Positions 1 to 64,000 of a stretch of DNA of 64,000 nt are shown one piece after another. The translations under genes were made by a program, and so were the position numbers. The notes beneath the pieces were generated by a model. The model saw only the letters and a program-made list of their open reading frames with translations. It had not been told where the DNA came from and did not search any database. The DNA lies in NCBI RefSeq assembly GCF_026798195.1, contig NZ_JAPQEZ010000002.1:124001-188000 (forward strand), in the 5' to 3' direction. The stretch is from Lentilactobacillus senioris. Lineage in GTDB: Bacteria > Bacillota > Bacilli > Lactobacillales > Lactobacillaceae. Positions within the stretch are counted from its first letter, which is position 1; each line of letters opens with the position of its first letter.

Positions 1-2
1 CT

Positions 3-53
3 CTAGTCACTGCCATGATTAATGAAAGTGCTAAAATAATGACTATTAATTAA
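3..53 (+). CDS. 3' end of a gene cut by the window edge
   Basis: One plus-strand frame is open from base 3 and ends in TAA at 51-53, encoding LVTAMINESAKIMTIN. It lies 22 nt ahead of the YibE/F pair on the same strand, so it is probably the C-terminus of an upstream cotranscribed gene. Too little remains to suggest a function, and it could be chance. Confidence 0.35.
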   Translation, partial: LVTAMINESAKIMTIN

Positions 54-75
54 GAGAATAGAAAGCCGGCAGGTT

Positions 76-1206
76 ATGAAAACTAACGGAATAAAGCAAA
101 TTAAATGGTATCGTTTTGGATTGATGGTGGTCCTATTATTGTTTAGCGTTTGGTTGGTGGGACACGACGATTTTTTATACTCTCAACCCATTGTGCAAAT
201 TCAAAAGGTTACTAACGGCCGTTCTACCAAGGTAAGCGATGAGTTTAATAACCAAGACCAACAACGAGTTCAAATATTAACTGGTAAAATTACTAATGGT
301 AGGCAACGGGGAAAACAAGTCACGATTGAAAATACTTATTCTCAATCGAGGGCAATGGATCAGCGTTATCATGTGGGACAAAAAATATTTGTGGTTTTAC
401 ATACTAAACCTAAACTAAAAGCGACTATTAAGGACGGCAAGCGAGACCAGGTCATTTGGTTACTAGTAGGGTTAGCCATGATGATTTTACTTATGACTTT
501 GGGGAGAAGTGGGATTAGTGCGATTGCTAGCATGGCAATCAATACAGTTCTCTTTATTTTAGCATTACAGTTAAATAAACAAACTGACGGAGGCCAAGTG
601 CTTCCAATTTTCATTACTTTAGCGGTAGTATTCGCCATTATTACGCTGGGATTAGTGATTGGGATCAACCGGCAAATGGTAGTTACGTTGCTGGCAGTAG
701 TGGGAGCTACTGCGCTGGCAGTTATTATTAGTGAAATAGTGATCGCATTAACTGGGGCCCACGGAGTTTATTATGAGTCCATGGAGTACGTCACTCAACC
801 GCCTAAACCGTTATTTTTAGCGGAGGTAATTATTGGGGTATTAGGGGCCGCTATGGATGTAGCTACTGATATTATTGCTTCATTGGTAGCTTTGAAACAG
901 GAACGCCCCGAACTAAGTAAGCGAGCGTTATTCAACTCTGGCCGCCAAATTGGTCAAGCAATTATGGGACCACTAATTAATGTGCTCTTTTTTATTTTTA
1001 TGGCGGAAACTTTACCAATGACCCTGATATATCTGCGTAATGGTAATACTTGGTCATATTCTTTTTCGATGAACATGTCGTTAGGGATGCTTTCAAGTTT
1101 AATCAGCGCGATTGGAATTGTTTTGACGGTACTATTGGCCAGTTTATTAGCCAGTTGGGGAATTAAAGTACCAGTGCGAAAGGAGCGGTCAAAATGGGAA
1201 CAATAA
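76..1206 (+). CDS. YibE/F family membrane protein, first of a pair
   Basis: Integral membrane protein of 376 aa. One N-terminal membrane segment (about residues 11-29) is followed by a soluble, probably extracytoplasmic segment (about 30-125) and then at least six hydrophobic segments. The stretch LGAAMDVATDI near residue 260 is typical of the YibE/F family (established knowledge); the transported substrate of that family is unknown. The stop overlaps the next gene, another YibE/F protein, by 13 nt, so the two are translated together and probably form a heteromeric complex. The ribosome site before ATG 76 is weak. Confidence 0.8.
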   Translation: MKTNGIKQIKWYRFGLMVVLLLFSVWLVGHDDFLYSQPIVQIQKVTNGRSTKVSDEFNNQDQQRVQILTGKITNGRQRGKQVTIENTYSQSRAMDQRYHVGQKIFVVLHTKPKLKATIKDGKRDQVIWLLVGLAMMILLMTLGRSGISAIASMAINTVLFILALQLNKQTDGGQVLPIFITLAVVFAIITLGLVIGINRQMVVTLLAVVGATALAVIISEIVIALTGAHGVYYESMEYVTQPPKPLFLAEVIIGVLGAAMDVATDIIASLVALKQERPELSKRALFNSGRQIGQAIMGPLINVLFFIFMAETLPMTLIYLRNGNTWSYSFSMNMSLGMLSSLISAIGIVLTVLLASLLASWGIKVPVRKERSKWEQ

Positions 1207-1964
1207 CGGGATTATGGTTGTTACTATTAATTTTGATGCTCGCGGTGGGTGGCAAACAAGGAATTAGTAGTTTTTTAAGTTTGTTAGTCAATTTTGGAAT
1301 CTTGTTTTTTAGTATCGTCTTGATAGCATTTCAGTTTAATCCGCTCGCAGTGGGAATGGTTGCTAGTGTCGTCTTGTTAGCAATTACCATTTTTTGGAGT
1401 AGTGCTAGTGATGTGGCTTCAATGATGGCTTTTTGGTCATCGTTAATTGTGCTGGCCATTTTAATAGTTGTCATTGTAATCACCAGTAACTGGGCCGCTA
1501 TTGGCGGCTTTGGGTTGGAAGATAGCGAAGAGTTAGAGGGCCTAACTACCTTAATCGGAATTAACTTTACCCAGGTCGCCATGGTAACTACCTTACTTAG
1601 TTCTCTGGGGGCGATTAGTGAGGCGGCTATTGCAATTGCTTCTGGGTTAGATGAAATTACTAGTCAGCACCCGCAAATTAGCGCTGCCAGTTTAACTAAG
1701 GATGGCATTCAAATTGGCCATCAAATTATCGGTACAGCTTTAAATACGTTATTTTTTGGCTTTTTTGGAAGTTCTTTAGCGTTATTTATTTGGTTAACGG
1801 GACTAGATTATTCTTTTGGTGAGATCATTAATGATAAAGTATTTGCGACGGAATTGATGGCCATTTTAATAGCCGTTCTGGGAGTTATTTTGGCTATTCC
1901 CATTACGGCCCAATTAATGAGTCGTCATTGGCGCAATATTATTGCCAACCAAAAAAAGGATTGA
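1194..1964 (+). CDS. YibE/F family membrane protein, second of a pair
   Basis: Protein of 256 aa made almost entirely of hydrophobic segments (about seven), without the soluble N-terminal domain of its upstream partner. The segment LGAISEAAIAIASGLDEI corresponds to the DVATDI region of the first protein, so this is a diverged paralogue. AAAGGAG lies 8 nt before ATG 1194 inside the end of the upstream gene. The stop codon sits inside a strong bidirectional terminator. Function is inferred only as a membrane partner. Confidence 0.8.
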   Translation: MGTITGLWLLLLILMLAVGGKQGISSFLSLLVNFGILFFSIVLIAFQFNPLAVGMVASVVLLAITIFWSSASDVASMMAFWSSLIVLAILIVVIVITSNWAAIGGFGLEDSEELEGLTTLIGINFTQVAMVTTLLSSLGAISEAAIAIASGLDEITSQHPQISAASLTKDGIQIGHQIIGTALNTLFFGFFGSSLALFIWLTGLDYSFGEIINDKVFATELMAILIAVLGVILAIPITAQLMSRHWRNIIANQKKD

Positions 1965-1990
1965 AATGATTATCATTTCAATCCTTTTTA
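1951..1990. terminator. Bidirectional intrinsic terminator
   Basis: A perfect 12-bp stem (1958-1969 with 1973-1984, loop TTA) is flanked by A and T tracts on either side. It ends the YibE/F pair on the plus strand and the amidase gene on the minus strand. Confidence 0.9.
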
Positions 1991-3238
1991 TTATTCAACG
2001 GTTACGTGGTTAGCATAGATCCATTGATCTTGACCGTTTACATTAATTCGGTAGTAAGATTTGGCTTTACCGTTTAAGTCGGTGATAGAAGCCATCTTGT
2101 TAGCAGTGAAAGTTTGACCAGCAATGCTACTTAAGTTAGTTACTTTTTTAGATAAATAACTGGAGTTAAAGACATGGTTTCTAGTACTATCGTTAATACC
2201 AGATTTAACGGTTACTTTAGCAGCAGTATCAGTGTAACCCACACTAGCAAACTTTAAAGCACCACTATATACCCAATAGCGTTTTGCTTTGGTGTTAGAT
2301 GAGAAGCGGATACGGTACCACTTAGTATTGGCTTTTTTACCAACTTCATCAACGTAAACCTTGGTGTTAGTTTTAGCGTTTTTAGGCCACTTGTAACTCT
2401 TAACGTTAGCCCGACTATTCTTAACGTGATTATAAAGGGCGTAGCTGGACTTTTTATTACTTAACTTAGCGATTTCATTACCAGAACCAGCAGAGTAGGT
2501 AACTTTGTCATACTTAACGGTTTTTTTAGCGTTAGCATTAATGGTTCCGCCAGTTCCTTGAATTTCGTTATAGTAGTCTTTTACCAACGTATAGAATTGA
2601 GCCATGGTGTATTTAGCACCGAAATATTTTTTACCGGTAGCAGAGTAGTAAGCAACTGGATCACTGTGATCTGAACCCCCTAAGAATTTAGCTACTGAGT
2701 AGTGAGACCAAACGGTTCCTTTACCATCGTAAGCAGCATCATTAGGCTTCAAGTCGTACTTGTCCAAAATGTAGGCAGTGTAGTAAGCTGCGTTGGCAAT
2801 TTCATGAGCAAAGGCACTCTTAGAATGAACTCGAACTTGTTCAAATTGAACGTAACGAGCATTAGCTGGATAACCAGCGCCCCATGAAAGGTAATCGGTA
2901 TTAGCAATGTTTACAATTCGGCTAGCATCAACGAATGAGTGCACGAATGCGTTTTGGTAATTACGCTTCATAAAAGCCACTTCGTTAAATAAAGTGGAAC
3001 TATTGTTGGCAGTTTCGTGAACTACAACCCCTTCAGGCTTACCCTTGCCACCCCGATATTTATTCTTAGGAAAACCATTCCATACGGATGAAGTTACTTG
3101 AGCATGTGAAATGTTGTTATTTTTAATGTAGTTATTAACTGCGCTAGAACTAGCATTGGCAGTTTGGCCGAATCCTAACATAGCAACAACGGCAACGCCT
3201 AAAGTAGCTAAACTAGTGATAATACTTCCCTTTTTCAA
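1991..3238 (-). CDS. Secreted N-acetylmuramoyl-L-alanine amidase with C-terminal wall-binding repeats
   Basis: Peptidoglycan hydrolase of 415 aa. An N-terminal signal peptide (about 1-29, ending in an AxA-type site) is followed by an Amidase_2 (type 2, zinc) domain at about 50-215. The VVVHET strand supplies the first zinc His and the SDHSDPVAYY segment the last His and Asp. The remaining 200 residues are rich in K, Y, S and T and contain at least two GW/SH3-like modules with YRI and WVYSG or WIYAN signatures, as in wall-anchoring domains. The start is TTG: GGAGGAAA at 3245-3252 lies 6 nt upstream. The gene follows perR but has its own promoter and a terminator between. Confidence 0.88.
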   Translation of the reverse strand: MKKGSIITSLATLGVAVVAMLGFGQTANASSSAVNNYIKNNNISHAQVTSSVWNGFPKNKYRGGKGKPEGVVVHETANNSSTLFNEVAFMKRNYQNAFVHSFVDASRIVNIANTDYLSWGAGYPANARYVQFEQVRVHSKSAFAHEIANAAYYTAYILDKYDLKPNDAAYDGKGTVWSHYSVAKFLGGSDHSDPVAYYSATGKKYFGAKYTMAQFYTLVKDYYNEIQGTGGTINANAKKTVKYDKVTYSAGSGNEIAKLSNKKSSYALYNHVKNSRANVKSYKWPKNAKTNTKVYVDEVGKKANTKWYRIRFSSNTKAKRYWVYSGALKFASVGYTDTAAKVTVKSGINDSTRNHVFNSSYLSKKVTNLSSIAGQTFTANKMASITDLNGKAKSYYRINVNGQDQWIYANHVTVE

Positions 3239-3318
3239 TAGATGTTTCCTCCAGAAATGTCTTTTTAACTTTTTTAAATGAAAACTTAGTCGTTTTTTAA
3301 ATACCTCTAACGAAAGCT

Positions 3319-3347
3319 ATATTACGCAAATTAGATTGGAAAAACAA
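3319..3347 (-). promoter_or_regulatory. Promoter of the amidase gene
   Basis: Minus strand: -35 TTGTTT (3342-3347), 17-bp spacer, -10 TAATAT (3319-3324), about 80 nt before the TTG start. It lies just past the perR terminator, so the amidase can be transcribed independently. Confidence 0.6.
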
Positions 3348-3352
3348 GCCAT

Positions 3353-3392
3353 AAAAAAACCACTAATAGCTTAAAAGCGTTGCTACTAGTGG
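3353..3392 (-). terminator. Terminator of perR
   Basis: Minus-strand hairpin with an 11-bp stem (3360-3370 with 3382-3392, one G-T pair) followed by seven T residues. It separates perR from the amidase. Confidence 0.85.
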
Positions 3393-3465
3393 GGTTGAAC
3401 GCAAAGGTGTCAAACATGTTAAATGTTGATAACAGATTGCAACATTTCTTCAATATTAGACTTAA

Positions 3466-3948
3466 TTAACCGGTCCCTTTTTGTAAATTAAGTTTTTGTC
3501 GGCACTCTGGACATAAGCCATAGACTTCTAGATGACTATTAGTCACCTGGTAGTTAGTCTGTTGACGGGTTAATTGAGCTACTTGTTTGTTAATAGCACT
3601 GTATTCATCGGCAAATACATCGGTAATTTTACCGCAGTTTTCACAGATAGCATGAAAATGGGGCACGCCGAAGAAATCGTAATGAAGGCTGCCGTCCTTG
3701 TCGGTACTAGGTAGTTCAATGATGATATCGTTATCAATAAATAACTTTAGGGTGTTATAAACGGTGGCAACACTCAAATTAGGTAGTTGATCAGCAATTC
3801 CTTGGTAGATGGTTTCAACATCGGGGTGATTGTGGTGGGTAATTAGATAATTTAAAATGACTTCCCGTTGTGGAGTAATACGAATATTGCGGGATTTTAA
3901 CTTAGCGATAACAGCGGCCAAGGTTTGAGCTGCAGATTCTTCGGTCAT
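3466..3948 (-). CDS. perR: PerR-type peroxide-sensing repressor (Fur family)
   Basis: Winged-helix Fur-family repressor of 160 aa. All five metal ligands known from Bacillus PerR can be placed: His41, Asp91, His97, His99 and Asp110. The structural zinc cysteines are CENC (102, 105) and CPEC (146, 149). The YDF...HFHAICENCGKI block is much closer to PerR than to Zur or Fur. The correct start is ATG 3948: an upstream in-frame TTG at 3967-3969 abuts the AAAGGAGG ribosome site (3959-3966) and cannot be used with it. A near-perfect PerR box covers its own -10, implying autoregulation. Confidence 0.85.
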   Translation of the reverse strand: MTEESAAQTLAAVIAKLKSRNIRITPQREVILNYLITHHNHPDVETIYQGIADQLPNLSVATVYNTLKLFIDNDIIIELPSTDKDGSLHYDFFGVPHFHAICENCGKITDVFADEYSAINKQVAQLTRQQTNYQVTNSHLEVYGLCPECRQKLNLQKGTG

Positions 3949-3984
3949 CAGGCGGGAGCCTCCTTTCAAAATAATCGAGTTTGT

Positions 3985-4021
3985 TTAGAATCATTCTAGT
4001 CTTTTTGAAATAATTTCGCAA
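3985..4021 (-). promoter_or_regulatory. perR promoter overlapped by a PerR box
   Basis: Minus strand: -35 TTGCGA (4016-4021), 17 bp, -10 TAGAAT (3993-3998). The plus strand at 3985-3999 reads TTAGAATCATTCTAG, a 7-1-7 inverted repeat that matches the PerR box consensus TTATAATNATTATAA at 12 of 15 positions and covers the -10. Confidence 0.75.
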
Positions 4022-4047
4022 ATATTTCAGTTTTGGGTTACTAAATA

Positions 4048-4533
4048 CTAGTGTACCTGCAGTTGCCAGGTTAATTCATCTGGACTAGTAAATCCCGTTT
4101 GCTTAAATATATTACTGAGTTCTAGGTTAACGGTATTTAATTTAACTTGAATAATTTTGGTTTCAAAATGGTCGGTGATGAAGGTCACGGTGCGACTAAA
4201 AATTTCACTAAAAGCGGCAGTGGAAATATCAGTGTACCAAAATGAAATGTCAGTGACTTCTTCATGGGGATTTTGGATACTGATAAAGCCTAAAAAACTA
4301 GGGTTATCTAGGGCAGCAAATCCCCAAGTTAGCTCTTGTTGAGCCATTACTTGGCGCATGGTCTGGTTAACAAACGCAACCACTTCTAAGGGCTGGTTAG
4401 GAATTGTTAAGTTAGTTTGAGCAGTAGGAGTTAAGCTAAACTCGTGGATGATTGCTTTGACCGGAAATTTAGTTAACCATTCCAACCGAAAATGGGGGGT
4501 TAAGACCGGATGAAGTTGTTCAAATGATGGCAT
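4048..4533 (-). CDS. GNAT-like acetyltransferase, diverged
   Basis: Protein of 161 aa with a probable Gcn5-related N-acetyltransferase fold: WGFAALDNPSFLGFISIQN resembles the central beta strands, and the C-terminal VKLNTVNLELSNIFKQTGF resembles the usual N...S...Y/F-x-K-x-GF ending. The acetyl-CoA loop (Q/R-x-x-G-x-G/A) is not recognisable, so activity and substrate are uncertain. ATG 4533 is preceded by AAAGGA at 5 nt. It lies upstream of perR on the same strand, but perR has its own promoter in the gap. Confidence 0.55.
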   Translation of the reverse strand: MPSFEQLHPVLTPHFRLEWLTKFPVKAIIHEFSLTPTAQTNLTIPNQPLEVVAFVNQTMRQVMAQQELTWGFAALDNPSFLGFISIQNPHEEVTDISFWYTDISTAAFSEIFSRTVTFITDHFETKIIQVKLNTVNLELSNIFKQTGFTSPDELTWQLQVH

Positions 4534-4625
4534 AGGAATCCTTTCTCAGCTAAGTATTTTTGGTATCGTTTTCGCGTTAGCTGTGGCATAATGAAGTTGT
4601 TAATTAGCAATGGAGGCGAATAGTT

Positions 4626-5669
4626 TTGATTGAAAAATTTTTAATCGGTACATATACCCATTCTATTAGTAAAGGAATTTACCAACTGGAGCTAGATACG
4701 CAAGCCAAGCAATTGCAAAATTTGCAACTGGTTGCTGAAGCGACTAATCCAACTTATTTGGCTGAGTCTGACGCTCACCGAATCTATTCGGTTGATAAAG
4801 TCTTAGGGCCTAACGATGAAGCTCAAGGAGGAGTGTTGGTTTTAGATGATCAAATTCCGGCTAACCAGGTTGACCTACAATTAGATCCTGGTGCTAATCC
4901 GGCTTACTTGGCAATCGATGAAAAGCGACAATTAGTTTATACAGCCAACTACCATTTAGGTACGGTTAGTGTTTACCGAATTTTAGCTGATGGCCGCTTA
5001 GAATTAACCGATCGTAAAACCGATCAAGGAATGGTCGGTCCCCGGCCAGAACAAGCAGATGGGCCTCATCCTCACTTTGCCAACGTTACGCCTGATGGTC
5101 GCTTAGTGGTAGTTGATTTAGGGATCGACAAATTGTTCCTATACGACATCACCGCTGACGGTAAATTATCTTTAGTTTCCGAATTTGAAATGGAAAGTGG
5201 TTTTGGCCCCCGCCATATTACTTTTGACAACCAAAAGGGCGTCGCCTACTTAGTTGGTGAATTAAGTAGTAACTTGGCGGTCTTGGAATACAACGAAGAA
5301 GCAGCTACCTTTGCCGTTAAGCAAATTATCTCCACTATTCCTACTGATTGGACTGCCCATAATGGGGCAGCTGCAGTACGCATGTCTAGTGATGGTCGCT
5401 TTGTCTACGTTTCTAATCGAGGTAACAACACCATCGCCGTTTTTGAAACGGCTGCGGACGGAACGGTTACTTTGGTGCAACGAATTGCTACTGAAGGAGA
5501 TTTTCCTCGAGACTTTAACTTTAATAGCGACGAACACTTTGTGATCGTTCCTCATCAAAATAGTGGCAACGCTAGTTTGTTTGAACGAGATGCTCAAACT
5601 GGTAAGCTAACCTTGATTCAAAAGGATTTTGCGGTTCCAGAAGGTATCTGTGTTGCTCCTAGAAAATAA
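4626..5669 (+). CDS. pgl: Lactonase family protein, probable 6-phosphogluconolactonase
   Basis: Protein of 347 aa in the seven-bladed beta-propeller lactonase family (YkgB/Pgl type). Signatures are LIGTYTHSISKGIYQ at the start, the GPRPEQADGPHPHFANVTPDGR segment near 140 and FGPRHITFD near 190. Family members hydrolyse 6-phosphogluconolactone in the oxidative pentose phosphate pathway, which heterofermentative lactobacilli use for hexoses. The start is TTG 4626, with GGAGG at 4612-4616. It is monocistronic and convergent with the helicase gene. Confidence 0.82.
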   Translation: MIEKFLIGTYTHSISKGIYQLELDTQAKQLQNLQLVAEATNPTYLAESDAHRIYSVDKVLGPNDEAQGGVLVLDDQIPANQVDLQLDPGANPAYLAIDEKRQLVYTANYHLGTVSVYRILADGRLELTDRKTDQGMVGPRPEQADGPHPHFANVTPDGRLVVVDLGIDKLFLYDITADGKLSLVSEFEMESGFGPRHITFDNQKGVAYLVGELSSNLAVLEYNEEAATFAVKQIISTIPTDWTAHNGAAAVRMSSDGRFVYVSNRGNNTIAVFETAADGTVTLVQRIATEGDFPRDFNFNSDEHFVIVPHQNSGNASLFERDAQTGKLTLIQKDFAVPEGICVAPRK

Positions 5670-5678
5670 ATTAATTAA

Positions 5679-5714
5679 ATAACCAGAAAGGCTATAGCTT
5701 TTCTGGTTATTTTT
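5679..5714. terminator. Bidirectional terminator
   Basis: Hairpin AACCAGAAA...TTTCTGGTT (5681-5689 with 5700-5708) with flanking A/T tracts, between the convergent lactonase and helicase genes. Confidence 0.85.
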
Positions 5715-5720
5715 ATTATA

Positions 5721-8084
5721 TTACTTTTTGTTAGTAAAGCCACGCCAAAAATCTGTTAATTGCTGAGCCAGTTGGTTGCTATTTATAGTACGGCTAATTT
5801 GGGACCAATGCTTAGGAAATAAGCGCTGGTAACGGGGGGTATTGAACCGTTGATCCATTAATACCACTACGCCACCATCGGTTTCAGTGCGAATCAGGCG
5901 ACCAACTGCCTGAGCCACGTTGTTAAATCCGGGTAATTGATAGGCATAGGCAAAACCATCGCCAACTTGTTCGTCAAAATAATCCCGCAATAGATTCGTT
6001 TCCGTGTTTAGTTGGGGTAAGCCCACCCCGACGATCCCGACGCCAATTAGTTGGGATCCCCGTAAATCAATTCCTTCTGAAAACAGTCCACCTAGTAATG
6101 CGAACCCGACTTTCGGTGTTTGGGTATCGCTAAAAGCGTCCAAAAATGCTTGGCGTTGTTCGTTACTCATAGCTGGGGTTTGCCGAATTATTTGTAGATT
6201 AGGGAACTGGTTAGCAAAAGTAGTGGCCACTTCGTCTAGGTATTTAAACGAGGGAAAAAAGATTAAGTAATTGCCAGATTTAGCTTGGACCATGGTGTTA
6301 ATGGTGTCACAGATTTGGGGGATACTGTTAGGGCGGTTTTTATAGGTGGTTTGAATCTGGCTAGCGATAACTAAGCGTTGACGCTGACTATCAAACGGAG
6401 AGGGTAATGCTTGGACCCCGCTATTATCAGCAAGGCCAAAGAGGCGTTGATAGTAAGAAAGCGGACTCAACGTCGCGGAAAATAGAATAGCGCTGCGACC
6501 TAATGCTAGACTGTCGGCAATTTGGTCACTAGGATCTAAACAGATTTGGCGAAAACGGTACTGTTTGTCCCCGTAACTCACTTGAGTTTGGTATTTGTCA
6601 GGTTGGTAAAAGGTACTGATTAACTGGTATCGGCGGCAATTGAAGTAGTAGTCTAACAAAGCCTGCCAGTCAGATTCTCCATCCTGTTTAGGCAGCCAAT
6701 CAGCCACCGCATCGATAAACTTAGCAACGGCTTTATTAAAATTAGGAACGTCAGCAGTTTGAAATAATTGGTGCTCGTCGCTTTCGCGGGCACTGCGCCC
6801 GTATTTACGAAATGCCCGTTTGAAGGCTTTTAGGGCCTTTATTAACGTTTGATTGTTACCCGGGGCATCATTTAACTGATTGATTAGGGGCCAAATGGGC
6901 GCTGAAGTGATTTCAGCAGAGTACATTTGCCGAGATCGTTTTACTAGGTTATGGGCTTCATCCACTAGAAAACAATTATTTTTATCTGGCACCGTAAAAA
7001 AGCGCTGTAAGTGAACTTGAGGATCAAATAAGTAGTTGTAGTCACAGGTAATTACGTCGCAAAATAGGCTGACATCAAGTGAGTATTCAAAAGGATCTAC
7101 CATATGTTTGCGAGCGTATTGCTGAACGATCTCCCGGGTAATCAAAGTTTCGTGTTCAACAATGTCCATGATGGCGGGCCGGATGCGGTCATAATAACCG
7201 ACCATGTAGGGATTATCTTCTGGGGCTAAGTCTGTCTCTTCTGGCAGGACAATCTTATCCTTAGCGGTTAAGGTGATGGCTTTAAGATTTAATCCGCGTT
7301 CAGTCATTAAGGTCAACGCCTGTTCGGCGACCCGTCTGGTACTTTGCTTGGCAGTCAAATAAAAGACCCGAGCAATTAGTTGTTCACCCATTGCTTTGAC
7401 TGCTGGAAATAAAGTCGAGATGGTTTTCCCGGTTCCAGTAGGAGCCTCAACTAATAGTGGAATTTCTAACAAGATGGATTTATACGTTGAAACCGCTAGT
7501 TCGTGTTGGCCTTTGCGATAATGATCAAATGGAAATTGAAGCGCTTGAGCGGTTTGAACTCGATTAGTATTTAACTCTCGGCGTAATTTTAACCATTTTT
7601 GATATTCTGTGACTAACTCAGTAAAAAACTGTTGAACTTCTTCGTTAGTTAGTTTTTGTTGGGTAACGGTGGTAACTTCGTTCGGGGTTTGGACGTAGGT
7701 CAACTGGAGGGTGATATCAGTTGCTGGATGTTCAGCTAGGTACATGTAGGCGTAAACTTTGGCTTGAGCCCAGTAAAGGTTTAAGGTACCAACCGGCAGT
7801 TCCGCAAATAAAACATCCGAAGTTTTGATTTCTTCAATCAACGGGATGTCAGTGGCAGTATCGATGCCATCAGCTCGGCCACTAATTACGTATTGATCGT
7901 CGTAGTAATCAATGGTGGTGCTAAGGGCCACTTCTGCTTGGTAAGTTGCTGGCCAACTTTTTTGAATTTTACGGTGGATGCGACTCCCCGCTTGCATACT
8001 GTTATCGCTACCTGCGGCGACGTTGAGGTCCCCACTGCGAAACAGAAATTCCACGAGTTGTCTCACGCCAATTTGACTGAGCAT
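5721..8084 (-). CDS. PD-(D/E)XK nuclease fused to XPD/DinG-type DNA helicase, Fe-S cysteines absent
   Basis: Superfamily 2 helicase of 787 aa. N-terminal RecB/Cas4-like nuclease domain: GRADG at 70-74, EEIK at 84-87 and QAKVYAY at 107-113 form the PD-(D/E)XK motifs. Helicase motifs: EAPTGTGKT (213-221), DEAH (375-378) and QAVGRLIR near the C-terminus. Homologues of this architecture usually carry a four-cysteine 4Fe-4S site between motifs I and II. Here the expected positions read KIVL (about 277-280), LAPED, NPYM (291-294) and VDPF (329-332), so every ligand is gone. ATG 8084 has AAAGGAG at 8 nt. Probable role: DNA repair or R-loop/flap processing. Confidence 0.85.
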   Translation of the reverse strand: MLSQIGVRQLVEFLFRSGDLNVAAGSDNSMQAGSRIHRKIQKSWPATYQAEVALSTTIDYYDDQYVISGRADGIDTATDIPLIEEIKTSDVLFAELPVGTLNLYWAQAKVYAYMYLAEHPATDITLQLTYVQTPNEVTTVTQQKLTNEEVQQFFTELVTEYQKWLKLRRELNTNRVQTAQALQFPFDHYRKGQHELAVSTYKSILLEIPLLVEAPTGTGKTISTLFPAVKAMGEQLIARVFYLTAKQSTRRVAEQALTLMTERGLNLKAITLTAKDKIVLPEETDLAPEDNPYMVGYYDRIRPAIMDIVEHETLITREIVQQYARKHMVDPFEYSLDVSLFCDVITCDYNYLFDPQVHLQRFFTVPDKNNCFLVDEAHNLVKRSRQMYSAEITSAPIWPLINQLNDAPGNNQTLIKALKAFKRAFRKYGRSARESDEHQLFQTADVPNFNKAVAKFIDAVADWLPKQDGESDWQALLDYYFNCRRYQLISTFYQPDKYQTQVSYGDKQYRFRQICLDPSDQIADSLALGRSAILFSATLSPLSYYQRLFGLADNSGVQALPSPFDSQRQRLVIASQIQTTYKNRPNSIPQICDTINTMVQAKSGNYLIFFPSFKYLDEVATTFANQFPNLQIIRQTPAMSNEQRQAFLDAFSDTQTPKVGFALLGGLFSEGIDLRGSQLIGVGIVGVGLPQLNTETNLLRDYFDEQVGDGFAYAYQLPGFNNVAQAVGRLIRTETDGGVVVLMDQRFNTPRYQRLFPKHWSQISRTINSNQLAQQLTDFWRGFTNKK

Positions 8085-8155
8085 GATTAAGACTCCTTTT
8101 TAGTTAGGCATCTATTATACTATAAAGTAAATACCAAAAAAGGGGACAGTTAAAA

Positions 8156-8365
8156 ATGATGACGGCAGCTAAGTTACAAGACATTGTAACTATTTTTAAA
8201 CAATATAATATTCAAATTGAGACCAATGAAATGCTGATTACTAAAATTAATCAACGAGAAGTTGAGTTTGACGCTAACAGCTATATGGTTGAACAATTGA
8301 TCCAACTAATCACTCGTGTCCTGGCCGATGAAATTAATAAACAAGTTTGGGGCTTATTGAAGTGA
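8156..8365 (+). CDS. Small conserved-looking protein of unknown function
   Basis: A 69-aa ORF starting with two Met codons. AGGGGA lies about 10 nt before ATG 8156 and suits the second ATG (8159) poorly. The protein is mostly helical and amphipathic by appearance, with no membrane segment, signal peptide or cysteine. No terminator is visible between it and the P-type ATPase 75 nt downstream, so they may be cotranscribed. I do not recognise a family. Confidence 0.55.
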   Translation: MMTAAKLQDIVTIFKQYNIQIETNEMLITKINQREVEFDANSYMVEQLIQLITRVLADEINKQVWGLLK

Positions 8366-8440
8366 TTTTAGTTTACGTGGCTAAGTTAATCCCTTATCAT
8401 TAATATTAATCTCATTGAATTAAGAAAGGTGAATGCAAAA

Positions 8441-11161
8441 ATGACAAAAGAAGCACAGAAGGTTCCTCCGGATGAACAGTTATGGCGTTTATCAACGTCA
8501 GAACTAGAACAACAGTTTGAAACGAATTCAGAAAATGGATTGAGTTCCAAAGAAGCAGAACGACGGTTACGTCAAAACGGTCCCAATGAATTGGCAACGG
8601 TTAAGAAGAGCAAGTTGCTCCAATTCCTGCTCCAATTTAATAATGCGATTACCTATATTTTAATTGCGGCGGCAATTATCACGTTTGTGATGCGTCACTA
8701 TTCCGATGCGGCCGTAATCGGGTTCGTAATCGTGGCCAACGCCATTATTGGTTACGTTCAAGAACGGCAAGCCGATAATGCCCTTAGCAAAATCCAAGAT
8801 TTATTGGTTAGCCAAAACATTGTAGTGCGCGATGGCCATAAAATTGAAGTGGCGGCTAAGGATTTAGTAGTTGGTGATTTGGTTGATTTAGAGGCGGGGG
8901 ACGCGGTGCCTGCCGATCTGCGGTTGATTGCCGCTGATAACCTCCGAATTCAAGAATCCACGCTGACTGGTGAAAGTAATTCTGTGGAAAAGGGCGAAGA
9001 TCCCATTGATGCTGATAAGGTAGCGTTAGCCGAGCGAGCTAACATGGCTTACGCCTCTACCGCCGTGACTCAGGGTTCTGCGATGGGAATCGTTGTTAAA
9101 ACTGGGACGGATACGGAAATCGGCTCAATCCAACAAGACGTTTCAGACGTGAAGGAACAAGTTACCCCATTGATGAAAAACTTAAACCGACTGGGGGTTA
9201 ATTTGTCATTATTTATCGTGGTAGTAGCGGTAGTTCTGTTTATCGCCGGGTTATTTACTAAGATCTATAGTTTACCGACGTTAACGATCGCTATCATCAC
9301 TATGGTAGTTGGTTCCATTCCTGAAGGATTGCCAGCTTCTACTTCGGTAGTATTAGCCCGTGGGGTTCAAACCATGACCAAGAAAGGGGCCATCGTTAAG
9401 AACTTACCAGCGGTGGAAACTTTGGGGGCCGTGGATATTGTTGATACTGACAAAACCGGGACGTTAACTAAAAACGAAATGACGGTTACCGATGTGGTTA
9501 CCGCTAAACATCACTATACCGTTAGCGGTGTGGGCTTTGCGACCAATACCGGAAATGTTGCCGGTGAAGTGTTATTAGCTGGTCAACCAACTGATTGGCG
9601 GACTGATAGTGACTTTAGCGAACTAGTTGAAATTGCTGGCTTAACCAGTGATGCTGAACTAGTGCAACAAGACGACCAGTGGAGTATTACCGGTGAACCA
9701 ACCGATGGGGCGTTAACGACGCTGTACCATAAGTTAGAAGGGCATGCTCCTGATATTAACGAAATTGATTCCTTACCGTTTGATTCGGCTTACCGCTATA
9801 GTGCGCGGTTAGTTGACGTTGATGGTCAACGCGAATTAATGGTCAAAGGGGCTCCGGATACCATTTTTGAAATGGTTAAAAAAGCCGATGCTAGCTTTGA
9901 CGTTGCCGGTTGGCAAGCCAAGGTGAAAGAATTAAGTAGTAAAGGTTTGCGGGTGGTAGCGTTAGGCTCTGTTCCGGTCAAACAAATCGACGAAATTAAT
10001 CCGGACGAAATTAGCGCTGCAATCCGGCTTAGCGGGGTAGTCGGTATCATCGATCCACCACGTGAAGAGGTAATTCCGGCAATTGCTAACTTACGGCGAG
10101 CTGGGGTTCAAGTTAACATGATTACTGGTGATCATCCTGATACGGCTACCGCAATTGCTAAACAATTGGGCTTAGCGGAATCAATTCATGCTATTACCGG
10201 ACCTGAAATCGACGAACTATCTGATGAAGAGCTAACCAAAGTAATTGGTAAGTACAACGTCTTTGCCAGAACCACTCCAGCCAATAAGTTACGAATTGTG
10301 CGAGCTCAACAAGCTAACGCTAAAATCGTTGCGATGACTGGTGATGGGGTTAACGATGCGGCCGCCTTGAAGCAAGCTAACATCGGAATTGCCATGGGGA
10401 TTAAAGGAACAGAAGTGGCGAAGGAAGCTGCTAACATGGTATTGGTTAATGATAGTTTTACTACCATCGTGGATGCCGTGGCAGAAGGTCGACACGTCTT
10501 TGATAACATTCAAAAAACTATTCGTTTCTTACTGCCAACCAGTTTTGCTGAAGGGTTAGTAGTCTTAATTAGTATGATTATGGGGCAAGAATTACCATTA
10601 TTCCCAACCCAATTGCTGTGGATTAATACCGTTTCGGCGTTGACGATTCAGTTTGCCTTTATTTTCGAGCCGGCTGAAAATTCGATCATGATACGGGGAC
10701 CACGAGACGTTACGAAGGGGATTTTGAGTAAATTCGACGTGGTAGAAATTACCTATGTCTCAATTCTAATTGCGTCATTAGGGATTTTCACCTTCGACCG
10801 CTTCGTCAATGCTGGAGTCTTAACACCAGTATTAGCAAGTACCATGACCGTTAACATTATTATCTTTGGTAAGATTTTCTACTTGTTTAACATTCGCAAC
10901 TCGTACCCTATTTTCTCAAAGCATTTCTTTGAAAATAAGGCTGCGTTTGTGATTATTGCGATTCTGATTGCCTTGCAGGCCTTCTTGATCTACGTACCAT
11001 TTATGCAAGAGATCTTCCATACTTCTAACGTTAATTTCTACTACGGTTGGTGGGTACCAACTGTGTGTGGCTTAATCGTCTTAGCAGTCACCGAAGTAGT
11101 CAAATTAACTCGGTTACACATTGCTAAATTACGAGTTAAAAAGAATAAATTAGGGGCATAA
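8441..11161 (+). CDS. P2-type cation-transporting ATPase
   Basis: Membrane ATPase of 906 aa. Actuator motif TGES (about 176-179), phosphorylation motif DKTGT (Asp about 337), hinge MTGDGVNDAAALK and the M4 motif PEGLPA place it in the P2 group (Ca/Mn/Na-type pumps). The M6 segment reads WINTVSAL, without the Asp of the SERCA NxxTD calcium site, so the ion cannot be assigned. I chose ATG 8441: the upstream in-frame GTG 8429 overlaps the AAAGG ribosome site. The C-terminus is basic and cytoplasmic. It ends at a strong terminator. Confidence 0.88.
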   Translation: MTKEAQKVPPDEQLWRLSTSELEQQFETNSENGLSSKEAERRLRQNGPNELATVKKSKLLQFLLQFNNAITYILIAAAIITFVMRHYSDAAVIGFVIVANAIIGYVQERQADNALSKIQDLLVSQNIVVRDGHKIEVAAKDLVVGDLVDLEAGDAVPADLRLIAADNLRIQESTLTGESNSVEKGEDPIDADKVALAERANMAYASTAVTQGSAMGIVVKTGTDTEIGSIQQDVSDVKEQVTPLMKNLNRLGVNLSLFIVVVAVVLFIAGLFTKIYSLPTLTIAIITMVVGSIPEGLPASTSVVLARGVQTMTKKGAIVKNLPAVETLGAVDIVDTDKTGTLTKNEMTVTDVVTAKHHYTVSGVGFATNTGNVAGEVLLAGQPTDWRTDSDFSELVEIAGLTSDAELVQQDDQWSITGEPTDGALTTLYHKLEGHAPDINEIDSLPFDSAYRYSARLVDVDGQRELMVKGAPDTIFEMVKKADASFDVAGWQAKVKELSSKGLRVVALGSVPVKQIDEINPDEISAAIRLSGVVGIIDPPREEVIPAIANLRRAGVQVNMITGDHPDTATAIAKQLGLAESIHAITGPEIDELSDEELTKVIGKYNVFARTTPANKLRIVRAQQANAKIVAMTGDGVNDAAALKQANIGIAMGIKGTEVAKEAANMVLVNDSFTTIVDAVAEGRHVFDNIQKTIRFLLPTSFAEGLVVLISMIMGQELPLFPTQLLWINTVSALTIQFAFIFEPAENSIMIRGPRDVTKGILSKFDVVEITYVSILIASLGIFTFDRFVNAGVLTPVLASTMTVNIIIFGKIFYLFNIRNSYPIFSKHFFENKAAFVIIAILIALQAFLIYVPFMQEIFHTSNVNFYYGWWVPTVCGLIVLAVTEVVKLTRLHIAKLRVKKNKLGA

Positions 11162-11171
11162 TTAATGCCAA

Positions 11172-11206
11172 TAAAAAGCCGGAAGTCATATGACTTCCGG
11201 CTTTTT
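11172..11206. terminator. Bidirectional terminator
   Basis: Perfect palindromic stem centred on 11189-11190 (GCCGGAAGTCA/TGACTTCCGGC) with A5 and T5 tracts. It serves the P-type ATPase gene and the convergent minus-strand gene. Confidence 0.92.
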
Positions 11207-11207
11207 A

Positions 11208-11543
11208 TTATTCTGTTCGCCAATGTTCAAATTGGTCGATATGGTTGCCTAAATAATTTAAAGCATCCTGGGTTAATACCCCAGTTTCTTCGATGAGTTG
11301 ATCACCGCTGATTTGTTCACTATCACGAAGGTAGCCTTCACCAATGGCAACGAATTTTTCTTTCCGACCAAAACCATCGTCATCAAATAGGGTATCCAAG
11401 TTATTGATATCGTCTTTAGCGGTATCGTAAACTTTTTGAGAAACGTTTTCGTTACCACCTAAAATGGAAGCGGCGTAGGTAATTAAAAATTCATTCATAT
11501 CGATCATAATATCGTCGCGTTGTTTTTTAGTTTTATTTGCCAT
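11208..11543 (-). CDS. Hypothetical acidic cytosolic protein
   Basis: Protein of 111 aa, acidic and soluble by composition, with no recognisable catalytic motif or membrane segment. An in-frame ATG at 11549 overlaps the GAGGTG ribosome site, whereas ATG 11543 is spaced 7 nt from it, so the shorter form is chosen. It is downstream of potD on the same strand with no clear terminator between, so it may be the last gene of the pot operon or have its own weak promoter. Function unknown. Confidence 0.6.
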   Translation of the reverse strand: MANKTKKQRDDIMIDMNEFLITYAASILGGNENVSQKVYDTAKDDINNLDTLFDDDGFGRKEKFVAIGEGYLRDSEQISGDQLIEETGVLTQDALNYLGNHIDQFEHWRTE

Positions 11544-11601
11544 ATTCATTCACCTCAATCTTATCTTAATGCTTTTTTGACTTTGACTGCAACCAATCAG
11601 C

Positions 11602-12672
11602 TTACTTGTGCATTTTAAATTCTAAGTAGAGGTCGTTGTATTCTTCGACTTTAGCTTGGCTGAGGTTTTTATACACTTGTAGGTGTTTAATGACTGATTC
11701 TGGTGGATAGAATGCTTGATCATTTCTGGTGCTGGCAGGTAATAATTTGTATGCGGCGGTATTAGGGGTGGCATAACCAATGTATTCAGCGTTTTGAGCG
11801 GCATTTTGAGGCTGACTCATAAAGTTCAAAAAGGCATAGATGGCCTTGAAGTGCTTAGCAGTTTTGGGAATCACTAGGTTATCAAACCACATATTGCTGC
11901 CTTCTTTAGGAACTACGTAGTGTAAATGAGGATTTTGATCCATCATTTCCCGGGCTTCTCCGGACCAATCCACGGCTAGTGGGGCTTCACCTTCGGCCAT
12001 GTACATTTTAATTTCATCCGCCACAATGGCTTTCACGTTGGGGGCCAGACGGTCTAACTTATCTTTTGCAGCCACTAATTCTTTAGAATTAGTGGTGTTT
12101 ACGGAATGGTCTTGCGAAATCAGACTGAGGCCCATGATATCCCTAGCGGAATCAATTAACATGATTTGATCTTTGTATTTTGGATTCCATAGCTGGTTCC
12201 AGTGAGTGACACTATTTTTCTTAATCAGTTGATCGTTATAAATAATGCCTAACGTTCCCCAGAAGTAAGGTAGCGAATACTGATTATGCGGATCAAAGCT
12301 TTTATTGAGGTAGTCCTTACCGTAGTTATTAAAGCCCGTCAGTTTACTATGGTCTAGTGGAATTAATAAGTGATCGTCTCGCATCTTTTCGACCATATAT
12401 TCACTAGGAATGGTTAAATCATAACTAGTCCCACCTTGCTTAACCTTAGTGTACATAGCTTCGTTGCTGTCGAAGGTTTCGACGTTGACGTGGTAGCCAG
12501 TTTCTTTTTGAAACTTGGTTAATAAGTTAGGATCAATATAATCGCCCCAGTTATAAAGGTTTAAAACCTTATCGCCACCGTCACCAGTAGCTTGTTGTAA
12601 TTGGTGGCTACCATAGGCTAATCCTAAACAAATTAACAGCATTAAGATTAAGGCACTTACAATTTTTTTCAA
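11602..12672 (-). CDS. potD: Spermidine/putrescine ABC transporter substrate-binding protein
   Basis: Extracytoplasmic solute receptor of 356 aa. A hydrophobic N-terminus (about 1-22) is followed by VLNLYNWGDYIDPNLLTKFQKE, the characteristic opening of PotD/PotF proteins, and later VDWSGEA and NMWFDNLVIPKTAKH. The N-terminal segment has a Cys (LLICLG), but the residue before it is Ile, a poor lipobox, so the protein may be membrane-anchored by an uncleaved helix. It begins 2 nt after potC ends and is the last transport gene of the potABCD operon. Confidence 0.93.
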   Translation of the reverse strand: MKKIVSALILMLLICLGLAYGSHQLQQATGDGGDKVLNLYNWGDYIDPNLLTKFQKETGYHVNVETFDSNEAMYTKVKQGGTSYDLTIPSEYMVEKMRDDHLLIPLDHSKLTGFNNYGKDYLNKSFDPHNQYSLPYFWGTLGIIYNDQLIKKNSVTHWNQLWNPKYKDQIMLIDSARDIMGLSLISQDHSVNTTNSKELVAAKDKLDRLAPNVKAIVADEIKMYMAEGEAPLAVDWSGEAREMMDQNPHLHYVVPKEGSNMWFDNLVIPKTAKHFKAIYAFLNFMSQPQNAAQNAEYIGYATPNTAAYKLLPASTRNDQAFYPPESVIKHLQVYKNLSQAKVEEYNDLYLEFKMHK

Positions 12673-12674
12673 GG

Positions 12675-13481
12675 TTAAAGCGCCCCCATTCGTTTGGGCT
12701 TAACGGGCTTGCGGTTTTCAATCAAGTAATAAACCACCACTAAAATTAACGAGAAGATGAACATGATACCAGCCAAGGCATTAATTTCTAGACTAATTCC
12801 TTGCCGAGCTCTGGAGTAGATTTCTACTGAGAGGGTGGTAAAACCATTACCGGTTACAAAGAAGGTTACGGCAAAATCATCTAGTGAGTAGGTGATCGCC
12901 ATGAAGAAGCCGGCAATAATTCCCGGTGAAATAAACGGCAAAATGATTTGGGACATGGTTTGCCAATTAGAAGCTCCCAAATCTGCCGAAGCATTTAATA
13001 GGGAAGGGCTCATTTCTCCTAATCGTGGGAGAATCATTAGGACCACAATGGGAATTTCAAAGGCAGTATGGCTTAATAATACCGACCAAAATCCTAATGG
13101 AACGCGTAATGCTGTAAAGAAAATTAAAAAACTAGCCCCGATAATAACGTCGGGAGAGACCATCAAGACACTATTAAAAGACAAGAGCGCCTGTTTAGTT
13201 TGGCGGTGCTTGGCGTTATGGATAGCCATGGCGCCTAGGGTACCGACAATAGTCGCTAACGTTGAAGATAACAGGGCGATTAAGATGGTATCCAAAAAAA
13301 TGGCCAAAATACGCTTATCACTAAGCAATTCAACGTAATGAACGCCACTTAAGTGACCAAAATGGTCCATGGTGGTGCCGCTGCTAAATGAATAGGCAAT
13401 TAAAAAGACAATGGGAGCGTATAAAATGACAAAAACGATAATCAAAAACCAGTTTTGCCAACGCAGGAGACTTTTTTTCAT
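12675..13481 (-). CDS. potC: Spermidine/putrescine ABC transporter permease PotC
   Basis: Inner-membrane permease of 268 aa with six predicted membrane segments. The conserved cytoplasmic EAA loop reads NASADLGASNWQTMSQIILPFISPGI, the site that contacts the ATPase PotA. The start codon overlaps the potB stop by 4 nt (ATGA), a sign of translational coupling. AAGGGGG precedes the start. It works with PotB as the translocation channel for polyamines. Confidence 0.93.
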   Translation of the reverse strand: MKKSLLRWQNWFLIIVFVILYAPIVFLIAYSFSSGTTMDHFGHLSGVHYVELLSDKRILAIFLDTILIALLSSTLATIVGTLGAMAIHNAKHRQTKQALLSFNSVLMVSPDVIIGASFLIFFTALRVPLGFWSVLLSHTAFEIPIVVLMILPRLGEMSPSLLNASADLGASNWQTMSQIILPFISPGIIAGFFMAITYSLDDFAVTFFVTGNGFTTLSVEIYSRARQGISLEINALAGIMFIFSLILVVVYYLIENRKPVKPKRMGAL

Positions 13482-14293
13482 TTGAAGGTTCCCCCTTTAT
13501 GGCGCCGATTGCGGGTGGCTGCCATCACAATCAGCATCGAAATAATTAAAACTACGCCGATGGTAGATCCCATCCCCCAATTCATCGTGGTCAAAAAATG
13601 TTCTTCAACCGCAGTCCCCAGGGTAATAATCTTGTTTCCGCCAATTAAACGCGAAATCATGAAAAGGGAGAGTGAAGGAATAAAGACGATTTGAATACCA
13701 GATTTTACTCCGGGCATTGAAAGGGGCCAAATAACATGCCAAAAAGTTTGCCGGTTAGTAGCGCCTAGGTCCCAGCTGGCTTTAACGTAGGAGTCACTAA
13801 TTTCCGTTAACGAATTGTAGATTGGTAGAATCATGAACGGAATTTGGATGTAGGCGGCTACTAAGATAAAACTAGTGTTGGTAAATAAAAGTTGATGATA
13901 TCCCAATCCTAAAGCGGCTAAACCACTATTAACTAAGCCCCCCCGACCAAAAAGGCCGATGAAAGCATAGGCTTTTAATAATAAGTTAATCCAGGTTGGT
14001 AAAATGACCAGCAAAATCCATAGATCACGGTGTTTTAACTTGGTAATAAACCAGGCAGTAGGATAGCTGATTAGTAGGGTAATCACTGTGATTAAAAGGG
14101 CGTACCAAACCGAATTGACCGTCATCATTAAGTATGTACCCGAGGTGAAAAACTTAGCGTAGTTCGCCAGGGTGAATTGATGTTCAACGTTGAAGAAGGA
14201 ATAGTAAAAAATCAAGGCCATTGGTGCTACCACAAATAACAATAACCATAGGAGGTAAGGAACGTATAAAATTGCTTTTCGTTGTTTAGTCAT
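13478..14293 (-). CDS. potB: Spermidine/putrescine ABC transporter permease PotB
   Basis: Inner-membrane permease of 271 aa with six membrane segments and an EAA loop ([21 protein letters not shown]). The start is set at ATG 14293 because GAGGAG lies 7 nt upstream; a longer frame to 14320 would have no ribosome site. The start overlaps the end of potA by 8 nt and the gene overlaps potC by 4 nt, so potA-B-C are tightly coupled. Confidence 0.92.
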
Positions 14294-15395
14294 GATCTGG
14301 CTCCTCATCGTCATCTTCATAACTTTCTAATCGTTGGTTGAAGATGTCTTCGGTTTCGTTGTAGCGCATGACATGCATATCTTTAGGTCCGAATTGCAAT
14401 CCTACTATGGCATCGTCTTCAGTAGCATTAGTGGAGTGAATTAGCCACTCGTTATCTTGTTGATCAAAAGCGATAATTTCGTAGTGGTCCCCACGGAATA
14501 GTTGAGTAGCTACTTTGACTTGAATCTTACCCTTTTCGGCAGTGGTGATGACTAAATCTTCTGGTCGGATTACCACTTCCACGGGTTCGTTAGGTTGCAT
14601 GCCCGCATCAGAACATTCAAACTGGTGTCCTAAGAACGCAACTTTATAATCCGCAATCATTTTACCGGGGATGATGTTACTTTCACCGATGAAATTAGCT
14701 ACAAAATGGTTAATCGGTTCATCGTAAATATCCACCGGATCGCCTTCTTGTAAAATTTCGCCTTTATTCATGACAAAAATATCATCACTCATTGCTAGGG
14801 CTTCTTCTTGATCGTGGGTCACAAATAAGAAAGTGATTCCTAGACTTTGCTGTAATTCTCGTAGTTCATATTGCATGTCTTTGCGCAACTTGGCATCTAA
14901 CGCCGATAGTGGTTCATCTAGCAATAGGACTTGAGGGCGGTTAACCACCGCTCTAGCAATTGCGATTCGTTGGCGTTGACCACCAGACAATTCGGCAATT
15001 TCACGTTCGCCGAAGTCGTCTAATTGAACTAGATGTAAAGCTTCATGAACTCGCTCAGCAATTTCTGCTTTGGGAGTTTTATGAATTTTAAGACCATAGG
15101 CGATATTATCAAATACCGACATATTAGGAAATAAAGCGTAGTCTTGAAAGACTGTGTTTAAGGGACGTTGATTTGCTGGTAGATCGTTGATTTGTTTGCC
15201 GTTAAACAACACTTGACCGCTGGTTGGTTGGGTAAAACCGGCAATGATTTGTAAAATGGTAGTTTTACCGCAGCCAGAAGGACCTAAAAGGGTATAAAAA
15301 TCTCCTTGGTTTAGTTGCAAGTTAATATTTTTTAATACGGTTTGGTCACCGTATTTTTTAGATACATTAGATAATTCAATGATGGGTTGATTCAT
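14286..15395 (-). CDS. potA: Spermidine/putrescine ABC transporter ATP-binding protein
   Basis: ATPase of 369 aa. Walker [10 protein letters not shown] (about 38-46), signature LSGGQRQR, Walker B VLLLDEP and switch His in THDQEEA are intact. A C-terminal TOBE-like regulatory domain occupies about 250-350 and the last ten residues are very acidic. GGAGG lies about 10 nt before ATG 15395. It is the first gene of potABCD and energises polyamine import. Confidence 0.94.
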
Positions 15396-15434
15396 GTGAA
15401 TCGAACCTCCAATCTCTAAGCCAATATTAATTTA

Positions 15435-15443
15435 ATTATAGCA
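15435..15443 (-). promoter_or_regulatory. Promoter of the pot operon (extended -10)
   Basis: Minus strand reads TGCTATAAT, a perfect extended -10, about 40 nt before potA. No good -35 is seen, which is common with an extended -10. Confidence 0.65.
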
Positions 15444-15454
15444 TTGTGTCTTCG

Positions 15455-15826
15455 CTAATGCCTAGCGGATCGGTGATTGCTTGTTCCTTTTGTTTTGAGA
15501 ACTCGGCGTTTAAATTTAGGGTTACTGTTTTCAGCCACAAACTTGAAACTTTTCATTTTACCATTATAGGGTTGGCCACTTAAACGAATGGTGAGCCAAC
15601 GGTTCATGATGTCTATCATGGATCGGTTAGCAGCGATTCGCTCGGGGACATGTTCTTGCTTAGCGGCTGCTAAAATATCGGTTTGTAGCCGACTCACTAG
15701 CGAACGGTGGTAAGCAATTAGTTCACTAGTTAACGGAGCGTCTTTGTATTGATTAAAAAGCTTTTCGATTTGACGCATCGCATCTTTGGAGTTTTGTGGT
15801 TGAAAAAAACGATCAGATTGACTCAT
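15455..15826 (-). CDS. Hypothetical basic protein
   Basis: Protein of 123 aa, helical in the first 90 residues and strongly basic at the C-terminus (KFKRRVLKTKG...HRSARH), without membrane segments or known motifs. ATG 15826 has AAGGA 7 nt upstream. It precedes the pot operon on the same strand, but the pot promoter lies in the gap, so joint function is not implied. I do not recognise a family; the basic tail could bind nucleic acid. Confidence 0.55.
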   Translation of the reverse strand: MSQSDRFFQPQNSKDAMRQIEKLFNQYKDAPLTSELIAYHRSLVSRLQTDILAAAKQEHVPERIAANRSMIDIMNRWLTIRLSGQPYNGKMKSFKFVAENSNPKFKRRVLKTKGTSNHRSARH

Positions 15827-15918
15827 GAATTTTCCTTCTTTCGTGAATTATGGTTCAAATTAAAATCGGATAACTGTACAATAGAATGAGATAATTATAA
15901 AAAACGGAGGAACCAAAA

Positions 15919-16893
15919 ATGAAACGAATTTTGGCGCTACATACTGGCGGTACCATTTCAATGTCACAAGATGAAAATGGAGAAGTAACTCCGAACAGTG
16001 CAAACCCAATTGCTTCAGCAACTGGACCCCTTAATGACGAGATTGAATTAATTAATGAAGAAGTATTTAACCTACCATCTCCCCACATTACCCCTAAACA
16101 CATGCTTAAGATTAAGCAACGTATTAAGCGTGCAGAAGACGAGGGGATTGACGGCGTAGTTGTTACTCACGGTACGGATACGTTAGAAGAAACGGCTTAC
16201 TTCTTAGATCTTACGCTTCCAAACACTATTCCGGTAGTCATGACCGGGGCAATGCGTTCATCTAACCAAATCGGTTCAGATGGTCTTTATAATTTTCAGT
16301 CGGCTGTATTAGTAGCCGCAACCCCAGAAGCTTACGGCAAGGGCGTTTTAGTGGTGATGAATGATGAAATTCACACTGCTAGATACGTAACTAAAACCCA
16401 TACAACTAACGTGGATACTTTTAGAACTCCTACTTTTGGACCAATTGGTTTGATTGTAGAACACAAAGCGGTCTTTTTCCAAGAACTAGTGCAATCCGAA
16501 GTATGTGATATTGATCAGGTGCTTGATAATGTCTACTTACTAGAAGCCTATGCTGGAATGGATAGTTTCTTATTTGATGCTATTGACAGACCAGAAACCA
16601 AAGGCTTAGTGTTGGAAGGAACTGGTGCTGGTAACGTGCCACCAGAAACACTAGCTGGAATTACTAAATTATTAGCCCATAATATTCCAATTGTCTTAGT
16701 TTCTCGTTGTTATAACGGAGTTGCCCAAGACATTTATGGTTATGAGGGTGGCGGAATTGAATTAAAGAAAATGGGTGTTACTTTCTGTCGGGGCTTAAAC
16801 GGACCTAAAGCCCGTATTAAGCTATTGGTAGGGTTAAGTGCTGGTAAAACCGGTGCTGATTTGGCCAACTTCGTCAGTGACGCCATTTCGTAA
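15919..16893 (+). CDS. ansA: Type I L-asparaginase
   Basis: Cytoplasmic asparaginase of 324 aa that hydrolyses asparagine to aspartate and ammonia. Both catalytic threonine motifs are present: LHTGGTI (nucleophile Thr12) and VTHGTDTLEETA (Thr86, Asp87). The lack of a signal peptide fits the type I enzyme. CGGAGG lies 8 nt before ATG 15919. It is followed after 12 nt by the Sm-like repeat gene and then a small membrane protein, forming a probable three-gene operon. Confidence 0.92.
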   Translation: MKRILALHTGGTISMSQDENGEVTPNSANPIASATGPLNDEIELINEEVFNLPSPHITPKHMLKIKQRIKRAEDEGIDGVVVTHGTDTLEETAYFLDLTLPNTIPVVMTGAMRSSNQIGSDGLYNFQSAVLVAATPEAYGKGVLVVMNDEIHTARYVTKTHTTNVDTFRTPTFGPIGLIVEHKAVFFQELVQSEVCDIDQVLDNVYLLEAYAGMDSFLFDAIDRPETKGLVLEGTGAGNVPPETLAGITKLLAHNIPIVLVSRCYNGVAQDIYGYEGGGIELKKMGVTFCRGLNGPKARIKLLVGLSAGKTGADLANFVSDAIS

Positions 16894-16905
16894 GGCGGTA
16901 ACTAT

Positions 16906-18048
16906 TTGAGTGAATTAAAGGAACAATTATTGAAGGCCCAAAAACGGCGTAAGCTAATTAACGTTTATCAAGTTAATAATGATGTAGTTTATACTGGTTA
17001 TGTTAAACGGGTAGGCAGCCAAGCTTTCATTTTGGAAACCTATAATGACAACGGCATCCGAGATGGTGGCGTGTTATTAAAAAATGCGATCGTTGATTTT
17101 ATTGAAACCGACAGTTTTGATTTAGATCACATGAAAAAATTGATTTTATTTGCGGATAAACAAAAATTACACCATGAAGAAACTGAATTACTACTACCTT
17201 CAGCGATGGAGTTAACTCAGGCATTATTAACCTTACTGCAAAATCAACAAATGTTAGCTATGTTAATTACCACTCGCGTGGGTAAGAACGAACAGTATCA
17301 AGAAGGGGTCGTAGTTAAATTTGACGATCAACAAATTTTAATTGATCGAGTAGATAAGTACGACTTTCAAAAGCGTCAGACTGCGGTTTTGACTACTGAT
17401 GAGGTAGTGGGAATTGAGTTTGGGGGTCAAGAAATGGCTTCATTGACGCCATTATTGGCTCAAATGGTGCCGGCCAATCACGTAGATCCGCAGCAATTAG
17501 TTTTGACGGATCTATCGCAGCAATTACAAGCATTGGTCACCAGTCAGCAATTAGCCATTGTGCAACCGAAAAACAACCGAGAGTATTTTTATATCGGGCA
17601 ATTTTTGGTGGTGAACGCCAGTGAAATAATTATGGCGATGGTGGATGGTAATGGTCAATTTGGTGGCTATGTGTGGTTTAGGTATGATGATATCTACCAA
17701 ATTATCACAGCCAGTGATTATTTAAGTCTGATCGCGGCGGTCGTAGCTGAAAATAAGAGTTGGCACCGTTTTTCAGCGCCATTGTTAAATTCTGATCGGG
17801 CGTTTGATGCTACGGATAATAACTTTTTACGAATTATTGGCCAAAGTCAACGAACTCAAGCTGTGATTCGTTTCCGCTCGTTAAAAGCGGGCACGATTAC
17901 CGGGGTCATTAAAAAGATCAATATGCAAAACGCAACGATAACTATCGCAACTAGGGATGATGATATTATGCGTGAAGAAACTATCGGGTTAGAAACGATT
18001 GTAGAAATGGCGTTTGAATTTCTAAAAGCCTATTTATCCCGATTATAG
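16906..18048 (+). CDS. Protein with four Sm-like repeats, unknown function
   Basis: Protein of 380 aa with no recognised family. By eye it contains four copies of one pattern at about 16-80, 110-175, 215-285 and 318-378: a hydrophobic strand, then G-x-V with alternating hydrophobics, a polar D/N-G turn, and a final I-V-x-x-I/F strand. This is the strand order of an Sm/LSm/Hfq beta barrel (inference). Linkers are helical. The start is TTG 16906 with only a weak GGCGG site, 12 nt after ansA, suggesting translational coupling. RNA binding is a hypothesis only. Confidence 0.6.
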   Translation: MSELKEQLLKAQKRRKLINVYQVNNDVVYTGYVKRVGSQAFILETYNDNGIRDGGVLLKNAIVDFIETDSFDLDHMKKLILFADKQKLHHEETELLLPSAMELTQALLTLLQNQQMLAMLITTRVGKNEQYQEGVVVKFDDQQILIDRVDKYDFQKRQTAVLTTDEVVGIEFGGQEMASLTPLLAQMVPANHVDPQQLVLTDLSQQLQALVTSQQLAIVQPKNNREYFYIGQFLVVNASEIIMAMVDGNGQFGGYVWFRYDDIYQIITASDYLSLIAAVVAENKSWHRFSAPLLNSDRAFDATDNNFLRIIGQSQRTQAVIRFRSLKAGTITGVIKKINMQNATITIATRDDDIMREETIGLETIVEMAFEFLKAYLSRL

Positions 18049-18065
18049 AATCGTAGAGGAAGAAC

Positions 18066-18431
18066 ATGCCAGACAACAAAAAAACGCCCTCCAAATTACC
18101 TAAGTGGTTAAAAAACACATTGGAAGTGGTAGGGAGCTTAACGGTCTTTATGGCCGGCTATAATTTAATTGGTCCGCTGGTCTATCCTGATGGTCGCTAC
18201 TTTGAGTGGTGGACATTTCCGTTTTCAATTATTTTGGCCCTCATTTTTGTGGGTCTTTGGAGTTATCATGAAGAACGGCAGGCTAAAAAAGCTGCGGAAC
18301 AAAAATTAAAGGCCGCACAAATTGAAGCGGAACAATTAAAAAAACGACAGCTTCTCGAAGAACAAGCCGAACATAAGGCTGAAATCAGAAGACAAAAGAA
18401 CGCTCAAGCACAAAAACAACATAAAAAATAA
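18066..18431 (+). CDS. Small membrane protein with C-terminal coiled coil
   Basis: Protein of 121 aa with two membrane segments (about 20-45 and 58-75) joined by a short WWTF-containing loop, then a highly charged K/E/Q-rich helix (about 78-121) that looks like a coiled coil facing the cytoplasm. GAGGAAG precedes ATG 18066, 17 nt after the Sm-like repeat gene. It ends at a terminator, so it is the last gene of the ansA operon. Function unknown; it could tether the upstream protein to the membrane. Confidence 0.6.
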   Translation: MPDNKKTPSKLPKWLKNTLEVVGSLTVFMAGYNLIGPLVYPDGRYFEWWTFPFSIILALIFVGLWSYHEERQAKKAAEQKLKAAQIEAEQLKKRQLLEEQAEHKAEIRRQKNAQAQKQHKK

Positions 18432-18460
18432 AGTCGCTCCCAATAGGGAACGACTTTTTA
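18424..18460. terminator. Bidirectional terminator
   Basis: Stem GTCGCTCCC/GGGAACGAC with one mismatch, flanked by A and T tracts, between the ansA operon and the convergent small HTH-like gene. Confidence 0.8.
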
Positions 18461-18461
18461 T

Positions 18462-18644
18462 TTAACGTACATAACTAGTAATATTAGCAGTTTCTTCTGC
18501 GGTGGGTTTAACTTCCATTGATTTAATATCGTGAAGTCGTTCTACTGACATGTGTAGGTTAAAAGCTAGTTGGGTATCTGCTAATTCGTGCTGTTTTTGA
18601 AAGTCGATAATTTCTTCGGCTAGGGTACTAAAATGATCACTCAT
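18462..18644 (-). CDS. Small helix-turn-helix-like protein
   Basis: Protein of 60 aa. The spacing of hydrophobic residues in DTQLAFNLHMSVERLHDIK resembles the second and third helices of Cro/XRE-type HTH domains, and the whole protein is about one such domain long. A longer frame to 18683 exists, but GGAGG is placed 7 nt before ATG 18644, so that start is used. DNA binding is inferred. It lies downstream of the ykoEDC genes on the same strand, separated from them by about 60 nt. Confidence 0.6.
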   Translation of the reverse strand: MSDHFSTLAEEIIDFQKQHELADTQLAFNLHMSVERLHDIKSMEVKPTAEETANITSYVR

Positions 18645-18707
18645 GTTGTTACCTCCATTATTAGCATAAGATTCTAATCCCATTATACCAATAAATGGCA
18701 GTTTCAG

Positions 18708-19376
18708 TTAAAAAAGACTCTGAGAGTTGGTGGCCCACCAGATTAATAATTGTAAAGCTCCGATTATGATGAAAAATGCACCCCAATCTAGGTAGTTAAG
18801 TCTAATCGGATACCGAAAGCTGCGACGCTGGCCTTCAACAAAACCGTGAGAGGTCATTGCTTCTGCTAGATTTTCGGACCAGGAGATCGAAGCTAAAATG
18901 GCTTTGAAGTATAGCTGAGGGGACCAAAAATGCAAGACCACGCCACGCATCAGTCCGGCCGTCTTAATGGTTTTCACCTGTTCTACAATTTTAGGTAGGA
19001 GGTTAAATGCCGCCAGTACACCGTAAGCAAACTTGGCAGGGAGATGAAAATTTTGCTCGAGGGTTAACGCCAGAGTGGTGAGGTCGGTAGTTTCGGTAAA
19101 GATGGCTCCCACAAAAACATATGCGTAGATTCGTGTGAATAAAATCCAAGCAAAAAGTGGGCCGCCATTACCATAATACAATTGAGAAACTAGTAAGCCA
19201 GCTGCTGGAAACAGCGGCCAAAAAAACAGTTTCACTAACGATCGCCATTTGATTTTGGTGAATAATAAAATGATAAGGCTGACGCCAATGACCACCAAAT
19301 TAACGGTGAGGTTAGTGACAAACGAGATTTCAATGGCGACTAAAATGGTTAAAAAGAGTTTTAAGCCTGCATTCAT
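18708..19376 (-). CDS. ykoC: ECF transporter transmembrane component (EcfT/YkoC type)
   Basis: Membrane protein of 222 aa with four to five segments, belonging to the CbiQ/EcfT family that couples the ATPases to the substrate subunit. The cytoplasmic coupling helices are in the AGLMRGVVLHF and SWSENLAEAMTSHGFVEGQRRSF region (A-x-R-G/S type motifs). The start overlaps the stop of the ATPase gene by 4 nt. Gene order E-D-C behind a TPP riboswitch points to thiamine or hydroxymethylpyrimidine uptake. Confidence 0.85.
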   Translation of the reverse strand: MNAGLKLFLTILVAIEISFVTNLTVNLVVIGVSLIILLFTKIKWRSLVKLFFWPLFPAAGLLVSQLYYGNGGPLFAWILFTRIYAYVFVGAIFTETTDLTTLALTLEQNFHLPAKFAYGVLAAFNLLPKIVEQVKTIKTAGLMRGVVLHFWSPQLYFKAILASISWSENLAEAMTSHGFVEGQRRSFRYPIRLNYLDWGAFFIIIGALQLLIWWATNSQSLF

Positions 19377-20803
19377 CCCAGCACCTCCTGGTAGGTTAAT
19401 TGATGATCTTTAAATAGTACGTGTAAATCAATTAAGGGGGCTAATCCCGTTAACTGATGGCTAATGATGATTTGAGTTTGATTAAAGAGTTGTTTAGCTT
19501 GTTGAAGTAAGCTCACCACTATTTGGACTGAAGCTAGATCCAAGCCTTTAAGAGGTTCGTCCATTAGTAATACGGGGCTAGCCATAATAAGCATAATAAT
19601 AATTTGCAGTTTTTTCTTTTGTCCTTCACTCAAGGAATAGACCACTTGCTCTTCGCGACCAGCTAAGCCTAGTTGGCTTAACATGGTTTGAATTTGCTCG
19701 TCAGAATATTTAAAATGGCGTCGATATTTTTTAGCTAAGGCTATTTCTTCACCCACCGTAATGGTTAAAAATTGATTTTCTGCATCTTGAAAGAGCAAAC
19801 TAACGTCTAAAGCGTATGATTTAGCCTTGAGTTTAGCGATGTTGTGATCTAGATAATCAATGATTCCCTGATAGTTAATCAACTTGGTTAAAGCTGCGAA
19901 CAGAGTCGATTTGCCAATTCCATTTTCACCGGTGATTAGTGTAGTTTGTCCCTGATAAAAACTAAAATCAGTGGAGGCAATCAGTTCACTGCCATGTGGA
20001 GCTAAACTGAATTGGTTAAGTGTTAAGCATTTAACCGCGGAATCAGTGGGTAATAAAACGGCTTGTTGGGCGTTAATGTTTTGGCTAAATTGCTCAAATC
20101 GTTGTTGGGCTTCAGCTGAAGTTAACTCACTGATTTGGTGGGTCTGCGGATCTAATTCAAACACTTGATCCACTACAGTGGCGTAATCACTTAAGTCGTG
20201 ATCTGCTAAAATAATGGTTTTATGGTGTTGTAATTGCAGCTGCTTGAGCTTTTCGATAAGGTCTTGGCGAGTATGGGGATCAATGCTGGCAAATGGTTCA
20301 TCTAAAACGATCACTGCTGGATCCATAGCCACAATACAGGCTAAAGCTACCCGTTGTTTTTCGCCACCGGAAAGGGTGTTTAACAACCGTTTTTTTAATG
20401 ATTTAACCTCACAAAACTCTAAGGCTTGATCGATCATGTCAGTCATTTGCTCTGGTGGCACTTGCATATTTTCAAGGACAAAAGTTAGTTCATTTTCGAC
20501 GGTGTCCATCGCAAACTGTTGATTAGGGTTTTGAAAGACCATGCCGACTTGATGATTTTTAGCCATGGCCGTTAATGAATTGATTTCTTGATCGTCAAAG
20601 TAAATTTGGCCACTTGCTGGTTGTTCGATGAATTGAGGGTATAAGCCCGCAATGAATTTTAACAGGGTGGTTTTACCACTACCAGACGGCCCAATCAACA
20701 AATTGAATTGAGCACTCGGAAAGGTCAAATTAAGGTGACTTAGTGCCGGTTGAGTGGTCTTGGCATATTGAAACGAAAAATCTGAAAGGGTAACTTGGGT
20801 CAT
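19373..20803 (-). CDS. ykoD: ECF transporter ATPase with two fused ABC domains (YkoD type)
   Basis: ATPase of 476 aa consisting of two complete ABC domains. First half: GPSGSGKTT, LSGGEKQR, VLDEPFASID. Second half: GENGIGKST, LSEGQKKK, LLMDEPLKGLD. Such fused EcfA1-A2 proteins are known as YkoD in the Bacillus ykoFEDC thiamine/HMP system. It is translated from the operon started at ykoE, 12 nt upstream. It powers import of a thiamine precursor. Confidence 0.87.
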   Translation of the reverse strand: MTQVTLSDFSFQYAKTTQPALSHLNLTFPSAQFNLLIGPSGSGKTTLLKFIAGLYPQFIEQPASGQIYFDDQEINSLTAMAKNHQVGMVFQNPNQQFAMDTVENELTFVLENMQVPPEQMTDMIDQALEFCEVKSLKKRLLNTLSGGEKQRVALACIVAMDPAVIVLDEPFASIDPHTRQDLIEKLKQLQLQHHKTIILADHDLSDYATVVDQVFELDPQTHQISELTSAEAQQRFEQFSQNINAQQAVLLPTDSAVKCLTLNQFSLAPHGSELIASTDFSFYQGQTTLITGENGIGKSTLFAALTKLINYQGIIDYLDHNIAKLKAKSYALDVSLLFQDAENQFLTITVGEEIALAKKYRRHFKYSDEQIQTMLSQLGLAGREEQVVYSLSEGQKKKLQIIIMLIMASPVLLMDEPLKGLDLASVQIVVSLLQQAKQLFNQTQIIISHQLTGLAPLIDLHVLFKDHQLTYQEVLG

Positions 20804-20815
20804 TTTAACACCTAC

Positions 20816-21376
20816 TTAGCGACTTAAAACTTGACTGCGATCTAGTAAATTAGTGATTAACCGGGTTAGTAAACCTGCGAATACGAATGTGGAAATTAAC
20901 CGGGTGATAAACAAACCAATTAACATTAAGACCCCGTATTGGTTGTAACCACTTCGGAACCAGTCCCAAGCAAAGGTAATCAAAGTGGTGGACAAGATTG
21001 AAGCGTTTAAGCCCAACCAGTCGTAATGCTTGTAACCAGTTAAGGTAAACCCAAGTTCTGAACCAATTCCTTGCACTAAGCCAGAAATAAAAGCACTAGC
21101 TCCCCATTGACCACCCAGAAAAACCTCTACGGCAGAGCCTAAAAATTCTCCTAAGAAGGCGGAACCAGGAATGCGAATGATATAACCGGTTAACGGACCG
21201 GCCATACACCATAAGCCCATCAAAATATCATTGGCGTAAGGCGCCATTCCTAGGGGCGTCAAAGCAACGGTGAGAGCGGTATATAAGAAACCGGCCCCCC
21301 AGAAAATCAAACCGCAAAAAATAGCGATTAAAGCGATTAAGATAATATTACGTAAAGACCAACGTTGTTGTTTCAT
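20816..21376 (-). CDS. ykoE: ECF transporter substrate-binding subunit (YkoE type)
   Basis: Membrane protein of 186 aa with about five segments and the conserved opening FWGAGFLYTALTVALTPLG and central GSAVEVFLGGQWGA of YkoE S-components, which bind thiamine or its pyrimidine moiety. The start is ATG 21376 because GGAGG lies 9 nt upstream; the longer open frame to 21451 would run back through the riboswitch terminator and is rejected. It is the first gene of ykoEDC. Confidence 0.88.
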   Translation of the reverse strand: MKQQRWSLRNIILIALIAIFCGLIFWGAGFLYTALTVALTPLGMAPYANDILMGLWCMAGPLTGYIIRIPGSAFLGEFLGSAVEVFLGGQWGASAFISGLVQGIGSELGFTLTGYKHYDWLGLNASILSTTLITFAWDWFRSGYNQYGVLMLIGLFITRLISTFVFAGLLTRLITNLLDRSQVLSR

Positions 21377-21408
21377 GACAACAACCTCCAAAATAAATTT
21401 CACGCAAC

Positions 21409-21443
21409 TAAAAAAGACGCAGTCCGAGTTAACGAACTGCGCC
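21409..21443 (-). terminator. Expression-platform terminator of the TPP riboswitch
   Basis: Minus strand: stem CGCAGTTCG/CGGACTGCG (one G-T pair) followed by TC and T6. It lies between the TPP aptamer and ykoE, so TPP binding is expected to cause premature termination. Confidence 0.85.
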
Positions 21444-21483
21444 CATTTCATCTAGCATTATTATCCATTCGGAATACAACGGA

Positions 21484-21556
21484 ATATGCTCCCTTCGCTG
21501 GTACTAACCAGATCAGGTTCGATGGGTGTTTCTCAGCCGTTAGGCACCCCAGATAG
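21484..21556 (-). ncRNA. TPP riboswitch (THI element)
   Basis: On the minus strand the conserved THI-box elements appear in order: GGGGTGCC, GCTGAGA, ACACCC, GAACCTGATCTGGTTAGTAC, CAGCGAAGGGA. These match the thiamine pyrophosphate aptamer core. It is followed by a terminator and the ykoEDC transporter genes. Confidence 0.95.
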
Positions 21557-21571
21557 TTGTATGATACTTGT

Positions 21572-21600
21572 ATTATAACGAATCCCTTCGATACTTACAA
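21572..21600 (-). promoter_or_regulatory. Promoter of the ykoEDC operon
   Basis: Minus strand: -35 TTGTAA (21595-21600), 17-bp spacer, -10 TATAAT (21572-21577), placing the transcript start just before the TPP aptamer. Confidence 0.8.
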
Positions 21601-21664
21601 ATTATTTCCAAAATTACAAATGGATTAACACTTCAACATCTGGGTTACAGAATGGTTAGAAGTA

Positions 21665-21693
21665 TTGTTGCTAACCTTTTTCCATGCTATTTT
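21665..21693 (+). promoter_or_regulatory. Promoter of dacA
   Basis: -35 TTGTTG (21665-21670), 17-bp spacer, extended -10 TGCTATTTT (21685-21693), 26 nt before the start codon. Confidence 0.65.
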
Positions 21694-21718
21694 AGATAGG
21701 GTTAAAGGAGAAAACGAA

Positions 21719-22882
21719 ATGAAAACACAAATGATCAAATTATTAGCAACGGTAACTTTTGGCTTAGTGGGTGGTTTTACTATCAACCAAGTTAATTCTC
21801 AAGCGGCTTATAAAACGGTAAGTATGAAAAATGTCACTAAAACGGCATACCATAAGGCTAGCAATGCGGGATCTTTTTATAATCAAGCTCACACTAAGAA
21901 GATTGTGAACGTCAAAACTCATCCGTACGTTACATATTACGTCACCAAAGAAGCAGTGATGCAAAACGGTAGTAAAAAGGCCGTCTTCTACTATGCCAAG
22001 AGTGCTAGTGGGATCGGTGGTTGGATTTGGCGTAAATACCTGACCGAAGGTGAATCACCATTTGGGTTGAAATACGCTAAATCATACGTGGCCATGGATG
22101 CTGAGACCGGTGATGTATTGGAATCACATAATGGCAATACTCAACGGTTAGTGGCCTCTACTGCCAAGTTAATGACTATTTATTTAGCCGTTCAAAAAGC
22201 AGAAAAAGAAAATGCCTGGAATAAGACGGTTTCTGTCTCAGGGGCCGGCTTACGTTCCATGGGCTTAAGTTATGCTGTTGGTGGTTTTCAATTTAAGACT
22301 GGCCATAAATATACTGTGCGCCAATTATATAATGCAGCCTTGATTGAATCATCTAATAATGCGGCGATTGCTCTGGGACGTTGGGTTTCAGGCAGTAACG
22401 CTAAGTTTATTCAAAAGATGAATTCCCAAGCTGATGCGTGGGGCTTAAGCAGTAAAACTAAGTTTGTTTCAGCTTCCGGACTAGAAAACGATGATCTTAG
22501 TCCATTTGGATACTGGGTCAGCGGCAATTATACTGATGGTAACCAAGTCTCTGCTAAAGATATGGCTACTATCGCACGTAATTTGATTAACGAGTATCCA
22601 GAAGTGTTAGATCAGGCCAAGTTGACTTCAATGAAAACTGACGGCCAAACGTTAACTAACGCTAATCGATTGCTAAAGGGGAAGACTTATTATTCTAGTG
22701 ATCTAAATGTGGACGGTTTGAAGACCGGCTATACTCCTCGCGCTGGCTTATGTTTGGTAGCCACTTCTCAAAAACCGGGTAAGCACCGGTTGATCACAGT
22801 GGTGTTAAACGATCAAAATGAATTTACTGAAACTAATACTTTAATGAAACACGTTTACAGCACGGCAGATGTGTATAAGTAG
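21719..22882 (+). CDS. dacA: D-alanyl-D-alanine carboxypeptidase with N-terminal SH3-like domain
   Basis: Secreted penicillin-binding protein of 387 aa that trims the terminal D-Ala of peptidoglycan stem peptides. Signal peptide about 1-29; SH3/GW-like module about 30-112 ending in GGWIWRKYL; peptidase S11 domain with SxxK as STAK (Ser147, Lys150), SSN near 206 and KTG near 338. The SH3-like module ahead of the catalytic domain is a lactobacillar arrangement and the C-terminal PBP5-type domain is missing. AAAGGAG is 8 nt before ATG 21719; a longer frame starting at 21665 overlaps the promoter. Confidence 0.9.
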   Translation: MKTQMIKLLATVTFGLVGGFTINQVNSQAAYKTVSMKNVTKTAYHKASNAGSFYNQAHTKKIVNVKTHPYVTYYVTKEAVMQNGSKKAVFYYAKSASGIGGWIWRKYLTEGESPFGLKYAKSYVAMDAETGDVLESHNGNTQRLVASTAKLMTIYLAVQKAEKENAWNKTVSVSGAGLRSMGLSYAVGGFQFKTGHKYTVRQLYNAALIESSNNAAIALGRWVSGSNAKFIQKMNSQADAWGLSSKTKFVSASGLENDDLSPFGYWVSGNYTDGNQVSAKDMATIARNLINEYPEVLDQAKLTSMKTDGQTLTNANRLLKGKTYYSSDLNVDGLKTGYTPRAGLCLVATSQKPGKHRLITVVLNDQNEFTETNTLMKHVYSTADVYK

Positions 22883-22907
22883 AGTTCAGAATTAGTGATA
22901 ATTACAA

Positions 22908-22951
22908 TAAAAACTCAGTAGAAGATGAATTGTCTTCAACTGAGTTTTTTT
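22908..22951 (+). terminator. Terminator of dacA
   Basis: Long stem AACTCAGT...ACTGAGTT with an inner GAAGA/TCTTC pair and one A-A mismatch, followed by a T-rich tract. Confidence 0.85.
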
Positions 22952-22991
22952 ATTATTTAAATTAACGAATAAGATGTAGCCCATTTACTTA

Positions 22992-23021
22992 TTGGTCAAA
23001 AATAAGCTTTTCTTGTATGCT
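22992..23021 (+). promoter_or_regulatory. Likely promoter of the HAD phosphatase gene
   Basis: -35 TTGGTC (22992-22997), 18 bp, -10 TATGCT (23016-23021), 24 nt before the GTG start. Confidence 0.5.
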
Positions 23022-23044
23022 GATGGTGAAAGAAGGGATGTTAA

Positions 23045-23836
23045 GTGACAGTTTTTGCTAGTGATATGGATGGCACCTTTTTAAACGATCAAGGAAACTT
23101 TGATGCACTGCTAGTCCAACGTTTATTAGCCCAAATGAAAATTAATGGTGATCACTTAGTGGTGGCTAGTAGTAATCATTATGAACATTTAAGACAATTA
23201 TTTGCGAACGTGACTGGCCCAATTTCTTATGTTTGTGATAACGGCGCTCACGTAGTAAATGAAACTGGTCAAACCATTTATCAAGCTTCAATACCATTAT
23301 CGCTTTGGCAATCCGTGGTTGAGTGGCTGGTAACTACATATCCACAAGCGGCAATTATTGTGGTAACGGCAACGCAAACGTATTCCAACCAGCCGGCAGA
23401 TAGTGAGTGCTTCGTAGCAGCTCGGTATTTCTATGCTGATTTGCAGGCAATTGATCTATCAACTATTGATCAACCAGCGTATAAGTTAGATGTAACTTGG
23501 CCGCAAGCAGATGTGACTGAATATAAGCAAGCCATTTTAAATCAATTCGGTGACCAAGTGGAAGCGGTCATGAGTGGGATGAATGGCATTGATATTATGT
23601 TACCAGGGGTTAGCAAGTTAACAGGCATTCAACGGTTATTAACTAGTTGGCAGTTAACCGAAGAACAATTAGTGGCCTTTGGTGATAATGATAATGACTA
23701 CGCCATGCTACAAGCTGCTCAACAAGGCTGGGCGATGAAAAATGCCGCTGCTAATTTGCTAGCTCGAATTTCTCAAGTTACCCCGCTAGATAATAATCAC
23801 AGTGGAGTCCAACAAATTATGCAACAACTACTTTAG
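23045..23836 (+). CDS. HAD-superfamily Cof-type phosphatase
   Basis: Protein of 263 aa in the Cof/YwpJ branch of HAD phosphatases. Motif I is DMDGT (Asp nucleophile at about 7), motif II VASSN, motif III Lys near 215 and motif IV GDNDNDYAM near 218-226, with a C2-type cap domain between. Such enzymes dephosphorylate sugar phosphates, FMN or pyridoxal phosphate; the substrate cannot be read from sequence. The start is GTG 23045 with AAGGGA upstream. Its 3' end overlaps the convergent hydrolase gene by 9 nt with no terminator between. Confidence 0.85.
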   Translation: MTVFASDMDGTFLNDQGNFDALLVQRLLAQMKINGDHLVVASSNHYEHLRQLFANVTGPISYVCDNGAHVVNETGQTIYQASIPLSLWQSVVEWLVTTYPQAAIIVVTATQTYSNQPADSECFVAARYFYADLQAIDLSTIDQPAYKLDVTWPQADVTEYKQAILNQFGDQVEAVMSGMNGIDIMLPGVSKLTGIQRLLTSWQLTEEQLVAFGDNDNDYAMLQAAQQGWAMKNAAANLLARISQVTPLDNNHSGVQQIMQQLL

Positions 23837-24772
23837 TAATCTAGTTTGGTGGGGATAACGGGTTAATAAATCGGTTAACTCAAATCTGAGTACCGTTCGC
23901 TTTTCGTGGGGCATGGTGGAACGGAATCGATACGTTAACGAAGTGGTATCACAAATTGACTGGTAGTGGGTAAAATTATAGTTAGCATGCTCCAACATAT
24001 CATCCGTAAAGGGAATGGCTACTTGATCGAGCAAATTAAACAACCAATTAACAGCCTGATGATGGTTGATTGGCTGGCTAGTTCCTAATTTGGCAATGGC
24101 TGCGTATAAAAAGCGGGTGGTTGGGGTATTAGTTGCCATAGGAATTTCGTTAGCTAATACCCGTTGACTGGCGGCTGCTTTTAAGGCGGCCAAGCCATTA
24201 TTAGTGTGCAGCTCCGTGGTTAAATTAGCGACATGGGTGGGGTAGTCTGGAGAGTTGGTTAATACTCCTAGCTCTGAATTGACGACTAAGCGGCCTTCCT
24301 TAGTGGATTCAATAATTAAGCATTCGCCAGTTCGATCGCTAACAATCCAATGAAAACTAAAAATTTTATTGCCAGCTAACCAGGGACGGGCTACTAATTC
24401 AATATTAGCCAAATCAGTTGCTACGGCTTGAACACTATCATGTTCAAATAGGATCCAGAAAAGCAAATCTTGGGGAGTTAGATTTAATTTACTATCAGAT
24501 AGTTCGGATTGGTACTTAGCGCGAATCGGAAACTGTAATTCAGCACAAGCTAAACCTGCGGTGTTAACTCCATCGGCCATCACAAATTGATCTGCCACTT
24601 GTCGGCCACCTCCCACAAACGGGAACTGAACTGGACGATTAGGGGCTAGCGCGGGTTGCCAAGTGGTTTGATTCATTAAGATAACGTGCCAATCCTCTGC
24701 TACGGGGACATCCATGGTGCGTGCTAGGAACTGATGTTGATTTAAACTACTTAATGTTAAACTGGTACACAT
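23828..24772 (-). CDS. Choloylglycine hydrolase family protein (bile salt hydrolase / penicillin acylase-like)
   Basis: N-terminal nucleophile hydrolase of 314 aa. The start must be ATG 24772 because removal of Met exposes the catalytic Cys2; a TTG at 24787 overlaps the AAGGTGG ribosome site. Family residues Cys2, Arg18, Asp21, Asn173 and Arg220 align with those of bile salt hydrolases (C2, R18, D21, N175, R228). The position of BSH Asn82 appears to be Gln80 (AELQFP). It may hydrolyse conjugated bile salts, acyl-homoserine lactones or penicillin V; the true substrate is open. No signal peptide, so cytoplasmic. Confidence 0.83.
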   Translation of the reverse strand: MCTSLTLSSLNQHQFLARTMDVPVAEDWHVILMNQTTWQPALAPNRPVQFPFVGGGRQVADQFVMADGVNTAGLACAELQFPIRAKYQSELSDSKLNLTPQDLLFWILFEHDSVQAVATDLANIELVARPWLAGNKIFSFHWIVSDRTGECLIIESTKEGRLVVNSELGVLTNSPDYPTHVANLTTELHTNNGLAALKAAASQRVLANEIPMATNTPTTRFLYAAIAKLGTSQPINHHQAVNWLFNLLDQVAIPFTDDMLEHANYNFTHYQSICDTTSLTYRFRSTMPHEKRTVLRFELTDLLTRYPHQTRLLK

Positions 24773-24860
24773 TTTATCCACCTTCAATCGGCTTTATTTT
24801 TCAATTAACTCTAAAATAGTGTAAACTAGACTTATTGACAAGGAAAAGGAGAATTTATTT

Positions 24861-25487
24861 ATGAAGTCAACCTGGAACTTGGTCGGGATGGCGTTATGGG
24901 CAATCGTTTTAATTTACGGAATTTGGATGGTTCACGACATGCGAGTTCGGCGGATTAAACTGATTGTTACCGAAAAACGCAATTTCTCATGGCGCAATTT
25001 AGGAAAATCAACAGTTGAATTAGTAATTTTTTTAGCAGCTTTTTTTGCGATGAGCAAGGTAACCTTCTTCCAAGATGTTAATCAGCTAAGTAAATCAGCC
25101 GTAGACACATCGTATCAATTTGAACCGTTGGTAATTGATTCTAATGGCGATCATTCATACTACGTTCAAGTTAAAAATGCTGGTAAAAAACGGCCTATTC
25201 AACAGTATACCTACTTAGTGAATGGGGAAAAATACCACGTTGATAGTTTGAACGCCACCATCGTAATGGGAAAACATAACGTTAATGTCCAGGCCTCAGC
25301 GTATGATTGGGACCAAAAGAAGCTGGACCATTTAGACACTCGCTACCAAAAAGCATGGGTGGGAACGGTGACGACAACATATAAGAAAACCTTCTTAAAC
25401 GGAATTGGGTTGCACGCAGGTCGTCAAGCTAACCGCTTTAGCTTAATCCGTATTCCAGATAAATCATTTATGAACACAGACAATTAA
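24861..25487 (+). CDS. Conserved membrane-anchored protein of unknown function
   Basis: Protein of 208 aa with two membrane segments (about 6-24 and 50-68) separated by a basic cytoplasmic loop, followed by a soluble domain of about 140 residues predicted outside the cell. The double-Trp and basic pattern resembles a protein family I have seen only in lactobacilli (possibly the LVIS_2131 type, not verified). AAAGGAG precedes ATG 24861. Monocistronic with its own terminator. Function unknown. Confidence 0.65.
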   Translation: MKSTWNLVGMALWAIVLIYGIWMVHDMRVRRIKLIVTEKRNFSWRNLGKSTVELVIFLAAFFAMSKVTFFQDVNQLSKSAVDTSYQFEPLVIDSNGDHSYYVQVKNAGKKRPIQQYTYLVNGEKYHVDSLNATIVMGKHNVNVQASAYDWDQKKLDHLDTRYQKAWVGTVTTTYKKTFLNGIGLHAGRQANRFSLIRIPDKSFMNTDN

Positions 25488-25498
25488 ATTTAATTGGT

Positions 25499-25546
25499 AA
25501 AAAAACGCACTAAGCAGATCGTAATGATCTCCTCAGTGCGTTTTTT
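25499..25546. terminator. Bidirectional terminator
   Basis: Stem CGCACT...AGTGCG with an inner AGATC/GATCT pair, flanked by A6 and T6 tracts, between convergent genes. Confidence 0.85.
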
Positions 25547-27422
25547 ACATCAATTCTGCATCGTCTGCAGGAGTTAAGTGGAGTAATTTAGCTGCAATGA
25601 AATCAGCAGTTTGGAGATTTAAGTCGTTTACACCAGGACGAGGGCTTAGAGTAGTACTCCAGCGAAGGCTTTCTAGTTGTAATCCCCAAACAAAGACATT
25701 CGGAAGAACGGGACCAGTAGCAGCTATCACTTGATCACTATTATGGGTAACCGCCACGGCCGGTAATGGCATAATTTTTCCATTGTAGATAATGGTTTCA
25801 GGACTTAATAAATTGCTGCTAACCATGTCTTCTAATAATGGATTAGCAGTAGTTAAAATAGATGGCTTGGGAACTCGCGCTTCTAAAACAATATCGGAAG
25901 CAAAAACGTCGTTATTACGAGGTGAGATTGCTACAAAGCGCCCATCTCGCCCTTCGATTTCCATATCTGGAGCGGTAATGGTAACAATTCCAGCGCGCAT
26001 TAAAGCAGATAACTGAGCTGTTCGTAAAGCCGGTGGTCCAACCGATAAGAAGTTATTAGTTGAGTTGTATTCCGCTAAAAAGCGATTGACATATTCATCA
26101 TCTGTGAATAATTGCCGATTGATACTTGAACGAATTACGTCCCGAAAATCTCGTAGCAATTCTAGTGCTGAAGTAATGGGTCCAGTTTTAGAACCTAATT
26201 TAGCATCTGCAGTAATCCAGTCAATCCAGCTTATTAATTCATTTTGGTATTCAGCTGTAGAAATAACGCCTTGGTTACCGATGGGATGAATAATTCGATC
26301 CCAATTCCAAACATCTCCAGGTAAAATATTGAAGGATTCAATAACGGCTTGGCGGTTTTCATTTTGAATAAAGGCGGCTTTAAACTGGCTAGCATTTTGG
26401 GTAGGATAATGAGTATCAATTAAGGCAGTATAGTAAGCTAACTCAATATCTAATTTAAGTAGGCTGATGAACTCTTCAAAGGGAAGACGACCATCGATCA
26501 ATGCAGCCTGGATGTTGGCTTCCGTTAAGAAGCTAGGGCGAACTTTTTCACCGTATCCCTTTTGACTAATTGCCTTAGGGTAGTATGGGATACTACGTTT
26601 AGAACCGGCGATAATGCGTGGTTCTCTACCTGAAGGTTGATAAACAAGGGTGCCATCACTATTTTGCATGTAATGACCACCCCGGCCCAATGTTAGTTCT
26701 GAAACATAATCGAAAAATGAGAGTCCGATTCCTCGTACAATTACGTTTTCGTTAGCCGGAATTTTGCTTAAATCGGCATCAGCAGGGCTAATTGGGGGAG
26801 TGTAACTTAAATTATGTTCTTCGGCGTACATAGCTAGGGTTTGTTCTGCTTCTGTTAGATAATTTTCTTGCTGGCCTAGACTGATGGTTACTGAATCGGT
26901 CATATATTCTTGTTCACTTGTAGTTAAAGTAATGGAACTGTTTTTTAGTCGGTCTAGTCGAATTACGAGTTCTTGGTGAAAATTAATGTGTACATTAAAA
27001 GGTAATTGCAACAATAATTGATCGTAAAACCATTGAATATAGGCTCCAAATAAAGCTCGTGGAGCATAGTCCTTAGGCCCTAAGTTTTGAGCAGCCGTGA
27101 TTAATTCTTTAGCTAATCCCTTATCAGTTAAGTAGTTGGTAGCTAAGTCACTGGCAGCCCATTCAAATAGGGATGGTCCGTCGAATACAGGACTGGAAAG
27201 AGTGACGGAGGCATCGGTGAATAAAGTCACCTGGTCAGCCGGCGTATTCATAATTAATCCAGGCCATTGATCAACTGTCCAAACGCGACCACCAATTGGA
27301 TATGGATCAAATAATTCGATAGTTAAAGGTTGTTCCTTATCGGTTCTATTTTTGTATTGATTGATTAAGGCGGAGACGGTCAAAACCCCACGGGGTCCTG
27401 CACCAATAATTGCAGTTTTCAT
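25545..27422 (-). CDS. FAD/NAD(P)-binding protein
   Basis: Protein of 625 aa starting with a dinucleotide-binding fold: GAGPRG at about 7-12, an acidic ELFDPYPIGGR end of strand 2, and a second nucleotide-type motif NVIVRGIGLSFFD near 230. It belongs to the large FAD/NAD(P)-binding family often annotated without function (NAD_binding_9 type). It lies 15 nt downstream of ddpX in the same operon. No membrane segment. The redox substrate is unknown. Confidence 0.78.
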   Translation of the reverse strand: MKTAIIGAGPRGVLTVSALINQYKNRTDKEQPLTIELFDPYPIGGRVWTVDQWPGLIMNTPADQVTLFTDASVTLSSPVFDGPSLFEWAASDLATNYLTDKGLAKELITAAQNLGPKDYAPRALFGAYIQWFYDQLLLQLPFNVHINFHQELVIRLDRLKNSSITLTTSEQEYMTDSVTISLGQQENYLTEAEQTLAMYAEEHNLSYTPPISPADADLSKIPANENVIVRGIGLSFFDYVSELTLGRGGHYMQNSDGTLVYQPSGREPRIIAGSKRSIPYYPKAISQKGYGEKVRPSFLTEANIQAALIDGRLPFEEFISLLKLDIELAYYTALIDTHYPTQNASQFKAAFIQNENRQAVIESFNILPGDVWNWDRIIHPIGNQGVISTAEYQNELISWIDWITADAKLGSKTGPITSALELLRDFRDVIRSSINRQLFTDDEYVNRFLAEYNSTNNFLSVGPPALRTAQLSALMRAGIVTITAPDMEIEGRDGRFVAISPRNNDVFASDIVLEARVPKPSILTTANPLLEDMVSSNLLSPETIIYNGKIMPLPAVAVTHNSDQVIAATGPVLPNVFVWGLQLESLRWSTTLSPRPGVNDLNLQTADFIAAKLLHLTPADDAELM

Positions 27423-27437
27423 TTATATACTCCTAGT

Positions 27438-27995
27438 TTAGTATTCTTTGGGATCAACCTGGTTGGGTCCGAATTGATCCATATCGGCGTCCCGAAAATC
27501 CCACCATTCATTTTCGTAACCGACAAAGCCAGCGGCTTCCATGGCGTCGGTAAGAATGTGGTAATTTTTATCAATTTGTTGGGTCCGATGAGCAGTCCGC
27601 TTAGCGGCTGCCGTAAAATCATCAAAGGCAGTTGGCATCTCTAATTCGTTACCGGCTAAGTCAGTTAGGGTAACATCAAACGTAACGCCCTTTTGATGGC
27701 TAAAGTTGGGATCGGGTTCAGCTACCCAAGTAGGATCTGGATAAACTTCAAATAAATGTTCTTGTGCGTAAACAGGGCGATAGGCGTCCCAAATTTTGAT
27801 TCGATAACCTTGGCGCTTCAAGTTTTCACTAGCGACTGCTAATTTTTTAGCAGTATCTTCTCTAGCAATGGCTTGATCAAAATCATAAATAACTTTACCG
27901 GTGAAGTTATTGGTAGTAGCATAACGAAGATCAACAATTACATCTGGAGCGATAGTTTTAACGTTAAGATAACTTTGATTAAATTTAGTATTCAT
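27438..27995 (-). CDS. ddpX: D-alanyl-D-alanine dipeptidase (VanX/DdpX family), altered zinc motif
   Basis: Peptidase M15D of 185 aa expected to split free D-Ala-D-Ala. The catalytic Arg (AYRP, Arg73) and the first two zinc ligands His100 and Asp107 in SHQKGVTFD are present, as is the catalytic Glu163 in ENEWWDF. In VanX the third zinc ligand is the His of EWWHF; here that residue is Asp166. GGAGG precedes ATG 27995. In lactobacilli with D-Ala-D-Lac walls this enzyme keeps D-Ala-D-Ala low and supports intrinsic vancomycin resistance (established knowledge). Confidence 0.87.
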   Translation of the reverse strand: MNTKFNQSYLNVKTIAPDVIVDLRYATTNNFTGKVIYDFDQAIAREDTAKKLAVASENLKRQGYRIKIWDAYRPVYAQEHLFEVYPDPTWVAEPDPNFSHQKGVTFDVTLTDLAGNELEMPTAFDDFTAAAKRTAHRTQQIDKNYHILTDAMEAAGFVGYENEWWDFRDADMDQFGPNQVDPKEY

Positions 27996-28127
27996 TATAG
28001 TCCTCCGATGGCGTGGGCTGTAAAATTAAATTTATCTATATCGTCAACTATTCGCGCCGTAATTGCAAGTCATCAGCGAAAAAAAGTTAAAAATGTTAGG
28101 ATAGTACCAGAAGAAGGGAGAATGATT

Positions 28128-28454
28128 ATGTTAATAAACTTACCAACCACCCCCATTGAATTTCAAGAAGCTTTGGCAGTGCAACGGGTTCATGAACCGC
28201 AAACTGATGAAACTGAGTTCTTTCAAACCGTTTTAACGGAAATTTTCCAACGTTACTTAGACTATGCCGAAGAAGGTCACTATGACACGGTTAAATTTAA
28301 CGGTGCTAACTTAGAAGTAGTTGGAGTTACTGGCAAAGTGTCTAACGTTATTAAGCCCAGTGGGGAAAGCTTTTTAGCCGATTTTAATACAGACGCTGAT
28401 AAATTATTGACTCTGTTAGAAGATCAAGCTGGTAATATTGCAATGCAACAATAG
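28128..28454 (+). CDS. Hypothetical acidic protein
   Basis: Protein of 108 aa, acidic and soluble, with no motif that I recognise. An open frame extends far upstream, but AAGGGAG at 28114-28120 is spaced 7 nt from ATG 28128 and only 1 nt from ATG 28122, so 28128 is taken. It lies about 50 nt ahead of the tRNA-Arg gene. Function unknown. Confidence 0.6.
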   Translation: MLINLPTTPIEFQEALAVQRVHEPQTDETEFFQTVLTEIFQRYLDYAEEGHYDTVKFNGANLEVVGVTGKVSNVIKPSGESFLADFNTDADKLLTLLEDQAGNIAMQQ

Positions 28455-28503
28455 AACGTAAATTGAAATTTGGTATTTAGTTTGCTATGATAGACTCTGT
28501 AAG

Positions 28504-28575
28504 GCGTCCTTAGTGTAATGGATAGCACATGAGATTTCGGTCCTCATGATCTCGGTTCGATTCCGAGGGGACGCA
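28504..28575 (+). tRNA. tRNA-Arg, anticodon TCG
   Basis: A 72-nt cloverleaf: acceptor GCGTCCT/GGGACGC (last pair T-G), D stem GTGT/GCAC, anticodon stem TGAGA/CCTCA with loop TTTCGGT, and T stem CTCGG/CCGAG with loop TTCGATT. The anticodon TCG (28537-28539) reads CGN arginine codons. The top anticodon-stem pair is an A-C mismatch. The discriminator is A, and CCA is not encoded. Confidence 0.9.
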
Positions 28576-28618
28576 TTGGCAGGGGCACTAAATCAAAACT
28601 AAATCCATAGTTGTGATT

Positions 28619-28656
28619 TAAAAAAGCTGGAAACTAATTAGTTTCCAGCTTTTTGT
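28619..28656. terminator. Bidirectional terminator after tRNA-Arg
   Basis: Perfect stem AAGCTGGAAACTAA/TTAGTTTCCAGCTT with A and T tracts. It ends the tRNA transcript and the convergent DUF308 gene. Confidence 0.9.
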
Positions 28657-28666
28657 TTACTTTAAT

Positions 28667-29176
28667 TTAAAATGAATGAACAATCATTTCAATTCCAAAA
28701 GTCATAAATAAAACGGCGATCATGAATGATAATGAAATCATTGATAGGGCTGGGGAAAGTAGTAGGAAAATTCCTAAAATAATTCCCAAAATAGAAATAA
28801 TAATATCCCAAATGTATAGACCGTGGTTATCATCTTTAATGAACTTAGCAGCCCACAAGGTAGTAAAGGAGTCGGTTAAAAACATAATAGCAAAGGCAAT
28901 AGCAACGAATAGGTATCCAAAGGCGTTATTAAATAACATTAAGCTACCGATAATAATATCTAAAATGGCGTTAAAGGTTAGCCAACCTTTGCTTTCGGCA
29001 TAAGGTCTAACACTAAATAACTTATATAATCCCACAATGATTGAAACGATTCCGGCAATGACTACGACGGATCCAAAAGTTGATAGTGGATTTCTTAAAC
29101 TAATAATTGAAACAATAACACTTAAAATACCAACTACCAATTCAAATGGATCAAAGCCACTCATTCTTTCTTGCAT
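28667..29176 (-). CDS. HdeD/DUF308 family membrane protein
   Basis: Membrane protein of 169 aa with six hydrophobic segments arranged as three helical hairpins, matching the repeated DUF308 pattern of the HdeD family. HdeD proteins in enterobacteria are linked to acid resistance; a similar role here is only inferred. GGGGGA precedes ATG 29176. Monocistronic. Confidence 0.78.
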   Translation of the reverse strand: MQERMSGFDPFELVVGILSVIVSIISLRNPLSTFGSVVVIAGIVSIIVGLYKLFSVRPYAESKGWLTFNAILDIIIGSLMLFNNAFGYLFVAIAFAIMFLTDSFTTLWAAKFIKDDNHGLYIWDIIISILGIILGIFLLLSPALSMISLSFMIAVLFMTFGIEMIVHSF

Positions 29177-29267
29177 GATGATTCCCCCAGATTCTTTTAA
29201 TAATTAGGTTATAATAACCCTCAATTCCAATATACTACATTGACATTAAGATAGAGAAAATAATGCT

Positions 29268-29297
29268 TAAAAAAGAGGGACTAGCCATTAGTCCCTC
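29268..29297 (-). terminator. Terminator of the NAD(P)-binding oxidoreductase gene
   Basis: Minus strand: stem GAGGGACT/AGTCCCTC followed by T6. Confidence 0.85.
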
Positions 29298-29308
29298 ACG
29301 GTTAAATA

Positions 29309-30175
29309 TTAACGATCTTCTCTCATAACTTCTTTCACCATTTCACCTAAAGAAGCGATCGGACGTTGCAAAACAGTCGCCAAATCATCAGTTTCTTCTG
29401 CCAATTCGCCTGCTTTAATGAGATCTTGAATGGCTAAGATGGTTGCAATAGACTGTTCATCTAATTGATCTTCGGTTTTTAGGTAATCAGCGTATTCTGT
29501 ATCCGAAACGCTTCTAACATGGGCGTTTTTAGCTGCTTGTTCGCTTACCACAGCTCCTAATTCTGAAAAAGTATGGCTGGGTCCAGCAAATTCATATACT
29601 GCTTTAGGATTATCGGCCGTCAAAACACGAGCAGCAGCTTCTGCATAGTCGCGTTCCAAGGCCCAACCTACTTTACCGTTACCAGCAGAGTAAATGAATG
29701 GTTTACCAGCATTCACGGCTAAAATTAAGCCCAGTTCGTTTTCCATATACCAGTTGTTTCTTAAAAAGCTGTGAGCAATTCCAGTTTGTTCGATGGCAGC
29801 TTCAGTAGCTTTATGATCTGCAGAAAGAGGAGAAGTAGCCTTGTCAGCATGGGGGAAACTAGTATAGGCGATAAAGCTAATTCCGGCTTCCTTAGCAGCA
29901 TTAACTACGTTGAGATGTTGCTGTAAGCGGGGAACGGCTGCTCCAGGTTGAGATGAAATGAACAATAATTTATCTACCCCGTTTAAGGCGGCAGTTAATT
30001 GCTCTGGATTAGTATAGTCGGCTTGACGAATGGTAACATCAGCCGGCAAAAATTCTTGAGCTTTACTAATATTTCTAACAATGGCAATGACGTCACTGGC
30101 ATTGACTTTAGTTAGTAGGGTATTAATAGCGTGTTGGCCAAAATGACCGGTGGCACCCGTGATAGCATATTTCAT
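29309..30175 (-). CDS. NAD(P)H-binding oxidoreductase, NmrA/QorB-like
   Basis: Short-chain atypical reductase of 288 aa. The N-terminal ITGATGHFGQH (about 4-14) is the G-x-x-G-x-x-G nucleotide loop of the NmrA family, and SSQPGAAV and YTSFPHAD match quinone oxidoreductase type 2 (QorB/YtfG) proteins. No Y-x-x-x-K catalytic pair, as expected for the family. Likely NAD(P)H-dependent quinone reduction or redox sensing. Monocistronic. Confidence 0.82.
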   Translation of the reverse strand: MKYAITGATGHFGQHAINTLLTKVNASDVIAIVRNISKAQEFLPADVTIRQADYTNPEQLTAALNGVDKLLFISSQPGAAVPRLQQHLNVVNAAKEAGISFIAYTSFPHADKATSPLSADHKATEAAIEQTGIAHSFLRNNWYMENELGLILAVNAGKPFIYSAGNGKVGWALERDYAEAAARVLTADNPKAVYEFAGPSHTFSELGAVVSEQAAKNAHVRSVSDTEYADYLKTEDQLDEQSIATILAIQDLIKAGELAEETDDLATVLQRPIASLGEMVKEVMREDR

Positions 30176-30265
30176 AATACGGACTCCGTTTCTATTCGAA
30201 TTTAAGGCTTATATTCATGATAACGTCTTTTACAAGAGGTGCAATAAATTGAACTCGTGACTAAC

Positions 30266-30308
30266 AAAAAGGTAAGACTGATGATCACTGATCACCGTCT
30301 TACCTTTA
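30266..30308. terminator. Terminator of the universal stress protein gene
   Basis: Stem AAAGGTAAGAC/GTCTTACCTTT with an 18-nt loop that contains TGATCA-type self-complementarity. The stop codon of the minus-strand gene lies in the stem base. Confidence 0.8.
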
Positions 30309-30785
30309 TTTTACACTTTTGATTGGTTCGTTATTTAAGTCGGTACGAACGACGATGACGTCACAAGTAGCATTACGGTTCACGAACGCCGTAACAGAAC
30401 CTTCGACTACCCGTTGGAGTCGTCCCATTCCAGTAGCTCCCATAACAATTAAATCGCTATGGTAGTCTTTAGGAAATTCAAAACTAATAACGGTCTTAGG
30501 GTTACCAAACCGAATATGAATATTGGCATTTAGTTCGGGATATTTCTTTTGTAGGTCAGCTAATTGTTGCTTTAGGTAGGCAGTACTGTCATCGACAAGA
30601 TTGTTAATGACATCACCATCTACTAAACCACCGTAACTATATCCGTATTGAGATGTGTTTAAAACCATCAAAATATCAAGATGACCTTCATTAGTAACGG
30701 TAATTTTAGCGCCCTTTTGAAGCGCCATTTCAGCTTGTTTTGATCCATCAAGGGGAACTAAAACATTGGAATAGTGAGTGTTCAT
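30306..30785 (-). CDS. Universal stress protein UspA family
   Basis: Protein of 159 aa with an alpha/beta nucleotide-binding fold. It starts with NVLVPLDGS, which holds the binding Asp, and carries the ATP motif G-x2-G-x9-G-S/T as GATGMGRLQRVVEGS near 124-140, so it is expected to bind ATP. ATG 30785 is chosen because GGGAGG lies 8 nt upstream; an in-frame TTG at 30791 is closer than spacing allows. Monocistronic. Confidence 0.88.
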   Translation of the reverse strand: MNTHYSNVLVPLDGSKQAEMALQKGAKITVTNEGHLDILMVLNTSQYGYSYGGLVDGDVINNLVDDSTAYLKQQLADLQKKYPELNANIHIRFGNPKTVISFEFPKDYHSDLIVMGATGMGRLQRVVEGSVTAFVNRNATCDVIVVRTDLNNEPIKSVK

Positions 30786-30856
30786 TTGCAAAACCTCCCG
30801 GACTCGTTAATAAGTATATTATATCACTAACTTTGTCTTTTCTGAAATTTTAAATT

Positions 30857-31366
30857 TTAATTGCGGGCCGGAATAATAAATTCGGCGGTATCTAAAATAT
30901 GACCTTGCATCTGGTGTTGTAGCTCATTCAACCAAAATCCGTTTTCTAAATTAAGGCTAACGTCTAATGCAAAAACCATTAAGCGGTAATTATGGGGTTT
31001 GTCAGGTGGTTGCGGGCCGTTATAACGAAATGCGGTGAGTGGATTTTGATTACCAATTAAAGAACCAGCAGTACTATTACGGCCTTGAACCATTGCTACT
31101 AATGGATTTTGACTATTGTCAGCGGGGATGTCAGTTACTTCTGCCGGAATATTGGCTGCAATCCAGTGAATCCAGGCGAACCCACTAACTGGAATGGCAT
31201 CCCAATCTAACAGGGTTAAAGCTAGTGTTTTAGCTTCTTTAGGGGTATCACTGATGTGAATAGGAAAAGAAACAATAGGGGTGTTGTCAATTTGATTAGC
31301 CATCGTTGCGTATTTAGAATATCGGTCGGCCAGTTGACCAGCTTCGAGTGGTACTTGAATTTTCAT
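30857..31366 (-). CDS. YbhB/YbcL (PEBP) family protein
   Basis: Protein of 169 aa in the phosphatidylethanolamine-binding / Raf-kinase-inhibitor-like family. The pocket motifs are ALTLLDWDAIP, GFAWIHWIAANIP and YNGPQPPDKPHNYRL. Bacterial members are cytosolic and of unknown physiological role. AAGGAGG precedes ATG 31366. A TATAAT-like -10 lies at about 31394-31399 on the minus strand. Confidence 0.88.
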   Translation of the reverse strand: MKIQVPLEAGQLADRYSKYATMANQIDNTPIVSFPIHISDTPKEAKTLALTLLDWDAIPVSGFAWIHWIAANIPAEVTDIPADNSQNPLVAMVQGRNSTAGSLIGNQNPLTAFRYNGPQPPDKPHNYRLMVFALDVSLNLENGFWLNELQHQMQGHILDTAEFIIPARN

Positions 31367-31460
31367 ATGTGGTACCTCCTTAACATCTAATCCTATTATA
31401 ATCCAGATTGTAGCTGGGCTCTAATATTTAACTTGAAAAATAAAATTAAACTAGGACTTA

Positions 31461-31495
31461 AAAAGAAAGACTGAACATCTATGATGTTCAGTCTT
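31461..31495 (-). terminator. Terminator of the membrane-anchored protein gene
   Basis: Perfect 13-bp stem AAGACTGAACATC/GATGTTCAGTCTT with loop TAT, followed on the minus strand by a T-rich tract. Confidence 0.85.
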
Positions 31496-31503
31496 AATTC
31501 TAA

Positions 31504-32127
31504 TTATTTTAAAAACCTCAGGACATAGTATCCTTGACCATTAGCGGTAATGGTGTAGTCAGAGTAACCGGCTTTGAGCCATTCCGTTTTAGTAGCATTG
31601 GCCCAATTTTTGGCATCAGCAATGGTACTGAAGGTGTGAGTTTGGCTAAATTGATCGGTTACTGGAGCCGTTTTATTGGCAGCTACCTGTTTAGCAGCGG
31701 TATTATCCAATAACGTTTGTTCCTGTGACTTAGCATTTTGATTAGCTTCTTGATCAATTTGTTTTTGCAAATTGGTTCGTTGATCGGTTGTTAAACCGTT
31801 ATTATTTTGTTTATTAAGCTGGCTACGGAACCGTTCGACTTTATCAGCTGCTACATCCCGGTCCGCACTTTTTTTGGTAGCTGCCGTAATTTTTTCAATT
31901 TGGCGTTTAGATTTTTGGGTGACTACAGCGGTATTGGTTACTGAGTGGGCGTGATTTTGCCACAAGTTAATACCGTAAACGATTCCTAAAGCAATCGCAA
32001 TGATTAGAAATCCGATCCACCAACCATGCAGATAATTAGTTGTCTTTCTGCGGTGTTGATTTTTACGTTGTGCATCGGTGTTAAAGTCATAGGTCTTATA
32101 CTGAGGTTTATCATCTGAATTTTTCAA
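31504..32127 (-). CDS. Membrane-anchored extracytoplasmic protein, possible SPOR-like C-terminus
   Basis: Protein of 207 aa: a polar, basic N-terminus (1-33), one membrane segment (about 34-55), a long Q/N/K-rich, probably coiled-coil region (60-150) and a compact C-terminal segment (about 163-207) with THTFSTIADAKNWANA and YYVLRF. The last part resembles a SPOR-type peptidoglycan-binding repeat in pattern. The start is TTG 32127 with AAGGGA 7 nt upstream. Function unknown; possibly cell-envelope related. Confidence 0.6.
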   Translation of the reverse strand: MKNSDDKPQYKTYDFNTDAQRKNQHRRKTTNYLHGWWIGFLIIAIALGIVYGINLWQNHAHSVTNTAVVTQKSKRQIEKITAATKKSADRDVAADKVERFRSQLNKQNNNGLTTDQRTNLQKQIDQEANQNAKSQEQTLLDNTAAKQVAANKTAPVTDQFSQTHTFSTIADAKNWANATKTEWLKAGYSDYTITANGQGYYVLRFLK

Positions 32128-32219
32128 TTTTTAATCCCTTACTTTTCAATGACACTTAAACACTACTGTAATTGTTATTATACCAGAAAATAGATAAAGA
32201 CGAAAATTTACTAAAAACC

Positions 32220-32249
32220 TTGACAGTTTATTGGTGAGTTCACTATACT
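32220..32249 (+). promoter_or_regulatory. Promoter of the pyrimidine/xanthine permease gene
   Basis: Consensus -35 TTGACA (32220-32225), 18-bp spacer, -10 TATACT (32244-32249), about 150 nt ahead of the start codon, leaving room for the leader. Confidence 0.85.
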
Positions 32250-32255
32250 TAGTCC

Positions 32256-32370
32256 AATAACTAATCTTTAACTTGGTCCAGAGAGGCCGGTAAGATCTTT
32301 GCGAATCGTTTAGACGGGAAAAGTGCACCACCGTGTTGCGTCCGCTGCTTACTGGCAGCGGGCGTTTTTG
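32256..32370 (+). ncRNA. PyrR-binding transcription attenuator leader
   Basis: The leader carries GGTCCAGAGAGGCCGG at 32276-32291, matching the PyrR anti-antiterminator consensus (A/G-TCC-x-GAGAGGCT). A GC-rich terminator follows at 32339-32364 (stem CGTCCGCTGC/GCAGCGGGCG) with T5. With UMP bound, PyrR would stabilise the upstream hairpin and allow termination, shutting off the permease when pyrimidines are plentiful. Confidence 0.85.
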
Positions 32371-32398
32371 ATTAGTTAAAAACTAATGAGGTGACAAT

Positions 32399-33679
32399 AT
32401 GGCACAAAATTCTGATTTTCATGACGATTCGGCGCTCTTAGATATTCATGACAAGCCCAGTCCCTTAGCATGGGCGGGGTTATCCTTGCAGCATATGTTT
32501 TCCATGTTTGGCTCAACAGTAATCGTTCCGTTACTAGTGGGCCTAAGTCCTAGTATTGCCCTGTTTTCGTCAGGGATTGGAACGCTGTTACATATTATGA
32601 TCACCCAACGTAAAATTCCCGCTTATATGGGGTCAAGTTTTGCGTTTATTACACCAATGATGGCATTGATGAAAACTACTGGTTATCCAGGAATTGCTCA
32701 AGGGGTAATTGGGGTTGGCCTGGTTTACCTGTTAGTGGCAGGAATCATTTGGGCGATTGGCTCTGCTTGGGTGGATAAAATTTTACCACCAATTGTGGTG
32801 GGACCAATCGTAATGGTAATTGGTCTTTCATTAGCTGGAAGTGCTGCTACTGACGCAATGATGAAAAATAATCATTATGATCTTACGTATTTCTTGATTG
32901 CCTTGGCTACGCTGGGGTTAGCGATCTTCTTTAACATGGCGTTTAAGGGCTTGATTGGTTTAATTCCAATCTTACTGGGCATTGTCGGTGGTTATCTTAT
33001 CTCGGTAGCATGTGGAATTGTTGATTTGCATGCTATAGCTGTAGCGCCGTGGTTTAAGTTGCCACCGTTTGAAGTGCCGGGACTCTCCTATCCGTTTAAA
33101 ATCGATTGGGGCGCCATTATTACCATCACACCGATTGCATTTGTGACGATGACTGAACATATGGGCCATATTATGGTGTTAGATGAGCTCACTCACCGAA
33201 ATTTTTTCAAGGATCCTGGACTTAATCGGACGTTAGCTGGAGATGGAGTAGCTTCACTAGTAGCGGGGTTAATTGGGGGACCAGCGGTTACTAGTTATGG
33301 TGAAAATATTGGTGTGATGGCGATTACCAAGGTACACAGTGTTTACGTTTTGATGGGCGCTGCTGTATTTGCCATGTTGTTTGCCTTTGTAAACAAGCTT
33401 AACGTACTAATCATGCAAATGCCATTACCGGTTATTGGGGGAATTAGTTTCTTACTATTTGGAACAATTGCTACTTCCGGCATTCAAGTGATGATTGATC
33501 ATCAAGTTGATTTAGGCAAAAAACGAAACTTGATGATTGCTTCTACCACGTTAGTAATTGGAGTAGGGAACGCATACTTGCAGCTGGGGAGTTTTCAATT
33601 TACGGGGTTAGCACTAGCTACCATTATCGCTATTATTTTGAACTTAGTTATGCCTCAAGAGGCAGCCAGTGAAAAATAA
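32399..33679 (+). CDS. uraA: Uracil-xanthine permease family transporter (UraA/PyrP)
   Basis: Nucleobase:cation symporter-2 protein of 426 aa with about 14 membrane segments. AWAGLSLQHMFSMFGSTVIVPLLVG is the typical opening and the segment TPIAFVTMTEHMGHI holds the substrate-binding Glu, as in E. coli UraA. The PyrR attenuator upstream supports uracil as substrate. GAGGTGA precedes ATG 32399. Monocistronic. Confidence 0.92.
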   Translation: MAQNSDFHDDSALLDIHDKPSPLAWAGLSLQHMFSMFGSTVIVPLLVGLSPSIALFSSGIGTLLHIMITQRKIPAYMGSSFAFITPMMALMKTTGYPGIAQGVIGVGLVYLLVAGIIWAIGSAWVDKILPPIVVGPIVMVIGLSLAGSAATDAMMKNNHYDLTYFLIALATLGLAIFFNMAFKGLIGLIPILLGIVGGYLISVACGIVDLHAIAVAPWFKLPPFEVPGLSYPFKIDWGAIITITPIAFVTMTEHMGHIMVLDELTHRNFFKDPGLNRTLAGDGVASLVAGLIGGPAVTSYGENIGVMAITKVHSVYVLMGAAVFAMLFAFVNKLNVLIMQMPLPVIGGISFLLFGTIATSGIQVMIDHQVDLGKKRNLMIASTTLVIGVGNAYLQLGSFQFTGLALATIIAIILNLVMPQEAASEK

Positions 33680-33681
33680 AA

Positions 33682-33722
33682 TAAAAAAACCGGTGACTCG
33701 ATTAATCGAGTTACCGGTTTTA
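33682..33722. terminator. Bidirectional terminator
   Basis: Stem AAACCGGT-ACTCGATT/AATCGAGT-ACCGGTTT between the permease and pepV genes, with A and T tracts on both sides. Confidence 0.88.
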
Positions 33723-33732
33723 ATTTTAAGAA

Positions 33733-35082
33733 CTATTTGGCAACGGTACAAAGACGTCTAATTGCTTCGGCGTAAATATCCATTGCTTCAAACATTTTAG
33801 CTAGTTCCCAGTTTTCGTTAACTTGGTGCATAAAATCAGGTACTCCAGGCAACATAGCTCCATAAGCCACACAGTTGTTCATAGTTCGAGCATAAGTAGC
33901 ACCACCAGAAATTTGAGGTTGAGTTTGATCACCAGTAATTTCTTCGTAGGTACTCATCAAAGTCTTGACTAACTCGCTATCAGTTGGGACGTATAGGGGA
34001 GCAAGATAATCGAAGGTTTCATAAGCTAAATCATATGGAGCAATTGCTGCCCGTAATTGAGCTAATAACTCATCGCGATCGATAGTTACTGGAATTCGCA
34101 TATCTAGTTGCATCTTAGTTTCTTGGGGGCTAACGGTAAGAGTGGAAATGTTAGCGGTTAGTTGCCCGGATTGTTCGTCTGCTACCTTGCCCAAAACATT
34201 TTCACCAGTAGCATCTTCTTTGAAGAGCTTACCAATGAAATCTAGGGGCTTAGATGGAAAGACTTCGTCTAATGCCATGGCTAATCTTAAGACCGCGTTA
34301 GTTCCTTCTGGTGCGTTCATCGCGTGGACGGATTTACCAGTAACCGTAATTCCACCGTCAGCACTGTCAACAAAGTCAAAGTGATACTTAGTTAAAGCAT
34401 CCTTAACTTCAGCTAATTTAGGCCCGTTATAACCGGCCTTAGCAGGAACCGCATTAAATGGATTTTGCATCTCTAACGTAAATTCGGAACTACCAGGCCC
34501 AGTTAAGTAACCTTCTTCAAGGCCTTTTTCTGCGTAAATTAACGGAAATTCCGCATCAGGAGCAATCCCTAAATCAATCGGTGCTTCCTTTTGGTTATAA
34601 ACGGCAATCCCGCGCCACAGATTTTCTTCGTCGGTCCCAAAAATAAACCGAATTCGGTGGTTAAATTGATAGCCAGCATCCATTAGGGCTTTGACTGCAA
34701 AGATAGCGGCTACTGAAGGTCCCTTATCGTCTTGAGTTCCGCGACCATAAATATAACCGTCTTTAATGGTAGCTTGATAAGGATCACTGTCCCAATCACT
34801 GGCATCGCCAGCAGGCACTACATCAACATGACCGATAATTCCGAAAATTTTGTCACCTTCACCGACTTCTGCATAACCATAATTACCAGCTGGGTCACGG
34901 TAGGTTTTAAAGCCAATTTCTTGGCAAATTTCAAGAATTTCATCTAACGCAGCGGCAATGGCAGGACCAAACGGAGCACCAGCAGCACTATGTTCTTGGT
35001 CTAAATAAGAAGGGTGTTGAACCATTCTTTTTAACGCTTCAATGGCTTGTTGCTGTTGTTCTTCAGTTACAATTTTGTTCAT
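33733..35082 (-). CDS. pepV: Dipeptidase PepV (M20 family)
   Basis: Cytosolic metallo-dipeptidase of 449 aa. Zinc-ligand motifs are GHVDVVPAG (His and first Asp region), YGRGTQDDKGP (bridging Asp) and FIFGTDEENLWRG (catalytic Glu pair). The last His lies in VPDFMHQVNE. This is the lactobacillar PepV/Sapep group that cleaves X-Ala and beta-Ala dipeptides. It lies 19 nt downstream of a YfcC-type transporter, suggesting coupled peptide uptake and hydrolysis. Confidence 0.93.
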   Translation of the reverse strand: MNKIVTEEQQQQAIEALKRMVQHPSYLDQEHSAAGAPFGPAIAAALDEILEICQEIGFKTYRDPAGNYGYAEVGEGDKIFGIIGHVDVVPAGDASDWDSDPYQATIKDGYIYGRGTQDDKGPSVAAIFAVKALMDAGYQFNHRIRFIFGTDEENLWRGIAVYNQKEAPIDLGIAPDAEFPLIYAEKGLEEGYLTGPGSSEFTLEMQNPFNAVPAKAGYNGPKLAEVKDALTKYHFDFVDSADGGITVTGKSVHAMNAPEGTNAVLRLAMALDEVFPSKPLDFIGKLFKEDATGENVLGKVADEQSGQLTANISTLTVSPQETKMQLDMRIPVTIDRDELLAQLRAAIAPYDLAYETFDYLAPLYVPTDSELVKTLMSTYEEITGDQTQPQISGGATYARTMNNCVAYGAMLPGVPDFMHQVNENWELAKMFEAMDIYAEAIRRLCTVAK

Positions 35083-35101
35083 TATTAGGCCTCCTAAATG
35101 T

Positions 35102-36619
35102 CTAGATAAAAGTCATGATTGCTAGAAAGGCAATCGTAGAAATGAATAGGTAGATCATTAATTTGAACATGAACTTCCACCAATCAGTGATGTTCACGTG
35201 AGCAATAGCTAAGGCCCCCAGAACCACACCAGAAGTTGGAGTAATCAAGTTTACCCAGCCAGAAGCACTTTGGTAAGCAGTGACTACTAAGCTAGGATCA
35301 ACGCCAGCAAACTTACCCATTGGTCCGATAATTCCCATAGTAGCTGCTGCTAATCCAGAAGTGGATGGAATTAAGAATGACATTGGGATATAGAAAATGA
35401 AGGTTACGATAATAAATAATGCTGACCCTAAGTTGGAAAGGCCAGTTTCACCCCAATGAAGAACGGTGGCGGTAATATTACCGTCGTTCATAACCACTTG
35501 GATACCCCGAGCTACGGCTACGATAATGGCAACGCCTAAGAAGTCGCTCATTCCGTTCATGAAGGATTCAATAAAAGTAGCTTCTTTCATCTTAAAGATA
35601 AACATTACTAACACTGCAGCCATTAAGAAGAGTGTAGTAATTTCGGTAAAGTACCAAGAACCAAACGGTACGATATTAGAACCAATGATGTCACCGATTA
35701 CTGGTAAGTTTTGTAACCATTTGGCAAAGTTATTAAAGAAGGTCCACTTAGGATTAATGCTGTCCCAAGGTACCAAACCTAAAATCATGATGAAGAAAGT
35801 GAGACCAAAGATGGTTAAGACGGTTTTTTGCCGGCCAGTCATGCCTTCTTGATCCACGTTTTTAGTGTCTAATGCAAAGCGCTTGAGGTCATCTTCTCGT
35901 TGGTTGTAGACGTAGGAACGTTTAGGATCCTTTTCGACTTGAGAAGCGTAGTGGTAAACATAGATAATACTGATCCCAACTGAGATCACTAATAAGACGA
36001 TCCGGGATAACAAGCCATCTCCAGGAGAAATATTCAGAGATTGAGAGGCCACCCCGGTCGCAAACGGATTAACGGTAGATGCTAAACATCCTACTTGAGA
36101 ACCCACTAGCGCAATAGCAACTGCGACTAATGAATCAAAGCCTACGCTAATCATTACCGGAATTAAAAGGGGATAAAAGGCAATTGTTTCTTCAGCCATT
36201 CCATAAGTAGAACCACCGATTGCAAATAAGATCATTAAAATAGGAATAAGTAATTTTTCGCGACCCTTAAAGCGGGTAACGATTGAAGCAATCCCATCAT
36301 CTAATGCTCTAGTCTGATTGACAACACCTAAAAAGCCACCAATTACTAAAATAAATAGCGAAATCGAAATAGCTCCGTCAGTTTTATCGTTTCCAATCAT
36401 TCCGTAGATTGGAGCAGAGAAAACATCCAAAATTCCTTGCGGATTAGAAGCCACAGATCGATAAGTATTAGCAATAATATTGCCAGCTTTATCTGTGGAA
36501 TAAGAACCTGCCGGAATAATCCAGGATAGTAATGCAACGAAAATAATAATCAGGAATAAAATCGTGTACGCCGAGGGCATCTGAAACTTCTTCTTGGTCT
36601 TCTTAGTATCATTTTGCAT
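35102..36619 (-). CDS. YfcC family transporter
   Basis: Membrane protein of 505 aa with about 12 segments. The motifs PSAYTILFLIIIFVALLSWIIPAG at the start, GSTYGMAEETIAFYPLLIPV and GCLASTVNPFATGVAS are characteristic of the YfcC/C4-dicarboxylate-ArcD-like family. Substrates may be peptides, amino acids or dicarboxylates. It is the first gene of an operon with pepV. A well-formed promoter lies about 125 nt upstream, leaving a long untranslated leader of 115 nt in which I see no known riboswitch. Confidence 0.85.
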   Translation of the reverse strand: MQNDTKKTKKKFQMPSAYTILFLIIIFVALLSWIIPAGSYSTDKAGNIIANTYRSVASNPQGILDVFSAPIYGMIGNDKTDGAISISLFILVIGGFLGVVNQTRALDDGIASIVTRFKGREKLLIPILMILFAIGGSTYGMAEETIAFYPLLIPVMISVGFDSLVAVAIALVGSQVGCLASTVNPFATGVASQSLNISPGDGLLSRIVLLVISVGISIIYVYHYASQVEKDPKRSYVYNQREDDLKRFALDTKNVDQEGMTGRQKTVLTIFGLTFFIMILGLVPWDSINPKWTFFNNFAKWLQNLPVIGDIIGSNIVPFGSWYFTEITTLFLMAAVLVMFIFKMKEATFIESFMNGMSDFLGVAIIVAVARGIQVVMNDGNITATVLHWGETGLSNLGSALFIIVTFIFYIPMSFLIPSTSGLAAATMGIIGPMGKFAGVDPSLVVTAYQSASGWVNLITPTSGVVLGALAIAHVNITDWWKFMFKLMIYLFISTIAFLAIMTFI

Positions 36620-36742
36620 GGTGTCACTTCCTTTACTAATTATTAATACATACTATAAACAATAAATGTGGTGAAAAAATGAACTTTTACAGAAGATAAA
36701 TAATAACGTGATTAATTTTTATTATTTTTTCCTGTTAAAAGT

Positions 36743-36771
36743 ATTATAGCAATAGTGAGCAAAGGGTTCAA
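36743..36771 (-). promoter_or_regulatory. Promoter of the yfcC-pepV operon
   Basis: Minus strand: -35 TTGAAC (36766-36771), 17 bp, extended -10 TGCTATAAT with TATAAT at 36743-36748. Confidence 0.82.
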
Positions 36772-36796
36772 TGAAAGCAGTGCCAACAAATTAACT

Positions 36797-36823
36797 AAAA
36801 AAGACCACCATATAATGGTAGCC
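36797..36823 (-). terminator. Terminator of the trpXYZ operon
   Basis: Minus strand: stem GGCTACCAT/ATGGTGGTC (two G-T pairs) followed by T6. Confidence 0.8.
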
Positions 36824-36841
36824 TTGCTCAGAAAATATTTA

Positions 36842-37615
36842 TTAATCAGCTAAATCACTAAAGTAATCGTAAAGTTGTTCTTGGGTTAAATCTTGTTTAG
36901 CTTGTCCGTTGACGTCAAAAACAATTTGGCCGTGACTTAATACAATTAACCGGTTACCAGATTGAAGGGCATCCGTTAAATGATGGGTAATCATTAAACA
37001 GGTAAGATTTTCTTCGTTAATTCGTTGGTTAGTAATACGCATTAAATCAGTGGAGGTCTTAGGGTCTAAAGCAGCAGTATGTTCATCTAACAGTAAGATA
37101 TCTGGCCGTTTAACCGTAGCCATCAAGAAGCTAAGGGCTTGGCGCTGTCCACCAGAAAGTTTACCAGTGGGAGCATTTAGGCGCTCGTGAAGATCGTTAG
37201 GCATAGTAGCAGTCAGTTCTTCAAAAGAAGGTAGTTGTTGTTTGAGTTTTCTGGGAAGGAGAGTTCTTCGTTGCCCCCGTTTTTGGGCTAGTAGTAAGTT
37301 TTCTGCTACCGTCATCCGTGGAGCTGTTCCCATCTTGGGATCTTGGAAAACACGACTTAAAAAACGGGTCCGTTTTTCGACGCTTAAGTGAGAAATATCC
37401 TTGCCATTAAGTAAAATTTGGCCGCTGGTAATTGGCAAATCGCCTCCGATAACGTTGAATAAAGTAGATTTACCAGCACCGTTGGTCCCAAGGACGGTAA
37501 TGAAGTCGCCTTGATTAATGGTTAAATTGAGGTGATCCATAATGTTTAGTTCTTCAGGGGTTCCCGCATTTACGGTTACCACCACGTTTTTTAGTTCTAG
37601 TAATGGAGTGGCCAT
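36842..37615 (-). CDS. trpZ: ABC transporter ATP-binding protein, tryptophan-type
   Basis: ATPase of 257 aa. Walker A GTNGAGKST, signature LSGGQRQA, Walker B ILLLDEHTAALD and switch His MITHH are intact. The DEHTAALDP variant of Walker B is typical of the ABC family that serves ABC_sub_bind receptors. It starts 1 nt after the permease gene ends. Third gene of a receptor-permease-ATPase operon. Confidence 0.85.
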   Translation of the reverse strand: MATPLLELKNVVVTVNAGTPEELNIMDHLNLTINQGDFITVLGTNGAGKSTLFNVIGGDLPITSGQILLNGKDISHLSVEKRTRFLSRVFQDPKMGTAPRMTVAENLLLAQKRGQRRTLLPRKLKQQLPSFEELTATMPNDLHERLNAPTGKLSGGQRQALSFLMATVKRPDILLLDEHTAALDPKTSTDLMRITNQRINEENLTCLMITHHLTDALQSGNRLIVLSHGQIVFDVNGQAKQDLTQEQLYDYFSDLAD

Positions 37616-37616
37616 G

Positions 37617-38507
37617 TTACTTACCTCCTTTTAAGAACGTGTGTCTAAGTCTAAAGCGACTTTCCATCGCTGGGACCATCATAAAGATTGCTAACACGAT
37701 AGCTGAAATCAAATTTAAATCATTAGCATTAAAGCCAAGGGTTAAGACAATTAAAATCACGAAACGATAAAGGATACTCCCGAGGGTAGTAGCAATTAAG
37801 CGTTGATTCATCGTTAATTCTCCAAAGACCACTTCGCCAATAATAATCGAAGCTAACGCCACTACAATCACGCCGATTCCCATGTTAACGTCGGCAAAAC
37901 CGTTATTTTGGGCAACTAAAGCGCCACCTAAGGCAATTAAACCATTAGAAACCCCGACACCCATAATTTGCATGTTGTCAGTACTGATACCTAAAGATTT
38001 GGCCATGGTTGGATTATCACCAGTGGCGATAAAAGCTTGTCCAAGGTTAGTTTGGAGAAAGTAAATAATGATGGCGGTGATAATAGCGATGATGATTAAG
38101 CCCAAAACCACACTATTAAAGTATGGTGGTAATGAGTTTAGGAACTGGCCGTTGAATAGGGTGTGTTTGCCGTATAGGGAAAGGTTAGCTCGGCCCATAA
38201 TTCGTAAATTAATAGAGTACGTGGCGGTCATCACTAAGATCCCAGCCAACAGAATCGGAATTTTTCCCTTGGTGTAAAGTACTCCAGTAGCTAGACCAGC
38301 TAAAGTGCCGGCGCCAAAAGCCAACAACGTGGCTAAAATTGGTGAAACTCCGTGAGAAACGGCAGCGGCACAAACCGCGGCTCCTAAGGGAAAAGTTCCT
38401 TCTACGGTCATGTCCGGAAAGTCTAGAATTCGAAAGGTTAAGAAGAGGCCTAACCCAATGACACCCCAAATGAGGCCTTGTCCGATTGCAGATACGATTA
38501 TACTCAT
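37617..38507 (-). CDS. trpY: ABC transporter permease, tryptophan-type
   Basis: Membrane protein of 296 aa with about nine segments in the branched-chain-type permease family. GLFLTFRILDFPDMTVEGTFPLGAA at the start and ATGDNPTMAKSLGIS in the cytoplasmic loop are signatures of the permease partner of ABC_sub_bind receptors. It overlaps the receptor gene by 4 nt. Confidence 0.85.
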   Translation of the reverse strand: MSIIVSAIGQGLIWGVIGLGLFLTFRILDFPDMTVEGTFPLGAAVCAAAVSHGVSPILATLLAFGAGTLAGLATGVLYTKGKIPILLAGILVMTATYSINLRIMGRANLSLYGKHTLFNGQFLNSLPPYFNSVVLGLIIIAIITAIIIYFLQTNLGQAFIATGDNPTMAKSLGISTDNMQIMGVGVSNGLIALGGALVAQNNGFADVNMGIGVIVVALASIIIGEVVFGELTMNQRLIATTLGSILYRFVILIVLTLGFNANDLNLISAIVLAIFMMVPAMESRFRLRHTFLKGGK

Positions 38508-39502
38508 TTGATTAGTTCTCCCTTCGTTTTGGCTTCTTGAATTAAGTTAGCAGGAATATTAATACCTAGCTTCTTGGCTTGCTTTTCGTTGATAATCAGT
38601 TTACCGGTGTCGACAAATTGGATGGGTGTGGTGGCTGGATTAGCCTTACCCTTTAAAATTTTGGCGGTCATTTTACCAATCGCCACTCCGGTTTGGTATT
38701 GATCGACACTATAAGTAGCTAGGCCACCGTTTTTCACCATGGTGTCCACAGCTGGAAAAACCGGAATCCCTTGTTGATCGGCAGCGGCGGATAGGGTACT
38801 CATAGCCCCGGCGATGGTGTTATCGGTAGGAACATAAATCGCATCCACTGAGCCAGCTGCTTTTTGAGCTACTTGATTCAAGTCATTAGAGTTGGTGATG
38901 GAGTAGGCTTTATATTGGATGTGCTCTTTTTGACACATTTGAACGAACTGTTTGTATTGGGACACGGCGGAATCATCGCTGGAAGTGTAGATGATACCAA
39001 GGGTTTTGAGCTTAGGCATTAATTGTTTGATTAACCCCAGTTGTTGCTTAAGTGGTGCTCGATCAGAAACGCCGGTGATGTGGCCACCGGGGCGTTTATT
39101 ATTTTGAACCAAACCAGCGCCTTTAGGATCGGTAACGTCTCCTAAAATCACTGGGCGATTAGTGATGGTGTTGGCTAATGCTTGAGCCGCTGGGGTAGCA
39201 ATTCCAATTGAAATATCAGTGTCTTCATTTTCAAACTTGGTGCTCATGGTTTTCAGGTTACTCTGATCATTTTCAGCGTTTTGAAAATCAATCTTCAGGT
39301 TCTTACCTTCGGTGTAGCCGCCGTCCTTTAGGCCGGCAACGATTCCCTTATGAATGGCGTCAAGGGCGGGGTGAGACATTAACTGTAAGATCCCAACTGT
39401 GGGGGTCTTGCTGATTTGCTGAGAAGAAGTGGGTTGTTCTTTGACAAACGCCACTCCTAAAAATACTAGTAAAATAATAATAAGGCCGTACATTCGTTTC
39501 AT
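38504..39502 (-). CDS. trpX: Substrate-binding protein of a tryptophan-type ABC transporter
   Basis: Receptor of 332 aa in the ABC_sub_bind family. A hydrophobic N-terminus (4-20) without a lipobox Cys suggests a membrane anchor. TVGILQLMSHPALDAIHKGI, LGIIYTSSDDSAV and the C-terminal KLGINIP are typical. In streptococci and lactobacilli this family includes TrpX for tryptophan. I start at ATG 39502; upstream only a weak AGAAAG site is seen, and an in-frame TTG at 39538 lacks a site too. Preceded by a complex leader with a Trp-containing peptide. Confidence 0.83.
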   Translation of the reverse strand: MKRMYGLIIILLVFLGVAFVKEQPTSSQQISKTPTVGILQLMSHPALDAIHKGIVAGLKDGGYTEGKNLKIDFQNAENDQSNLKTMSTKFENEDTDISIGIATPAAQALANTITNRPVILGDVTDPKGAGLVQNNKRPGGHITGVSDRAPLKQQLGLIKQLMPKLKTLGIIYTSSDDSAVSQYKQFVQMCQKEHIQYKAYSITNSNDLNQVAQKAAGSVDAIYVPTDNTIAGAMSTLSAAADQQGIPVFPAVDTMVKNGGLATYSVDQYQTGVAIGKMTAKILKGKANPATTPIQFVDTGKLIINEKQAKKLGINIPANLIQEAKTKGELIK

Positions 39503-39544
39503 AGTTTTTTCTTCTTTCTTTTCAAAGTGGGTGATCAAAATTCA

Positions 39545-39594
39545 GCGAAAAAAAAACGAGTAATCCAGCCGGTGGCGGAATTACTCGAAAAAAA
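39545..39594 (-). terminator. Attenuator terminator 2 before trpX
   Basis: Minus strand: stem CGAGTAAT...ATTACTCG (39557-39587), with inner GCC/GGC, followed by T9 (39548-39556). Ends 43 nt before trpX. It begins immediately after the T run of terminator 1. Confidence 0.85.
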
Positions 39595-39623
39595 GCGGCC
39601 AGCCGGATTTCATCCGACCAGCC
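39588..39623 (-). terminator. Attenuator terminator 1 before trpX
   Basis: Minus strand: a 12-bp stem GGCTGGTCGGAT/ATCCGGCTGGCC (three G-T pairs, loop GAA, 39597-39623), then GC and T7 (39588-39594). Confidence 0.85.
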
Positions 39624-39770
39624 TTAGTTAGTGAAAGATTACCGGCCCGGATGCGTTTTTGATCGCAACAAGATCAAGCCGCATCCGAATCGATGTGACT
39701 TGTTACCGGCTTTGCCAAGTTTGAAGTACGTAACAATTAGTCATAGTAATCTTTCCTTTCGTGTGAGAAT
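39595..39770 (-). ncRNA. trpX leader RNA, probable tryptophan-responsive attenuator
   Basis: Leader of about 180 nt up to terminator 1. In order: a 13-codon ORF with one Trp codon; a long hairpin (39648-39687, CGGATGCG/CGCATCCG with inner TTGATC/GATCAA); a spacer with GCCGGTAATC (39637-39646); and two terminators. GTAATC is complementary to GATTAC in terminator 2. AGCCGG at the end of the small ORF is complementary to CCGGCT found in both terminators. It lacks the T-box sequence and matches no riboswitch I know. Confidence 0.65.
39703..39744 (-). CDS. Leader peptide with a single Trp codon
   Basis: Thirteen codons, MTNCYVLQTWQSR, then TAA. AAAGGA lies 9 nt before the ATG, a far better ribosome site than that of trpX. 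The Trp codon is the tenth, with Tyr and Cys codons nearby. The stop region (AGCCGGTAACAAG on the RNA) is complementary to parts of the downstream hairpin loop and terminators, so ribosome position would change the RNA fold. Role inferred. Confidence 0.55.
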   Translation of the reverse strand: MTNCYVLQTWQSR

Positions 39771-39776
39771 ATTTTA

Positions 39777-39806
39777 ATATTAAGCTAGTTAGGTACCATT
39801 CGTCAA
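39777..39806 (-). promoter_or_regulatory. Promoter of the trpXYZ operon
   Basis: Minus strand: -35 TTGACG (39801-39806), 18 bp, -10 TAATAT (39777-39782), placing the transcript start near 39770, just ahead of the leader peptide. Confidence 0.75.
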
Positions 39807-39835
39807 CTAAAAATATTTACAAAGGGGAATTTAAG

Positions 39836-40495
39836 ATGGCTAATCGAACGTTATTACGAGTCCTAGTACCAGAAATGGCGCGCAATCAAACGGGAAACGT
39901 TGCAAAAACAATTCAAGAATATTTATGGCAGAAACAAGTAGCTGGTTTAACCATCAGAAGGAGCTTGACCGGGTTAGCTGATTATACAGCGCGTCAAGAT
40001 AACGTCTTGGAAGATTCGGCTTTTAATAACGATCCGCTGATTTTAGAAGCCGTGTTGCCTAATGAACAATTAGCTCAAGTATTACCAACGATTAAGTCAA
40101 TGGTGGTGGAACGTGGTGAAGTGACAACCGTGCCAGAGGAGGCTGATAACAAGTTGAAAAATAATCTTAGTGAACATATGAATGTCAAAATTTTTATGAA
40201 AAACGTTAAGCAAAGTGATGGCAGGGATGATTTAGACGTTGTTTTAAATACGTTGCAAGAAGCTGGAATCGATTGGGTTTCAGTTACCAAGGGAATCAAG
40301 GGTTTTGGTAAGGAACGCAAGCAATACAGTCCCAAGTTTTCGTTTAGCAAAAACGTGCCAGTGGTGATCGATATTTTTATGACCGAGCAACAAGCTCAGG
40401 TGTTATTACCGGAATTAGAAGCAGCAGTGACCGAGGGAGTGGTGTTTAAAACTAGTGCTAGTTTAGTAATTAAAAATGAAGGAGTGAGGCGTTAA
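39836..40495 (+). CDS. Tandem DUF190 protein linked to CrcB
   Basis: Protein of 219 aa made of two DUF190 domains (about 5-105 and 115-215), a PII/GlnB-like ferredoxin fold. Each half has a strand LRVLVPEM or MNVKIFMKN, a helix and a GxxG or IKGFGKERK loop. DUF190 proteins commonly sit next to crcB and may regulate or assist fluoride export (established association, role unproven). AAAGGGG precedes ATG 39836. Its stop overlaps the first crcB start by 1 nt. Confidence 0.82.
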   Translation: MANRTLLRVLVPEMARNQTGNVAKTIQEYLWQKQVAGLTIRRSLTGLADYTARQDNVLEDSAFNNDPLILEAVLPNEQLAQVLPTIKSMVVERGEVTTVPEEADNKLKNNLSEHMNVKIFMKNVKQSDGRDDLDVVLNTLQEAGIDWVSVTKGIKGFGKERKQYSPKFSFSKNVPVVIDIFMTEQQAQVLLPELEAAVTEGVVFKTSASLVIKNEGVRR

Positions 40496-40881
40496 TGAAT
40501 TATTTAGTAGTTGCCTGCTTTGCTTTTTTGGGTGGCGTTACCCGTTACGGAATTAGTTTGTGGCTAGCTCCAACGCACGGTTTTCCGGTAGCTACCTTAT
40601 TAGTTAATTTAGTAGGCTGCTTTTTGTTAGCGTTTATTAGTCATTATGTTGGTGAAGTCAGTAAATTACCTAGTAGTGTAATTGTTGGTATGGGGACTGG
40701 TTTTGTCGGCGCTATGACCACTTTTTCTACCTTTAGTAATGAAACACTGCAAATGTTTTTACATCATCAATATGGGTTGGCGTTTATGTATGACGGAATT
40801 AGTCTATTTGGTGGCCTGTTAATTAGTTGGACAGCAATTTGGCTTAGCAGACAATTAGTAGAACGGAGGCGACCTGCATGA
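40495..40881 (+). CDS. crcB: Fluoride channel CrcB/Fluc, first subunit
   Basis: Small membrane protein of 128 aa with four helices. GGVTRYGIS, NLVGCFLLAF and GAMTTFSTFSNE hold the Arg, Asn, central Na-site and Phe-box elements of Fluc channels. Fluc works as a dual-topology dimer; two adjacent crcB genes usually give a heterodimer. It overlaps the following crcB by 4 nt. Confidence 0.93.
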   Translation: MNYLVVACFAFLGGVTRYGISLWLAPTHGFPVATLLVNLVGCFLLAFISHYVGEVSKLPSSVIVGMGTGFVGAMTTFSTFSNETLQMFLHHQYGLAFMYDGISLFGGLLISWTAIWLSRQLVERRRPA

Positions 40882-41222
40882 ATTTATTACTAGTTGGTGG
40901 CGGTGCGATGGTGGGTGCTAGTGCCCGCTACGGTATTTCTAACTTAGTCAAAAAGTACATTTTAATTACTTTTCCAATCGCCACGTTAGTGATTAACCTA
41001 CTTGGCTGTTTTTTGATGGGGTTACTGTTGGCCCAAGGGTGGGGCAATTCTGCCTGGTTGTTGTTAGGAACCGGGGTACTTGGTGGTTTTACCACTTTTT
41101 CCACTTTTATGAACGAATCCGCAATGTTAATTAATGCCCGTCAGTGGGGCCGATTAATCACCTATCTCTTAGTGAGTTATGTGGGCGGCTGGGGATTGTT
41201 GTGGTTAGGAATGCAGATTTAG
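40878..41222 (+). CDS. crcB: Fluoride channel CrcB/Fluc, second subunit
   Basis: Membrane protein of 114 aa with four helices and motifs GASARYGIS, NLLGCFLMG and GGFTTFSTFMNE. GGAGG lies in the end of the first crcB. The positive-charge pattern differs from the first subunit, as expected for opposite topology in a heterodimer. No fluoride riboswitch is seen before the operon and no clear terminator after it. Confidence 0.93.
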   Translation: MNLLLVGGGAMVGASARYGISNLVKKYILITFPIATLVINLLGCFLMGLLLAQGWGNSAWLLLGTGVLGGFTTFSTFMNESAMLINARQWGRLITYLLVSYVGGWGLLWLGMQI

Positions 41223-41308
41223 GTGGCGATGTCGCTGGACGTGGGTTAGATTTCCGCCGACCCCTTCTTACTATCAAATTTTCCTATTGCATCATTGCTT
41301 ATTTTTAT

Positions 41309-41337
41309 TTGAACTAGGCTCGTTAAATCATTATCAT
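41309..41337 (+). promoter_or_regulatory. Promoter of the esterase-helicase operon
   Basis: -35 TTGAAC (41309-41314), 17 bp, -10 TATCAT (41332-41337), 19 nt before the start codon. Confidence 0.65.
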
Positions 41338-41356
41338 TAACCATGGAGGTGATTTC

Positions 41357-42076
41357 ATGCAACATACAGAAATCGAATTGAATCGTGAACAAGCAACATA
41401 CTTAGATTTATACTTAAACAACACAAAGACCAAGTTACCATTGATTTTCATCGTACCTGGTGGCGGTTACAAGCAATTTCAAGCTAAGGATTCAGCGCGT
41501 GTGGCACTGAGCTTTATGACTAAGGGCTTTCAAGCAGCCGTAATTCGTTACCCAATTGGGGAACATAAAAGTTACGCGGATGGTAAGCAAACCGTAGCAG
41601 CTGCTGTGGACTACGTTGTAACTCACGCTGCAGAACTTAACGTGGATACCGATAAGTTAGGCATGTTAGGTTTTTCTGCTGGCGGACAGTTGGTTGCTGA
41701 ATATTCAACTCACGCAGACAGCGCCTTGAAGTACGTTTTATTGGGTTACCCAGTAATTGCGCCTACCTTGGATGAAGGGATGGGCGTCAAGTCTGAAGAT
41801 GTGAACGTCTTAGTTACAGAGCAAACTTTACCAACCTTTATCTTTGGTTCCATTAATGATACTGTGACGCCTTATACCCAACATATTGGTCCATATTCTC
41901 AAACTTTGGCAACTAACCACGTGCCGTTTGAATTGCACGAATTTAGCACTGGTAATCACGGTATTTCTTTGGCTAACGAGTACGTTGCCGACCAAAACGC
42001 CGGAGAAGTGTACCCAGAATTTGCTAGTTGGTTTGAAATGGCCTTAACTTGGTTACAACATTATACTAATGAATAA
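41357..42076 (+). CDS. Alpha/beta hydrolase, acetyl-esterase-like
   Basis: Protein of 239 aa with an alpha/beta hydrolase fold. The oxyanion-hole segment PGGGYKQF, nucleophile elbow GFSAGG, Asp region GSINDTVTP and final GNHGIS are those of carbohydrate acetyl-esterases and short-chain esterases (BD-FAE/COE type). No signal peptide, so cytosolic. GGAGGTG precedes ATG 41357. The stop overlaps the next gene by 8 nt. Confidence 0.85.
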   Translation: MQHTEIELNREQATYLDLYLNNTKTKLPLIFIVPGGGYKQFQAKDSARVALSFMTKGFQAAVIRYPIGEHKSYADGKQTVAAAVDYVVTHAAELNVDTDKLGMLGFSAGGQLVAEYSTHADSALKYVLLGYPVIAPTLDEGMGVKSEDVNVLVTEQTLPTFIFGSINDTVTPYTQHIGPYSQTLATNHVPFELHEFSTGNHGISLANEYVADQNAGEVYPEFASWFEMALTWLQHYTNE

Positions 42077-43247
42077 TGAGTATCAGGCCTTAACGTTTAA
42101 TGCAGAGTTAACTGCTGAACAGCAAGCGACATTAAAACAAATGATAGCTTTTACCCAAACGGCAATGACTCAATCTGAGCATGCCGTTTTTGTGCTTCAA
42201 GGAGAAGCAGGGACCGGTAAAAGTGTACTGCTAAATCAATTTTTTACTCAAATGGCTCGGCAGATAAATACGCCACGCTTTTTGGTTAACCATCCGGAGT
42301 TATTAAAAGTTTATCGCCAAATTGCTGGAGCAACCCCGGGCCTACTAAAGAAATTTTTCGAACGGCCAACTACGTTTATTAACAAAGCCCATAAGCAAAA
42401 CACACAGGTAGATTTAGCGGTGATTGACGAAGCACATTTACTGTTAAGCAAGGCTGATCATTATAATAACTATTATGGCAATAACCAATTGGCTGATATT
42501 ATTAATTTGAGTCATGTTACCGTCTTAGTATTTGATCCGGAGCAGGTATTAAAAACTAAAAGTTACTGGACAACTAAACGACTCCAGCAAGTAATTGGTA
42601 AACGGCCGCAACAGTGGGTACAATTAAAACAGCAGTTCCGATTACAGGCACCGGTAGAATTATTGAACTGGCTTAATGATTTTGTCAGTGGTGAAATAAT
42701 TAAACCAATAGAGCTACCAGCGACGGATTATGATTTTCGAGTGTATGATGATGCTGAAGCAATGCGTCAACAAATTGTAGCCAAGAACCAAGAAGTTGGT
42801 ATGGCTAGAATTACGGCCACCTCTGGTTACCCTTCCATCTTGGATGGCGGTAAACACTATATTACTGAAGGCCGGTTTAAGCTGCCTTGGGATCAATACA
42901 ATTTTACGAGTACCCCGTGGGCGGAACAACCTCAAACAATTGACGAGGTAGGAAGTATTTATACCGTCCAAGGATTTGATTTGAGTTACATTGGGATCAT
43001 TATTGGACCGCCATTTTACTTAACGGCTGATAAACGCCTCGGGGTTAATCCTGAGTTGGCAACTGACGTTGAGGTTTTTAAACATCGAGCAGACTTAAGT
43101 GGAATTGACTATGAAAATAGCAAAGTGGCCCTTTTACGTAATTCACTGAACGTATTACTAAATCGGGGGGTGAAGGGAACCTACTTGTATGCCCATGACC
43201 CCCGATTAAGAAATTGGTTAAACCAACAAGAAAACGCCTCCCGTTAA
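42069..43247 (+). CDS. DUF2075 family DNA/RNA helicase-like ATPase
   Basis: Protein of 392 aa. Walker A GEAGTGKS (near 46-53), Walker B VIDEAHLL (near 119), the YTVQGFDLSYIG segment and the C-terminal N-LLNRGVKGTYLY motif match DUF2075, a superfamily 1-like helicase domain found alone or in Schlafen-type proteins. It is complete but lacks extra domains. It overlaps the upstream esterase gene, which suggests coupling. Role in nucleic-acid metabolism is inferred. Confidence 0.85.
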   Translation: MNNEYQALTFNAELTAEQQATLKQMIAFTQTAMTQSEHAVFVLQGEAGTGKSVLLNQFFTQMARQINTPRFLVNHPELLKVYRQIAGATPGLLKKFFERPTTFINKAHKQNTQVDLAVIDEAHLLLSKADHYNNYYGNNQLADIINLSHVTVLVFDPEQVLKTKSYWTTKRLQQVIGKRPQQWVQLKQQFRLQAPVELLNWLNDFVSGEIIKPIELPATDYDFRVYDDAEAMRQQIVAKNQEVGMARITATSGYPSILDGGKHYITEGRFKLPWDQYNFTSTPWAEQPQTIDEVGSIYTVQGFDLSYIGIIIGPPFYLTADKRLGVNPELATDVEVFKHRADLSGIDYENSKVALLRNSLNVLLNRGVKGTYLYAHDPRLRNWLNQQENASR

Positions 43248-43264
43248 ACAGGAGACGTTTTTTA
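43228..43264. terminator. Bidirectional terminator
   Basis: Stem AAAACGCCTCC/GGAGACGTTTT with one C-A mismatch; the stop codon of the upstream gene lies in the loop. Confidence 0.82.
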
Positions 43265-43933
43265 AATTACCGTCAGCAAGTTATTCATAATGTGTAGGGC
43301 GGTGTTAAACCGAATGTCTCTAAATCGTAAGTAGGTCAAGCCTAACAGCCAACCCATTGCGGAGTACATTAGCAGCGTCGAGTCAAAACTAGGTTCGTGA
43401 CCTAAGCCAAACAATAATCCGCTAACCAAAATACCAAAGAAGTTGTTCCATTTAGTATTTTTGGCGAAGAAATAGTTTAAGAAAATTCCCCGAAAAATCA
43501 ATTCTTCAAAGAACGGTGCCACCGCGACGGCAAATAAATTATTCCAAAACGGCATTTGATTAGCTGCAACATCGACGGCTTGTTGGTTAGCAGGAAAATG
43601 TAACACACCTAAAGTGATTAATAGGCTCCAGACGTACTGCAAAACTAACATGGCGGCAAATAATAGAAATAACCGGCTAACTTTTTGCCACGTAACTGGA
43701 TATTTGCCAAAATTACGCGGATTATTCGCCTGTAGTTGAACCCAATACCGCCAGCCAATGAAGCCTAAAGAAATAGCACTAGAAATTAAGCCAATTCCTA
43801 AAAACTGGGCCATGCGATCGGGTTGATTAGGAAATTCACCGGCTACGGACACTAACGTAGATGACAGCAGGTAAATAAATAAGAAGAATAGCCATTTAAC
43901 AATTTGGCCACCCTTTAAGAAGAGATATCGCAT
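43262..43933 (-). CDS. CPBP family intramembrane metalloprotease
   Basis: Membrane protein of 223 aa with about six segments. Motif 1 EELIFRG (EExxxR, near 142-148) and motif 2 LFGLGHE (FxxxH) are present, as in CAAX-protease/bacteriocin-processing (Abi) proteins. AAAGGGG precedes ATG 43933, and the start is 2 nt after the VOC gene, so the two are cotranscribed. Possible roles are bacteriocin immunity or membrane-protein processing; no bacteriocin gene is nearby. Confidence 0.85.
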   Translation of the reverse strand: MRYLFLKGGQIVKWLFFLFIYLLSSTLVSVAGEFPNQPDRMAQFLGIGLISSAISLGFIGWRYWVQLQANNPRNFGKYPVTWQKVSRLFLLFAAMLVLQYVWSLLITLGVLHFPANQQAVDVAANQMPFWNNLFAVAVAPFFEELIFRGIFLNYFFAKNTKWNNFFGILVSGLLFGLGHEPSFDSTLLMYSAMGWLLGLTYLRFRDIRFNTALHIMNNLLTVI

Positions 43934-43935
43934 AA

Positions 43936-44295
43936 TTACCCCTTTTGTGCGTAGGTGTTGATGGTAATCAAATTATCGTCTAAGTCAGCTACGACGATAG
44001 CCGTAGCGTCACGACCCATTACTTTAACGGTGTGCGCTGGTTGTTTAATGTCCACTCCGTAATTAGCTAAATGAGACTGAAGAGCAGCGACTGAGTCCTT
44101 AGCCACCACACTGAATTCAATCGGATTAACAACTTCTTGGGGACTAAAAACCAATAGTTGTTTGGCTAGACGAGCTGCCTTAACGTCATCTGCTAAATCC
44201 AAAATAGGCAGATCAAAAACTTCATGGTAAAAGCGTAGGCTAGCTTGTAGGTTAGAAACGGGTAAGTTTAGAGCTTCAATTTCTCGAATATTCAT
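43936..44295 (-). CDS. VOC (glyoxalase/dioxygenase fold) family protein
   Basis: Protein of 119 aa with the paired beta-alpha-beta-beta-beta units of the vicinal oxygen chelate fold: LNLPVSNLQASLRFYHEVFDLPI at the start and ATAIVVADLDDNLITINTY at the end. One metal ligand position is Glu/Asp-rich as in the family. The enzymatic activity cannot be assigned. First gene of a two-gene operon with the CPBP protease. Confidence 0.8.
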   Translation of the reverse strand: MNIREIEALNLPVSNLQASLRFYHEVFDLPILDLADDVKAARLAKQLLVFSPQEVVNPIEFSVVAKDSVAALQSHLANYGVDIKQPAHTVKVMGRDATAIVVADLDDNLITINTYAQKG

Positions 44296-44366
44296 ATTAA
44301 TTCATCCTTTTTGCTTAGTAGATTCCATTATATACTCTTTAGGGAAGGTTTGTGAATTGTTCTAAC

Positions 44367-44395
44367 TTGACGTGGCGAACAAAACAGTGTAGCGT
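44367..44395 (+). promoter_or_regulatory. Likely promoter of the ABC-F gene
   Basis: -35 TTGACG (44367-44372), 17 bp, -10 TAGCGT (44390-44395). Confidence 0.5.
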
Positions 44396-44432
44396 GCTTA
44401 CATGTATGTTTACGAATAGAGAGGGATAAAAA

Positions 44433-45983
44433 GTGCCATTATTAACAGTATCAGACTTAACGATGAGCTTTGCAGAAAAGGATCTGTATGCTGACGCGGA
44501 ATTTCAACTCGAAGCTGGCGATCACATGGGAATTATGGGCCAAAACGGGGTCGGCAAATCTACGTTAATTAAGATCATTACCGGAAGCGAATTGCCACTT
44601 AAGGGCCAGATCAACTGGCAAAAAAACATTAAAATTGGTTATTTAGATCAGTATGCCGATATTGAAGCTGATTTAACCTTGACTCAATTTTTACAAACGG
44701 CTTATGCGGATTTATTTGAACGAAATGAACAATTAACTGAACTATATAATCAATACGCCGAAACGGGTGAAGAAAAATATCTGGATCGAGCTGGACAAAC
44801 TCAAGAGTATTTGGATGCTCATGGCTTTTATGAAATTGACACCGAAATTGAACAAACCATTACTGGTTTAGGCCTGGATAGTATTGGTCGTGACCAACTA
44901 GTTGGCGAAATGTCTGGTGGGCAACGGTCCAAGATTATTTTAGCGAAGATGATTTTGGCCAGTCCGGACGTTATTTTGCTAGATGAACCAACGAACTATT
45001 TGGATACCGCTCAAATCGAGTGGTTAATTGATTATCTCAATAGTTTTCAAGGCGCCGTTATGGTGGTTTCTCATGATTATGACTTCCTAGAACAAATTAC
45101 CAACTGTATCATTAACGTGGCGTTTGGCAAGATTACCAAATACCGGGGGAGTTTTAAACAAGCTATGCGGCAACGAGCAGAACGTGAAGAGTTCCAACAA
45201 CGTCAATTCGACAAGCAACAGGTTGAAATTGAAAAGGCAGAACGTTTCATTCGGAAAAATAAAGCCGGTTCTAAATCCACGATGGCTAAATCACGGGAAA
45301 AGAAGCTGGCGAGAATGGAACGGGTTGATCCACCTTCGACTAACATTCGGGCTTCGTTTAACTTTCCGTATGCCGATACCGGTTCGCATAATGCATTGAC
45401 GGTAGAGGAATTGTCGGTTGGTTATAATAAGCCGTTGCTAGCACCAGTGACGATTTCGATGTCATTAGGTGAAAAAGTAGCGTTTGCTGGTTTTAACGGA
45501 GTTGGTAAATCAACACTGATTAAAACTATTTTGGGTAAATTATCATCTAAGGGTGGGAGTGCTGAATTTTCACCTTCTGCGGTAATCAACTACTTCAGTC
45601 AGGAATTGGATTGGGAAAACGATGCTATGACTCCCATGGCCATTATTGCCGATGCCTTTCCTAAGTTACAACAACGGGCGATTCGGACGAAGTTGGCTCA
45701 GTGTGGGTTGGATTCTGAAAATGCGATGAAACCAATCGGTCAACTATCTGGTGGTGAACAAACCAAGGTGAAGTTGGCAATGATGGAATTTACGCCTAGT
45801 AACTTCTTGATCATGGATGAACCAACGAACCATTTGGATGAAGAAACCAAAGAAGCTTTGAAGCGGGCCTTGCAACGATTTGAAGGTAATCTGATCGTGG
45901 TTAGTCATGAAAGTGGCTTCTACGAGGGAGTTGTAGATAAGATTTTAAACGTCGAAAAATTAAGCTTGAAAAAATCAGAGTAA
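44433..45983 (+). CDS. ABC-F family ATPase
   Basis: Soluble protein of 516 aa with two ABC domains and no membrane part. First: GQNGVGKST, MSGGQRSK, ILLDEPTNYLD. Second: GFNGVGKST, LSGGEQTK, LIMDEPTNHLD. Between them is the charged interdomain linker (about 245-300, FIRKNKAGSKSTMAKSREKK) that reaches the ribosomal P-site/E-site in ABC-F proteins. Length and linker resemble Bacillus YfmM-type housekeeping factors more than resistance proteins. GTG start with AGAGGGA upstream. Confidence 0.88.
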   Translation: MPLLTVSDLTMSFAEKDLYADAEFQLEAGDHMGIMGQNGVGKSTLIKIITGSELPLKGQINWQKNIKIGYLDQYADIEADLTLTQFLQTAYADLFERNEQLTELYNQYAETGEEKYLDRAGQTQEYLDAHGFYEIDTEIEQTITGLGLDSIGRDQLVGEMSGGQRSKIILAKMILASPDVILLDEPTNYLDTAQIEWLIDYLNSFQGAVMVVSHDYDFLEQITNCIINVAFGKITKYRGSFKQAMRQRAEREEFQQRQFDKQQVEIEKAERFIRKNKAGSKSTMAKSREKKLARMERVDPPSTNIRASFNFPYADTGSHNALTVEELSVGYNKPLLAPVTISMSLGEKVAFAGFNGVGKSTLIKTILGKLSSKGGSAEFSPSAVINYFSQELDWENDAMTPMAIIADAFPKLQQRAIRTKLAQCGLDSENAMKPIGQLSGGEQTKVKLAMMEFTPSNFLIMDEPTNHLDEETKEALKRALQRFEGNLIVVSHESGFYEGVVDKILNVEKLSLKKSE

Positions 45984-45984
45984 A

Positions 45985-46018
45985 TAAAAAGACTTGGAAA
46001 AATTCCAAGTCTTTTTAT
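45985..46018. terminator. Bidirectional terminator
   Basis: Stem AAAAGACTTGGAA/TTCCAAGTCTTTT with loop AAA, between the ABC-F gene and the small membrane protein gene. Confidence 0.9.
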
Positions 46019-46224
46019 TATGCTTTGGCCTTGCCAAATTTTAAGTACAACCATGGACCAATTGGTTGAATTAAACTAATAAGTAACCAGGTAGTTCGGT
46101 TGCCTCGACGAAACGAAGGGGCCTTAATGATGTCGGCCCAAGCTATGAAAAGAGCAGTGAGTTCAAAAGCTACAAATGGGGCCAACATTTGTTTTTGGCC
46201 GGAAGTTAAGTTTCTTTTTTTCAT
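46018..46224 (-). CDS. Small PLDc_N-type membrane protein
   Basis: Protein of 68 aa with two membrane segments. The second half, TTWLLISLIQPIGPWLYLKFG, matches the PLDc_N pattern (W-x-I-...-P-x-G-x-x-x-Y-x-x-x-G) found in the membrane part of cardiolipin synthases and in many stand-alone small proteins, some next to ABC transporters. Stand-alone function unknown. Confidence 0.7.
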   Translation of the reverse strand: MKKRNLTSGQKQMLAPFVAFELTALFIAWADIIKAPSFRRGNRTTWLLISLIQPIGPWLYLKFGKAKA

Positions 46225-46458
46225 GTTGCCGCCTCCAATCTTTAATTGTCCTTAGTATAACCGGTTGGCCAACGGATAGCTTAAATTAAGTTTAGGGTTT
46301 AAGAAAAATGATAGGCTATTTTGGTGAATTGATAAGGGGAGAATCAGTTAGTAGCCAATCCTAAAGTTAAAATACCCGTCAGGTTAAATGACCTGAAAAA
46401 TTAGCCGGAATATAATTAAAAAAATAATCATCAAATGAGATTTTTTTTAATTTAAGGG
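46225..46458. other. Non-coding gap before the T-box promoter
   Basis: I find no ORF with a ribosome site in this stretch. It is AT-rich. A small hairpin TCAGGT/ACCTGA lies near 46379-46396, but without a T-run. Confidence 0.4.
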
Positions 46459-46486
46459 TTGTAATGGGATGGAGATATGATAAGAT
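46459..46486 (+). promoter_or_regulatory. Promoter of the asnA T-box transcript
   Basis: -35 TTGTAA (46459-46464), 16 bp, -10 TAAGAT (46481-46486) with a TG extension. Confidence 0.65.
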
Positions 46487-46504
46487 AATATTCAACAAAA
46501 TAAA

Positions 46505-46766
46505 AACGTATGAGAGACAAGTACATTAGGCAGGCACTATCAGTGAGATGGGAACTAGTGAAAACCCATTTAGTTGCGGCTTAGTCGAATAACACTCTCT
46601 AAGTTTCATACTGAAATGCGAATGCAAAGTAGGTGTTGGCGTCGTCGGAACGTTACTACCGGAGCGTATGTTAGTACGTATTAGAGTGTCTTGTGTATGC
46701 AAGAAACTTGGGTGGTACCGCGAAAGGTCTTTCGTCCCTTGTTAGAAGGGATGAGGGGCTTTTTTA
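46505..46766 (+). ncRNA. T-box riboswitch, asparagine-specific
   Basis: Stem I with an AGTA motif (near 46520) and a specifier loop whose codon is AAC (46591-46593, Asn), the T-box core TGGGTGGTACCGCG (46709-46722) and a terminator (stem 46727-46739 with 46747-46759, then T6). Uncharged tRNA-Asn would favour antitermination. The downstream gene is asnA, agreeing with the specifier. Confidence 0.93.
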
Positions 46767-46796
46767 TTTTGTAAACTAAAAAAAGGATCTGATATT

Positions 46797-47803
46797 ATGC
46801 CAGTAGTTATTCCCACCGATTATGATGCAAAATTTCTCCTCGTAAGACCCAAGAAGCGATTCGGTTTATTCGTGATACGTTTCAAACCGAATTTGGCAAG
46901 CAATTAAATTTATCACGATTATCGGCACCAATGTTTGTTGATCATGATACCGGATTAAACGATAATTTAAGCGGTACTGAAACACCAGTTAACTTCACAA
47001 TGGTGGGGCTGCCCGGTCATCGAATTGAAATTGTCCATTCTTTAGCTAAGTGGAAGCGCATGGCCCTAGCTAGATTTGAATTTGGGATGCATGAAGGCTT
47101 GTATACCAACATGAACGCGATTCGTAAGGATGAGGAGTTAGACAACTTTCATTCTATTTACGTGGATCAGTGGGACTGGGAAAAAGTGATCGCTAAAGAT
47201 GAGTTGAATGAACACACCTTGCGCGAAACCGTAGAACAAATTTTTCAGGTGTTAAAGCACGTAGAAGGTGAAGTTGCCAATCAATATCCGGAAGCTGTTC
47301 ATCATTTACCAGAACAAATTCATTTTATTACCACCCAACAATTGGAAGACCGCTGGCCAGATAAAACTCCTAAGGAACGCGAAAATGCTATTACTAAAGA
47401 ATTAGGTGCAGTTTTCTTGATGCAAATTGGTGGCTACCTTAACTCTGGTGAAAAACATGACTTTAGAGCCCCAGATTATGATAACTGGGAGCTAAACGGA
47501 GATATTTTATTCTGGTATGAGCCATTGCAACGAGCCATTGAAATTTCTAGCATGGGAGTCCGAGTGGATGAAGAGACTTTGTTAAAACAATTGAAGCTCT
47601 ACGATGCCGAAGATCGAATTCAATTTCCGTTCCATCAAGCCTTGTTAAACGGCAAATTACCGTACACAATTGGTGGTGGCATTGGTCAATCTCGAGTGTG
47701 CATGTTGTTGCTAGGTAAAGCGCACGTAGGTGAAGTGCAAGCTAGTATTTGGCCCCAAGCAATGATTGATGAATGTGAAGCAGCAGGAATTCATTTACTA
47801 TAA
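46797..47803 (+). pseudogene. asnA: Aspartate-ammonia ligase (asparagine synthetase A), frameshifted
   Basis: Makes asparagine from aspartate and ammonia. The N-terminus [12 protein letters not shown] (ATG 46797, GGATCT-type site) is in one frame; the continuation [14 protein letters not shown]...[17 protein letters not shown] is in the -1 frame. The break is at the AAAA run 46829-46832, where one missing A restores the frame (AAA ATT TCT). Frame 0 stops at about 46907. The rest, ending in [23 protein letters not shown], is intact. An internal start at 46931 would lack about 45 residues and has no ribosome site. Either a true pseudogene or a one-base sequence error. Confidence 0.85.
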
Positions 47804-47837
47804 AAAAAGAGATAGCTAGAAAGCTATCTCTTTTTAG
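47803..47837 (+). terminator. Terminator of asnA
   Basis: Perfect 14-bp stem AAAAAGAGATAGCT/AGCTATCTCTTTTT with loop AGA. Confidence 0.9.
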
Positions 47838-47904
47838 TATGCTGGGAATTTACCGAATCAGTTCACACTTAACGTGTTCCGCACTTCAACTAACTATACT
47901 TTAA

Positions 47905-47955
47905 CTAAAAAGCCGTAATAGCGATCTAAACGATCGAACTATCACGGCTTTTTAG
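47905..47955 (-). terminator. Terminator of pepI
   Basis: Stem AAAAAGCCGT-ATAG/CTAT-ACGGCTTTTT with an inner CGATC/GATCG helix, about 35 nt past the pepI stop on the minus strand. It could also back up the asnA terminator. Confidence 0.85.
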
Positions 47956-47989
47956 GTTAAACTTCGTTAGTTCTCGAAGCTTGTCACAC

Positions 47990-48901
47990 TTATTTATTAA
48001 ACGTTCCTACTTCTACTTCTTTGATGAAAGTAGCAAGGTGATCATAATAAACTGGAGCGTTATCGATCATGTGGTGGTGACCACCGTTTGGAGTAGAAAC
48101 AAACTTAGCGTTAGGAATCATTTCAGCCATTCGCTTACCAGTGGCAATTGGCATGGTTTCATGTTCCCCAAAGGTAACCAAAGTAGGAACTTTGATATCC
48201 TTCAAACGATCAGTAAAGTTCCAGTCCTTCAACTTACCAGTCACAACAAATTCGTTGTCACCTTGGAAGGCACCGTAAACATCAGTGTTCATAGTGTCAA
48301 CCAAATGAGAAATGGCAGCTGGTTGTTTCCGGTCGATGTAACCTTTGTTTAAAATATCAACGCAAGCTTGGTATTTTTCGTTATCGTAATCATTTTTAGC
48401 TTCGCATTCTTTCATGTAAGCTAATTGTTCTGGGGTGAGGGCTTCTTCACGAACCTTGTTAAGGTTTTCGGTGTAATCGTCAATTCGATCAACCATTGAA
48501 GAAATAATTGCTCCTTTCAAATGATCGCCGTATTTAGCAGCGTACATTTGAACTAAAGCGCCACCCCATGATTGGCCAATCAAATAAAATTGATCAATGC
48601 CTAATTTTTGACGGACTTCTTCGACTTCGTCAAGGAAGTAATCGTAATTTAAAATATCATTAGCAACCTTAGGATCGCTAAAGTCAGGACTGTCTGAGTA
48701 CCATGAACCAAGTTGGTCGTACATGTGCACTTGGACATTTAAACCTTGTTTTGCAAGTTGCTTAGCAGTATCTTCCCAGTATTCATGGGTTCCACCAGGG
48801 CCACCGTGCATAGCTAGTAAGTGAATCTCACCAGTTCCTTGGGTGTTGGTCCAGAGATGATAACCGTTATCTAGGGTGATAATTTTAGTACCTTGTTTCA
48901 T
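47990..48901 (-). CDS. pepI: Proline iminopeptidase
   Basis: Serine peptidase S33 of 303 aa that removes N-terminal proline. The oxyanion segment MHGGPGG (near 29), the nucleophile elbow GQSWGG (near 104-109), the Asp in TFGEHETMPIA and the His in PNGGHHHMID are all present. No signal peptide. AAGGGAG precedes ATG 48901. It sits next to pepX on the same strand; together they process proline-rich peptides from casein-type or plant proteins. Confidence 0.93.
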   Translation of the reverse strand: MKQGTKIITLDNGYHLWTNTQGTGEIHLLAMHGGPGGTHEYWEDTAKQLAKQGLNVQVHMYDQLGSWYSDSPDFSDPKVANDILNYDYFLDEVEEVRQKLGIDQFYLIGQSWGGALVQMYAAKYGDHLKGAIISSMVDRIDDYTENLNKVREEALTPEQLAYMKECEAKNDYDNEKYQACVDILNKGYIDRKQPAAISHLVDTMNTDVYGAFQGDNEFVVTGKLKDWNFTDRLKDIKVPTLVTFGEHETMPIATGKRMAEMIPNAKFVSTPNGGHHHMIDNAPVYYDHLATFIKEVEVGTFNK

Positions 48902-48961
48902 ATACGAGATGCTCCCTTCACAATTTTAATTTCCATAATACCACGATTTAAGGATAAATGG

Positions 48962-51397
48962 TTAGACGTGTTTTTTTACGGGAAGATTTAGTTGAGACTT
49001 AGTTAAGTCAACTTTGTATTCGATATCTTGGTTACCGCGAATGCTGGTAGCCATGTCAGTCCCGAAGATTACTAGTCCTAAGCGATGCCCAGCAGGTAAG
49101 TGATAGAAGCTAGGTTGGAGATTTAGATGAACGGAATAGAACTTATTAGGCTTAAGTTCATCGTTTTGGTAAGCATTGGTTCGGTTTTGTAAATTCATGT
49201 GACCAATGGAAATTACTTTGTAAGGAGTGACGTGAGAATCTAATTGGAATTCCTTTAAATCATCAAAGCGCCATCTAAATCCAGTATCGATACCGTTGGC
49301 TTTTAAGACTACGGGATCTTCAGTTAAACGCTTAGCTTCCGCGTAATCAACCAAGGCAACACTGACCATACCAACTTCAGCGTTAGAACTAATCTTAAGA
49401 TCGACACTAGGTTGACCATCGAGGTAGTGGGCTTGGGTGATTTGTTGGGTGAGCAAGCGAATCCGATTGTTTTCCAGTGGAGATTCGTTAGCCATCATAT
49501 CCTTTTCCCATTGCTTAATGTCGTTAGAATATAATTCAAATTCGGTTTTGGTAAGGTGGTCACTGTAAGATTCTACGTCAATGGCGGCTTGACCCCAAGT
49601 ACCGTCGTTTAAGTGGGTGTGGTGAATTTCTGGATCTCCACCCCAATCATTTTCTTCGGTCCAGGTATCGGGTGAGACGTTGTCTTGAACTAACGTATCT
49701 GGTAGAACTTCGTTAGCGCCGTTATTGATTTCGTAGAGTTTGTTAGACAACCAGAGGTTCATCATTTCGTTGAAATCCAACGAACGGAAATTATTGATGT
49801 AGATATGCTTGCCCTGGTGCAAAATTAGTTTTTGGGTAGCCTTAGTGTCTTTTAGGGCATTCCAGAGATTAAAGGCGTGGCTAGTTTTAACGTTCCAGTC
49901 GTTTAAACCGTGAACGATAAACATATCTGCCTTAACGTTTTTAACGTTCTTCAAGTAATTGCGGTGATCCCAGAAAGTGTTGTAGTTACCAGTTCTACGA
50001 TCTTGTCCATCGGTAATTTGTTCGAGTTGGTCTTCCCAAACCCCTTGTACTTTACGGTAATTACCAGCAATTTTTTGCCGACTGAAAGTTTCTTCTGCTA
50101 AGACATCGGCATCTTCACCTTGGAAGCCTAACGGAGCGATTACTAAGCCGTTTTCACGGTAGTAGTCATACCAGTTAGAAATACCAGCTTCCACGATCGC
50201 AGTTTTTAAGCCTTTGACGCCGGTAGTAGCTGCTGCAGTGGCAAGGGTTCCTAAGTAAGACCGTCCAGTCATTGCTACGTTATGGTTAGACCAAAAGGCA
50301 TCGATTTGAATGTCATCAACTTTATTGGTGTAAGCAGGGCGGTCACCAGTTAGCCATTCAATTATGGCTGTAGTAGAAAGGGTTTCTAATTCAGAACCGG
50401 TGGTCCGAATCCCGTCTGAGCCCTTAGTTCCGATTCCTGCTGCGTAAACAACGGCAAAGCCACGGGCTAAGAAGTAGTCGTTTAATGTATAGCTAGAAGT
50501 GTGAGCAAAGGTTTCTTCGGCAGTGGAAGTAGTTCCTGTGGCTTCTCTAGGTTTGGGAGGAGTAGGAAGAGTAAATGAAGTGGTGATGGCTTCTTTAGTA
50601 ATTTTAGAAGCTGGTTTAGGAGTTAAGCTCCGGTTCACCCGGTGCATCATTTGTTCGCCGGCAGTGTCGTTAGTACCTTGGTTATAAGGACTGGCGGTGT
50701 AAATTACTGGAACTGTCAAACTATTATCTAAATCAGGTTCGGTTTCTGCTGGCCGTAAAACTTCTACCTTAAGTAAATCGCGCTTTCCGTCACGGTCACT
50801 ATCTAAGTCACTTTCGACGTAAACGACATCGTGGATTAATTGGCGAGTGTCAAAGACAGCTTGGGCCTTACCATTGAAAAATAATGGTTGGGGTAACACG
50901 TTATCGGTAAAGTATTGCGCATAGTAACCTTGACTAGCTAGGTAGTCAATTAAACTTTGGCCGTTTTTAGTACGGGTATTTAACAGTAGGTACCAAGCGT
51001 CAATTAAGTCGTCGGCGTTTAATTCATCGCCAACTTGTGCTACTGGCAAGCCCATTTCTTCAAGAGCAGCAATGGGAGCATTTAAATGAAAATCTTCATT
51101 AACTTCAAAGCCTAGCAATTGTAAAGCTACGTTATAAAAAGCTTGCTTAGATACTGATCGGTGCTTGGTAGTATATTCGTAAGCATCTTGGGTATCGGTA
51201 GCCATTAAGCCCTTTACTTTTTCAATTCGAGTGGCGCGACCTTGGTGCTCAATATAAAACTTTAGCAAAAAGTTTCGCCATAACATCACTGGATCGGCCA
51301 TTTTAAGGGCTCTAGGTGATAAGAAGCGAATCATTTTTAATTCCTTGATAATCTGTTCATGATCGGTGTCAATGATGGCAAACTGGTTAATCTTCAT
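48962..51397 (-). CDS. pepX: Xaa-Pro dipeptidyl-peptidase
   Basis: Serine peptidase S15 of 811 aa that releases X-Pro dipeptides. An N-terminal helical dimerisation domain (1-150) precedes the alpha/beta catalytic domain with GRSYLGT (nucleophile Ser), HGLNDWNV (Asp) and LHQGKHIY (His), and a C-terminal jelly-roll from about 600. The start is ATG 51397: GGAGG lies 10 nt upstream, while the longer frame to 51430 has no site. pepI follows after 60 nt. Confidence 0.93.
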   Translation of the reverse strand: MKINQFAIIDTDHEQIIKELKMIRFLSPRALKMADPVMLWRNFLLKFYIEHQGRATRIEKVKGLMATDTQDAYEYTTKHRSVSKQAFYNVALQLLGFEVNEDFHLNAPIAALEEMGLPVAQVGDELNADDLIDAWYLLLNTRTKNGQSLIDYLASQGYYAQYFTDNVLPQPLFFNGKAQAVFDTRQLIHDVVYVESDLDSDRDGKRDLLKVEVLRPAETEPDLDNSLTVPVIYTASPYNQGTNDTAGEQMMHRVNRSLTPKPASKITKEAITTSFTLPTPPKPREATGTTSTAEETFAHTSSYTLNDYFLARGFAVVYAAGIGTKGSDGIRTTGSELETLSTTAIIEWLTGDRPAYTNKVDDIQIDAFWSNHNVAMTGRSYLGTLATAAATTGVKGLKTAIVEAGISNWYDYYRENGLVIAPLGFQGEDADVLAEETFSRQKIAGNYRKVQGVWEDQLEQITDGQDRRTGNYNTFWDHRNYLKNVKNVKADMFIVHGLNDWNVKTSHAFNLWNALKDTKATQKLILHQGKHIYINNFRSLDFNEMMNLWLSNKLYEINNGANEVLPDTLVQDNVSPDTWTEENDWGGDPEIHHTHLNDGTWGQAAIDVESYSDHLTKTEFELYSNDIKQWEKDMMANESPLENNRIRLLTQQITQAHYLDGQPSVDLKISSNAEVGMVSVALVDYAEAKRLTEDPVVLKANGIDTGFRWRFDDLKEFQLDSHVTPYKVISIGHMNLQNRTNAYQNDELKPNKFYSVHLNLQPSFYHLPAGHRLGLVIFGTDMATSIRGNQDIEYKVDLTKSQLNLPVKKHV

Positions 51398-51441
51398 CGG
51401 TTGCGTTCCTCCTATGTTAAAAAGCATCAATTGATAATCTT

Positions 51442-51470
51442 ATTATACTCCAGAACTTATCCGGTATGAA
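51442..51470 (-). promoter_or_regulatory. Promoter of pepX
   Basis: Minus strand: -35 TTCATA (51465-51470), 17 bp, -10 TATAAT (51442-51447). Its -35 lies within an inverted repeat CCGGTA...TACCGG shared with the divergent promoter. Confidence 0.65.
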
Positions 51471-51500
51471 TTGGATTACCGGTTAAGACCATGATAAAAT
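51471..51500 (+). promoter_or_regulatory. Promoter of the antiporter operon
   Basis: -35 TTGGAT (51471-51476), 18 bp, -10 TAAAAT (51495-51500) with a TG extension. Confidence 0.55.
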
Positions 51501-51536
51501 TTAATTAACTGAATTTCAAAGAAAGGGGCCCACATT

Positions 51537-52700
51537 TTGAACTATATTGGAGAAATTGCTTTAATTTTATTTACAACACTGTTAGCAGGTGCAATTAGTC
51601 AACGATTTAAGATGCCAATGGTGATTGGTGAGTTACTAATTGGGGTTATTTTAGGACCTGGTGTGTTGCACTTAATAAGTGATGGCGAGCTAATGACGGT
51701 AGGATCAGAAATTGGGGTAATTATCCTAATGTTTTTGGCCGGAATTGAAAGTGACTTAACTCAGCTAAAAAAATATTTCCGACCGGCACTATTAGTGGCC
51801 GGATTGGGAGTAATCTTGCCGATGATCGTTTTTTATTACCTGGGAATGTTAAATCATCAAGGGTTTGAACGCTCGATTTTTTGGGGCGTAATTTTTTCCG
51901 CTACTTCGGTTTCCATTAGTGTTGAGGTGTTACGAGAATTTAAGTACTTAAGCACTAAAGAAGGGGCCACTATTTTAGGAGCGGCCGTAGTAGACGACAT
52001 TATTGCCGTTATTCTAGTTAGTATTTTTACCAGTACTTTCGGTGTTGGAAATGAATCCGCCAATTTAGTAGTTACTAGCTTAATTCAAGTAATTTATTTT
52101 GTTGGTGTAGTTGTTTTAGTCAAATGGTTAGCACCGTGGTTACTGCATTTTGCTGAGCGGGTTCCAGTTCCGGGTGCAGTAGCAATTACGTCATTGTCGT
52201 TATGTTTAGCGATGGCCTGGTTGGCAGATACTGTGGGGCTAAGTGCCGTAGTGGGGGCGTTCTTTGCTGGAGTAGCGGTTGGTCAAACTAAGTACCAACA
52301 CGAAGTGGTTCAAAACGTAGGCCCAGTTGGGAACACGTTCTTCATTCCAATTTTCTTTGTTAGCATCGGAATGGCAATGGAATTTGACGGAATTGGTCAA
52401 CACATCTGGTTCATCGTTATTATGACCGTAGCGGCCCTCTTGACTAAGTACTTGGGTGGAGCATTAGGAGCCAAATTAGCTGGTGATAACTGGCACAGTG
52501 CTAGTCTGATTGGAACTGGGATGATTTCACGTGGTGAAATGGCGTTGATTATTGCTCAACTAGGAATTTCTGCTCATTTACTACAGCGAGAATTGTATTC
52601 AGAACTAATTATCGTTATCGTTTTAACCACGATTTTAGCGCCACTCATGTTAAAATGGGCCATTAATCAAATTAAAAAAAGAGAGGATGAGTCAATATGA
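51537..52700 (+). CDS. CPA2-type cation:proton antiporter
   Basis: Membrane protein of 387 aa with about 12 segments in the monovalent cation:proton antiporter-2 (NapA/KefB membrane domain) family. GELLIGVILGPGVL at 31-44, the paired charges in GAAVVDDIIAVIL (the DD ion site, near 147-159) and GMISRGEMALI are typical. No cytoplasmic TrkA/KTN domain. TTG start with AAAGGGG upstream. It overlaps the Nudix gene by 4 nt. Role: Na or K export and pH homeostasis. Confidence 0.88.
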   Translation: MNYIGEIALILFTTLLAGAISQRFKMPMVIGELLIGVILGPGVLHLISDGELMTVGSEIGVIILMFLAGIESDLTQLKKYFRPALLVAGLGVILPMIVFYYLGMLNHQGFERSIFWGVIFSATSVSISVEVLREFKYLSTKEGATILGAAVVDDIIAVILVSIFTSTFGVGNESANLVVTSLIQVIYFVGVVVLVKWLAPWLLHFAERVPVPGAVAITSLSLCLAMAWLADTVGLSAVVGAFFAGVAVGQTKYQHEVVQNVGPVGNTFFIPIFFVSIGMAMEFDGIGQHIWFIVIMTVAALLTKYLGGALGAKLAGDNWHSASLIGTGMISRGEMALIIAQLGISAHLLQRELYSELIIVIVLTTILAPLMLKWAINQIKKREDESI

Positions 52701-53131
52701 CAACCGAATATGCAAGCGGAGCAGTAGTTTATCGAATCCATAATGGGCAATTAGAATACCTATTATTACAAAGTGCCACTGATGATTTTTGGGGCCTTCC
52801 AAAGGGTCACGTCGAAGCTAACGAAAATTTGGTGGAAACGGCAGTTAGAGAAATTGCAGAAGAAACTAGCTTAAACACTGAAATTGATGACGGCTTTCAC
52901 GAACGAGTGGAATACGATATGAAAAACGGTCACCATAAGGTAGTCGACTTCTTTGTTAGTCGAGTTCCTGAAGAGGTAGTGATTAAGAAGCAAGACGAAG
53001 AAATTTATTCCTATGCCTGGTTTGACTACGATCAAGCTAGCCACCAATTAACTTATGATAATTTACGGGAGTTACTGGCAATGGCTGACAAGTATATTCG
53101 AACAAAAGAAGGAATTGGGGATCGCTCTTGA
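52697..53131 (+). CDS. Nudix hydrolase, probable diadenosine tetraphosphatase
   Basis: Protein of 144 aa with a complete Nudix box GHVEANENLVETAVREIAEE-TSL (G-x5-E-x7-R-E-U-x-E-E-x-G/S-U; about 37-59). The opening ASGAVVYRIHNGQLEYLLLQS and the overall length match bis(5'-nucleosyl)-tetraphosphatases of the Ap4A type. Coupled by 4-nt overlaps to the antiporter upstream and the kinase downstream. Confidence 0.85.
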   Translation: MTTEYASGAVVYRIHNGQLEYLLLQSATDDFWGLPKGHVEANENLVETAVREIAEETSLNTEIDDGFHERVEYDMKNGHHKVVDFFVSRVPEEVVIKKQDEEIYSYAWFDYDQASHQLTYDNLRELLAMADKYIRTKEGIGDRS

Positions 53132-53682
53132 AACGGTTAGTATATGTAATTACCGGTGCGGCTGGAAGTGGCAAAACTTCAGTACAGCGGTATCTGATTG
53201 AAAAGTATCATATGAGTAAAGTGATTACCCATACAACGAGGGCCCCCCGTCAAAATGAACGAGACGGAGTGGATTACTATTTTGAAAGTCCAACTACGTT
53301 TCCGCAAAACCATTATCTAGAGCAGGTTCAATATTCTAGTAATCAATACGGTTCTTCATATGAAGGAATTGAACGGGCCTGGCAAAACTCTTCTAACGCA
53401 GTGATTGTTTTAGACACTAAGGGCGCCATTACCTATGCTAATGAGTTGGGGGATCAAGCCGTGATTATTTTTATGCAGGTAGCTGACTTTGCTGAGTTAG
53501 CCGAGCGTATGAAAAAACGCGGAGATAGTCCCGAATTAATCGAACAACGATTAGCTAGTCCGGAAAATCAACGGGATCTGCATTTGCCTCAAGAGTTGGT
53601 TGGTAAGTCCCATGTTATCAGTAATGTTGATTGGGAAGCTACCAAACAGCAAGTAGATCAAGTGATAACTGAAACTAAGTAA
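53128..53682 (+). CDS. Guanylate-kinase-like P-loop kinase
   Basis: Protein of 184 aa. P-loop GAAGSGKTSVQ (about 10-20), THTTRAPRQNERDGVDYYF (the GMP-binding TTR-P-R-x-x-E-x-x-G-x-D-Y segment) and a C-terminal region with IFMQVADFAELAERMKKRGD are those of guanylate kinases. It lacks the usual S-x-x-Y follow-up in part, so it may be a second, divergent copy rather than the essential gmk. TTG start overlapping the Nudix stop by 4 nt. Confidence 0.82.
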   Translation: MKRLVYVITGAAGSGKTSVQRYLIEKYHMSKVITHTTRAPRQNERDGVDYYFESPTTFPQNHYLEQVQYSSNQYGSSYEGIERAWQNSSNAVIVLDTKGAITYANELGDQAVIIFMQVADFAELAERMKKRGDSPELIEQRLASPENQRDLHLPQELVGKSHVISNVDWEATKQQVDQVITETK

Positions 53683-53690
53683 TATTTACT

Positions 53691-53722
53691 AAAGAAACCA
53701 AGTTGACGATGGTTTCTTTTTT
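53691..53722 (+). terminator. Terminator of the antiporter-Nudix-kinase operon
   Basis: Stem AAGAAACCA/TGGTTTCTT with a 9-nt loop followed by T6. Confidence 0.85.
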
Positions 53723-53784
53723 ATTTTCAATGAAAAAACTAATTTCGAAACTGATTCAACCTTTTGGTCTAGCTTTTAATATGC

Positions 53785-53811
53785 TATACTGCTTAACAGT
53801 AATGATTACTT
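53785..53811 (+). promoter_or_regulatory. zur promoter with a Zur box
   Basis: Extended -10 TGCTATACT (TATACT 53785-53790) with a weak -35. Immediately downstream, AGTAATGATTACT (53798-53810) is a perfect 13-bp palindrome; its core GTAATNATTAC is that of the Bacillus Zur box (TCGTAATNATTACGA). Confidence 0.72.
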
Positions 53812-53834
53812 TTAACGTGACAGGGGGCATTCCA

Positions 53835-54272
53835 ATGAAAACTGTTATTGATAACGCAACTCAGGTGTTGCGAGACAACCATTTTAAAATTACCAAGCAG
53901 CGTAAAGCAATGCTGACTTATTTGATCAATACCGCTACTAATCAATATGTGGATGTTACTAGCATTGATGAATTCATGCGGCAAAGCTTTCCGAAGATGA
54001 GCCACAATACTATTTACCGGAATATCGCTGAATTTGCTGATTTAGGAATAGTGGAACGTAATGTCCGTGGTGATCAAGCTGCCGTTAAGTTTCAGTGTGA
54101 TTTTGCTCATGAACATCACCACCACTTTGTTTGCAGTGGTTGTGGTAAAGTTCGGGAATTGAGTGCGTGCCCACTTAGCCAGGAGGTTCAAGATCAACTA
54201 AAAGATTGTGAAATTACCGGGCATTCCTTTGCAATTTATGGGTTATGTGAGAACTGTGCTAAACGGTCATAA
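53835..54272 (+). CDS. zur: Zur-type zinc-responsive repressor (Fur family)
   Basis: Fur-family repressor of 145 aa. Winged helix in 1-80; HHHH at 94-97 followed by CSGC (100, 103), and C138/C141 in CENC for the structural zinc. The PerR-specific Asp pair is not present. The autoregulatory box at the promoter fits Zur. ATG 53835 is chosen because it follows AGGGGG by 8 nt; a longer frame to 53703 crosses the promoter and operator. Likely controls zinc uptake genes elsewhere. Confidence 0.82.
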   Translation: MKTVIDNATQVLRDNHFKITKQRKAMLTYLINTATNQYVDVTSIDEFMRQSFPKMSHNTIYRNIAEFADLGIVERNVRGDQAAVKFQCDFAHEHHHHFVCSGCGKVRELSACPLSQEVQDQLKDCEITGHSFAIYGLCENCAKRS

Positions 54273-54296
54273 CTTAACTAATAATTAAGTTTTTTG
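54271..54296 (+). terminator. Terminator of zur
   Basis: Stem AACTTAA/TTAAGTT overlapping the stop codon, followed by T6; AT-rich and therefore modest. Confidence 0.65.
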
Positions 54297-54362
54297 TTAC
54301 GGATTATTGATATATTTGTGGCATAATTGGGCTTAATCAATTTTGTGAAGGAAGGTTCTTCA

Positions 54363-55004
54363 ATGGACAATCGAATTCCCCCATTATTAACGCCGTTTGC
54401 CATTTTATCGATTTCTTTGGCGCTTGGGGCAACTAATGTGGTAGTTAATAACGCAACTTCTACTGACGAAGGCGCTCCACGCTCATCACAAACCTCTGCC
54501 CAAAAGAAACTTTCAGATGCTATTTACGGTAAAACTAGTTCTAGTAATTCCGACAAGGAAAAAACTAATTCTAGTGACGATGCTAAAAAAGACAGCGAAT
54601 CAATTAAAACAGATAGTAGTTCCGATAAGAAAGAATCATCTGATTCAGCAGCTAAAGAAAGTAGCGACCAATCAGTTACTAATGACAGCAGTGATAGTTC
54701 CGATACTAGTAGTGATAAAAAAACCGATTCTAGTTCTAATGGCACAACATCTGGTGGTAATAAAACCGGTAATTCTAGTACTGGCAATAACTCTTCTAAA
54801 ACTGATAGTAGCGATTCTAACGTTGCTGGAACTAATAGTGACTCCAGTTCAGATGACGCTAATGGTGAGACTGATGCCAATGCTAATTCTGCAACCAATA
54901 AGTCTGCTAACACTAATACAGAAACCAAGGGTGGAACCGCAGCTGCCACTACGAAGACTGCTACTCAATCTGCAGATATTGATGCCACAGAGGAGGGAAG
55001 CTAG
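54363..55004 (+). CDS. Ser/Asp-rich low-complexity exported protein
   Basis: Protein of 213 aa. A hydrophobic segment (about 6-25, LLTPFAILSISLALGATNVVV) acts as signal or anchor; from about 45 to the end the sequence is almost only S, D, N, T, K, G and A, like the stalk of serine-rich surface proteins, but without an LPxTG anchor. ATG 54363 follows GAAGGAAGG; the longer frame is rejected. It ends 3 nt before the next gene, so the two probably act together. Function unknown. Confidence 0.7.
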   Translation: MDNRIPPLLTPFAILSISLALGATNVVVNNATSTDEGAPRSSQTSAQKKLSDAIYGKTSSSNSDKEKTNSSDDAKKDSESIKTDSSSDKKESSDSAAKESSDQSVTNDSSDSSDTSSDKKTDSSSNGTTSGGNKTGNSSTGNNSSKTDSSDSNVAGTNSDSSSDDANGETDANANSATNKSANTNTETKGGTAAATTKTATQSADIDATEEGS

Positions 55005-55007
55005 TCT

Positions 55008-55838
55008 ATGTTTAGTTTTTTAGATATGGTAAACCATTACCTAGGTTACTTTAATATTAATGTCACCGTGAAGAGTCGTATCTACACTATTTTAGGTCTT
55101 TTAGGTGATGGGTATCTATTTTACGTAGCCGTTCGGTTACTGAAAAATCAATATTATTCCCGCGGGTTACTCTTCTTGGCGCTAGCAGTAGTATTATTTT
55201 ACTTTGCAATTGGTAATTTGTTTTATTACTTTACTAATAAACAATTTAAGTATGATATTTCACCTTGGCTAGCTCGAAAATTACATTTACATCCACGGCA
55301 ACCAGAAAATAAACAAACTAATTCGGTTAATGCGGGGATTAATATGCCAGCTAACGGCTTATTTGATCAACAACATCTGTTACCTGCTAAGATAATTACT
55401 ACTACAATGGAACAAGAAAATTTAAAATCTATAGTAACTATTTTAATGCAGCAACGGTTATTAGTACCGGATTATCAGGGCCAAACAGATGCCCAAATTG
55501 CTGGTTTATTAAAGCATAGTGATGGAAAACCAATTTATGCGATTGGGTCTGGAGTGATGCTGCCATACTTTGAATTGCGACATGAAAACGAAAAATACGT
55601 GATTTATGGTGGCGTTAATCAAGCTCAAGTCTTGCCGTTAGGGGCAATCAAGCAAGTGGGATTGCAATCTATGTCAGCAGCTGATCAGTTAGCGGTAGAT
55701 TTCTTCTTAGCTAACGTGGTAATCGTTGGTGGGCCGTATAAAATTAAAGGCCGTTCTGGTGTTTTTGAACACCAGCAAGATTATCAATTGGCGGTGCAAG
55801 TAGCGTACCAAAAAAATGACCAAAGTGAGCAACAATAG
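55008..55838 (+). CDS. Membrane protein of unknown function (possibly DUF6681 type)
   Basis: Protein of 276 aa. Two to three membrane segments lie in the first 85 residues (FYVAVRLLKN, GLLFLALAVVLFYFAIGNLFYYF), followed by a soluble domain of about 190 residues, probably cytoplasmic. The opening NHYLGYFNINVTVKSRIYTILG is one I associate with a lactobacillar family (DUF6681, from memory, not verified). GGAGGG precedes ATG 55008. Operon partner of the Ser/Asp-rich protein. Confidence 0.65.
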   Translation: MFSFLDMVNHYLGYFNINVTVKSRIYTILGLLGDGYLFYVAVRLLKNQYYSRGLLFLALAVVLFYFAIGNLFYYFTNKQFKYDISPWLARKLHLHPRQPENKQTNSVNAGINMPANGLFDQQHLLPAKIITTTMEQENLKSIVTILMQQRLLVPDYQGQTDAQIAGLLKHSDGKPIYAIGSGVMLPYFELRHENEKYVIYGGVNQAQVLPLGAIKQVGLQSMSAADQLAVDFFLANVVIVGGPYKIKGRSGVFEHQQDYQLAVQVAYQKNDQSEQQ

Positions 55839-55853
55839 GGTTGCTCTTTTTTT
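55827..55853 (+). terminator. Terminator
   Basis: Stem GAGCAAC/GTTGCTC with the stop codon in the loop, followed by T7. Confidence 0.85.
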
Positions 55854-55916
55854 GTGCGCTAATTTATACATAGGAAATAAATTATAATTGTGATCATTTA
55901 TATTCAAGCGTCAATT

Positions 55917-55945
55917 TTGACCCCGAAAAAGTATTCCAATAATAT
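55917..55945 (+). promoter_or_regulatory. Promoter of the glnQHMP operon
   Basis: -35 TTGACC (55917-55922), 17 bp, -10 TAATAT (55940-55945). A small hairpin TTGCTC/GAGCAA follows in the leader at 55963-55983. Confidence 0.75.
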
Positions 55946-56004
55946 TAATTTAAGAAAACTTTTTGCTCATCAAGATAGAGCAAGGAATATGGGAGGGATC
56001 GGCC

Positions 56005-56745
56005 ATGGCAATGGTAGAATTCAAAAACGTTCAGAAATATTTTGGTGACTTTCACGCCTTAAAGGACATCAATCTCAAGGTTGATTCCGGTGAAACGGTG
56101 GTAGTTATTGGTCCATCGGGATCAGGTAAGTCTACGCTGATTCGGACCATTAATGGATTAGAGTCAATTCAATCGGGACAGTTAATTGTTAACGGCTATG
56201 ATTTGGCTAGTAAAAAAACTAATCTTAACTTAATCCGCAAAGACGTGGGCATGGTATTTCAACATTTTAATTTATACGCTAATAAAACGATCTTAGAAAA
56301 TATCATGCTAGCTCCGCGAATTGTGTTGCATCGAAATGAAAAGGAAAATAAACAGATTGCTAATGAGCTACTAGAAAAAGTTGGCCTAACCAGTCAGGCT
56401 AATAAATTTCCAGCACAGTTATCAGGTGGGCAACAACAACGGGCCGCAATTGCCCGGTCGCTAGCTATGAAGCCTAAGTGTTTGTTATTTGATGAGCCAA
56501 CGAGTGCGTTGGATCCTGAAATGATTGGTGATGTGTTAAGCGTTATGAAAGATATCGCTAGAGATTCTGATATGACCATGATTGTGGTGACTCATGAAAT
56601 GGGATTTGCGCGCGAAGTGGCTAATCGAGTGGTCTTTATGGCTGAAGGACAGATTCTAGAAGATGATAGCAGTGATGTTTTCTTCAACGGTGAACCAAAG
56701 AATGAACGTGCTAAACGGTTCTTAAGTAACATTATCGCTCATTAA
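56005..56745 (+). CDS. glnQ: Glutamine/polar amino acid ABC transporter ATPase
   Basis: ATPase of 246 aa. Walker A GPSGSGKST, signature LSGGQQQR, Walker B LLFDEPTSALD and switch His THEMGFA are intact, and the sequence is of the polar amino acid (PAAT) class. ATG 56005 follows GGGAGG; the longer frame to 55963 starts inside the leader hairpin. First gene of glnQ-H-M-P, the same order as in Bacillus. Confidence 0.9.
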   Translation: MAMVEFKNVQKYFGDFHALKDINLKVDSGETVVVIGPSGSGKSTLIRTINGLESIQSGQLIVNGYDLASKKTNLNLIRKDVGMVFQHFNLYANKTILENIMLAPRIVLHRNEKENKQIANELLEKVGLTSQANKFPAQLSGGQQQRAAIARSLAMKPKCLLFDEPTSALDPEMIGDVLSVMKDIARDSDMTMIVVTHEMGFAREVANRVVFMAEGQILEDDSSDVFFNGEPKNERAKRFLSNIIAH

Positions 56746-56762
56746 AAGAGAGGAGGGATCCC

Positions 56763-57596
56763 ATGAAAACCAAGCTGAAAAAAATAGGCGGGGTCTTGGC
56801 ATTGCTCTTCCTCGCATTGGTATTAACGGCGTGTAGCAGTCAATCATTAGCTAATCAAGATGTTTTAGAAGAAGATAAACAAAGTCAAACTATCACTTGG
56901 GGAGTAAAAGCAGATACGAAATTATTTGGGTTAATGGATGTGAAGGACAACCAAATTAAAGGGTTTGAAATTGATATTGCTAAAGCATTAACCAAACAAA
57001 TTTTGGGCAAGGATGGTAAGGCGGAGTTTATTCAGGTAAATAGTCAAACCAGAATGCCATTACTAACTAACGGTAATATCGATGCAATTATTGCAACGAT
57101 GACGATTACTCCTGAGCGAGCTAAGCAAGTAGACTTCAGTAATTCCTACTTTGATGCCGGTCAATCGATTCTGGTAAAGAACGGTAGTCCAGTTAAAAGC
57201 GTTTATGATTTAAACAATAGCCACTCCACTATTTTAGGAGTGGTGGGGTCTAACTCGGTGAAGACGATTAAAAAATTTGCTCCTAAAGCTAAATTATTAC
57301 AATTATCCGATTATTCCCAAGCGCTAACCGCCCTTAAATCCGGACAGGGTGATGCCTTAACTACCGATAACGGGATTTTATACGGGATGGCCGCAGAAAA
57401 CCCTGGTTACTCAGTAGTAGGGGGGACGTTTACCAAAGAACCTTACGGAATTGCGGTGAACAAAGGCCAAACGAATTTTAGAAATGCGATTAATAAGGCC
57501 TTAACTAAGATCGAAAAATCCGGTGAATATAATCGAATTTTGTATAAATGGTTTGGACACGTAAAGGGCTTTGATTACAAGGAGGTGCGCAGATGA
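56763..57596 (+). CDS. glnH: Glutamine ABC transporter substrate-binding lipoprotein
   Basis: Lipoprotein of 277 aa: signal peptide with lipobox LTAC (Cys24). The SBP type-3 fold shows KGFEIDIAKAL, MTITPERAKQVDFSNSYF and the C-terminal GIAVNKGQTNFRNAINKAL segments of glutamine/glutamate receptors. GAGAGGAGG precedes ATG 56763. It overlaps the first permease gene by 4 nt. Confidence 0.9.
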   Translation: MKTKLKKIGGVLALLFLALVLTACSSQSLANQDVLEEDKQSQTITWGVKADTKLFGLMDVKDNQIKGFEIDIAKALTKQILGKDGKAEFIQVNSQTRMPLLTNGNIDAIIATMTITPERAKQVDFSNSYFDAGQSILVKNGSPVKSVYDLNNSHSTILGVVGSNSVKTIKKFAPKAKLLQLSDYSQALTALKSGQGDALTTDNGILYGMAAENPGYSVVGGTFTKEPYGIAVNKGQTNFRNAINKALTKIEKSGEYNRILYKWFGHVKGFDYKEVRR

Positions 57597-58231
57597 TTGA
57601 AATCTTTCAAAATTACGGTGATGCGTTGCTCCGGGGATTTGGCGAAACCATTTTATGTAGTATTATTGCTTTAATTTTCGCCCTCATCATTGGTTCTGGA
57701 TTTGCTATTTTAGAATCCACTCCCATTCGATGGCTGCGCATAATCGCTAGAACTTACATTGAAATTTTTAGAAATATTCCGCTATTGGTAATCACTATGT
57801 TTTTTTACGTGGTAATTCCTATGTATGTGCTAGACATTAGTGGATTTGTGGCTGGAACCATCGGTCTGATTTTATATTCATCCGCGTTTATCGCTGAAAC
57901 GGTCCGGGCTGGAATTCAATCGGTAGATACGGGACAGATGGAAGGCGCCCGAGCAAACGGGTTAACTTTCTGGCAGGCGATGCGTTATGTTATTTTACCG
58001 CAGGCCTTTCGGTATGTCTTACCACCATTGGGCAATCAATTTATCAACTTAGTCAAGAACTCATCAGTACTAGCGTTTGTGGCTGGGTTTGATTTGATGT
58101 ATCAAGGTAACGTTATCGCTTCTGATTCATTGCAGAGTATGAGTACTTATATGTGTGTCGGGGTGTTATATTTAATCATCACTCTACCGCTTAGTTACTA
58201 CATGCGTTACTTGGAACACCGCTTATCGTAA
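57593..58231 (+). CDS. glnM: Glutamine ABC transporter permease
   Basis: Membrane protein of 212 aa with five segments in the HisM-type permease family. EAA loop EGARANGLTFWQAMRYVILPQAFR contacts GlnQ, and IEIFRNIPLLV is the usual second-helix motif. Forms a heterodimer with the next gene product. Confidence 0.9.
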   Translation: MIEIFQNYGDALLRGFGETILCSIIALIFALIIGSGFAILESTPIRWLRIIARTYIEIFRNIPLLVITMFFYVVIPMYVLDISGFVAGTIGLILYSSAFIAETVRAGIQSVDTGQMEGARANGLTFWQAMRYVILPQAFRYVLPPLGNQFINLVKNSSVLAFVAGFDLMYQGNVIASDSLQSMSTYMCVGVLYLIITLPLSYYMRYLEHRLS

Positions 58232-58245
58232 AGGAGGAAACGCTT

Positions 58246-58950
58246 ATGTGGGATAATTTAGTCAATGCCTATTCGTTTATTAACATTCGTTTCCTCTTGG
58301 AGGGAGCATGGGTAACGGTTCAGGTATCAGTAATTTCAATTGTGCTTAGTTCTATCTTGGGAATGATTTTGGGAGTGGTCCGCTATATTCGAGTAAAAGT
58401 CTTATCAGCGGCGTTAGGGTTTGTGATCGATATTATTCGAAATCTACCGTTGATTTTGATCATGTTCTTCACTTATTTTGGCCTTCCAAACATTGGATTT
58501 AAACCAGTTCCATTTTGGGCCGCAATTATTGCGTTAACCATTTTTGAATCGGCAATGATTGCAGAAATCGTTCGCGCAGGGATTGAATCTATTCCAGACG
58601 GCCAAATGGAAGGTGCTCGCTCCAACGGACTAACATTTTGGCAAACGTTAAGATACATTATCGTTCCACAGGCCATTCAAAACATGATTCCAGCACTGGT
58701 TAGTCAGTTTATTTCCTTAGTGAAGGATACTTCACTGGCAACCATTATTGTGCTACCAGATTTGATGAATCATGCGCAGATTATTTACGGGCAAAATACT
58801 AACTATACGATTCCGATGTTTATTGCTTTAGCAGTCATGTACTTTGTGGTTTGTTACTCACTATCGTTACTATCCAATTACTTTGAACGCCGGTTGCAAC
58901 GTAACGGGGCGGTGGTAGAAGATGATGTTAGTGAAGTGGGAGTAAATTAA
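58246..58950 (+). CDS. glnP: Glutamine ABC transporter permease
   Basis: Membrane protein of 234 aa, paralogue of the preceding permease, with EAA loop EGARSNGLTFWQTLRYIIVPQAI and IDIIRNLPLIL. It has an acidic C-terminal tail (VVEDDVSEVG). AAAGGAGG precedes ATG 58246. Last gene of the operon. Confidence 0.9.
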   Translation: MWDNLVNAYSFINIRFLLEGAWVTVQVSVISIVLSSILGMILGVVRYIRVKVLSAALGFVIDIIRNLPLILIMFFTYFGLPNIGFKPVPFWAAIIALTIFESAMIAEIVRAGIESIPDGQMEGARSNGLTFWQTLRYIIVPQAIQNMIPALVSQFISLVKDTSLATIIVLPDLMNHAQIIYGQNTNYTIPMFIALAVMYFVVCYSLSLLSNYFERRLQRNGAVVEDDVSEVGVN

Positions 58951-58956
58951 CTAGAT

Positions 58957-59001
58957 AAAAAAGGCTCGCAAGGACAATTCAGTCCTTAGCGAGCTTTTTT
59001 A
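58957..59001. terminator. Bidirectional terminator
   Basis: Stem GCTCGC-AAGGAC/GTCCTT-GCGAGC with A and T tracts, between the gln operon and hflX. Confidence 0.9.
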
Positions 59002-59013
59002 CAATTGAAACGG

Positions 59014-60297
59014 TTAATTTAAATTAGTTGCTATAAATTCATCGAAACGGTTAAGATCTGCACCACCTAGTTCAACGGTGATTTGCGTTCCTTCCTCCTG
59101 GTAATCAGTAGCCAAAACGTTAGCGTTATCGTTAAGGTAACTAATTACGTCACCCCGGTTAAACGGAATTAATAACGTCTTGGTTTCATAATCATCAAAG
59201 GCTAGTTCAACGATCATTGAAGTTAATTCCTGAAGGGAAGTTTCGTCTGTAGCGGCCATAATCAAATCGTTACCTTCTCGGGTGGGATAAGGACCCTCAA
59301 TTCGGTCAGCCTTATTTAAAGCAACAATCATTGGGCGGTTTTCGATCCCAATTTCAGCTAAAGTCTTAGCGGTAGTTTCCATCATCAATTTGTAATCTGG
59401 ATCAGAATAGTCTACTACTTGGACTAGCAAGTCAGCATTAGCAGCTTCAGCCAGTGTTGATTTGAAGGCCTGGACTAATTGATGGGGCAATTGGCTAACG
59501 AACCCAACCGTATCACTAAGTAAGAAGCTCTTTTGATCGGGGAGCGTTAACTTACGTACGGAAGTATCCAGGGTGGCAAATAACATGTTTTTAACCAGTA
59601 CCTGTTTTTCTTCGTTTTCGCCAAATAGCTTAATGAGGCCGTTCATAATCGTCGACTTACCAGCGTTGGTATAACCAACTAGCGCTACAGTGGGTAGTTC
59701 ACTGCGATCGCGTTGTTTCCGTTTAGTCTCATCGGCCTTTTGGGCTTCCTTTAATTCCTCTTGAACGTGGGTAATTCGTTTTTGTAATGTTCGGCGATTC
59801 AATTCTAATTGAGATTCACCAGCACCACGGTTGGTAAATCCACCGCCGGCACTGGTACCAGTTTGCTGATCTAGTCGTTGGCTAGCACTAGTGTGGAGTC
59901 TAGGCAATTGGTATTTTAACTTAGCTAATTCGACTTGGAGTTTGGCCTCTTTAGATTGAGCCCGGTTAGCGAAAATTTCTAAGATCAAACCGGTTCGATC
60001 GATGATTCGGGCATCGATAGCTTTTTCAATGTTTCGAATTTGACTAGGAGAAAGTTCGTCGTTAGCGATGACGGTATCAACACCGGTTTCGATGACCAAT
60101 TCCTTAAGTTCTTCGATTTTTCCCTTGCCAAAATAAGTGGCGGGATCTGGTCGATCAAGTTTTTGGGTTAAAGTTTCGGCAACTTCCATGTTATTAGCTT
60201 CGACTAAGTTGTTTAATTCTTCCACCGCGTAAGTAAAGTTCGGTGAGTTAAGATCCAATGCAATGGTGATTACTGGAGTAAGGGTTACTTCTGTCAT
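59014..60297 (-). CDS. hflX: GTPase HflX
   Basis: Ribosome-associated GTPase of 427 aa. N-terminal HflX domain (1-195) with GKGKIEEL, TGLILEIFANRAQSKEAKLQVELA and GAGESQLELNRR; G1 GYTNAGKST (208-216), G3 DTVG and G4 NKAD. HflX splits stalled 70S ribosomes after heat or antibiotic stress. AAGGAGG lies 9 nt before ATG 60297. A short ORF with its own AAGGAGG and a similar start precedes it. Confidence 0.94.
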   Translation of the reverse strand: MTEVTLTPVITIALDLNSPNFTYAVEELNNLVEANNMEVAETLTQKLDRPDPATYFGKGKIEELKELVIETGVDTVIANDELSPSQIRNIEKAIDARIIDRTGLILEIFANRAQSKEAKLQVELAKLKYQLPRLHTSASQRLDQQTGTSAGGGFTNRGAGESQLELNRRTLQKRITHVQEELKEAQKADETKRKQRDRSELPTVALVGYTNAGKSTIMNGLIKLFGENEEKQVLVKNMLFATLDTSVRKLTLPDQKSFLLSDTVGFVSQLPHQLVQAFKSTLAEAANADLLVQVVDYSDPDYKLMMETTAKTLAEIGIENRPMIVALNKADRIEGPYPTREGNDLIMAATDETSLQELTSMIVELAFDDYETKTLLIPFNRGDVISYLNDNANVLATDYQEEGTQITVELGGADLNRFDEFIATNLN

Positions 60298-60321
60298 TCG
60301 TTAGTCCTCCTTGAATGGGTG

Positions 60322-60375
60322 CTATAAGTTTGTCACTCGTTTTATAATTACTGGAGTGATTCTCATTTGTGACAT
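60322..60375 (-). CDS. Short ORF upstream of hflX mimicking the HflX start
   Basis: Seventeen codons, MSQMRITPVIIKRVTNL, with AAGGAGG 8 nt before the ATG. It ends 24 nt before hflX. The segment from ribosome site to codon 11 resembles the hflX start (MTEVTLTPVITIAL; shared TPVI and the DNA string ACTCCAGTAAT), suggesting local duplication. It may be a regulatory leader peptide. Expression is not shown by sequence alone. Confidence 0.5.
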   Translation of the reverse strand: MSQMRITPVIIKRVTNL

Positions 60376-60403
60376 TCGTCTGACCTCCTTGATTAGTGTT
60401 ACT

Positions 60404-60412
60404 AGTATAGCA
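60404..60412 (-). promoter_or_regulatory. Promoter of hflX (extended -10)
   Basis: Minus strand TGCTATACT (-10 at 60404-60409), 29 nt before the short upstream ORF, so both ORFs lie on one transcript. No good -35. Confidence 0.65.
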
Positions 60413-60454
60413 CGTTTAACATTGTGCCGAACTCAATGGATGTTTTTTAAGCAT

Positions 60455-60488
60455 TAAAAAACAGCGAAGTGAATAAATCACTCGCTGT
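60455..60488 (-). terminator. Terminator of the histidine phosphatase gene
   Basis: Minus strand: stem ACAGCGA-GTGA/TCAC-TTCGCTGT with a one-base bulge, then T6. Confidence 0.82.
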
Positions 60489-60498
60489 CAGTTAAATA

Positions 60499-61155
60499 TT
60501 AAATGTTTTCGCTAACGTTATTAAAGTACTCAACGGTCATTTGGCCATTGTCCCAGACAAACTTGCTGACACTACCATTTAAAGTAGATTCGGCCACGTT
60601 GATATCTTTATTCCACTTGCTAACCATACTGCGGATGAGAGTCCCGTGAGTAGCAATCAAAATATTATCACCATCGTTAGCATCGGCTAAAACTCGGTCA
60701 ATACCTGGTTGCAACCGAGCCCAAAATTGTTCGTTGGTTTCAGCGTCACCGTAAGGATCAGCGGCCGCAATCATATCCTTGGAGCCTTCAATAGTATTAG
60801 CGGCAATGATTTCATTGAAGGAATTTTGGCCTAACGGACCACCTACAATATGCCAGGTATTAGTATTGTCATTACCTTCAAAGTAACCGAAGTTTTCTTC
60901 GCGAAAGGCGGGTTCAACAATCGGGGTGTCTAAGTCACTAGGGTTTTCTTTTAAAATAAGTTTACCAGTATGGATGGCACGAGGGGAATTACTACTATAT
61001 GCCCGGTCAAATTTAACCTTTCTTAGTCGTTTGCCGGCATCAATGGCGTCTGCAATTCCTTGGTCCGTCAAGGCTGAATCAGCCACTCCTTGAATTCGGT
61101 GGTACTTGTTTAAGTAAGTTTGTCCGTGACGGACACAGTATAATGTGATTGCCAT
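60499..61155 (-). CDS. Histidine phosphatase family protein (phosphoglycerate mutase-like)
   Basis: Protein of 218 aa. The RHG motif with catalytic His (YCVRHGQTYLN, His10) and the later ATHGTLIRS with the second His are present, with the SPRAIHTG segment typical of cofactor-dependent mutase/PhoE-type phosphatases. Likely a broad phosphatase rather than the glycolytic mutase. ATG 61155 is preceded by AGGAGG. A good promoter lies directly upstream, with a possible catabolite (cre) site at its start point. Confidence 0.87.
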   Translation of the reverse strand: MAITLYCVRHGQTYLNKYHRIQGVADSALTDQGIADAIDAGKRLRKVKFDRAYSSNSPRAIHTGKLILKENPSDLDTPIVEPAFREENFGYFEGNDNTNTWHIVGGPLGQNSFNEIIAANTIEGSKDMIAAADPYGDAETNEQFWARLQPGIDRVLADANDGDNILIATHGTLIRSMVSKWNKDINVAESTLNGSVSKFVWDNGQMTVEYFNNVSENI

Positions 61156-61179
61156 AAAAATCCTCCTATATGTTTGCTA

Positions 61180-61222
61180 TCAAAACGCTTACATTGTACC
61201 ATAAGGCTCCCGTTTATCGCAA
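61180..61222 (-). promoter_or_regulatory. Promoter of the phosphatase gene with a candidate cre site
   Basis: Minus strand: -35 TTGCGA (61217-61222), 18 bp, extended -10 TGGTACAAT (TACAAT 61193-61198). TGTAAGCGTTTTGA (61180-61193) matches the CcpA cre consensus TGWAANCGNTNWCA except for one base. Confidence 0.55.
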
Positions 61223-61311
61223 GTATACCAATTTGGTAACCGGTTACACGCTTTTGCCAAGTAAAGTCATTTGTGCTAAACTATTATGTCAAGTTAGAGG
61301 GGAGACAGATG

Positions 61312-63612
61312 ATGACTGATAAGGTAAAAGCACAAGAACAGGCCCATTTGGACGAAGTAATCAGCAAGGTTCGAGCAGCTGAAAAAGTGGAAGAACAAAA
61401 GGGTAGCAAAGCTAAACAAGACGTTGATGAAATCAACCATAATTTCTACAATGATGTGCGGCTGAAAACCACTACTTATAGTGGCATGATGGAAACCGCC
61501 TTGACGATTCGCCAACAACAGCAAATGTTGACTGAACGGCAAACCCGTCAGAGTTATGCTGCTAAGCAGTTGGCTACCTTGCAAAAAATGGAAATTAATC
61601 CGTATTTTGCCAGATTAGATTTCCATGAAAATGGCGAACAAAACGCCGAAACGATTTATATCGGGATGGCCTCTTTTACCGACCGGCCAGATCACTATTT
61701 GATTTACGACTGGCGGGCTCCCATTTCCAGTATTTATTACGATGGTGGAATCGGTAAAGTTACTTATCAAACTCCTGCAGGAGAACAAACCGTTGACGTC
61801 AAACTCAAACGCCAATTCCAAATTGCTGACGGTGAAATTAAAACGGTCTTTGATACTGAAGAAGTAGTCGGCGACCAAATGCTACTAGATGCGTTAGGTA
61901 ACCAATCCGATACTAAAATGAAAAGTATCGTAACTACCATTCAAAAAGAACAAAACCAAATCATTCGAGATACCAGATCTGATTTGTTATTCGTTCAGGG
62001 GGCAGCTGGTTCTGGGAAAACAGCGGCAATTTTGCAACGGGTGGCGTATTTGCTGTACCAATACCGCGGTAATTTAAATTCAGCACAAGTGATTTTATTT
62101 TCACCTAACCAGCTTTTTAACGATTACATTAACCAAGTGTTACCGGAATTAGGCGAACAAAACATGGTGCAGATGACCTTTTATCAATATAGTTCTCACC
62201 GACTACCTAACATGCAGGTAGAAACTTTAGGAGAACGGTTTGACGAACAGTTTAACCCCGAAAAAAAGGCGGCTACCACTATGAAGGGCAGCCTGCAATA
62301 CTTTAAAGCAGTCACTGCCTACGCGAACCACTTAAATAAAGAAGATATGCGATTTAGAAATATCGTCTTTAAGGGCCGAGTGTTGATTTCTAAGGAAAAA
62401 ATCGCTGAAATCTATTATGGTTTCAATGAAAACTATAATCTAAGAAACCGATTGGACGGTACTAAAGAAGCCCTACTCAAGATTTTAAACCGGAAAATTC
62501 ACGTAGAAATGAAAACTGATTGGGCGGAAGAAGCAGTCCAAAACTTAACTAAAGAACAAATTCAACGAATGCATCACGATGCCGAAACTGAAATTCAGGA
62601 TGCCGACAAGGAGTTTAATTTCTTGGCACGAGCGATCGTAACCCAGGCCTTCCAAAAGGTGCGGCGCCAAATTGTCCGGAACCACTTCCTAACGATTACC
62701 CATCAATTTGTGCACTTTTTAAGAAGCGTACCTCAAATTATTAATCTGCAAGATTATGGATTAACCAGAGAAGAATGGCTGGATAATGTGGCCAGCGTAA
62801 TTGAAGACATTAAGCAAAACAAGCTGGCAATGGCTGATGTAGCCCCATACTTGTACTTATATGATTTGATGACCGGTAAACGGGGTCAAAAAGATATCAA
62901 ATACCTATTTATTGATGAAGTGCAAGATTATAGTGCCTTTCAGTTGGCGTTTTTGAAGTTTAGTTTTCCGCGGGCTAAATTCACGTTGCTGGGAGATTTA
63001 AACCAAGCCATCTTTACTCATGAAAATAGCCAACAACTACTAAATGAGTTAGGGACCATGTTCGATCAAGCCAAAACGCGGGTAATTCAGTTAACTAAGT
63101 CGTATCGTTCAACCGCTCAAATTACTAACTTTACGAAGTACTTACTCACTGATGGTGCCGCCATCGAAGCGTTTGATCGGCCAGGGGAATTACCGCAAAT
63201 TCACGTGGCAGCTGACGAAGCTAAGGCTTTAGAAGCCGTTAAAAGTCAAGTGGCCTCTAACCTAGAAATCCATGAAACGACTGCTATTATTGGTAAAACT
63301 TTAGCAGAATGTGAGCGCATCTTTGAATTGTTGAAAGCGGCCGGAGTTAGATCCACTTTGATTCGTACCGAAAATCAACGGTTAGTAAATGGTGTGATTA
63401 TCGTGCCATCTTACTTAGCTAAGGGACTAGAATTTGATAGTGTGGTAATGTGGAATGCTTCTGCGACTGAATATCCGGATGATGCAGATCGGCAATTGGT
63501 GTACACGATTTGTACGCGGGCAATGCATCGCCTAACGATTGTTGCCATTGAACAACTTTCACCGTTATTTAACGGCGTCCCTAAAACAGAATATGAATTG
63601 ATTACAGATTAA
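61312..63612 (+). CDS. helD: RNA polymerase recycling motor HelD (UvrD-like ATPase)
   Basis: Superfamily 1 ATPase of 766 aa. The N-terminal coiled coil (1-110) that enters the RNA polymerase channel is followed by Walker A GAAGSGKTAA (near 229), Walker B YLFIDEVQDYS (near 535), LGDLNQAIF and the C-terminal motif VIIVPSYLAKGLEFDSV. HelD removes stalled polymerase from DNA. Two adjacent ATGs exist at 61309 and 61312; GGGGAG spacing favours the second. The minus-strand phosphatase gene is divergent. Confidence 0.88.
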   Translation: MTDKVKAQEQAHLDEVISKVRAAEKVEEQKGSKAKQDVDEINHNFYNDVRLKTTTYSGMMETALTIRQQQQMLTERQTRQSYAAKQLATLQKMEINPYFARLDFHENGEQNAETIYIGMASFTDRPDHYLIYDWRAPISSIYYDGGIGKVTYQTPAGEQTVDVKLKRQFQIADGEIKTVFDTEEVVGDQMLLDALGNQSDTKMKSIVTTIQKEQNQIIRDTRSDLLFVQGAAGSGKTAAILQRVAYLLYQYRGNLNSAQVILFSPNQLFNDYINQVLPELGEQNMVQMTFYQYSSHRLPNMQVETLGERFDEQFNPEKKAATTMKGSLQYFKAVTAYANHLNKEDMRFRNIVFKGRVLISKEKIAEIYYGFNENYNLRNRLDGTKEALLKILNRKIHVEMKTDWAEEAVQNLTKEQIQRMHHDAETEIQDADKEFNFLARAIVTQAFQKVRRQIVRNHFLTITHQFVHFLRSVPQIINLQDYGLTREEWLDNVASVIEDIKQNKLAMADVAPYLYLYDLMTGKRGQKDIKYLFIDEVQDYSAFQLAFLKFSFPRAKFTLLGDLNQAIFTHENSQQLLNELGTMFDQAKTRVIQLTKSYRSTAQITNFTKYLLTDGAAIEAFDRPGELPQIHVAADEAKALEAVKSQVASNLEIHETTAIIGKTLAECERIFELLKAAGVRSTLIRTENQRLVNGVIIVPSYLAKGLEFDSVVMWNASATEYPDDADRQLVYTICTRAMHRLTIVAIEQLSPLFNGVPKTEYELITD

Positions 63613-63618
63613 AAATTC

Positions 63619-63648
63619 GGAACCTATTTAGATTAGGTTCCTTTTTTG
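63619..63648 (+). terminator. Terminator of helD
   Basis: Perfect 8-bp stem GGAACCTA/TAGGTTCC followed by T6. Confidence 0.9.
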
Positions 63649-63724
63649 TGGCTAAAATCTCAATAGTTGACTTCCCTAATGCTAATCGGTAACGTTAATA
63701 ATAGAAATTAATGGAGAGAATAAT

Positions 63725-64000
63725 ATGATTAAATCAATGCAGTTTACTCCGGAATGTCAATTGGTTGATGTATTTCAGCCGGATGAAACCGAAAAAAAGC
63801 ACCTTCAAAAACACTATGGAATGACCGATGAAATGTTTGGGTATGCCTTTGATATTGACGAACGAGCTCGAATTGAATCAGCAGATGATACCCCGTTAAC
63901 GTTAATTGTTTATGACGTTGTAGTTTCAAAGGACAGTGATGGTGAGAAGGATCCAACCGCGCCAATTACATTTGCTTTAGATGGAGAAACGTTGGTGATT
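63725..64000 (+). CDS. corA: CorA-family magnesium transporter, N-terminal part
   Basis: The first 92 codons of a gene cut by the window end. MIKSMQFTPECQLVDV, HYGMTDEMFGYAFDIDERARIES, TLIVYDVV and APITFALDGETLVI follow the pattern of the cytoplasmic N-terminal domain of lactobacillar CorA-type transporters. The C-terminal membrane part with the GMN motif is outside the window. GGAGAG precedes ATG 63725. Confidence 0.7.
   Translation, partial: MIKSMQFTPECQLVDVFQPDETEKKHLQKHYGMTDEMFGYAFDIDERARIESADDTPLTLIVYDVVVSKDSDGEKDPTAPITFALDGETLVI

Follow-up and report, generated by a model that had tools for sequence, protein, structure and literature searches.

How Lentilactobacillus senioris adjusts the synthesis of its tryptophan transporter is the question raised by the region in front of trpX, on the minus strand at 39806-39503 of a 64,000-nucleotide stretch of its genome (the window, in which all positions are counted). 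An earlier interpretation of the bare letters, here called the sequence-only reading, had seen in this region a small open reading frame (ORF) with one Trp codon, a long hairpin and two successive terminators, and had suggested that both terminators are controlled either by a ribosome stalling at the Trp codon or by a TnaC-like response to free tryptophan. We hold with high confidence that the region is a ribosome-mediated transcription attenuator, which ties trpX expression to charged tRNA-Trp.

The gene behind the leader, trpX (38504..39502, minus strand, as are all other features of the locus), codes for the substrate-binding protein of a tryptophan ABC transporter. Its ORF scores 471 bits against the NCBIfam TrpX equivalog, whose cut-off is 390, so the tryptophan-type receptor claimed earlier is borne out. 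Genes for an ABC permease (BPD_transp_2, 37617..38507) and an ABC ATPase (36842..37615) complete the operon. The leader itself has the anatomy described before: the ORF, its ribosome site, the hairpin, the two terminators with their T7 and T9 runs and the receptor gene were all confirmed. At its upstream end are promoter-like boxes TTGACG (-35) and TAATAT (-10) with an 18-nt spacer (39777..39806), named from consensus (9/12 matches); two such sites occur within 39200-40000 against 1.4 expected in shuffles, so that the site is weak when taken alone. The leader ribosome site GAAAGGAAAG (39751..39760) is followed by the leader peptide ORF MTNCYVLQTWQSR, of 13 codons (39703..39744), with the Trp codon at 39717-39715. 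Directly 3' of the leader stop codon comes segment A, CAAGTCACATC (39692..39702), and then the long hairpin P1 (39687-39648). The 5' arm of P1 is segment B, CGGATGCGGCTTG (39675..39687), to which A is an alternative partner. Segment C, CGCATCCGGGCCGG (39642..39655), consists of the 3' arm of P1 and a GCCGG shoulder, and can pair with B or with D. The linker 3' of P1, GTAATCTTTC (39633..39642), is complementary to the leader ribosome site, namely to its GAAAGATTAC (39755-39746). Terminator 1 (39597..39623) is composed of segments D (39623-39612) and E (39608-39597) with the T7 run behind them. Terminator 2 with its T9 run occupies 39548..39587 (stem 39587-39557), and can pair with E. A scan for intrinsic terminators listed terminator 1 alone, one found against 0.8 expected. 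From the ribosome site to terminator 2 the leader folds with -81.2 kcal/mol (z -6.7), and 0/200 shuffles were as good.

A T-box was considered and rejected, as the T-box covariance model has no match at the trpX leader; the sequence-only reading had likewise seen no T-box core. The sole T-box of the window is at 46500 (+). This T-box leader (46500-46742, +) precedes ORF 46931-47803 (+), which we take to be an aspartate--ammonia ligase gene and whose N-terminus is seemingly absent in that frame, possibly owing to a frameshift. The window also holds a TPP riboswitch above the Rfam cut-off (21472-21561, -) and, adjoining the trpX promoter region, a divergent DUF190 gene together with two small membrane proteins (39836-41222, +), presumably CrcB fluoride channels.

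That no described class has this layout, as the earlier interpretation put it, is true in part. In a permissive Rfam scan, 39691-39586 matches RF04312 along its full length (positions 1-107 of 107), with the order of P1, linker and terminator kept, at 32.3 bits (E 0.0066), below the cut-off of 59. RF04312, the trpB motif or SRC-39-1, was published as a strong riboswitch candidate with covariation; its members, over 900 and from both Firmicutes and Fusobacteria, mostly precede an uncharacterised amino-acid ABC transporter, and a classic attenuator was not ruled out by its discoverers (PMC11109978; statements on this and the other cited papers refer to the available parts of their text). The hairpin and terminator part of the layout is thus known, and the part that stands is the leader peptide, of which the available text of PMC11109978 makes no mention. 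No further paper on the "trpB motif" was found in the searched literature, nor any match to the peptides WQNWRR, WQSWRR and WQSWHR, nor a description of a Trp leader peptide for trpX; this literature was partial and without supplementary files.

RF04312 was detected at E<=0.001 in 159 of 295 genomes of the order of the window (above cut-off in 52/295), in 29 of 147 genomes of another order, and in the phylum scan at E<=0.001 in 4 of 398 genomes, two of these four being false. In the window's own genome three other places outscore 32.3 bits, and the four other RF04312-like places looked at there are, by eye, terminators or the end of a T-box. Three loci, L029, L030 and L130, were judged to be false matches, and A:B pairing is lacking in them (z 0.2 to 1.0); they were removed ahead of the pairing counts (156 to 153 loci) and kept in the sets of 113 and 205 loci used below. 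Since RF04312-like scores occur at plain tandem terminators (in the own genome and at L029 and L130), the leader might be an ordinary terminator pair that ends a short RNA, and its ORF might be spurious. Yet L029, L030 and L130 are without A:B pairing, whereas the genus of the window has a conserved ORF and covariation both in A:B and in the pairing of the ribosome site with the linker (SD:linker), and we give this explanation next to no credit.

The sequence-only reading had proposed an alignment of the same interval from relatives, and had named as contrary outcome that neither the ORF nor the stems are conserved there. TrpX protein is present in 22 of 24 genomes of the genus, and all 22 trpX loci have a leader ORF whose only Trp is followed by Gln (WQ); the alternative stems covary, as detailed below. 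The peptides are 12-13 residues long with variable N-terminus, and in the window Trp lies 3 residues ahead of the last residue. At two genus loci, L020 and L021, extra repeat-like hairpin DNA separates terminator 2 from trpX, and the leader is present in both. Ahead of RF04312 matches, the ORF was picked blind, by the strength of its ribosome site and with no regard to its content. Of 113 matches read this way (110 among the order's matches listed and three from elsewhere in the phylum), 105 gave an ORF with Trp and 90 one with WQ, compared with 11, 13 and 7 for Trp and 0, 0 and 0 for WQ in three shuffled controls. Mean ribosome-site energy was -11.2 against -5.6 to -6.0 in shuffles, and the stop codon was at the expected place in 110/113 loci against 36, 36 and 44 in the three shuffled sets. 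Eight picks have no Trp: the false matches L029, L030 and L130; L113, whose second-choice ORF is a WQ leader; L095, where a longer ORF contains Trp (by eye); and L028, L076 and L134, which are Phe/Tyr leaders. Among the 127 Trp leaders collected in total, 60 have one Trp and 67 have two or more near the end.

In the other order, where 43 loci were read (L140-L158 and L188-L211), the control codon is exchanged. Leaders there carry, for example, FIHHHH, LLLLANLR, FFSYFR or YYFNYYR, and the blind first choice was a His leader in 7, a Leu leader in 7 and a Phe/Tyr leader in 27 loci; in the two without class, L206 and L211, a His leader ranks second. Taken by itself the Phe/Tyr rule discriminates poorly, being satisfied by 13, 22 and 14 of 43 shuffles. 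What distinguishes the real leaders is a stronger ribosome site (mean -10.0, in shuffles -4.4 to -5.1) and a stop codon in the expected place (41/43 against 9, 17 and 18). Paralogues of TrpX in the window's own order have Phe/Tyr leaders as well, in 29/29 loci of one search, in which leaders were picked by a rule of at least two aromatic residues and the choice was thus not blind. One such paralogue, L025, belongs to the window's genome, with the leader MNIYSNNHSQLNNKFAFSFFFR.

The control codon fits the gene behind the leader. We tabulated 205 loci: 156 RF04312 matches, 20 trpX loci from the genus and 29 loci of receptor paralogues. L020 and L021 are not among them, as their extra DNA sets the leader beyond the search range. 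Representative downstream genes were named with NCBIfam, and the remaining loci were assigned by similarity to them. hisS, trpB and a BrnQ-type carrier score above cut-off and sodium symporters, which fall into two clades (A and B below), were recognised by a subfamily model, while for hisZ the best match is below cut-off (218 of 272 bits) and the receptor paralogues are TrpX-like, also below cut-off. Trp leaders are followed by the TrpX receptor (115 loci), TrpB (5), an ABC permease (3) or an unassigned gene (4); Phe/Tyr leaders by a receptor paralogue (31), sodium symporter B (20), a permease (5), BrnQ (2) or an unassigned gene (1, L195); His leaders by HisRS (8) or HisZ (1); and Leu leaders by symporter A (7) or an unassigned gene (1, the false match L029). 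The two loci without codon class are the false matches L030 and L130. Between codon classes and next genes there is zero crossover across the 205 loci. The ORF behind the His-leader hisZ is presumably hisG.

Several single cases may be added. By a crude rule, 28 of 80 named sodium-symporter loci have a leader, though part of these are chance finds. T-boxes of the sodium-symporter family have been described with specificity for Leu, Phe and Trp (PMC2494555), in line with the codon swaps seen here. Sodium-symporter genes in Fusobacterium and Cetobacterium metagenome-assembled genomes (L289 and L296) have, by eye, Trp-rich leaders, FYWWRS and LFWWWP, which suggests that the scaffold, with Trp codons, extends to Fusobacteriota as well. 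The BrnQ-type carriers of L146 and L150 have the annotation of branched-chain transporters, but their Tyr/Phe leaders suggest an aromatic substrate.

Receptor proteins allow the codon to be compared with substrate specificity at the level of structure. SP1069 (3LFT) binds Trp and holds the indole with Gln-284, and Tyr is found at this position in CD0873 (6HNI, Tyr) and VC_1101 (3LKV, Phe) (PMC6816091). The best structural match of the window TrpX is 3LFT and that of its paralogue L025 is 6HNI; the specificity column corresponds to Gln-268 of the window TrpX, counted from the ATG. This column is occupied by Gln in 115/115 Trp-leader receptors and by Tyr in 31/31 Phe/Tyr-leader receptors, an agreement of codon and residue in 146/146 receptors that form two paralogous clades and are not independent events. 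Nineteen further receptors (16 loci, one repeating L076) have Tyr or Phe there and never Gln; 13 of them have a Phe/Tyr leader, one a doubtful ORF with Trp, one a chance ORF and four none. The His, Leu and trpB cases bring further gene families to the match of codon and gene.

In sensors of the TnaC type the nascent chain is conserved, and its Trp lies about 12 residues ahead of the stop site. The second suggestion of the sequence-only reading, that the nascent peptide binds free Trp and the ribosome stalls at the leader stop codon, agrees with the single Trp codon near the stop in 22/22 genus leaders and with WQ in 90 of the 113 matches. The short peptide, the variable N-terminus and the position of Trp in the window place this leader outside the TnaC type. 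Moreover, the scaffold occurs elsewhere with His, Leu or Phe/Tyr in place of Trp, and under the attenuator model the OFF fold would result if the ribosome were held at the stop, where it would cover A. A TnaC-like response has therefore been given up as very improbable, and the position of the ribosome at the Trp codon, the first of the two suggestions, is supported by the conservation of ORF and Trp codon and by the codon-swapped relatives. The agreement of codon, gene and specificity residue supports it as well, together with covariation of the alternative stems.

What we infer from sequence is the order of events, the response to tryptophan and the chain that would couple both terminators. 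The 13-codon leader with its one Trp codon would be translated while the RNA is being made. With ample Trp the ribosome would reach the stop codon and cover A, upon which B:C (P1), D:E (terminator 1) and terminator 2 (T2) would form and transcription would stop. When Trp is low, the ribosome would wait at the Trp codon and leave A open; A:B would then free C, C:D would free E, and E would pair with T2, so that neither terminator forms. The leader would thus exist in two phases, (A:B)(C:D)(E:T2) without terminator when the ribosome is stalled and (B:C)(D:E)(T2) when it has finished. The same RF04312 scaffold would serve His, Leu and Phe/Tyr with other control codons.

The layout has what is expected of an attenuator, a conserved ORF with ribosome site upstream of a terminator and control codons fitting the gene, and its dimensions agree with a ribosome acting as the switch. 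The first control codon is 14-25 nt ahead of A, and A itself extends from 0-2 nt to 17-20 nt past the first base of the stop codon (class medians in both cases; single loci scatter more); in the window the first base of the Trp codon is 15 nt ahead of A. On the downstream side, the footprint of a ribosome reaches about 12-13 nt beyond its A site. Given this footprint and these distances, a ribosome at the control codon would leave A open and one at the stop codon would cover most of it.

Mutually exclusive pairings are present in the family, and in the window they are seen as complementarity together with the A:B covariation of the genus. Pairing energies in the window are -13.7 (A:B), -15.6 (B:C), -14.6 (C:D), -20.3 (D:E), -18.6 (E:T2), -16.0 (T2 alone) and -15.9 (SD:linker) kcal/mol. 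The complementarity of AGCCGG to both terminators, pointed out by the sequence-only reading, belongs to these alternative pairings; two other pairings that it listed, GTAACAAG:CTTGTTGC and GTAATC:GATTAC, are by eye not kept in the genus and were dropped. Across the family A:B reaches p<=0.05 in 138/153 loci (mean z -4.5), the own partner beats a swapped partner in 152/153, and C:D reaches p<=0.05 in 108/153. In anchored counts of A:B, 82.5% of the cells are paired and 215 cells show a double change; with B shuffled among loci the means are 70.7% and 73. When the region from A to D was folded with A free, A:B formed in 116/153 and C:D in 117/153 loci; with A masked, P1 formed in 152/153 and C:D in 52/153. 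All four features of the full predicted switch coincided in 47/153 loci. The window's P1 contains an additional inner helix, and here freeing A does not displace P1 from the minimum-energy fold. Its equilibrium fold does not switch and therefore its switch would have to be kinetic, with A:B forming first in transcription. C:D has p 0.083 against shuffles in the window, and p<=0.05 in 6 of 19 genus rows, several of them mis-segmented.

Among 20 distinct leaders of the genus, A:B has 96.5% of its cells paired and 2 pairs changed on both sides, and its covariation score was reached by 0/500 shuffles. The SD:linker helix, in the same number of leaders, has 95% of its cells paired (94.1% when taken with P1) and 4 of 10 pairs changed on both sides. 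For both helices, none of the 500 shuffles and none of the slid versions equals the real alignment in covariation score, paired cells or double-change cells; the remaining two of five measures are not above all shuffles, with 389/500 for further pair types and 153/500 for double-change pairs in A:B, and 257/500 and 14/500 in SD:linker.

These pairings also bear on the proposal of the discoverers of RF04312, according to which it is a metabolite-binding riboswitch and the small ORF would be incidental. The sequence of P1 is conserved, and the motif was published as a strong candidate with covariation (PMC11109978). But a single scaffold stands ahead of genes for Trp, Phe/Tyr, His and Leu, each time with ORF codons to match, A and C compete for B as B and D compete for C, and the geometry from ORF to A is constant. 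We consider the riboswitch highly unlikely and retain the attenuator.

The SD:linker helix points to an additional element of this attenuator. In the full-length minimum fold without ribosome the linker closes the ribosome site and P1 and both terminators form. An RNA of this genus on which no ribosome has loaded would thus be folded into the terminated state, and the gene would be off. The pairing of linker and leader reaches p<=0.05 in 19/20 genus leaders and 8/9 His leaders, compared with 13/107 other Trp, 8/30 Phe/Tyr and 1/7 Leu leaders; because it is frequent only in the genus and the His leaders, such a fail-safe would be branch-specific. In three hisS leaders (L157, L203, L205) the linker after P1 is complementary to the beginning of the leader ORF (-25 kcal/mol in L157); the complementarity includes the His codons in L157 and L203.

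Joint control of both terminators, as claimed by the sequence-only reading, is the weakest step of the chain, although plausible in the window, where E:T2 has p 0.017 against shuffles. Elsewhere E:T2 reaches p<=0.05 in only 54 of 118 loci having a second terminator and in 8 of 19 genus rows, several mis-segmented. A U-run follows terminator 1 in 3 of the 20 genus leaders checked (the window, L002 and L003) and terminator 2 in all 20, so that 17 have it after terminator 2 alone. These counts would also agree with the same attenuator having one relevant terminator, terminator 2 in this genus, and E:T2 complementarity by chance. Against this, a terminator-1-like stem persists, by eye, in most relatives lacking the U-run, and in the window E:T2 is stronger than terminator 2 alone. 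We regard the single relevant terminator as a serious possibility, if a somewhat doubtful one.

The attenuator combines traits of several known systems. With the trpB motif as described it shares the P1 hairpin, a shoulder with antiterminator potential, the terminator and the position ahead of amino-acid transporter genes and trpB; it differs in the leader peptide, the codon swaps and segment A, and the window copy scores below the cut-off (PMC11109978). As in the trp and his attenuators of Escherichia coli, the position of the ribosome on control codons would select antiterminator or terminator. Unlike there, A starts at the stop codon, up to two terminators are present, 60 of the 127 Trp leaders have one Trp, and in this genus the linker can close the leader ribosome site. 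His leader attenuators with alternative hairpins, ahead of hisS, hisZ and his operons, were proposed earlier for Firmicutes and resemble our His leaders; they concern His alone, in bacilli, Peptostreptococcaceae/Lutispora and Erysipelotrichales, and in the available text of these papers no link to RF04312 or to Trp, Phe/Tyr or Leu versions was found (PMC2965389, PMC9413887). Other candidate leader ORFs have been described, including a Phe one ahead of aroF in Acholeplasma (PMC8632094). In Streptococcus suis, trpXYZ codes for the same transporter type and is subject to transcription attenuation upstream of trpX, but by a T-box (PMC9382623), for which the present leader gave no match. Within the searched literature, what appears to be new is a leader attenuator with exchangeable control codons in one scaffold hitherto catalogued among riboswitch candidates.

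For the family as a whole we lean, with some reserve, towards the following: RF04312 would be, instead of a riboswitch, an attenuator scaffold with exchangeable codons that is widespread in Firmicutes and probably present in Fusobacteria too. In it, alternating complementary copies would form a chain, A-B-C-D-E-terminator 2, whose phase depends on the place of a single ribosome, and two terminators would be gated by this one decision. In some branches a linker that closes off the leader's ribosome site or its control codons would keep untranslated RNAs off, and the control codon would predict the transporter substrate. These bacteria are usually thought to use T-boxes for such control. If our interpretation is true, leader-peptide attenuation would be common in bacteria thought to rely on T-boxes, and it would be settled what kind of RNA this orphan class is, of which over 900 members have been reported (PMC11109978). 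The leader codon would then read out transporter specificity, for Trp, Phe/Tyr, Leu or His, in agreement with the specificity residue known from crystal structures.
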